Source of the DNA: a virus
DNA: 25,348 bases
Reading direction: 5' to 3' (one strand)
Virus record (IMG/VR): IMGVR_UViG_3300044527_000493
Coordinates: 1-25,348 of that record
Shown: piece after piece, positions 1 through 25,348 of the stretch
Layout of the letters: the number at the start of each line of letters is the position of its first letter
Numbering within the stretch: position 1 is the first letter of the stretch
The notes under the pieces: model-generated
Told to the model about the DNA's origin: nothing
Database searches by the model: none
What the model saw: only the letters and a program-made list of their open reading frames with translations
Made by a program: the position numbers and the translations under genes

Positions 1-2
1 GT

Positions 3-629
3 CAGCAGGTTAAGGATTGGATCTTCGCTCATCAGTTCGGTCGGCGTAATGGAGATGGTATTAGTCGGGCTCGGTGGAGGGCTATGCTTGTCGAAGCCAA
101 GGCGAGCAAGATTAGTAATGTTCGTGGGTTAAAGACTGCAATTGTAGATTCAGTCGCTAAAGCAACGGGTGTTTCGGCTCGCCAGATCTGGTCGGATTTA
201 GCAGTGACGGAAGTGCTTGATTCCTTAACTCCGCAGGCTAAGCGGAACATTGTTCATGGTCACATTGCAGCTACCCCAGAATCTATTCTGTCGATCAAGG
301 ACTTGCCTGAGTCGCAGAAATCTCAGGTGTGTGATGTGCTAGAGAATTTGCCAACGAACGTAGGCGAGGATCTAGTATTCCGTTCTGTGGAGGAAGTTGT
401 TCAGGCAGTTGCTGAGCACCAGTCGGGCCAACCGGAAAAGCCTGAGCAGAAAAACAAACGTCTTGAGCAAGAGATAGCCAAGATTGAGAGGTTTATTGCT
501 GAGCTTCCTGCTCGCATCGACTCGGTTGCCGAAGGTAAAAAGCTAAAGCGATCTCCATGGAAAGAGAGAGTGCAGGTGGCCTTTGCTTCGTTCGTCACGA
601 TATGGAGAGAACAATGCAAGAAGCCTTAA
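3..629 (+). CDS. ParB-like DNA-binding protein, 5' end outside window
   Basis: The reading frame is open from base 3, so the N-terminus lies upstream; the first in-window ATG (84) is internal. The first visible residues (VKDWIFAHQFGRRN) resemble the end of a ParB/sulfiredoxin-type domain in phage and plasmid ParB-like proteins. A helix-turn-helix follows (roughly AKATGVSARQIWSDL), then the ParB-typical phrase on an expression level reached 'by conclusion': LDSLTPQAKRNIVHGHI and LKDLPESQ-like text. The C-terminal third is charged and probably coiled coil (EQKNKRLEQEIAKIERF). Such proteins bind DNA in partition, replication or transcription control; here the early replication neighbourhood suggests an accessory replication or regulatory role. 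It overlaps the helicase start by 16 nt. The ParB-like call rests on the HTH and flanking pattern only, since the catalytic/CTP-binding part is not in the window. Confidence 0.6.
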   Translation, partial: QQVKDWIFAHQFGRRNGDGISRARWRAMLVEAKASKISNVRGLKTAIVDSVAKATGVSARQIWSDLAVTEVLDSLTPQAKRNIVHGHIAATPESILSIKDLPESQKSQVCDVLENLPTNVGEDLVFRSVEEVVQAVAEHQSGQPEKPEQKNKRLEQEIAKIERFIAELPARIDSVAEGKKLKRSPWKERVQVAFASFVTIWREQCKKP

Positions 630-2218
630 TGCCATTCTTCTCAAGGACTCCTTGGCTTCATCAGATCAATGGTGTAGTGCAGGTAGTGGAGGCTTTGAGA
701 TCGACGAATGCCGTAACGCTATGTAGTGCTACGGGTGGAGGTAAGTCAGACATGATGTGGGCACTAGCTCAGTATTATCAGAGCCAGGGAGCTAAGTGTT
801 TGATCCTGACTAACCGCAAGATGCTCACGCATCAAACGATGCTTAACGCTCAAGCTAAAGGTATAGGCTTTGGTGTGCGAGCAGCATCACTGGCTGAGCA
901 TTTTGATTCGACGCAGGATATACAGATTAGTTCCATTCAGACGGAGATCTCAAGAACCATTAACAGTAATCGCTGGGAACCGTTTGACGCTGACTATGTG
1001 TTTGTGGATGAGGGGCACTTGCAAGCCAGTGGTGAGAGCGAAAAGTTCTTAAGGTCTTACCTGCATCGCAATCGAAAGATCGTCGGCTTGTCGGCAACTC
1101 CTGTGGGTATGAGTCACTTGTACCCGAAGCTGGTTGTGTCAGGTAAACCTTCAGAATGCTTGGCTGCTGGTGCTCACGTAAGGGCTGTGATTAAGGCTCC
1201 GTTTGAATTTGACTTGTCGAAGGTTAAGCGAGTCAAGACGGGCGAGTACAGTATCGGTGACATCAGAAAACATGTGTGGAGTCAGCAGATTGTTGGTCGT
1301 GTGATTGAAGAGTGGTTTACCGAGAATCCAGACAAAAGGCCAACGCTTGTGTTCGCACCCTGCGTAGAGTCATCGATTGGATTGACGCTGGACTTCATGC
1401 GGCAGGGCGTAAAGGCTGCTCATATTGATGCCAATAAAGTGCAGATCAACGATCAGGTGTACACGGACACAGATGGCAAGATTCGACAAGAGGTACTGGA
1501 GGCGTGGAAAGCTGGTGACATCAAGGTGATATGCAATCGCTTTGTCCTCAGGGAGGGCATCGACTTGCCACAGATGTATCACTTAGTTCTTGCCTGTCCC
1601 ATGGGATCGATCAAGACGTACTTGCAATCGACGGGTAGGGTTATTCGCTATTCGGCAGAGACACCTGACCACGTTCTAATTACGGATCATGCTGGCTCCT
1701 ATTACAAATTCGGTGGCGGGCCTAATCGGGACCGTAACTGGGAGGAGATGTACTATCAGACTGAGGAGCAGATTGAGAAGAAGATACGCGAGCAAGCGGA
1801 AAAAAATCCTGACCAAGATCCAATTGTGTGTCCGCACTGTGGAACTGTGCGTCACGGCAATATGCCTGCTTGCCCTGCTCCTCCGGTTGGATGCGGTAGA
1901 GAGTCTCGCGGTAGAAGCAAGATGATTGTGCAGCAGAACGGTGAACTGCGTCGGGTGACGGGACCAAACTTTCGTCCACCTCGTACTCGTCCAAGATCCA
2001 GTGCTGACCAGCAGAGGTGGGACAATCTTTACTTCAGAACACGAAACTCTACAAGTCCTCGTGCCATGAACTTTAATCAACTCAAAGCCTTATTCTATCG
2101 CACCTATGGCTACTACCCTCCAGGTGATTTGCTAAGGATGCCACGAGATGAATCAACTTGGAGTCGCAAGGTAAATCAAACGGAAGCAGCAGCACTTAGG
2201 AGTACAGGTAATGGCTAG
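614..2218 (+). CDS. SF2 DEAD/DEAH-type helicase with C-terminal zinc ribbon
   Basis: ATP-dependent superfamily 2 helicase, 534 residues from the chosen start, probably acting in phage replication or recombination. Motifs in order: Walker A ATGGGKSD (about 39-46), motif II DEGH (132-135), motif III SATP (160-163), and motif VI QSTGRVIRYS (338-347) with its arginine fingers. After the second RecA-like domain there is a four-cysteine cluster (C406, C409, C420, C427), a likely zinc ribbon, then a basic Arg/Pro-rich segment and a C-terminal helical part. The start at 614 is preferred because GGAGA lies 5 nt upstream; in-frame ATGs at 557, 602 and 629 also exist, the last overlapping the upstream stop as TAATG. 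The family is also found in restriction and repair systems, but here it sits between ParB-like and exonuclease genes. The exact polarity and substrate are not visible. Confidence 0.9.
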   Translation: MQEALMPFFSRTPWLHQINGVVQVVEALRSTNAVTLCSATGGGKSDMMWALAQYYQSQGAKCLILTNRKMLTHQTMLNAQAKGIGFGVRAASLAEHFDSTQDIQISSIQTEISRTINSNRWEPFDADYVFVDEGHLQASGESEKFLRSYLHRNRKIVGLSATPVGMSHLYPKLVVSGKPSECLAAGAHVRAVIKAPFEFDLSKVKRVKTGEYSIGDIRKHVWSQQIVGRVIEEWFTENPDKRPTLVFAPCVESSIGLTLDFMRQGVKAAHIDANKVQINDQVYTDTDGKIRQEVLEAWKAGDIKVICNRFVLREGIDLPQMYHLVLACPMGSIKTYLQSTGRVIRYSAETPDHVLITDHAGSYYKFGGGPNRDRNWEEMYYQTEEQIEKKIREQAEKNPDQDPIVCPHCGTVRHGNMPACPAPPVGCGRESRGRSKMIVQQNGELRRVTGPNFRPPRTRPRSSADQQRWDNLYFRTRNSTSPRAMNFNQLKALFYRTYGYYPPGDLLRMPRDESTWSRKVNQTEAAALRSTGNG

Positions 2219-3137
2219 TAGTATAACGGAGTGGCAGGCCGAACAGATCAAAGATTTTCGGCAGATGCTTTTAGAGTGTGAGAACATCCCGCAGCTTGTG
2301 TCAGTGGCAAGAAACCTTGTGCACTTTGTTAGTCAAGCTTGGTATTTGAGAGGTTGCTTGCCAGCGTATAACAAACGATTGGCTGACTTCCTTGAGGGCC
2401 GAAAGGAGAGGATCGTGGTGGTGATTGACTTCAAGGCTATCTGCCATTTAGCGTATCATCGCGCCAAGGATACCAGTCCAGCATCTGAGTTCGCTGACAT
2501 CATTTCAAGAATTAAGATGGCTTTCTCAATGAGTTCGCTCTTCCTGTTTGCTGATGAGATGGAGGAAGAAAGCTGGAGGTATGCTAAAGACTCACGTTGG
2601 AAAAGCAGTCGGCTCGACATCACTAGCGGCTTTTTGTCTTTTGTTGCTAGTGCTAGGGAGGCACTTGATAAGCGTGGCGTGAAACGATATATGTTTCCAA
2701 CGTATGACGCAGACGACGTATTGGCCTCACTATCCACCTCGTATGCACTTGCTGGCGATAAGTGTGTAATGGTTTGCCAAGACAAGGATTTGTATCAGTG
2801 TCTCGGACCCAAAGTGAACATGTACTGGAAGGGACAGTTCTTCAATCGCGAGTCGTTGTTTAAGAATTACGCCTGCGAACCTAAGCAGTGGGTGGATTGG
2901 CTGGCTATGGTTGGTCGCAATGACATCCCTGGTGCGTCAGGTGTTGGAGAGAAGACAGCCAGTAAGTTACTGATTACTTTCGGAAGCTATATCAACTGCC
3001 TCAATGCCATCGATCAAGTAAAGAATCAGTTTTCCGAGAAGGTGGCTGCGGGACTGATGGAGTTTGAGAAAGCATACTTCGACACACATCGCCTTCATAG
3101 ATTGAATCAAACCTTAGATGTTGAGGTGCTGGTATGA
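2211..3137 (+). CDS. 5'-3' exonuclease / flap endonuclease (FEN-like, PolI 5' domain family)
   Basis: Metal-dependent 5' nuclease expected to remove RNA primers or flaps, or to degrade DNA during replication or recombination. Conserved acidic positions are visible: VVVIDF (D73), FLFADE (D115), YDADD (165-169), QDKDLYQ (191-194) and GRNDIPG (D238), followed by the helix-hairpin-helix DNA-binding loop GASGVGEKTASKLL (241-254). The first roughly 65 residues are a helical extension before the canonical domain, not usual in the family. No polymerase domain follows, as in T5/T7-type stand-alone exonucleases. The start ATG lies inside the last codons of the helicase gene (8-nt overlap) with GGAG 8 nt upstream, so the two are probably translationally coupled. 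It ends in an ATGA overlap with the next gene. Confidence 0.9.
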   Translation: MASSITEWQAEQIKDFRQMLLECENIPQLVSVARNLVHFVSQAWYLRGCLPAYNKRLADFLEGRKERIVVVIDFKAICHLAYHRAKDTSPASEFADIISRIKMAFSMSSLFLFADEMEEESWRYAKDSRWKSSRLDITSGFLSFVASAREALDKRGVKRYMFPTYDADDVLASLSTSYALAGDKCVMVCQDKDLYQCLGPKVNMYWKGQFFNRESLFKNYACEPKQWVDWLAMVGRNDIPGASGVGEKTASKLLITFGSYINCLNAIDQVKNQFSEKVAAGLMEFEKAYFDTHRLHRLNQTLDVEVLV

Positions 3138-3607
3138 ACGATTTCTCATTTAGGGATGGTCCTTTCATTTTTACTGATAGCAGGATGTACTGCTCGGCTC
3201 CGCCTAGCCTAGATCAGCTTGAAGAAACACTAAGCAGACTGGCTTGGATGCAAAGACACATTTACTGGTGGATTGGTGATGCGATCCTACAAGGAGAAAA
3301 ACTGTTTGGTGATGATGCATATCAGGCAGTAGATCCAAGCTTTAGTCCTGATTTGCTTCATCGGTGTGTAGCGATGGCTGCTAAGTATCCACCAGAGCAT
3401 CGCAATGCCAGCCTATCGTGGTCTCACCACCTAGCTGCTGCGAAATTGAGTCCGAGGTTGCGGGTTGTGGCACTAAGAAAAGCGGAGGCTGAAGGATGGA
3501 ACAGTCAGGACTTTCAGGGCTACCTGAAAAACGTATGGGCGAAAAAGGAGATGCTGGAGCAATACGCGACATCTCAGGAAGAAGATTCTGCTGGATCTCA
3601 GGATTGA
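3134..3607 (+). CDS. LmbU-like / ParB-associated small regulator-like protein
   Basis: 157-residue protein starting in an ATGA overlap with the exonuclease gene. The middle part (WWIGDAILQGEKLFGD, then a segment ending YPPEHRNASLSWSHH, then ALRKAEAEGWN) follows the pattern of LmbU-like proteins and related phage/plasmid proteins: a W-x-GD-x3-GE core, a 'P-x-RR/HR-x4-SWSHH' block and a 'KA-x2-GW' block. LmbU-family proteins act as regulators in antibiotic clusters; in phages the same module is often found with ParB-like genes, and its function there is not established. The C-terminus is acidic and Gln/Glu-rich. The match is by pattern memory, not alignment, so the family call is moderate; that the gene is real is supported by the coupling and its coherent composition. 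Confidence 0.55.
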   Translation: MNDFSFRDGPFIFTDSRMYCSAPPSLDQLEETLSRLAWMQRHIYWWIGDAILQGEKLFGDDAYQAVDPSFSPDLLHRCVAMAAKYPPEHRNASLSWSHHLAAAKLSPRLRVVALRKAEAEGWNSQDFQGYLKNVWAKKEMLEQYATSQEEDSAGSQD

Positions 3608-3966
3608 CCAAGGGTACTCGTCCAGCCAACTGGTATGGCGATTGGTGGCTGCAAGTGGCTCACTTGAGTAGCGGTTCAGGTGCGATGCATCGCGTCAATG
3701 ATCGTCGGGCTGTGGTGCTGCTGTGTCCGCTAGTGCACGAGTGCCATGTGAACGATTCAGAGAGGATCGCAGAGAAGAAGATTGGCGGCAGATCGTATCC
3801 TACGATTGATGCCTCCCACCTGCTGTGGATCAAACAGATCATGGATCCTGGCTTCTACGATCCGGAGTTCTATAGTCGTATTTGGACGGGCTCACCTCCT
3901 GATCCGAAGCGACCACCAGCGTACTGGATGAATATGTTATTCGAGAATACAGGATTGTCATTATGA
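3496..3966 (+). CDS. Possible HNH-like nuclease-fold protein
   Basis: 156-residue ORF overlapping the previous gene by 112 nt, in another frame. The ATG at 3496 has GGAGG 8 nt upstream; a later in-frame ATG at 3535 has no SD. The N-terminal 45 residues, which lie in the overlap, are low in recognisable structure. The core contains FCWISG, then GDWWLQVAHLSSGSG, and NDRRAVVLLCPLVHECHVND, followed by a Trp/Tyr/Pro-rich tail. The order His, then Asn-Asp, then C-x4-CH is reminiscent of the beta-beta-alpha-metal HNH layout and of planctomycete phage proteins that end in a similar way. The cysteine pairs of a classic HNH zinc site are incomplete, so it could be a degenerate nuclease or a structural protein. 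It ends in an ATGA overlap with the next gene. Confidence 0.45.
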   Translation: MEQSGLSGLPEKRMGEKGDAGAIRDISGRRFCWISGLTKGTRPANWYGDWWLQVAHLSSGSGAMHRVNDRRAVVLLCPLVHECHVNDSERIAEKKIGGRSYPTIDASHLLWIKQIMDPGFYDPEFYSRIWTGSPPDPKRPPAYWMNMLFENTGLSL

Positions 3967-4184
3967 ACAAGGATGGCGTGTCGTACATTCTGGAGAAGCT
4001 AGCGGAGGAGTTTCCTACGAAGTCGGACTTGTCAGAGTGTTATCAGGAGGTGGCTGATTATTTGAGAGGTTTAGATTTACCTCAGAAAGATGTGGAAAGA
4101 GTTTTACGTTTACTACGCAAAAAATGTGTGGTGTTTATTAGTGTTTCTGATGCTTTGAGAAAGTGGAGCTTGATAAATGGCTAG
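3963..4184 (+). CDS. Small hypothetical protein
   Basis: 73-residue, largely helical, charged protein of unknown function. It starts in an ATGA overlap with the upstream gene, with AGGA about 9 nt before the start, and its last 8 nt overlap the SSB start, so it sits in an unbroken chain of coupled early genes. The middle (DLPQKDVERVLRLLRKKC) is strongly basic and amphipathic. No motif was recognised. Confidence 0.65.
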   Translation: MNKDGVSYILEKLAEEFPTKSDLSECYQEVADYLRGLDLPQKDVERVLRLLRKKCVVFISVSDALRKWSLING

Positions 4185-4617
4185 TGCGTTTGCGACTGTT
4201 CATGGTTATTTGAGCGATGCGCCAAGTGTGAATACTACAAAAAACGGAACTAAGGTAGCCAGAATCCGTTTGGGCTGGAGCAAGAAAATGGGAGAGGAGA
4301 CTAAGTGGAGCAACATTAATGTCGTTCTCTGGGGGAAGTTAGCCGAGACAGCGGAACAATACTTGGAGAAGGGGAGTCTTGTCACTGTCAACGGAGAACT
4401 GGAGACGAACTCATGGGAGAAGGATGGAGAGAAGAGATCCAACTTGGAGCTTCACGCAAGCCAGCTAAAGCTGGAAGGAAAGCCCAAGGGCAATGGTGAA
4501 AAACAAGAGCGACCTACGCCGAGCAGCAAGCCAGCAGGCAAACCAGCAAGTAAGCCCGCAGTCAAATCCGAAGACGACTTCCCATCAGACGATGGATTTG
4601 GCGACATTCCGTTTTAA
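4177..4617 (+). CDS. ssb: Single-stranded DNA-binding protein
   Basis: 146-residue SSB: an N-terminal OB-fold of about 105 residues (FATVHGYLSDAPSV, KVARIRLGWSKK, WSNINVVLWGKLAETAEQYLEKGSLVTVNGEL), an intrinsically disordered Lys/Pro/Ser linker containing SKPAGKPASKPA, and an acidic tip ending DDGFGDIPF. The bacterial-type acidic tip is the known docking point for replication and repair partners, so this phage SSB could recruit host SSB-binding proteins as well as phage enzymes. GGAG lies about 9 nt upstream of the start. Its length and layout match ordinary bacterial SSBs. It protects single strands made by the helicase and exonuclease encoded just upstream. Confidence 0.95.
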   Translation: MASAFATVHGYLSDAPSVNTTKNGTKVARIRLGWSKKMGEETKWSNINVVLWGKLAETAEQYLEKGSLVTVNGELETNSWEKDGEKRSNLELHASQLKLEGKPKGNGEKQERPTPSSKPAGKPASKPAVKSEDDFPSDDGFGDIPF

Positions 4618-4897
4618 GATTGAGACTACAGATCGGGTAGAGGTGACAGACCATGCACTGCGTCGGTATTGGCTCAGGATTGATCCGATACCGGACAGGC
4701 ATGGAGTTCAAGAGAGAATACGTAGTGAGATGCAACGCGGCTTCTGGCTGAGGCGCTGGCGCATGCAGGATGGTGTGCCAGTGCTTCATTGCCGTTGCAG
4801 CGGATTGATCGCAGTTGTTGCTCCCCAGGAGAATTGCTGGCTGGTCATTACTGTTATGGAGGGCAAAAGAAATGGGAGCGATCGACGGAACCGATGA
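4592..4897 (+). CDS. Small basic protein, possibly RelE/BECR-like fold
   Basis: 101-residue basic protein. The ATG at 4592 lies inside the end of ssb; the same frame is open upstream to 4493, but that part is antisense-like low-complexity text read out of frame from the SSB linker, so 4592 (or an internal start near 4642-4653) is more likely. The visible core VTDHALRRYWLRIDPIPD, then a helix and LIAVVAPQENCWLVITVM, follows a pattern seen in small phage and toxin proteins ('TDHA-x-R-x-R-(I/L)', ending 'ITV'). Such folds include RNase toxins, but no antitoxin is evident and no catalytic set can be assigned. The SD is weak, suggesting coupling to ssb translation. It overlaps the acetyltransferase gene by 26 nt. 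Confidence 0.5.
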   Translation: MDLATFRFKIETTDRVEVTDHALRRYWLRIDPIPDRHGVQERIRSEMQRGFWLRRWRMQDGVPVLHCRCSGLIAVVAPQENCWLVITVMEGKRNGSDRRNR

Positions 4898-5360
4898 CAT
4901 CAAGCAGGCCACAAGGGTGCTTCAGCTTTGCTACCCAAAGATCATCGTCGCACATGAGGTGCAAGAAGCGGTCGACGGCAGCAGCATCGTCCAGGTGATC
5001 AAGAACGGAAAGAGGATCGTAGGTGTCATGATCGCTGAACGCGACATGCACGAAATCTACATTCGTCGCCTTGCAGTTCTGGATGAGTACAGGCTTAAGG
5101 GCTACGCTCGTGGCATGATTAATAGTTTGCTGAGGCAAGATCATGTCAAGCTGCTTACCCTCTCTGTTCCTGGCTGGGAGCCAGCGTCTGTTGCGTTTGC
5201 TCATCGCTGTGGATTCCATGTGTTCGGGATAGACGCCGACAACGAAGGATTCCAAGTTTGGCGATTAAGTTCGCGTGCAAACGCTAGCTCTAGGAACAGG
5301 ATTGAGCAGTACTTTTCTAAGCGTCTTAGTCGAAAAGGCGATTTTGGGCGTCGGTATTGA
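4872..5360 (+). CDS. GNAT-family N-acetyltransferase
   Basis: 162-residue protein with the GNAT core. Motif A is visible as IYIRRLAVLDEYRLKGYARG (R74-x-x-G77-x-A79, the acetyl-CoA pyrophosphate loop), followed by a helix and a later strand/helix with SVPGWEPASVAFAHRCGF, the usual motif B region. The start at 4872 has GGAGGG 8 nt upstream; the frame is open further upstream to 4815 but that part overlaps the preceding gene. The substrate cannot be told; phage GNATs are thought to modify host proteins, toxins or small molecules. The C-terminus is basic (SRNRIEQYFSKRLSRKGDF). Its 3' end overlaps the 3' end of the convergent sigma-factor gene by 35 bp, so it is the last gene of the early + strand run. 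Confidence 0.85.
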   Translation: MGAIDGTDDIKQATRVLQLCYPKIIVAHEVQEAVDGSSIVQVIKNGKRIVGVMIAERDMHEIYIRRLAVLDEYRLKGYARGMINSLLRQDHVKLLTLSVPGWEPASVAFAHRCGFHVFGIDADNEGFQVWRLSSRANASSRNRIEQYFSKRLSRKGDFGRRY

Positions 5361-6111
5361 GGTCGTCGAATAGCTTGCCGATTCGGGAGCCAGAGACGCA
5401 GCAATCGATAGGTATGTCGCGTCGAGACAGTTCACGAAAGACTTCGCGTTTAATAGCGTGTAGGGCCAGCATGACACTGCTGGCTTCTACCACTCGGCCC
5501 ATCCTTCCAGATCGCAGGTTGTTCAGTGTCTCCTCGGCTGCAATTTCCTCCGCTGTCTTGCCTTCTTGTCTTTTTGCAACAATCCACCTTGACCTTGGCT
5601 CCATCTCCGCTAGTATTGAAGTCACTACTCCAGCAAGTTCGTCTACTTCGCTGTGGTACTCGTCCTCGTAGATGTTGCTTTCTTTGTTTTCGGCTAACAC
5701 TGCTTTTACATTGTCTTCGTCAATGAGAAAAGAATTTGTTTCCGAAGAGTAGGCCATTGGTATTCGTTTGCCGAAGGTGCTACTTGTCTTCACCACGTAG
5801 TCAGAACACTTCCTTGGGATGACGCGAGAGAAGAACGATGAAAGTCTTCCCTTGGCAGGATCAAAATTCTTTATTGCTAAATAGGCTTGGCACATTGCTT
5901 CGTTGAATAGTTCGTCCGTGTTGACTTGAGGAGGCTTGGGGTGATTATGGCAGAGGGTCCAGATCCAGTGTGCCTGAGAGCACAACAGTATTTCGATTGC
6001 TTTTTTATCGCCGCTCTTTGCTTGTTCGTAGTATTGGCTTTCTTCCAGAGGGGTTAATCTCTTGGCTTCACGACCTGCTAAAAAATCTGCGACAGGATCT
6101 ACTTTCTTCAC
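5326..6111 (-). CDS. Sigma-70-family RNA polymerase sigma factor, phage-encoded
   Basis: 261-residue sigma factor that would redirect host RNA polymerase. Region 2 is clear: DELFNEAMCQAYLAIKNFD followed by PAKGRLSSFFSRVI (about residues 66-98), matching the DLxQEGxxGLxxAxxxFDPxxGxxFxxYA pattern. A region 4-like part lies near 165-225 (ILAEMEPRSRWIVAKRQEGK, then EEIAAEE). Between them is an acidic linker. The start is a GTG (6109-6111) with a consensus AAGGAGGT 6 nt upstream, about the strongest SD in the window. It is transcribed against the flanking genes; its 5' end overlaps the recombinase start by 50 bp and its 3' end overlaps the acetyltransferase by 35 bp. It may control late genes or lysogeny; cognate promoters were not identified. 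Confidence 0.85.
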   Translation of the reverse strand: MKKVDPVADFLAGREAKRLTPLEESQYYEQAKSGDKKAIEILLCSQAHWIWTLCHNHPKPPQVNTDELFNEAMCQAYLAIKNFDPAKGRLSSFFSRVIPRKCSDYVVKTSSTFGKRIPMAYSSETNSFLIDEDNVKAVLAENKESNIYEDEYHSEVDELAGVVTSILAEMEPRSRWIVAKRQEGKTAEEIAAEETLNNLRSGRMGRVVEASSVMLALHAIKREVFRELSRRDIPIDCCVSGSRIGKLFDDLNTDAQNRLFD

Positions 6112-6125
6112 AGAACGACCTCCTT
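6047..6125. promoter_or_regulatory. Overlapping divergent translation-start region (two strong SDs)
   Basis: On the + strand AGAGGGG (6047-6053) lies 8 nt before the recombinase TTG start (6062). On the - strand AAGGAGGT (6118-6125) lies 6 nt before the sigma GTG start (6111). The first 50 bp of each gene are therefore antisense to each other, and each promoter must lie inside the other gene. Antisense interference between the two transcripts follows as an inference. Confidence 0.75.
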
Positions 6126-7738
6126 GCGTTGTTGCGTATTGCCGAATCTCTGAGTCTGGGAGTGTACGAACATCTCTGAGCCCAGAAACACAGGCAGATA
6201 GATGTGTACAGTATAAACATTCTAAGCTCGCAGGTGTACCTTGGTCAACCGATAGGTATCCAGAATCCGCACCTCCTGGCTTTTTTATTGACGCGGGAGT
6301 AAGTGCTTATGATAAGAATCATCTAAGTAAGCGCCCCGCTGGCTCCAAGTTGCTTGAGAGCTTACGGCCAGGAGATCATGTTCTCGTTTGGTCGGTGGAC
6401 AGAATGTTCCGCAACGTAGGTGACTTTGGTACTACGATCGATCTGTTTCGTCGCAAAGGCATTCTTGTTCACTTTATCAACGACGACATTGATTTGAGTA
6501 GTCCTAGTGGACAATTGAAGGCGGCCCTACTGGCTGTGCTTGCAGAGCACTTCTCGCGCATGCTTGGCTTCCGAGTGAGGGAAGCTGCGGCGATTAAGCG
6601 ACTAAAGGCAGGTAAGGGCATCAAGTCGGCACGTAGCACACCCAAGTCTATTAGGATGGAGGAGGTGTCTAAGATCAGGGAGGGTGATCTGCCAAGCAAG
6701 ATACTATCTCCATACGCAAAGCCAAAGAAGCAGGTTCAATCGCTCAAGCGTGTTTGGGGTTACATTCGCGTTTCATCAGATGGTCAGCTAGAGAGTGGCT
6801 TGGGTTTAGCCAATCAACGGATGAGAGTTGAGGAGGAGTTAGCCAAGTACTCTGAGAGCGAGTGCATGGGGGTTGTGGCTGACGAGGCGGTGTCTGCGTT
6901 TAAGGTTCCCTTCGATCAGCGCCCAGGTGGCAGTAGATTCTTGAAGGAAGCAAAGCCAGGAGATTGTTTAGTTGTTTACCGTGGAGACCGTATCTTTCGT
7001 TCGCTCAAGGACATGGCCAATACAGTGGCTATGTTGAGGAAGAAGGGTTTAACGCTAAGGCTGATAGAAGAGAACATCTCTACCGACAGCACTGACTCAG
7101 ACTGGTACCTAAGTCTGGTTACAATGTTTGCGGAACTAGAAAGCAAAATCAAGTCAGCAAGGGTTGTGGAGTGCTTCTCGCGTATGAAGCGTGAAGGTCT
7201 CTGCTACACTGAGCCTCATCGATTCATGCTCTACAAAGGTGTTAAGTGTGGCAATCAAAGCAGGTACATCGTTGACTGGGCAAGGGCGGCTAGGTTTCAA
7301 ATGGCGATGACTGTACGACGAGAGTACGGGTTCAAGGGCACGCACTCCTGTGCTATCGTCAATGCAATCACTGCTCAGCAAAAGGGCATTAAGCCAGCGG
7401 TGTATGCGATCAAGGGAAGATTGAGTCGCAAGGATGTGAGGACCAAAAGGGTCAAGCCAAAGTATACGCCTTTATTTAATCGTCAGGTCACTTCGGTCGA
7501 AAACATCTGGCCTCAGTTCTTGGACTCAATCGGTGCCGTGGGAGCCAAGCGATTGAATAAGATAGCCAGAGATCAGTTGGCAACAAACATCTCGCAACTC
7601 AGCCTCGCTTTCCTGAAGCGGTCTGGGGTACCTATGGATCGACTCACACGGTACTTCGTTGTTTGTGGTGTCGACGCCAGAGTTCCTCTCGACAGTATGC
7701 CGAGTGACAATCTTTTGGCTACGGCTCAAGATCTTTAG
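6062..7738 (+). CDS. Two-headed serine recombinase (tandem resolvase catalytic domains)
   Basis: 558-residue protein with two resolvase/invertase catalytic domains in series. Domain 1 (about 22-180): VVAYCRISESG with R28 and S30, SKRPAG (R91), VWSVDRMFRN (D113, R114, R117) and the SPSGQL turn. Domain 2 (about 230-380): VWGYIRVSSDGQ with R236 and S238, DQRPGG (R287), VYRGDRIFRS (D309, R310, R313). All hallmark catalytic residues of the family are present twice. Domain 2 lacks the SGQL turn, having TDSTDSDW instead. A basic linker of about 50 residues separates them, and a C-terminal domain of about 170 residues, basic and without an obvious zinc ribbon, follows. The start is TTG at 6062, supported by AGAGGGG 8 nt upstream; no ATG precedes domain 1. 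Serine recombinases normally carry one catalytic domain and act as tetramers. Integration/excision of the phage is the likely role, DNA inversion or resolution an alternative. Confidence 0.9.
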   Translation: MASRPAKKSATGSTFFTERPPCVVAYCRISESGSVRTSLSPETQADRCVQYKHSKLAGVPWSTDRYPESAPPGFFIDAGVSAYDKNHLSKRPAGSKLLESLRPGDHVLVWSVDRMFRNVGDFGTTIDLFRRKGILVHFINDDIDLSSPSGQLKAALLAVLAEHFSRMLGFRVREAAAIKRLKAGKGIKSARSTPKSIRMEEVSKIREGDLPSKILSPYAKPKKQVQSLKRVWGYIRVSSDGQLESGLGLANQRMRVEEELAKYSESECMGVVADEAVSAFKVPFDQRPGGSRFLKEAKPGDCLVVYRGDRIFRSLKDMANTVAMLRKKGLTLRLIEENISTDSTDSDWYLSLVTMFAELESKIKSARVVECFSRMKREGLCYTEPHRFMLYKGVKCGNQSRYIVDWARAARFQMAMTVRREYGFKGTHSCAIVNAITAQQKGIKPAVYAIKGRLSRKDVRTKRVKPKYTPLFNRQVTSVENIWPQFLDSIGAVGAKRLNKIARDQLATNISQLSLAFLKRSGVPMDRLTRYFVVCGVDARVPLDSMPSDNLLATAQDL

Positions 7739-7882
7739 GGATTCCATTGCTACGGTGACAGTCGCCGGTATCCTTACTTCATCTTGCTCTGCTCGAAGTG
7801 TTTCGACTTGCGTAGTAAGCTCAGTGATTCCCTGAGTCAGTGCGTCTAATCCTTGGATTATGTAATCTTCGTTAGCACTCAT
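7526..7882 (-). CDS. Small hypothetical protein, N-terminal coiled coil
   Basis: 118-residue ORF whose ATG lies within the end of the HTH gene (11-nt overlap, AGGAAA upstream), so translation coupling is likely. Residues 1-48 form a plausible coiled coil (GLDALTQGITELTTQVETL). The remaining 70 residues are antisense to the recombinase 3' end (213-bp convergent overlap) and look less protein-like, so the functional part may be only the N-terminal half. No family was recognised; partnership with the HTH protein is an inference from the coupling. Confidence 0.5.
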   Translation of the reverse strand: MSANEDYIIQGLDALTQGITELTTQVETLRAEQDEVRIPATVTVAMESLKILSRSQKIVTRHTVERNSGVDTTNNEVPCESIHRYPRPLQESEAELRDVCCQLISGYLIQSLGSHGTD

Positions 7883-8102
7883 TTAGTTTCCTTAGAAATC
7901 TATAGTACGCTTCCATCGAAGTTCTCATGCCGCCTGGGGTTTTAATAACTTCCAGTTGCACTGTCTTGCCTCCAACACTCTCTCGGCCAACACGTACCAA
8001 CTCGTAGATGTTGTTGTACGTTCTCTGTAGCCTCTGACCTAACTCCTTGAGTGTTACAAGCTCTTCAGTTCTGGGGTCAATCATTCCGACTACCTGCTCC
8101 AC
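7872..8102 (-). CDS. HTH protein, DUF1580/excisionase-like
   Basis: 76-residue protein from the GTG at 8100-8102, which has AGGAGG 8 nt upstream; the frame is open to a TTG at 8123 but that part contains the SD itself. The sequence holds LVTLKELGQRLQRTYNNIYELVRVG, a winged helix-turn-helix recognition pattern, followed by VQLEVIKTPGGMRTSMEAYYRFL. The LE-x4-GG-x-R-TS-x-EA-x-x-RF pattern recalls DUF1580-type proteins, which are abundant in planctomycetes, and MerR/Xis-like excisionases. Position next to a serine recombinase and beside repeated sequences at 8120-8168 fits a recombination directionality factor or a repressor. The family call is from pattern memory. Confidence 0.7.
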   Translation of the reverse strand: MEQVVGMIDPRTEELVTLKELGQRLQRTYNNIYELVRVGRESVGGKTVQLEVIKTPGGMRTSMEAYYRFLRKLNEC

Positions 8103-8119
8103 TTTTTTATCCTCCTCTT

Positions 8120-8168
8120 CCAATTATTGTTCTGCTCTCACCAGTATTACCTTTGAGAGCCAATTATT
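8120..8168. promoter_or_regulatory. Candidate operator or recombination site: dyad between direct repeats
   Basis: An inverted repeat spans 8134-8160: GCTCTCA and TGAGAGC as outer arms and GTA/TAC as inner arms around a central T at 8147, giving 10 of 13 paired positions. It is flanked by two exact copies of CCAATTATT at 8120-8128 and 8160-8168, whose starts are 40 bp apart. It lies just upstream of the HTH gene (-) and before the scaffold gene (+). This could be the operator of the HTH protein, a promoter control region, or an att-type site. Confidence 0.5.
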
Positions 8169-8198
8169 TCTTGTGGCAGTTGGAAAGATATGCGGAGA

Positions 8199-8217
8199 CC
8201 CCCTTCCACCCCACCCC
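8199..8217 (-). other. G-rich tract on the - strand upstream of the scaffold gene
   Basis: The + strand is almost pure pyrimidine here (C runs of 5, 2, 4 and 4), so the - strand carries G runs of 4, 4, 2 and 5 with 1-2 nt between them. It lies directly before the scaffold SD (AAGGAAA, 8218-8224). It falls short of a canonical four-run G-quadruplex, because one run has only two Gs. Confidence 0.35.
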
Positions 8218-8228
8218 AAGGAAATGAC

Positions 8229-9437
8229 ATGGCTGATAGCGAATTGACCAAGATGATTCAGGAGAGATTAGCGGAGCGTGCCGCTAATCGTGATGGAGCA
8301 ACTGCACCTGAGGCTGAGTCAGTCGAATCAGAAAGTGCAACTCCAGAGGCTGTTGAGCAGCAGGTCGAGTCGGCGGTAGAGCAGCAGCCTGAAGCCAAGG
8401 CACCAGAAGCTGGCTCCGAACCCGCACCTGTAGCCGAAGTCTCTCCGCTAAAGCAAGCATTAGCTAAAGTTAATATCGCTGCCGACCAGTATTCTGAGGA
8501 TGAGATTCAGAAGCAACTGGTTAATGTTTTTGCTGAGCGTGATGAGCAGCGACGAAGAATGGCTGAGTTACAGGCTCAGGTTGAAGCTCTTAGTCAGCAG
8601 CAGCCGGTTCAGCAACAGATTGCAGAGCCAGTCAAGCCTGAGACTAACGAACAAAAGCTACGTCGCTGGCAAAAGGTTGAGATCGACCAGAATCTAACCA
8701 AGTATTGCGAGTTCGACGACAAGACCTCGAAGTTTTTGCCTGATCCTAAGTATGGGATCGATGGACAGAAAGCCGCTCAGCAGCTTAATGAGGCCGTCAC
8801 TGAGCAGCAGAGACGCAGCCAGCTTATGGTCAATGATCCAGTGACTGCAATGCAGGAAGCTGGGTTGCTAGAGGAAATTGAAAACAAAATCGAAAGCCGC
8901 ATTAAAGCTTACCACACCCAGCTAGCTGCGAATCTAGCTGAGAAGCAAAAGCAGGTGCAGGCTTATAGATACCAGCAGCAAGAAGAGAACGAGTTCCAGA
9001 AGTTCTACACCGACCACAAAAACGAATTCTTCCGAGTCAGTAATGATGGCAATGTCATGGTTGGCTTGGATGGAAAAGAAATTCCTACAGAGCGTGGGCT
9101 GCTTTACAGCAACAAGGTTCGAGAGATCTGCAACGAACTTGGTGTGGATCAGCCAGACCTACGTATCTGGAAGTTGGCGTACAGGATGCTTCCCCCAGTA
9201 GAGCCTGCCAAAAACCAAGAAGAGTTGGCGGCAGAAAAGAAGCAACAGGTTGAAGCAAAGAAGAATCAGTTTGTAGAGCAGGCCAGGAAGAAGCCTGACG
9301 CACGAAAGGTGCAAGTGAGCAATGCTTTTGTGCAGCCGGTAGAAACGCCGGTGAATCGTAAGATGTCATTTCGAGAAATGTTAGAGCGTGATCCAGACAA
9401 CGCTGAGATTCTGGGCGCGAACTACAGGGGAAACTAA
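8229..9437 (+). CDS. Capsid scaffolding / head assembly protein
   Basis: 402-residue, acidic, Gln/Glu/Ala-rich protein predicted to be mostly helical and partly disordered, immediately upstream of the major capsid gene, the normal place for a scaffold. Residues 1-75 are an Ala/Glu/Pro-rich low-complexity stretch (PEAVEQQVESAVEQQPEAK), followed by coiled coil (RMAELQAQVEALSQQQ) and long charged helices. The C-terminal part contains NRKMSFREMLERDPDNAEIL, a conserved-looking short helix that could bind capsid protein. The start at 8229 has AAGGAAA 5-6 nt upstream; the frame extends to an ATG at 8190 without SD. No protease motif is visible, so whether the scaffold is cleaved is unknown. The function is inferred from composition and position. 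Confidence 0.7.
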   Translation: MADSELTKMIQERLAERAANRDGATAPEAESVESESATPEAVEQQVESAVEQQPEAKAPEAGSEPAPVAEVSPLKQALAKVNIAADQYSEDEIQKQLVNVFAERDEQRRRMAELQAQVEALSQQQPVQQQIAEPVKPETNEQKLRRWQKVEIDQNLTKYCEFDDKTSKFLPDPKYGIDGQKAAQQLNEAVTEQQRRSQLMVNDPVTAMQEAGLLEEIENKIESRIKAYHTQLAANLAEKQKQVQAYRYQQQEENEFQKFYTDHKNEFFRVSNDGNVMVGLDGKEIPTERGLLYSNKVREICNELGVDQPDLRIWKLAYRMLPPVEPAKNQEELAAEKKQQVEAKKNQFVEQARKKPDARKVQVSNAFVQPVETPVNRKMSFREMLERDPDNAEILGANYRGN

Positions 9438-9455
9438 CGAGACAAGGAGTAGTCA

Positions 9456-10568
9456 ATGTCTGAGGCAATTTTAGCCATTCGGAACACAGCACCTAAGTAC
9501 CTAAAAGGTGCATCCGATCAAACGGTACGCAACCGTTTCTGGTTGGCCTTGCTGCAAAGCGAAGGTCGCATTCTTTACAACCAGAGCGGAACGTCGACGA
9601 CCTGGACTGTGCGAGCACGACAGCCAGCCGCTCGAACCCATTCCAGTGGTGTTGGTGTGATCTACGAACATCACCAAGCATTCGAGCAGTTGACTGTACC
9701 AGTCGCTGGCTTGATTGGAACTCAAGCACTGGATCTCAAAATTCAGATGATGAACAAGGGTCCGTTGGCGATCGTCGATCTTTATGCTGATGCGATGGAC
9801 TCGGTTCTCGCTTCGGTAGGCAATCGATTGTCGGCTGAGTTGTTCTTGCGAAACACTGGCAACGATGACCAGATCGTGGGTATCGATACCCCGATGGTTC
9901 CAGACGGATCGGTTTCGGTTAACGACCGCGTAGCACTGCCTTCTAGCTCTGCCTCTTACGGTGGCAAGTTGGTTCGCCCAGGCTCCTACGGTGGAACATG
10001 GTCAAACAACTTGGCTGCTGCTAATCGTCCTTCGGGCTTGCTCACCACTGACTGGCCTCTTGGATCTGGCACAGCCGATTACGATTTCGTGAGTCCCAAG
10101 CTCATCAATTACGCATGTCCTCAGTGGGGCACTGGTGGTAACACTTGGGCCGATAACTGCGAGCATGTGATTCGTCGTGGTCGTAGCTGGATTCGTCACT
10201 TGTCTGGTGGCAGCAAGATCCCAACCTTGCACATGCTAAGCCAGGAATTGTTCGACGAGTTCCAAGATCGCTTGGTCGTTCGCGAGCGATTGCAGGTTAG
10301 CGATTACGCTGGCAAGCTTGGCTTTGCAGAAGATGTGATCAACTACAACGGTGCAATGATTAAGAGTGAGTTCGATTGTCCAGCGGGCACTGGCTATGCA
10401 GTGAACCTAGATGAAATGAGCTTGTTCAGCTTGCACGATCAGTTGTTCTACTTGGTTGGTCCAGAGTTCAACAACACCGCAATGGCCCATGAAGTGGCTA
10501 TTGGTTTCTTTGGGAATTTAAGGTTCAATCCAAAACATATTGCCAAGTACGGTGCTTTCGGTTCTTAA
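9456..10568 (+). CDS. Major capsid protein
   Basis: 370-residue protein with AAGGAG 8 nt upstream. The N-terminal part (RFWLALLQSEGRILYNQSG, then TWTVRARQ) follows a pattern seen in major capsid proteins of many uncultured tailed phages, and the C-terminus (HEVAIGFFGNLRFNPKHIAKYG) is typical of the last strand and arm of such shells. The middle has Gly/Ser/Thr-rich insertions (SSSASYGGKLVRPGSYGG) consistent with surface loops. Position between scaffold and decoration genes supports the call. The codons look biased in an even, highly-expressed way. It assembles the icosahedral head, presumably with an HK97 fold, which is inferred rather than visible. Confidence 0.8.
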   Translation: MSEAILAIRNTAPKYLKGASDQTVRNRFWLALLQSEGRILYNQSGTSTTWTVRARQPAARTHSSGVGVIYEHHQAFEQLTVPVAGLIGTQALDLKIQMMNKGPLAIVDLYADAMDSVLASVGNRLSAELFLRNTGNDDQIVGIDTPMVPDGSVSVNDRVALPSSSASYGGKLVRPGSYGGTWSNNLAAANRPSGLLTTDWPLGSGTADYDFVSPKLINYACPQWGTGGNTWADNCEHVIRRGRSWIRHLSGGSKIPTLHMLSQELFDEFQDRLVVRERLQVSDYAGKLGFAEDVINYNGAMIKSEFDCPAGTGYAVNLDEMSLFSLHDQLFYLVGPEFNNTAMAHEVAIGFFGNLRFNPKHIAKYGAFGS

Positions 10569-10619
10569 TCGTTAGTTCCGTCGTCGTAACAAAACAAACC
10601 TAACAGGGAGAAAAATAAA

Positions 10620-11144
10620 GTGGGTGCAGTTCAAACGAATATGTATCGGCTAGGCGAAAAGGCTGTAGCCGGTGAACTAGAGTCTTTGCTTGGGACAGTT
10701 CGAGAGTTCACTGATGTGAATTACTCTGCGATTGATTCGCAACGCAAACTCTTGTCAGGTCGCCGCATCAAAGCGATGTGGGTTAAGAATGACTCCGGTG
10801 GAGCGCTCAATCCTAATGAGTGCTTAACCTGGAAAAGTGGATTGGCTGGAACTTACGTTGGTGGTGTTACCGGCGCTGCTGGTACTGGAGTTGGTGCAGT
10901 TGATCCTTATGTGACATCTGTGGCTAACGGCGAGCACTTTTGGATGCTCATTGAAGGTCCAGGCAAGGCTCGTTCTGCCGGTTCTATTTCGGCTAACGCT
11001 ATTCTGATTCCTGCCGCTACTGGTGAAGTCACGACTGTGACCAACGACGCGGCTGGCTCCTTGAGTGCGTGTGGTCGTGCAGTGACCGCAGCAACGGCAG
11101 CAGATCAAACCATTGATGTGGTCTGGAAGTTCCCAGGCTACTAA
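10620..11144 (+). CDS. Capsid decoration (cement) protein-like
   Basis: 174-residue protein starting with GTG at 10620, preceded by GGGAG and an A-rich spacer of about 9 nt. It is Gly/Ala/Ser/Thr-rich and predicted to be beta-rich: WVKNDSGGALNPNECLTWKSG, VANGEHFWMLIEGPGKAR and a C-terminal DQTIDVVWKFPGY. The 'NGEHFW-x-LIEGP' phrase and the placement right after the major capsid gene resemble DUF2190-type and other small head decoration proteins. It would bind the outside of the mature capsid. The fold is inferred. It is followed by a gap with a hairpin. Confidence 0.6.
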   Translation: MGAVQTNMYRLGEKAVAGELESLLGTVREFTDVNYSAIDSQRKLLSGRRIKAMWVKNDSGGALNPNECLTWKSGLAGTYVGGVTGAAGTGVGAVDPYVTSVANGEHFWMLIEGPGKARSAGSISANAILIPAATGEVTTVTNDAAGSLSACGRAVTAATAADQTIDVVWKFPGY

Positions 11145-11167
11145 TCGTTTATGTGACCATGGAAACG

Positions 11168-11199
11168 GCCAGTGGGTGGCAGGGATGCTGCTCACTGGC
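11168..11199 (+). terminator. Hairpin after the decoration gene, possible attenuator
   Basis: GCCAGTG (11168-11174) pairs with CACTGGC (11193-11199), with an inner GCAG/CTGC pairing, in the 92-nt gap between 11144 and 11237. It is followed by TTCTGTTGG rather than a run of T, so it is not a canonical Rho-independent terminator; partial termination or transcript protection are alternatives. Confidence 0.4.
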
Positions 11200-11236
11200 T
11201 TCTGTTGGCACTAAGTAAAAAACAAGAGGTGATGTT

Positions 11237-11428
11237 GTGGATAAAGTTAAGGGCGTGACACCTAAGGGTGAAGTAATTAATCAGCCTAAGTATACGGCTA
11301 ATGCCAAAGCTTACGGCTCAGAGCCAATCATTCAGAACGTCGTCCCTGAAACCTCGGCCCTTCAGAAGGAGCCAGTGGTGGGCGACATGTGGAAGAGCAT
11401 GGTCTCTCCAATCAAGTTAAATAAATAA
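11237..11428 (+). CDS. Small hypothetical protein in the head gene cluster
   Basis: 63-residue protein starting with GTG at 11237, with AGAGGTGAT just upstream. It is Lys/Pro/Val-rich and probably extended or disordered (KGVTPKGEVINQPKYTANAKA). It lies in a separate transcript-like segment flanked by hairpins, between the decoration and zinc-finger genes. No family was recognised; a virion-associated or head-maturation role is suggested only by position. Confidence 0.6.
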   Translation: MDKVKGVTPKGEVINQPKYTANAKAYGSEPIIQNVVPETSALQKEPVVGDMWKSMVSPIKLNK

Positions 11429-11452
11429 CCCCGAATGTTTTATGTTCTGGGG
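11429..11452 (+). terminator. Hairpin just after the stop of the small head-cluster gene
   Basis: CCCCGAA (11429-11435) pairs with TTC-T-GGGG (11445-11452), leaving one bulged T, with a U-rich 9-nt loop. It lies directly after the TAA at 11428. There is no T-run behind it, so a terminator role is uncertain. Confidence 0.4.
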
Positions 11453-11474
11453 GGTGGCTGGTGCCGCTGGGGTA

Positions 11475-11504
11475 GGGGCTGGTGAGTAATTACTTACTGG
11501 CCCC
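11475..11504 (+). terminator. Long near-perfect hairpin before the zinc-finger/terminase genes
   Basis: The arms 11475-11489 and 11490-11504 pair over about 13-15 positions in RNA, with GGGGC/GCCCC at the base, three G-U wobbles and AGTAA/TTACT at the tip. It sits in the non-coding gap between 11428 and 11523, downstream of the highly expressed capsid genes, and ends 18 nt before the next ATG. It would stop or process the capsid transcript, or shield the RBS of the following gene. Confidence 0.5.
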
Positions 11505-11522
11505 GCTTCGTTGAGGAACAGT

Positions 11523-12161
11523 ATGTCACTAAACCTTAGAGTCACTAATCAGGCAAGTCATTGCAATCAATGTCGTCAAGTATTTCCTAATCGCATGCTT
11601 TCCGGTGGGTACTGTGGCGATTGCAGAGAAGTTAGGCGAGAGCAAATACACAGAGAGTTGCTGATGAGCGATACGCGTCAAACAGCCCAGTTTTCAAGAG
11701 AGTTGCTGTCTCGAATCAAGAAGGCTGGATCAGATCAGCAGGTTCTTGATCAGGTATTCTCCAAGTTTACTGATCTAGTGGGTGGTGCTGATGGATTGGC
11801 TGTCAAGCTCAAGGAGGACTTTGATAAAGTCCGTGGTGAGAATCTGACGCAAAAAGAACAATTGATGTTTGAGCGAAAGGATTCGGTAATCGTCAAGTAT
11901 TGGCAGATGATATTGAGCCTGCAAGAGAAACTTGATGATCGCAATAACGTGGATGCGTCAGGTCTTACGGACGATGACCTGAAAGCAACCTTAGCACAAC
12001 TTGCGGCTCGTATGATGCAGGATGATCCTAACTTTCGCATTCAGGTCATCAATAGCGTTGCGATGCAGAGTGAGCCTATCGACGTAGAAGTTACTCCAGC
12101 GATAGCAGAAGAGTCTCCTACTTGGGAATACAATCCAGATGACGAATCTGAATCTGAGTAA
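11523..12161 (+). CDS. Zinc-finger protein upstream of terminase, TerS candidate by position
   Basis: 212-residue protein. The ATG at 11523 has GAGGAA about 5 nt upstream; the frame extends to a TTG at 11511. Near the N-terminus is a four-cysteine zinc ribbon: C14-x2-C17 and C31-x2-C34 (SHCNQC, then GGYCGDC). The rest is helical and charged, with VFSKFTDLVGGADGLAVKLKE and a coiled-coil-like ILSLQEKLDDRN, ending in an acidic tail. It overlaps the large terminase gene by 23 nt. The small terminase usually sits directly upstream of the large subunit and binds DNA, so TerS is a candidate role, but no TerS signature is visible; a capsid or regulatory role is also possible. Confidence 0.5.
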   Translation: MSLNLRVTNQASHCNQCRQVFPNRMLSGGYCGDCREVRREQIHRELLMSDTRQTAQFSRELLSRIKKAGSDQQVLDQVFSKFTDLVGGADGLAVKLKEDFDKVRGENLTQKEQLMFERKDSVIVKYWQMILSLQEKLDDRNNVDASGLTDDDLKATLAQLAARMMQDDPNFRIQVINSVAMQSEPIDVEVTPAIAEESPTWEYNPDDESESE

Positions 12162-13875
12162 TCGCGAAGCTGCTGCTCTGGTGGAAATGGCTCGGCGCCG
12201 AACCACCGCTCTTGATCTGTTTCGTGCTCAGTCTCATCAAGATCCCATATTTCAGTCCAACGCCAGAGAGTTGTTGGTTCGTGGTGGTGTGCGTTCTGGT
12301 AAGAGTACCTCACTGGCTGTTCTCACCGGAGCTATTGCTACAGATGGTTACGTTCATTTGTCAGATGGCACCAGGGTGAGAGCGCGTCGTCCTCACCAGT
12401 TAGGCAGGCCGCTTACGATATGGATCATTGGCTACGATCAGCGTCATATTGGAGAGACAGTTCATAGGCTTTTGTTTAAGCCAGGATTGTTCAAGATGAT
12501 ACGTGATCGCTCGACGGGTCAATTGAGATCTTACAATCAAGCCGACCCTGACGATGCAGCTAGATCGGGTGAAGTTTATCCTAGCTATCCAGTGATACCC
12601 AATCGATTCGTAAAGCCAGGATCTTGGGACTGGGAGAACAAAGGTAACAACGAGTTCAAGAAGGTTGTCATCTGGGATCCAGTGACTAAAGAAACGCTGG
12701 CTGACATCTATGCCTACTCATCCAAGGCAGAGCCTAAGCAGGGCGACCCAGTGGATGTGATTTGGATAGACGAGGCGATCAAATATCCAAAGCACTATCA
12801 AGAGTGGCAATCGCGTCTAGCTGACAGGCGAGGAAGGCTGTTCTGGTCTAGCTGGCCTAGAGCCAATAATGAGGCTCTGCGTGCTTTGACTGAACGAGCT
12901 AAGCTGCAAGATGCCGACGATCCAGATCCGATGGCTGGTGAAGTGATTCTGACAACTAGCGCAAATAGCCAGCTTGATCCTGCTGGTAAGAGAGAGCTTC
13001 TTGAGGGCTTTACCGACGAAGAAAAGTCATCTAGAGATCGTGGCGAATACTCTATTGAACAACTCAAGATGTATCCGCTATTTGACAGGAGCTTTCATTC
13101 TGCCTGCTATCCTGAGGGAGTTGAGGACAAGATTTCCGAAACGCTAAGGCGGAACAATTGGGTGCCTCCAATTGACTGGACAAGAGAGATGATTCTTGAT
13201 CCAGGCACGAGAAAGCCAGCGGTACTTTTTTGTGCCATACCGCCGCCGAGTTTCGGTGAGTATTACGTTGTTTACGATGAATTGTATCCAGGTCGAGCAG
13301 ACGCTGACACACTGGCTCCGATGATTAAGAGCAAGATACAAGGCTATCCGATCTATCGATTCATTATCGACCAGCGTGCAGGTAAGCAAACGACGATGGG
13401 CTTTGCGTTATCAGTTGCTGACAACTACTCGCGAACATTCAAAGAACACAACATCCACAGCATCTTGACGGGGCATCACTTTATGTGGGGTTCGCCCAAT
13501 GTGGAGTCTCGCATCATGCGATTGCAGTCGTGGATGCATGTGAACAATAAAGCTGGCTCCTTTCCGTATCTTCGGATTGTAACTCACAAGTGTCCGAATC
13601 TCTGTAAGCAATTAGAGGACTACATCAAAGAGGAGCGATTGGATAACGAGGTTGGTGATCGACCTGCGAAGTATCAGACGATCGACTTAGCTGTGGCGGC
13701 GGAATACTGGTGTGCCAGTTTTCCAAAGTGGTTTCCAGTTGCAGGGAAGAATATAGGGGGAGGATCCCCCGCGTTTCAATTGTTTCAGCAGTTGCAAGCG
13801 TCTTCATCGTCTCGCAAGAAGCCAGATGATAATTCGGTTTTGCTTGGCACTGCGCTTACCCCCTACAAGGTTTGA
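12139..13875 (+). CDS. terL: Terminase large subunit (DNA packaging ATPase/nuclease)
   Basis: 578-residue packaging motor. The N-terminal ATPase has Walker A GGVRSGKST (about 49-57) and Walker B VDVIWIDEA (205-213), with a coupling-motif-like stretch LFWSSWPR (235-241). The C-terminal RNase H-like nuclease shows three acidic residues in order: MILDPG (D354), FIIDQRAGKQT (D411) and YQTIDLAVAAEYW (D516). Start 12139 lies in the previous gene (23-nt overlap) with a weak SD; ATG 12187 with GGTGGAA upstream is an alternative. The last roughly 45 residues, after the nuclease, are Ser/Gln/Lys-rich and contain the 21-bp repeat copy (13741-13761). It packages DNA through the portal encoded next. It lies after the capsid gene, unlike the usual order. 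Confidence 0.93.
   Translation: MTNLNLSNREAAALVEMARRRTTALDLFRAQSHQDPIFQSNARELLVRGGVRSGKSTSLAVLTGAIATDGYVHLSDGTRVRARRPHQLGRPLTIWIIGYDQRHIGETVHRLLFKPGLFKMIRDRSTGQLRSYNQADPDDAARSGEVYPSYPVIPNRFVKPGSWDWENKGNNEFKKVVIWDPVTKETLADIYAYSSKAEPKQGDPVDVIWIDEAIKYPKHYQEWQSRLADRRGRLFWSSWPRANNEALRALTERAKLQDADDPDPMAGEVILTTSANSQLDPAGKRELLEGFTDEEKSSRDRGEYSIEQLKMYPLFDRSFHSACYPEGVEDKISETLRRNNWVPPIDWTREMILDPGTRKPAVLFCAIPPPSFGEYYVVYDELYPGRADADTLAPMIKSKIQGYPIYRFIIDQRAGKQTTMGFALSVADNYSRTFKEHNIHSILTGHHFMWGSPNVESRIMRLQSWMHVNNKAGSFPYLRIVTHKCPNLCKQLEDYIKEERLDNEVGDRPAKYQTIDLAVAAEYWCASFPKWFPVAGKNIGGGSPAFQLFQQLQASSSSRKKPDDNSVLLGTALTPYKV
13741..13761 (+). repeat. 21-bp exact direct repeat, copy 1 (inside terL)
   Basis: Identical to 21448-21468, 7.7 kb downstream, starting GCAGGGAAGAATATAGG and ending GGGGA. 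The copy is in-frame coding in the terminase tail (AGKNIGG). It continues into a GGGGGA-GGA-TCCCCC hairpin (13756-13770), which the other copy lacks. Confidence 0.8.
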
Positions 13876-13877
13876 AC

Positions 13878-14216
13878 ATGTCGCTCAACAAAAATTTTGA
13901 TGGATTGGCTCCGGTTGGTTTGCCAATTCTGTGGTGTCCTCCACATGCTCCCGATGATGTCGTCCCAGGGATCGTGTCGGATTCGTTTCACAATGGCGTA
14001 GTGTCAATCAATACATTTCCAACGTCCAAGAGGAGTGGTGGTGGCTTAGTGACTAGCGTGCCGCACTTAAGTGATGCAAGGCTGTTCGTTGATGGCAAGC
14101 CCACTGAATTGGCGAAGCGAACTGGTTGGTGGATGTTCCCCAAGTGGTATGAGGATCTGGTTGAGGTTCGTGGTGTCCCTGATCGCAAGTCTGGTAAGGT
14201 CAAGGAAGCTAACTAA
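13878..14216 (+). CDS. Small hypothetical protein between terminase and portal
   Basis: 112 residues from ATG 13878, with AAGG upstream; a TTG at 13872 is an alternative. It is rich in Gly, Pro and Trp (PILWCPPHAPDDVVPG, GWWMFPKWYEDL), predicted beta-rich and compact. The 'LPILWCPP' opening and 'DSFHNGVVSIN' strand suggest a small barrel. It ends TAATG, overlapping the portal start by one base, so the two are coupled. No family was recognised. Confidence 0.65.
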   Translation: MSLNKNFDGLAPVGLPILWCPPHAPDDVVPGIVSDSFHNGVVSINTFPTSKRSGGGLVTSVPHLSDARLFVDGKPTELAKRTGWWMFPKWYEDLVEVRGVPDRKSGKVKEAN

Positions 14217-16333
14217 TGCTTGAGATTCGGGGTAGGCTTGAACGACTGGTGAGTGTTTGGTTGACGAGGATTGAGCAAGCTCGTAAAGCGAGAGAGCCCT
14301 TTCGTCAGACCGCTGACATTTGCCGGAACTTCTATCAGGGTACGTGCGGCTTTATGTGGGACGATACGTTCCGCAATAAGTTCTTTAGTAACCTGCCAGC
14401 CCCTCAGTTCAAAATGACGATAGCAAAAGCTTTTGAACTTGTCAGCGTGTTTGGTCCTTCACTCTATTGGGACTATCCTGGTATCTCTGCTCGCCCTTAC
14501 GCTCGTCTAGACATTGAGCCCGATGTCATGGGTGATCCTGCCGATCCTGCCACGGCACAGAGGTACCAGGATTTTTTACAGCGATATGAAAGTAATCGCA
14601 GGCGAAATAAGACTCGTTGTTCACTCATGGAGCAATACCTGTCTTATGCTCAACGTGAGCAGCCTAATGGTGGGTTGATTGCTGAAAGCCAGCTTGCGAT
14701 TACAGAGGCTTTGATTACTGGGCGAGGTTGCCTGTGGACGGAGAAGTATCAGTTCCCAGGTAGCGAGCGAGTGCTGACTAGATCGGTGTTCGATTCTTGC
14801 TTGCGTCTGTTTATTGACCCTCAGTGTACTAAGCCAAACTTGAGTGATTGCGGCTGGATTGGCAGACAGCACATTGAGAATTACTGGGATGTTGAGCGAA
14901 GATTTGATCTACCTGCTGGCTCTCTTAGTCGTTACGCACGTAATGTTGGCGTGGCTGGTGCAGACGCTAATGAGGTATCTGAGAGTGGCAGGGATGAATA
15001 TCATCCGATCAAGAACAGTGCCTACGCAACGTCTAATAAGATTATCTGGTATGAGATCTACTCTAAGGTAGGTGTGGGTACTCGCCTAGATGATTTTGAT
15101 TCGACTCTACATGAAGCGTTCGAGCAGACTGTTGGCGACTTCGCTTACTTGGCTGTGGCTAAAGGTGTACCCTTTCCGCTTAACTTTCCGCCAAGTACCG
15201 CAGAGCTTGGCGACGATGAGATACGTAGGGCATTGGATTGGCCTGTTCCGATCTACAGAGATGGTCGCTGGCCTGTGTCACTGCTGGACTTCTATGAGGC
15301 TTCTAGTGGCCCTTGGCCTCTGGCTCCGATTGGCATGGGGCTAGGTGAGTTGATTTTCTTGAATGTGATGATGTCATGCTTGTGTGATCGTGTCTATCAG
15401 AACTCAAGAAACATTTGGGCTGTGCTCAAGGAAGCTGGCGATGATGTTATTGGAAAGCTAAAGAGCAATGAGTTCAACATTATCGTTGAGCTAAATGGCA
15501 TGGCTCACCAGAATATCAATGAGCTAGTTACGATGCTTCAGTCGCCTGCCATCAATTACGATGTGATACGTATGCTTGAGTACGTGTCGATGTCCTTCGA
15601 TAAGCGGACGGGTCTAACTGAAGCTTTGTATGGGATGAATGTCGGCGGCAAGGTTGCTCGTACTGCGGCGGACATCAACTTCAAAGAGGCTGCTACGTCG
15701 ATACGTCCTGACTGGATGAGTCGAAAGGTGGAGGCGTGGCAAACCAATAGGGCTAATGTTGAGCGTATCTACGCTGGCTGGAATGTACGTGGGCAAGATT
15801 TGGTTCCTTTGTTTGGCCCAGAGGGTGCACAGATTTGGGATGAGTTGATTGCCAACGAAGATCCAGAGATCTATGTTCGAGAGATGGCTATGACGATCGA
15901 AGCCAATTCGATACGCAAGCCAAACAAGTTCCGTGACAATGAGAACCTGACTCGCATTGCTCAGTATCTTCTGCCGCAGCTTAATCAGATTGCAATGGCA
16001 GGTAATCCAGAGCCTCTTAATGCGTTCATTAAGTCAATTGGCGATGCGATGGAGCAGGATGTGACCGATTGGTTAATTCCTGCTATGCAGCCTCAGATGC
16101 CTCCTCAGCAAGGGCAGATGCCACCTCCTGAGCAAATGCCACCTCCTGAACAGCAGATTCCTCCGCAGGAAGAAATGCCTCCAGAGGCTATGCCTATGGA
16201 TATGCAAGCCCCTCCTCCTGAGATGATGCAGCCAGATGTTATGAGTCAGAGTCCTGAGATGGATCCTGAGATGATGGCGATGTTAGAGAACCTACCCCCT
16301 GAAGCGTTAATGGAGTTGAGTGGTGGCTTATAA
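14216..16333 (+). CDS. Portal protein
   Basis: 705-residue protein immediately after terminase. The long helical/beta body (GFMWDDTFRNKFFSNLPAP, then EALITGRGCLWTEKYQFPG, LDWPVPIYRDGRWPVSLLDF and VSMSFDKRTGLTEALYGMN) has the length and pattern of phage portal proteins: an early wing region, a 'GRG' turn, and a region before the C-terminus typical of the stem and crown. The C-terminal 80 residues are a Pro/Met/Gln/Glu low-complexity tail ending NLPPEALMELSGGL, a common feature of portals in many phages. It forms the dodecameric DNA entry pore at one head vertex and binds terminase and adaptor proteins. The start ATG overlaps the previous stop (TAATG). AAGGA lies about 10 nt upstream. Confidence 0.85.
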   Translation: MLEIRGRLERLVSVWLTRIEQARKAREPFRQTADICRNFYQGTCGFMWDDTFRNKFFSNLPAPQFKMTIAKAFELVSVFGPSLYWDYPGISARPYARLDIEPDVMGDPADPATAQRYQDFLQRYESNRRRNKTRCSLMEQYLSYAQREQPNGGLIAESQLAITEALITGRGCLWTEKYQFPGSERVLTRSVFDSCLRLFIDPQCTKPNLSDCGWIGRQHIENYWDVERRFDLPAGSLSRYARNVGVAGADANEVSESGRDEYHPIKNSAYATSNKIIWYEIYSKVGVGTRLDDFDSTLHEAFEQTVGDFAYLAVAKGVPFPLNFPPSTAELGDDEIRRALDWPVPIYRDGRWPVSLLDFYEASSGPWPLAPIGMGLGELIFLNVMMSCLCDRVYQNSRNIWAVLKEAGDDVIGKLKSNEFNIIVELNGMAHQNINELVTMLQSPAINYDVIRMLEYVSMSFDKRTGLTEALYGMNVGGKVARTAADINFKEAATSIRPDWMSRKVEAWQTNRANVERIYAGWNVRGQDLVPLFGPEGAQIWDELIANEDPEIYVREMAMTIEANSIRKPNKFRDNENLTRIAQYLLPQLNQIAMAGNPEPLNAFIKSIGDAMEQDVTDWLIPAMQPQMPPQQGQMPPPEQMPPPEQQIPPQEEMPPEAMPMDMQAPPPEMMQPDVMSQSPEMDPEMMAMLENLPPEALMELSGGL
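16118..16153 (+). repeat. 18-bp imperfect tandem repeat in the portal C-terminal tail
   Basis: Two near-identical units beginning ATGCCACCTCCTGA start at 16118 and 16136. They code for Met-Pro-Pro-Pro-Glu-Gln repeats within a longer Pro/Gln/Met/Glu-rich tail. Such repeats can expand or contract by slippage. Confidence 0.6.
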
Positions 16334-16883
16334 GATCAAGATCAACGGTGTAGTTCACACTATGATTGAGAGTGATGGGGAGGTTCGCTATGAACCGCCT
16401 TTACCTGAAAGTGAAATCGTTAAGGGCAGGAAGAATATGAGGGAGGTGTTAGCCTCCAAGAAATTCCCTGGTGTTAGTACAGAGAACACATTCTTCTCTG
16501 GTCGCGGCACTCTAGAGAATCAATTTAAGGATGACCCTGAGTTCCTCCAAGAGATTATTGAGGGAGCCAAGGCTGACGGATATACCCCAAACCCCAATGA
16601 TGTTTACTTGAGTCAGCTTGCTAGGAAGCCAGGAGATAAACGAGCTTTTGTTTCGCAGGCTGATGGCGTGTCAAAGATTCGCAAGGTGTGTGAAGAGAAT
16701 CGTCTGCAATGCGATGAAGTTGGTACGCAAAAGTACGAGGTGGCACCAAAGGCACCTGTGCGATTGGCTGAGGATTTAGTTCAGGCTGAAGTCGCAAAGT
16801 ATAAGTCAAGTCCTGAGTTTTCTAGGATGGGAGACCAGGAATTACGGGAGTTTGTTGTGGATCAACATGGAGCAAGGAGTTAG
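16320..16883 (+). CDS. Hypothetical virion-associated protein
   Basis: 187-residue protein starting with GTG at 16320 (a second GTG is at 16323), overlapping the portal end by 14 nt, with GGAG 5-8 nt upstream. The N-terminus (YKIKINGVVHTMIESDGEVRYEPP) is beta-rich and the middle and C-terminal parts are helical and charged (EDPEF-like segment DDPEFLQEIIEGAKADGY). Position between portal and small beta proteins suggests a head or connector component. No motif was recognised. Confidence 0.6.
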   Translation: MVAYKIKINGVVHTMIESDGEVRYEPPLPESEIVKGRKNMREVLASKKFPGVSTENTFFSGRGTLENQFKDDPEFLQEIIEGAKADGYTPNPNDVYLSQLARKPGDKRAFVSQADGVSKIRKVCEENRLQCDEVGTQKYEVAPKAPVRLAEDLVQAEVAKYKSSPEFSRMGDQELREFVVDQHGARS

Positions 16884-16885
16884 GA

Positions 16886-17332
16886 ATGTCTTTAACTGGG
16901 ACCGAGCGAAGTTCACTTATTGCGGCAGTAGCTCAGCCTTCGCCTGGGCGCAAACTGGCTGATGTCATCAACCTTATGGATGATGGTGCTTATACAGTTT
17001 CTTATTCGATTGGTGCTGAGGCTACCAATGCGATTGCTGTGACGATTACGGTCAAGACGATCGACAATCGTGCTTTGGATAATCGCGTCTGTTTGGATTT
17101 TCTTTTGATCAGCAGCACATCTACGTTTGCACTCAATGCAACCGACTACACGATTGCAGCTACCACTGGGGTTGTCGCTGAACTTGTTGCCGACAAGGTG
17201 TTGCGAGTCGTAACGAGCGCTACTGGCGTTGCGGTGTTGACTTTCACCTTTGCAAGCACTGCTACGAGCTTCTTGGCTGCTTGCTTGCCAGGTGGTGCGA
17301 TGACTGTCTCTGGCGCAATTACTCACACCTAA
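16886..17332 (+). CDS. Beta-rich virion protein, possible Ig-like or head-fibre protein
   Basis: 148-residue protein with AAGGAG 7 nt upstream, starting 2 nt after the previous stop. It is Ala/Thr/Val-rich with alternating hydrophobic positions: VSYSIGAEATNAIAVTITVKT, TSTFALNATDYTIAATTG and VVTSATGVAVLTFTFAST, consistent with a beta-sandwich such as Ig-like phage surface domains. An N-terminal helix (SSLIAAVAQPSPGRKLADVINLM) precedes it. It probably decorates the head or tail, by context. No precise family. Confidence 0.6.
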   Translation: MSLTGTERSSLIAAVAQPSPGRKLADVINLMDDGAYTVSYSIGAEATNAIAVTITVKTIDNRALDNRVCLDFLLISSTSTFALNATDYTIAATTGVVAELVADKVLRVVTSATGVAVLTFTFASTATSFLAACLPGGAMTVSGAITHT

Positions 17333-17346
17333 TGATGGGGTAGTCT

Positions 17347-18540
17347 GTGACCTACTTAGCTAGCTGGAACAATGTGTTCACTTTCTGGGACATGGTTCAG
17401 AGACTGTTGCTTCGTAACGGTCTGGCTGGCTCAGAGGTTGACATTGCACGTTTGCGAGTGGCGATCGATAAGGCTTATCGGATGTTACCTGCCATACACA
17501 ACTGGAGGTTTTACAATCGTAGGCTGACGTTGCTTGTTGAGGCTCCGCAGACGATCGATGCTGTGTCGTATGACCATACAGGTGGAACTTACGAGCGCCA
17601 GTTGACTATCACTGGCTCCTCGGTTTGGCCAACCACTGCTGTCTACGGCGAGATTATTCTTGGTGATGTAGTTTACCAGATCGAACGTCGCGTGAGTAAT
17701 ACGATCGTCACGCTGACAGAGGAAACTAATCCTGGTAAGGATGTGTCTGGTACTGGATTGATATGGTTTCGGAGTTGCTATCCGTTTCCTGTTCCAGTCA
17801 AGCAGGTAGCGGAAGCGTGGAGAGGAAACCAGATATACAGGTTAAAAGCTTGTACGTCTTTAGACTATCCTCGTTTTCGCAAGATGTTTCGTCAGCCAGG
17901 GACTCCAATCCAGTATGCCATTCTGCCTAGTCGCGATCGTATGGGTGTGATGGATTTCTGCTTGGTTCCTCCGCCAACAGTGGCTGAGGTGTATGAAGTT
18001 CATGTCGATGTGGCTCCTACGCCACTAAGGACATATGAGGTGTCAGGCGCTGATGCGGCGGTAACGTCAGGTAGCAATACAGTTACCTGTGCAGGTGCGT
18101 CGTTTAGTCAGAATCTGGTGGGCACTATTTTTCGCCTGTCTCCTAGTAGTTCTTTACCAAGTGGTCTTCATTACGGTGCTGCGGGTCGCGATGAATTTGA
18201 ATGGCAAGCTGTTGTCAGGAGAGTTCCTAGTTCTACGACACTGGAGTTGGTGGAAGCCTCTCCTGTGACGGCGAGCGATAGAGGTTATTCGCTAAGCGAT
18301 CCACTGGACATCAATCCGATGACCATGATGGATTACTTCGAAAGTTTAGCGTTCGAGCATTTCTCAACAAACGCGGATCACGCCAAGTTGGCTGAGGCTA
18401 AGGAGCTTTCAAAGCAATCTTTCCGATTGGCGATGCAAGCTGAGAGCACAACTAACTTTGATCATGAGCCGAGCATGTTTGGAACGCTTGGACTGAATGA
18501 TAAGTGGTGGAGGTATACGACGGTTTTGCCTCCTGTCTAG
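17347..18540 (+). CDS. Head-tail adaptor/connector-like protein
   Basis: 397-residue protein from GTG 17347. The N-terminal helical part (VDIARLRVAIDKAYRMLPA, then HNWRFYNRRLTLLVEA) resembles adaptors that dock below the portal, where a helical bundle with an 'A-x2-K-A-Y-x2-L-x4-W-x-(F/Y)' pattern is common. A beta-rich middle with a Ser/Thr/Gly insertion follows (SGSNTVTCAGASFSQNLVG), then helices near the C-terminus (EHFSTNADHAKLAEAKELS). Downstream of portal and small head proteins this fits a connector or tail-tube-like neck protein. Whether the virion has a short or long tail cannot be told: no tape measure protein is in the window. Confidence 0.55.
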   Translation: MTYLASWNNVFTFWDMVQRLLLRNGLAGSEVDIARLRVAIDKAYRMLPAIHNWRFYNRRLTLLVEAPQTIDAVSYDHTGGTYERQLTITGSSVWPTTAVYGEIILGDVVYQIERRVSNTIVTLTEETNPGKDVSGTGLIWFRSCYPFPVPVKQVAEAWRGNQIYRLKACTSLDYPRFRKMFRQPGTPIQYAILPSRDRMGVMDFCLVPPPTVAEVYEVHVDVAPTPLRTYEVSGADAAVTSGSNTVTCAGASFSQNLVGTIFRLSPSSSLPSGLHYGAAGRDEFEWQAVVRRVPSSTTLELVEASPVTASDRGYSLSDPLDINPMTMMDYFESLAFEHFSTNADHAKLAEAKELSKQSFRLAMQAESTTNFDHEPSMFGTLGLNDKWWRYTTVLPPV

Positions 18541-18563
18541 TTTCCCCCTAATGGAGTTAAGTT

Positions 18564-18866
18564 ATGAGTCCTGATGTCAAGTATGAGCTAGAGAGTAAGG
18601 TGGCTGCGTTTGCTGCTGTCAGTGGAGCGGACAAGGGATCTGTGGTTGGTAATCTTGCCAAGCTAATTCTGGAGATTCTAGAAAAGAGTGCAGGCATTGA
18701 TGCTGAGAAGATGGTGTCATTCTGTGGAGAACTGTACGACAAGTACATCGCTCCGCTGGATCTTCCAGGTATTCCTGATGTCATGGAAGTCATGGTTGAT
18801 AAGGTACTGAAGTCGACGCTGGAATCGATCATTCGCAAGGCTCTTAGTGATTTGAGGGCAGTGTAA
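18564..18866 (+). CDS. Small helical hypothetical protein
   Basis: 100-residue protein with GGAG about 9 nt upstream of ATG 18564. It is helical and moderately acidic: AFAAVSGADKGSVVGNLAKL followed by ILEILEKSAGIDAEKMVSF, then LPGIPDVMEVMVDKVLKS. It has no clear TM segment. Its stop overlaps the next start (TAATG), so it is coupled to the lipoprotein gene, which marks it as the first gene of the envelope-like cluster. Function unknown. Confidence 0.6.
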   Translation: MSPDVKYELESKVAAFAAVSGADKGSVVGNLAKLILEILEKSAGIDAEKMVSFCGELYDKYIAPLDLPGIPDVMEVMVDKVLKSTLESIIRKALSDLRAV

Positions 18867-19279
18867 TGAAAGCCATGCAGGGAGTGTTTCAGGTCGGCAT
18901 GATCGTGGCGATTATGGGATTGATTGGCTCATGCATGCAACTCAAGACTATTCCTCAGCCTGAAGTTGAGGAGCCAGTGATTGAGGTTGTCGCAGAGCCA
19001 GATCCTATCATCGATGTTCAGCCAGAGATTATTTCGGATCCTAAGCCAGAAAGCCAGGACGGGACGATCGTAATGTACACACGAGACGGGTGTGTTTGGT
19101 GTGAGCGATGGAAGCAAGTTGAGCTACCGAAAGTATTGCGGTCGTTCTGGAAATTTCGTGAAGTGTATACGAGCGAAGGTCCAGTACCTAGATTTGAGGT
19201 TTTCGGTAGAGGCAAGGCTATTTCACACACTGGCTACATGGATATGCCTACATTGCGTCGAATTGTGGATAGCATGTAA
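18866..19279 (+). CDS. Lipoprotein-like glutaredoxin/thioredoxin-fold protein
   Basis: 137-residue protein. Residues 5-23 form a signal-like hydrophobic stretch ending LIGSC, a plausible but non-ideal lipobox with C23 as the lipidated cysteine. Residues 28-66 are a Pro/Glu/Asp-rich linker (PEVEEPVIEVVAEPDP). The C-terminal domain begins IVMYTRDGCVWCERW, a glutaredoxin-like strand and CxxC pair (C76-V-W-C79), and has a later DMPTLR resembling the cis-Pro turn. It would act outside the cytoplasmic membrane as a disulfide reductase or isomerase. The start overlaps the previous stop. An export-anchored redox protein within a phage late operon is unusual. Confidence 0.75.
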   Translation: MKAMQGVFQVGMIVAIMGLIGSCMQLKTIPQPEVEEPVIEVVAEPDPIIDVQPEIISDPKPESQDGTIVMYTRDGCVWCERWKQVELPKVLRSFWKFREVYTSEGPVPRFEVFGRGKAISHTGYMDMPTLRRIVDSM

Positions 19280-19294
19280 TTACGGATAACGCCA

Positions 19295-19915
19295 ATGGCT
19301 TTAACGGATCCAGATATGGGGCCAGTCTCCATTACCCAAGCGGGTGCTGTGCGGCTGTGCTCCGACATGCCAATAGGTATGGCAGCGGTCACGAAAGAAG
19401 GTAGGTTTCGATGGGTGAATACATCGATGTGTCGATGCCTGGAGTACACCGAGGGTCAGCTTCTCTCCATGGTTCTTGGAGAGATAACGCACGAAAAGCA
19501 CCTGACAGTGGATCGGGATCTGGTGGAGAGATTAAAGTCTGGCGAATTGACGAGCTACACGGTAGTCAAGGCGTTTCACAAGAACGGCTCACGACCGGAG
19601 AGGCCGAGGTATGCGTGGGGGAGCTTGACGGTGTTTCGGGAGCCAGTGATCGGAGAGGTTCAATTCTTTTGGATCTTCTTCGTTCCGCACAACGACATGA
19701 AGGAATCGGGAGTAGCGTCATGGAAGGACATGCTGATTTTCGTGAGAGACAATTACAAGTGGCTTGCGACGGTCATCGCCATTGCAATCGCGCTAGCTTC
19801 CGGCAACTATACGGCAATATCCGCACTGCTGAACAAGCAAAGCGTGATAGAGAAAGAGTTGCAAAGTGGTCCGCCTACGTCCTCCTCGGAATCTGCGTTG
19901 CCTCAACCGCAGTGA
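19295..19915 (+). CDS. PAS-domain protein with C-terminal transmembrane helix
   Basis: 206-residue protein. Residues about 20-132 form a PAS fold: CSDMPIGMAAVTKEGRFRWVN, then EYTEGQLLSMVLGEITHEKHL, then VERLKSGELTSYTVVKAFHKNG and QFFWIFFVPH, in the usual strand/helix order. Residues 155-178 are a TM helix (WLATVIAIAIALASGNYTAI), followed by a Gln/Ser-rich tail. No histidine kinase, GGDEF or other output domain follows, so the TM helix itself may be the effector, for example as a holin or anchor. The likely cytoplasmic N-terminus is inferred. The SD is weak (GGAT region). Its last 196 nt hold another gene in a different frame (19720-19971). Confidence 0.75.
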   Translation: MALTDPDMGPVSITQAGAVRLCSDMPIGMAAVTKEGRFRWVNTSMCRCLEYTEGQLLSMVLGEITHEKHLTVDRDLVERLKSGELTSYTVVKAFHKNGSRPERPRYAWGSLTVFREPVIGEVQFFWIFFVPHNDMKESGVASWKDMLIFVRDNYKWLATVIAIAIALASGNYTAISALLNKQSVIEKELQSGPPTSSSESALPQPQ

Positions 19916-19971
19916 CTCTACTGATTACTTATCTTCTGTGGCTACGATTGGATCAGATAGCGAGTAGGTAA
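19720..19971 (+). CDS. Nested small transmembrane protein overlapping the PAS gene
   Basis: 83-residue ORF in another frame, starting inside the PAS gene and ending 56 nt beyond it. GGGAG (19708-19712) lies 7 nt before the ATG, a better SD than that of the host gene. Residues 1-50 are polar and basic (RTAEQAKRDRERVAKW), then a single TM helix (SAYVLLGICVASTAVTLLITYL) and a short LRLDQIASR tail. The stop TAA overlaps the next ATG. The frame is open further upstream to 19411 but without obvious protein character. The layout resembles small phage lysis proteins such as holin or spanin components; the nesting recalls Rz/Rz1, though the topology differs. It is real by SD, TM and coupling; function inferred. 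Confidence 0.6.
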   Translation: MEGHADFRERQLQVACDGHRHCNRASFRQLYGNIRTAEQAKRDRERVAKWSAYVLLGICVASTAVTLLITYLLWLRLDQIASR

Positions 19972-20414
19972 TGGCACAGACGGACAGGCACAAAGAGATA
20001 GCCGATCGTATTGTAGCTTTACTTAAGGCTGAAAACTTTCCGCCTTTTCGTGCTAGTGAAGTGCGCTATGAAGATCCTCCAGAAATTAAACCTTCCAATG
20101 GAATCACTGTTTCTCCAATGGAAGAATCTGAGGGTGTTGGGACAAACTTGCAGGATGATATTCAATACACTTTTCGTATCACTAGATCCATTGGGAGGAT
20201 GAATACTCAGGAAGGTTTGACCGCGAAGTCCTACTTTAGAACTAGGATTCGTCAGATGTTTCATCGCAAGAGGATTGGCGGAATTGAGTGTGAGCTAATC
20301 ACTATTGTTCGGCATGCTGATTTCACCTCTATGCCCAAATGGCGCAAAAGCAACCTGGATGTTTGTGCCATGCTGATAACTGTCACAGTACGCGAGACGC
20401 GAGTGACTGAATAG
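19971..20414 (+). CDS. Tail-terminator/neck-like virion protein
   Basis: 147-residue protein whose ATG overlaps the previous stop. It begins with a helix (RHKEIADRIVALLKAENFPP) and continues with SNGITVSPMEESEGVGTNLQDD, IQYTFRITRSIG and VCAMLITVTVRETR, a beta-alpha pattern found in tail-terminator and head-tail joining proteins of long-tailed phages. The C-terminal strand 'LDVCAMLITVTVRETR' is typical of the group. It would cap the tail tube or join tail to head. The call is from pattern memory. It is the only hint of a long tail in the window. Confidence 0.5.
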   Translation: MAQTDRHKEIADRIVALLKAENFPPFRASEVRYEDPPEIKPSNGITVSPMEESEGVGTNLQDDIQYTFRITRSIGRMNTQEGLTAKSYFRTRIRQMFHRKRIGGIECELITIVRHADFTSMPKWRKSNLDVCAMLITVTVRETRVTE

Positions 20415-20415
20415 C

Positions 20416-20436
20416 TTACTGAAGTCACTTCAGTAA
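20416..20436. promoter_or_regulatory. Perfect 10-bp inverted repeat with 1-bp centre
   Basis: TTACTGAAGT (20416-20425) and its exact reverse complement ACTTCAGTAA (20427-20436) surround a single C. It lies directly after the stop of the tail-terminator-like gene and 18 nt before the metallophosphoesterase start. The near-zero loop favours a dimeric protein-binding site over a terminator; there is no T-run. Confidence 0.5.
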
Positions 20437-20453
20437 TCACAATGAGGATGCTT

Positions 20454-21437
20454 ATGTCGAGACGAGACAGGATCATTGACGAGGTTATTGACAAGTTTCC
20501 TAATGTCGGCAATAGGACACTAGCAAGATTGCTAGTTGAGCAATACCCAGAGCTTTACACTATAGAACGGGCTCGACATTCCATTCGATATCGCTTTGGT
20601 GCTACTGGAAGCAGGGACAGGAAAAAGGTTAATGTTTGCGAGCACAAAAAGCACTGTTCCTTGCAACTGCCTCCTGGCATCAATCAGGTCAAGAAACCTC
20701 TGAAGTTAAATCAGCCAGGGGATTGGCTTGTCATAAGCGATCTGCATATTCCATATCATGACGAAATTGCGATCGAAACGTGCATAAGGTACGCAGTCGA
20801 TAAGAAGATAAAGAATCTTTACCTTAATGGCGATTGCGTTGACTTCTACAAGTTCTCTGATTTTGTTGTTGATCCGAGGCAGTCTAGTCCTAGCAATGAA
20901 CTGGAACTACTGAAGGTTTTTCTTAAGAGCCTGAAGAAACAGTTTAAGGGCAAGGTCATCTATAAGATTGGGAACCACGAGGATAGATACGAAAGATACT
21001 TGTATCAGCGTGCCAGTGCTGTGGTGGGTATTGAGCAGTTTGAGTTAGATAAGGTTCTTGGTTTGGGTGATCTTGGTATTACATGTGTCTCATCTAAGCA
21101 ACATTCTATCGTCGGCAATCTGTGTGTATTTCATGGGCACGAGCTTCCTAAGGGTATGACATCGCCTGCTAATCCAGCGAAGTCTTTGTTTACTAGGACA
21201 GGCTGTAGCGGCGTCGTCGGTCATCATCACTACTTGTCTCACTGGTGCATGACGGAGGGGGTTCGCAAGGTAACTCACAATACGTACTCCATCGGTTGTC
21301 TTTGCAAGCTGGTTAAAGATTACTCGCCAGTCAACAACTGGAATCATGGATTCGGTCACGCAAGGGTGAACGGTAAGAGAAAGACCGAGTTCAGAAATTT
21401 CCTTATCGATCGTGGTCAGATTGAGTGTCAGTTCTGA
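20454..21437 (+). CDS. Metallophosphoesterase (calcineurin-like) with N-terminal HTH-like domain
   Basis: 327 residues from ATG 20454 (GAGG about 5 nt upstream; in-frame ATGs at 20442 and 20448 lack an SD). The two-metal phosphoesterase motifs are all present: ISDLHIPYHD (D96, H98), LNGDCVDFYKFSD (GD), IGNHEDRYERY (GNHE), CVFHGHE and VGHHHYLSHW. The first 50 residues (RIIDEVIDKFPNVGNRTLARLL) look like a helix-turn-helix or small helical domain, an unusual addition. Calcineurin-like phage enzymes can act on nucleotides, phosphorylated nucleic acid ends or phosphoproteins; the substrate cannot be inferred here. It sits inside the envelope-like cluster. Confidence 0.85.
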   Translation: MSRRDRIIDEVIDKFPNVGNRTLARLLVEQYPELYTIERARHSIRYRFGATGSRDRKKVNVCEHKKHCSLQLPPGINQVKKPLKLNQPGDWLVISDLHIPYHDEIAIETCIRYAVDKKIKNLYLNGDCVDFYKFSDFVVDPRQSSPSNELELLKVFLKSLKKQFKGKVIYKIGNHEDRYERYLYQRASAVVGIEQFELDKVLGLGDLGITCVSSKQHSIVGNLCVFHGHELPKGMTSPANPAKSLFTRTGCSGVVGHHHYLSHWCMTEGVRKVTHNTYSIGCLCKLVKDYSPVNNWNHGFGHARVNGKRKTEFRNFLIDRGQIECQF

Positions 21438-21447
21438 AATTGATCCG

Positions 21448-21468
21448 CAGGGAAGAATATAGGGGGAC
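21448..21468 (+). repeat. 21-bp exact direct repeat, copy 2 (upstream of a TM gene)
   Basis: Identical to 13741-13761. This copy is non-coding and ends with AGGGGGA, which serves as the SD of the gene starting at 21474. Confidence 0.8.
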
Positions 21469-21473
21469 TGAGA

Positions 21474-21722
21474 ATGGAATACTTTCCTTATGTAATAGCT
21501 TGCGGTGGTTTGATACTTATCGCATCGTCGATGATTGATCTTTCTAAGATCAAGAGCTACTTCGCGAAAGACAAGCAGCCAGTGGCTGATGTGACTGATT
21601 TGCTGTCAGAGTACATTCGCATTCGAAAGATACTTGTCGTCAAGCTAGACGCAACCAAGATGGCTGAGGTTGATAAGTCAGTGCTTGATGAATTCACGGA
21701 GGGCTCGGTTAATGGTAAGTAG
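21474..21722 (+). CDS. Small single-TM protein
   Basis: 82-residue protein with AGGGGGA about 5-8 nt upstream. Residues 5-22 form a TM helix (PYVIACGGLILIASSMI), followed by a basic then helical charged tail (DLSKIKSYFAKDKQP, LLSEYIRIRKILVVKL). It overlaps the next gene by 11 nt. The size and single TM fit a holin-like or membrane-anchor accessory protein. It is next to another TM-anchored protein. No family recognised. Confidence 0.65.
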   Translation: MEYFPYVIACGGLILIASSMIDLSKIKSYFAKDKQPVADVTDLLSEYIRIRKILVVKLDATKMAEVDKSVLDEFTEGSVNGK

Positions 21723-22113
21723 AGGTGGGGCCTTCTGGGGTGGTGTTTTGCTGCTCGTGGCTGCGGTTTTGTTTGCCTCTGGTAAAGGCAAGATCGACAT
21801 CAGCCCAGTCGTCAAGTACGACAAGGTTGATTTCGTTTTAATGGAAGAGACGAGTCAGCCAGATGTTGATACAGCGATCCTAGTCAATAGTGATAAGTGG
21901 CAGTCTTTGGCTGATCGCGGTGTTTCAGTTAAGAGATATGACGTTACTAAAGATGCCAGGAAGCCAGAGGTTGAGAAGTTCCTTGGTAATATGGGAACTG
22001 CGAAGCCTCCTGTGATCTTGGTGTATGAGGCGGGTGGCAAGCTGGTAGGCATTGAAGCGTCTCCATCACTGGCTTCTCTTGATGCTTTAGTCAAGAAATA
22101 CACAGGGAAGTAG
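21712..22113 (+). CDS. TM-anchored thioredoxin-fold-like protein without CxxC
   Basis: 133 residues from ATG 21712, with GGAGGG 7-8 nt upstream; the frame extends to 21670 but lacks an SD there. Residues 8-23 form a TM helix (FWGGVLLLVAAVLFAS). The domain that follows has YDVTKDARKPEVEKFLGNM and KPPVILVYEAGGKLVGI, like the helix and the cis-Pro strand pair of thioredoxins, but no CxxC is present: the redox site is replaced, with NSDKWQSL at about the corresponding position. It would be a non-redox thioredoxin-like adaptor or a diverged fold. It lies just before the cysteine peptidase gene, 2 nt apart. Confidence 0.6.
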   Translation: MVSRGGAFWGGVLLLVAAVLFASGKGKIDISPVVKYDKVDFVLMEETSQPDVDTAILVNSDKWQSLADRGVSVKRYDVTKDARKPEVEKFLGNMGTAKPPVILVYEAGGKLVGIEASPSLASLDALVKKYTGK

Positions 22114-22115
22114 TC

Positions 22116-22913
22116 ATGGCTAATGAAATCATAGAGTATCAAGGCAAGCTGTACGGTACTGGCTTGATTCAGCCGGTCAATCGTGTAAGCGGCTATCGTC
22201 TGTTTATGGACGAGAAGCCAATGTTGACTGGTGAGCAGGTCAATAAGGTTATCTCGGATCCTAGCCGTAAAAGTGGTCGAAAGCGATTTGGTTCTGACTG
22301 GATCATGTCTCAAAAACACCTTGGAGCCTGTTGTGGCTTCGCTTGTGCAGGTGGTGGGGCTCGTGCTCGCGTTCGTCGCGGCCTGCCTCGTAAGGCTCTG
22401 AGTGGCTTTGCCATGTACTCAGCGATCAATGGTGGGGTTGATCGGGGTGCTTTGCTGAAGGATGGCATGGAATGGATGATGCGTCACGGAATCCCAGAGG
22501 CTATTGCTGGTGAGAGGCCAGAGTACCGCTGGGGTCGGATCCCTCAAGTGCAGAAGGATTCGATGGCATCCAATGTGATGCTTGAGTGTTATGCGATGGA
22601 GACAGAGCTTGAGTTGGCAGTTGCCTGCGCCCTTGGCTTCGATTGCATTATAGCGGTTCACGCATCCAATCGCTGGAGCAATCTTGATAGCAATGGCATT
22701 TCTGGTGAGAGTCATGGCGTTGGTAATCATGCAGTGCTTGTCGATGATGTAGTGCTGTCTAGTTCTGGTGAGTGGTTGTTTGACATGGCAAATAGCTGGG
22801 ATGTTAGCTGGGGCCAGCAGGGTCGTTCGTATCAGACTTGGCGACGGCACCTATCTCAGACGATTAAGTATCACCAGTTCTTTGCAATCCGATCAACAGT
22901 CGATGGAAAATAA
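22116..22913 (+). CDS. Papain-like (C1-type) cysteine peptidase
   Basis: 265-residue protein with AGGGAAG upstream. The papain set is visible in order and with correct spacing: Q66 five residues before C72 (SQKHLGACCGFA; papain Q19 and C25 have the same gap), the catalytic-histidine strand GNHAVLVDDV (H205), and MANSWDVSWGQQG (N226, W228), the Asn-Ser-Trp-x-x-x-WG signature. It lacks a signal peptide and a long inhibitory propeptide; residues 1-60 are an N-terminal extension. Phage C1-like peptidases are known but uncommon. Roles to weigh: envelope degradation, virion maturation, or attack on host proteins. It follows the TM-anchored thioredoxin-like gene by 2 nt. The catalytic set makes activity likely. 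Confidence 0.85.
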   Translation: MANEIIEYQGKLYGTGLIQPVNRVSGYRLFMDEKPMLTGEQVNKVISDPSRKSGRKRFGSDWIMSQKHLGACCGFACAGGGARARVRRGLPRKALSGFAMYSAINGGVDRGALLKDGMEWMMRHGIPEAIAGERPEYRWGRIPQVQKDSMASNVMLECYAMETELELAVACALGFDCIIAVHASNRWSNLDSNGISGESHGVGNHAVLVDDVVLSSSGEWLFDMANSWDVSWGQQGRSYQTWRRHLSQTIKYHQFFAIRSTVDGK

Positions 22914-22924
22914 GGGGATGAGTT

Positions 22925-23293
22925 GTGCCTAATGCAGTGCGAAAATTTGGTGAGTTGACGGTCAAGCCTAAGGCTTCGATCTTTCGCGATTACGGCTGGG
23001 CTAATGTTACGATTGCCAATGCTGGTGTCACGAGCGGGTCGATTGATATAGGGCCAGCGGACTCTGTGATGTTGGTTCTGCCTGCCGGTGTCAACACAAA
23101 GACCATCACGATGCAGACAACCTATGATGGCACGACCTGGATTGATCTGGTTTCGTGGACGGCAGCGACTGGCATTAAAGTGTTCACGGATGCGACAGAG
23201 CTTGCGAAGATCCGTCATGCTCAGGTTACTCGTTTTACGGTCAACTCCGCAGTGGGCGCGGACTCGAAGATATGGATATCCATCAAGGGTTAA
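22925..23293 (+). CDS. Small beta-rich virion-like protein
   Basis: 122 residues from GTG 22925, with AGGGG upstream. It is Thr/Val/Ala-rich with alternating pattern (WANVTIANAGVTSGSIDIGP, VMLVLPAGVNTKTITMQTTYDG and a C-terminal ADSKIWISIKG), consistent with a beta-sandwich domain such as those on phage surfaces. It lies before the tail-fibre-like gene, so a tail or baseplate accessory is a reasonable guess. No family recognised. Confidence 0.55.
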   Translation: MPNAVRKFGELTVKPKASIFRDYGWANVTIANAGVTSGSIDIGPADSVMLVLPAGVNTKTITMQTTYDGTTWIDLVSWTAATGIKVFTDATELAKIRHAQVTRFTVNSAVGADSKIWISIKG

Positions 23294-23491
23294 CTCGCTT
23301 CGATCATATTCAAATTGCAGTGAGTAGGCTGCTGGCGGCTATTGTGTTTGCAGAATCACAATGGATGCTTTCAAGTCTTGCTTACAGTCGCAACGCTGTT
23401 TTATTGAGGGTCTCTATTGATACGCTTTTCTGGCTACTGTTCAAGCAGTCTTGCCATTGTCAAGAAAACTACAAATGGGAATTAGAGTTCA
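23294..23491. other. 198-nt gap before the tail-fibre genes
   Basis: An ORF of 82 codons (23272-23520) crosses this gap but starts inside the previous gene without an SD and looks unlike a real protein. No convincing promoter (a TTGCTT with weak -10 only), hairpin or repeat was found. It could carry a promoter for the fibre genes. Confidence 0.4.
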
Positions 23492-23791
23492 ATGATCGAT
23501 CTAACCAAGCTAACAAGTGAACAACTCTGGGGTTTGCAGTTCGTTGTACTGCAAGCCAACGCACCTATTCAAGCAGCAAACGAAGCCCTGCCAGAAGGTG
23601 AAGAACCCAAGCCACTATTCACCGATGCAAGCTACGCTGAAATGATCTTCAAGTCAGCTTGCGATTCGTACTATCAACAACTTGTTGAACACAAAAAGAA
23701 GTCTGCTTTGCAGATGTTTGATTCTTTAACGCCGGAACAACAAGCGGCACTTGTTCAGCAACTTCAGATTCCAGACGTTTTACCTCAATAG
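23492..23791 (+). CDS. Small hypothetical protein before the tail fibre
   Basis: 99-residue protein from ATG 23492 with an AGAG-type SD. It is helical, Gln/Glu/Ala-rich (FVVLQANAPIQAANEALPEG and EQQAALVQQLQIP). The start SEQLWGLQFVVLQANA and the location directly upstream of the fibre gene could fit a tail fibre assembly or baseplate helper, but nothing in the sequence proves that. It ends 10 nt before the fibre start. Confidence 0.6.
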   Translation: MIDLTKLTSEQLWGLQFVVLQANAPIQAANEALPEGEEPKPLFTDASYAEMIFKSACDSYYQQLVEHKKKSALQMFDSLTPEQQAALVQQLQIPDVLPQ

Positions 23792-23801
23792 GTATTAAGC
23801 T

Positions 23802-25348
23802 ATGTCGCTTGGCGTTATCTCTCCGATCCGCAACAAAGGTCTGTACTCTGATTGGCTATCTGCTGCACCTCTGGCTACATCGATGCTTACTATCGACACC
23901 AGCGGGAATGTCGGTAGCCAAGCTATTCCTGTTGCGGCATGGGGGAGTATCACCGGAACGCTAAGCAGTCAAACCGATTTGCAGAATGCGTTAAATGCGA
24001 AGTTGTCGCTTTCGGGCGGGACTTTAACAGGGGCATTAAGTGGTACAAGTGCTACGTTTAGTAATACCATAACCGGAAACTCACTAAGCCTCACCGCTTA
24101 TCAGTGGATTTCATGGGGAGGTAACGCCTTTTTAACCGCAGATCCGGGTATTGGTTTAAGGGTTAATAACGCTGCCATTCAACAAATAAGTTTTCTAAGC
24201 TTTGGATCTTCTCAGGATCTCCGTGTAGAAAGAGATGATGCAGATACCCTTGCCCTTCGTCGATCAACCAACGCCCAACGCCTCAATCTATACGGCACCT
24301 ACACTGATGCTTCTAACTATCGACGACTCTACCTATCTAGCACTACAGCAGGTGCGTTTACTCTTGGCGTAGAAGGAGCGGGAACGGGTGCGAGTGGGAA
24401 TACTTTAACAGTGCCTAACGCCATGAGTGTTAATGGTACTCTTACCATGACCAACAGCGGTGGAGGAGGTTTAGGAAATATACAGGTGACAGGTGGGCAA
24501 TGGTGGCTGTATGCCGGAGGAACAGCCCAATTTCCTTTGTTTAATGTCAATGGTTACTATGGCATGACTGACGGAAATAATGGAGGATTGTCTTTCGGAT
24601 CAGGCAATGGGATTGCTTGGGCTAGCACAAGCACTGCGGGAGTACTAACTAGAAATAGTCTTGTAGCAGGCGATTTGTTTGTATACCGCAACGCTGCTGG
24701 TCAACTTGATATTCGTGGTAATAGCGGTTTGCGTGTTCGTAACGTAGCTAATTCTGCCGATGCCGCAATAACAGCAGGGGCGGGGACGTTTAGTGGAAAC
24801 ATCACAACAACCGGATATGTACAGGTTGGGGCGGATCAAACCAGACTAACCAATACTGGTATAACTAATTTTACATCTGGCACACAGTATCCTATTATTG
24901 AGTGGCAAGCGGGAACATCAATTCAGGCAATTATTATTTCTGGCTATGCCTATCGCGGTATTAACATTCAGCGAATTACAGGTGCGCAAACTTGGCTAAC
25001 CGTAAACTTAGAAGGTTCTAGTGCAGCGTTTGGTATAACACCACGGCAAGCGTTGGATGTTCGCGGCAATGCCATTATAGATGGTAATGTTGTATTGCAT
25101 CGATCTACTACTTCAACCAGTTTACAGATTCACAACACCTTCACCGACACCTCCAACTACATCCGTCAATCACTCTCTTTCACAACCTACTCCTCCACCG
25201 TCCATGCACAGCTAGCAGCAGAAGGTGCTGGCACAGGAGCAGTAAACGTACCGTTTGTAATTACGCCAAGGGGAACAGGTGCGTTTATCGTTGGGCCAAT
25301 GCCTGATGGTACTGCAACAGGCGGGAATGCTAGGGGTGCCGGTGCCGT
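23802..25348 (+). CDS. Tail-fibre-like protein, 3' end outside window
   Basis: 515 codons from ATG 23802, still open at the last base, so the C-terminus is missing. It is Gly/Ala/Ser/Thr/Asn-rich, with the classic fibre-head phrase LQNALNAKLSLSGGTLTGAL near residues 60-85. An internal module recurs: LNLYGTYTDASNYRRLYLSS near residue 165 and LQIHNTFTDTSNYIRQSL near residue 445, each followed by EGAGTGA. The end of the window (GPMPDGTATGGNARGAGA) resembles the lead-in to a conserved C-terminal trimerisation or chaperone region. It would form the receptor-binding fibre or spike. Codon and base choice differ from the virion genes, with more A- and C-ending codons. The SD is weak. Confidence 0.85.
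   Translation, partial: MSLGVISPIRNKGLYSDWLSAAPLATSMLTIDTSGNVGSQAIPVAAWGSITGTLSSQTDLQNALNAKLSLSGGTLTGALSGTSATFSNTITGNSLSLTAYQWISWGGNAFLTADPGIGLRVNNAAIQQISFLSFGSSQDLRVERDDADTLALRRSTNAQRLNLYGTYTDASNYRRLYLSSTTAGAFTLGVEGAGTGASGNTLTVPNAMSVNGTLTMTNSGGGGLGNIQVTGGQWWLYAGGTAQFPLFNVNGYYGMTDGNNGGLSFGSGNGIAWASTSTAGVLTRNSLVAGDLFVYRNAAGQLDIRGNSGLRVRNVANSADAAITAGAGTFSGNITTTGYVQVGADQTRLTNTGITNFTSGTQYPIIEWQAGTSIQAIIISGYAYRGINIQRITGAQTWLTVNLEGSSAAFGITPRQALDVRGNAIIDGNVVLHRSTTSTSLQIHNTFTDTSNYIRQSLSFTTYSSTVHAQLAAEGAGTGAVNVPFVITPRGTGAFIVGPMPDGTATGGNARGAGA

Follow-up and report, generated by a model that had tools for sequence, protein, structure and literature searches.

The gene at 22116-22913 (+ strand) of the viral DNA analysed here, a stretch of 25,348 bases that we call the window, encodes a papain-like (C1A-type) cysteine peptidase of a tailed phage, and the gene directly upstream of it encodes a membrane-anchored protein with a predicted thioredoxin fold and no redox-active cysteines. 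This partner-peptidase gene pair is conserved in phages of unrelated types and probably acts on the host cell envelope. The reading that we put first, at a probability of roughly 0.4, is that a C1A-type endopeptidase and its anchored or exported, redox-inactive partner would act late in infection and attack host envelope proteins at lysis.

The window and its late gene cluster

The window corresponds to a linear IMG/VR virus record that is probably a fragment. It overlaps with further IMG/VR contigs from the same phage; one of them, G001, matches it at 99.8-100% identity over most of the window's length. No tRNA or Rfam matches were found in its 25,348 bases. Nearly all genes from position 8190 to the end of the window are on the + strand, arranged head-to-tail as a late cluster, in which a probable scaffold, the major head protein (a match to PHROG 9953, E 2.7e-8) and terminase-like and portal-like proteins are followed by small membrane proteins, a metallophosphoesterase, the partner gene, the peptidase gene and a fibre-like frame. 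The portal proteins of the window and of contig L010, which belongs to a related phage and carries an ortholog of the peptidase, have a weak SU10-like match; the capsid, portal, terminase and PAS proteins gave no match among annotated phages. The features around the peptidase gene are the following:

20442-21437, late operon, just 5' of the cassette: metallophosphoesterase (PHROG 221, E 4.7e-39)
21474-21722, + strand: small one-helix membrane protein, 82 aa, whose gene overlaps the partner gene by 11 bases
21712-22113, + strand: partner gene, 133 aa, with an N-terminal membrane helix (residues 5-23) followed by a cysteine-free domain of predicted thioredoxin fold
22116-22913, + strand: papain-like (C1A-type) cysteine peptidase, 265 aa, ATG start, assigned from fold, conservation and selection
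22311-22331, + strand: codons 66-72, from the oxyanion-hole Gln66 to the nucleophile Cys72 (QKHLGAC), Q and C invariant in the alignment
22728-22730, + strand: codon of the catalytic His205, invariant in the alignment
22791-22799, + strand: Asn226-Ser227-Trp228, the NSW motif, invariant in the alignment
22925-23293, + strand: 122-aa protein downstream of the peptidase, start of the fibre-like region
23802 to the contig end, + strand late cluster: fibre-like open frame

The 82-aa membrane protein has a counterpart in the same place in L010 (35% identity) and possibly belongs to the same cassette as the partner and the peptidase. The 122-aa protein, for which no Pfam family was found, is outside the conserved cassette.

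Several other features of the window were observed. The DNA identity between the window and L010 is 60-77% inside the peptidase gene and 92-100% just 3' of it (window 22950-25348 against L010 21030-21734), a jump suggesting that the fibre region was exchanged recently and that the boundary of the exchange is near 22,970. The frames 19295-19915 and 19411-19971 overlap and are both open in the related phage (75% and 51% identity). One encodes a PAS-domain protein whose C-terminus is a membrane helix, the other a product that likewise ends in a membrane helix, and the two may be nested genes for lysis or for membrane proteins. The protein encoded at 18866-19279 is lipoprotein-like, carries a CVWC motif of thioredoxin type (PHROG 22, E 1.8e-4) and is distinct from the cysteine-free partner. 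At 6062-7738 a serine recombinase is encoded, a 558-aa chain with two Resolvase stretches.

Catalytic residues and selection on the peptidase gene

Q66, C72, H205 and N226, the last within an NSW motif, had been proposed as a complete papain-like catalytic set, and all of them were found at these positions of the ORF. A loose Q-x5-C...H...NSW pattern appeared by chance in 99 of 200,000 shuffles of the window protein, so that the motif by itself is suggestive only. We therefore also considered conservation: in an alignment of 16 sequences, 14 of which came from a profile scan of other viruses and are only 23-26% identical to the window protein, Q66, C72, H205, N226, S227 and W228 are unchanged. 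Taken together, motif, conservation and fold go far beyond chance.

The ortholog in L010 (20175-20993) is 76.5% identical and keeps every catalytic residue. The differences between the two genes at codon positions 1, 2 and 3 number 60, 39 and 132, and dN is 0.20 and dS 1.92 (dN/dS about 0.10). Judged by this comparison of sequences, the peptidase gene is under purifying selection and evolves as a protein.

The Pfam profile PF00112 (Peptidase_C1) scores the window protein at 11.3 bits (E 0.36), below the gathering score of 20.7, and several relatives lie above this cut-off (L021, 30.2 bits; L018, 29.9; L016, 21.4; L029, 32.3). The sub-threshold score is a matter of profile sensitivity; the defining features are the fold and the catalytic residues. 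In a sequence search of the PDB, plant and mite papains matched the window protein at E 0.03-1.3. A papain-fold protein that no longer cuts, and serves as a binding protein or in other thiol chemistry, would agree with the strong divergence of the window clade (a tree branch of 4.0 and a score below the Pfam cut-off) and with the residues after the nucleophile, where the CxW of papain is replaced by CCG in the window and by CNG in L010. However, Q, C, H, N and the NSW motif do not vary in the alignment, which is not expected of a dead enzyme, and we regard this reading as very improbable. We infer that the peptidase is enzymatically active.

Predicted structure of the peptidase

An AlphaFold2 model of the peptidase was built on the 16-sequence alignment (mean pLDDT 76.4, pTM 0.77). 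Foldseek returned 278 PDB matches to it at E<=1e-3, with xylellain (PDB 3ois) in first place (E 3.8e-10), followed by cathepsins K, S and B and plant papains; cathepsins K and S reached a TM of 0.69-0.71 of target. The PDB structural matches share about 13-20% identity with the window protein. The top match in a viral fold library was a Peptidase C1A of an uncultured Caudovirales (A0A6J5QDM8; 33% identity, TM 0.83). The original prediction had named a fold that is not papain-like as the outcome that would speak against it; the predicted fold is papain-like and, together with residue conservation, bears out a papain-like (C1) peptidase with a full catalytic set. The assignment of the window protein to the papain-type C1A class is secure.

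By sequence the peptidase matched only the C1 family, and by structure cathepsin-type C1 folds; no peptidoglycan hydrolase domain (lysozyme, amidase, M15, CHAP, NlpC/P60) was found in it. No prodomain was recognised in the window peptidase and it has no export signal, whereas its partner has such a signal or an anchor. The peptidase had no relative in two scans of GTDB, so that neither a prophage nor a host can be named.

The upstream partner

The partner gene of the window ends 2 bp 5' of the peptidase gene. The domain that follows its membrane helix was modelled with AlphaFold2 at a pLDDT of about 90 over residues 39-133, and thioredoxins head its PDB fold matches (E 1.4e-4); among the partners, this fold was modelled only for the one in the window. 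An ArsD structure is also among the fold matches, and the window copy has a sub-threshold ArsD match in Pfam. The window partner contains no cysteine, and CxxC is absent from all 16 partners checked, so the partner is not a thioredoxin-type reductase and a redox role for it was ruled out. No PHROG family or significant Pfam family was found for any partner tested.

Comparison of the window partner with the other partners by hhalign gave a weak match (probability 43%, E 2.4e-4), and its link to them rests on gene position and on the pattern LNSx...YDV...P-x-x-hydrophobic. Most of the other partners have an extra N-terminal domain, which is absent from the window partner.

Conservation of the gene pair among tailed phages

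At every C1 locus with upstream DNA to read, the gene directly 5' of the peptidase encodes an exported or anchored partner, the gap between the two genes is -4 to +10 bp, and the upstream proteins begin with a membrane or signal segment and resemble one another in their C-terminal domain. In a reciprocal scan from the partner alone, with a query that left the window out, the peptidase gene came next at 19 of the 21 loci found; this count includes L076 (= record G008), and the 21 loci include near-identical contigs and are thus not 21 independent cases. The two exceptions are L089, which has no peptidase, and L084, in which no intact frame was found.

The cassette is carried by podo-like, siphophage, myophage and huge-phage contigs, the last reaching 595 kb (LR756511). 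In one carrier, G014 (L038), the peptidase is fused to a helical protein that elsewhere comes after it. In the tree, the cassette peptidases form one group (support 99/98), apart from a xylellain-like C1 paralog and from the peptidase of phage THSA-485A; the window clade has a branch length of 4.0, which makes its exact position in the tree unsure. A second C1 peptidase, of xylellain type, is encoded elsewhere in several large carriers (L047 5667-6431, L049 5510-6340, L050 6266-7051), and among the genes scanned in the carrier G009 (L061/L062/L048) is one for a Trypsin_2 serine protease (E 2.2e-11).

The surroundings of the cassette bear on what the peptidase might do. In G003, a siphophage-like contig with an HK97-type capsid, a portal protein and an S78 prohead protease (PF04586, E 6.1e-18), the cassette adjoins fibre-type genes and the peptidase gene lies directly 5' of the major capsid gene. 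This position, together with the same-strand late operon that the window peptidase gene shares with capsid, terminase and portal genes, could mean that the enzyme is an intracellular protease that processes late phage proteins (capsid, portal, fibre or internal proteins). Prohead maturation is, however, disfavoured because G003 encodes its own S78 protease, and for this siphophage carrier it was rejected. Moreover, about 11.5 kb separate the peptidase and capsid genes in the window, the position of the cassette relative to head genes varies, and a processing role leaves the exported partner unexplained, so that we consider this role unlikely.

The fibre-type genes that adjoin the cassette in the window (22925-25348) and in G003, and the Baseplate_J gene that adjoins it in G009, would also suit a virion-associated entry protease, placed in the tail or fibre and cutting a surface-layer or outer-membrane protein at adsorption or penetration. 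A compact, soluble peptidase that has no export signal is consistent with such a role. Yet a virion role does not explain the constant exported or anchored neighbour, and no recognised tail genes adjoin the huge-phage cassettes in the stretches read; we rate an entry role as rather unlikely, although above a processing one.

Downstream of the cassette, huge phages encode large secreted proteins (L014 7004-9580, L016 7330-9183, L082 5965-8451), which carry single CxxCH motifs, like c-type cytochromes. Two of the CxxCH proteins were tested and had no PHROG family, and the one from L016 also had no Pfam family. Planctomycetes were considered as hosts, from the idea of a protein wall and from these CxxCH proteins of the huge-phage carriers, and were dropped, there being no sequence evidence for them; Planctomycetes possess peptidoglycan (PMC4432640).

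Search for peptidoglycan hydrolases in the carriers

Fifteen carriers, among them the 595-kb LR756511 and a 341-kb contig, were searched for nine families of peptidoglycan hydrolase; lysins of further families are known. Amidase_2, Phage_lysozyme, M15_4, SLT, Amidase_3 and M15_3 gave no match in the 15 carriers, and their positive controls were detected. GH19 and GH108 gave no clear match in the 15 carriers either, in searches run without a positive control, and M23 gave one clear match in LR756511 and two weak ones in G009. The late cluster had been described as having no obvious peptidoglycan hydrolase; this holds for the window, itself a fragment, and extends to the other carriers, most of which are fragments too, so that missing hydrolases may sit outside the sequenced parts.

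Proposed role of the pair

The earlier suggestion that the peptidase may act on host envelope protein or on virion proteins is plausible, and the exported neighbour favours the envelope. We infer a late cassette aimed at the host envelope from four pointers. First, an export signal or membrane anchor is present on the partner and absent from the peptidase. Second, the genes next to the cassette are of fibre, baseplate or membrane type. A third and weaker pointer is that six hydrolase families had no match in the 15 carriers. The fourth, although it comes from another branch of the tree, is that in the isolated phage THSA-485A the C1 peptidase gene begins 15 bp after the gene of a GH25 endolysin.

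In the proposed mechanism, the peptidase would be made with the late genes of a tailed phage, while the partner would be anchored in the inner membrane, or exported across it, and wait in the periplasm. Once the membrane is breached as infection ends, the soluble protease would gain access to envelope proteins (candidates are S-layer, outer-membrane and wall-linked proteins and membrane complexes), and their cleavage would help the cell to open. The partner may act as a docking, activating or substrate-presenting protein. Having no export signal, the peptidase would need a holin-like breach or would have to act inside the cell.

Some observations count against lysis. The secreted CxxCH proteins after the huge-phage cassettes could point to a function in envelope physiology, L089 has the partner but no peptidase, and the long branch of the window clade (4.0) and the weak partner match also weigh against this account. 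The pair might instead be a host-takeover or envelope-physiology cassette that remodels periplasmic or membrane proteins during infection (for example those serving in respiration, as receptors or in superinfection exclusion) and has no part in lysis. Besides the CxxCH-motif proteins, which L089 retains along with its partner gene, the CVWC lipoprotein-like protein of the window agrees with such a role; the CxxCH genes are, however, absent from the window and from G003, and the peptidase has no export signal. We judge this alternative to be quite unlikely, below both the entry and the processing roles.

If the pair does act at lysis, it would represent a protein-cutting exit route where an ordinary lysozyme or amidase is not seen. 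A bolder version of the lysis reading, which we hold to be as doubtful as the physiological alternative, is a proteolytic phage release module, in which a papain-type protease and a dedicated redox-dead docking protein of thioredoxin fold, membrane-anchored or periplasmic, would replace the peptidoglycan hydrolase in several unrelated lineages. Such a module, if true, would open hosts whose envelope strength rests on protein.

Comparison with known systems

Tailed phages were already known to carry C1A peptidases. With the papain family C1A (PF00112) and xylellain (3ois), the window protein shares the common fold, the Gln-Cys-His-Asn order and the NSW motif; it differs in scoring below the PF00112 cut-off and in having no recognised prodomain. 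Xylellain-type C1A peptidases are reported to have been acquired by Myoviridae and Siphoviridae (PMC10380794). The xylellain-type phage peptidases (PHROG 16701, 'peptidase'), such as that of Thermoanaerobacterium phage THSA-485A, belong to the same enzyme class and likewise occur in tailed phages; PHROG 16701 was matched at E 0.012 by the window protein, at 1.4e-4 to 8.3e-12 by its relatives and at 7.5e-84 by the THSA-485A peptidase. The latter groups with the xylellain-like paralogs, on a branch separate from the cassette clade in a tree with long branches, and an exported thioredoxin-fold partner has not been noted for these enzymes. The top viral fold matches, A0A6J5QDM8 and A0A6J7XQB9, are from uncultured Caudovirales and are annotated 'Peptidase C1A, papain C-terminal'. 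No assignment of a role for tailed-phage C1A peptidases was found in the papers searched.

The CHAP, NlpC/P60 and C39-like endolysin domains are of the papain-like clan and are cysteine-histidine hydrolases used at phage lysis; the N5 domains of some mycobacteriophage endolysins resemble the papain family (PMC3314691). These domains are, however, peptidoglycan peptidases of other families, whereas the fold matches of the window protein are C1 cathepsins, which cut proteins.

Judging by the libraries and papers searched, what is new is the exported, redox-dead partner of predicted thioredoxin fold and its conserved pairing with the peptidase, for which no report was found in the open-access literature. 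The pairing across phage types gives a genetic handle on the role of the peptidase and points to a partner family that has no Pfam or PHROGs match. The staphopain-staphostatin operons provide a parallel, since there too the gene of a papain-fold protease adjoins that of a small partner dedicated to it. Staphostatins are cytoplasmic beta-barrel inhibitors, in contrast to the partner in the window, which is exported or anchored and is predicted to have a thioredoxin fold.
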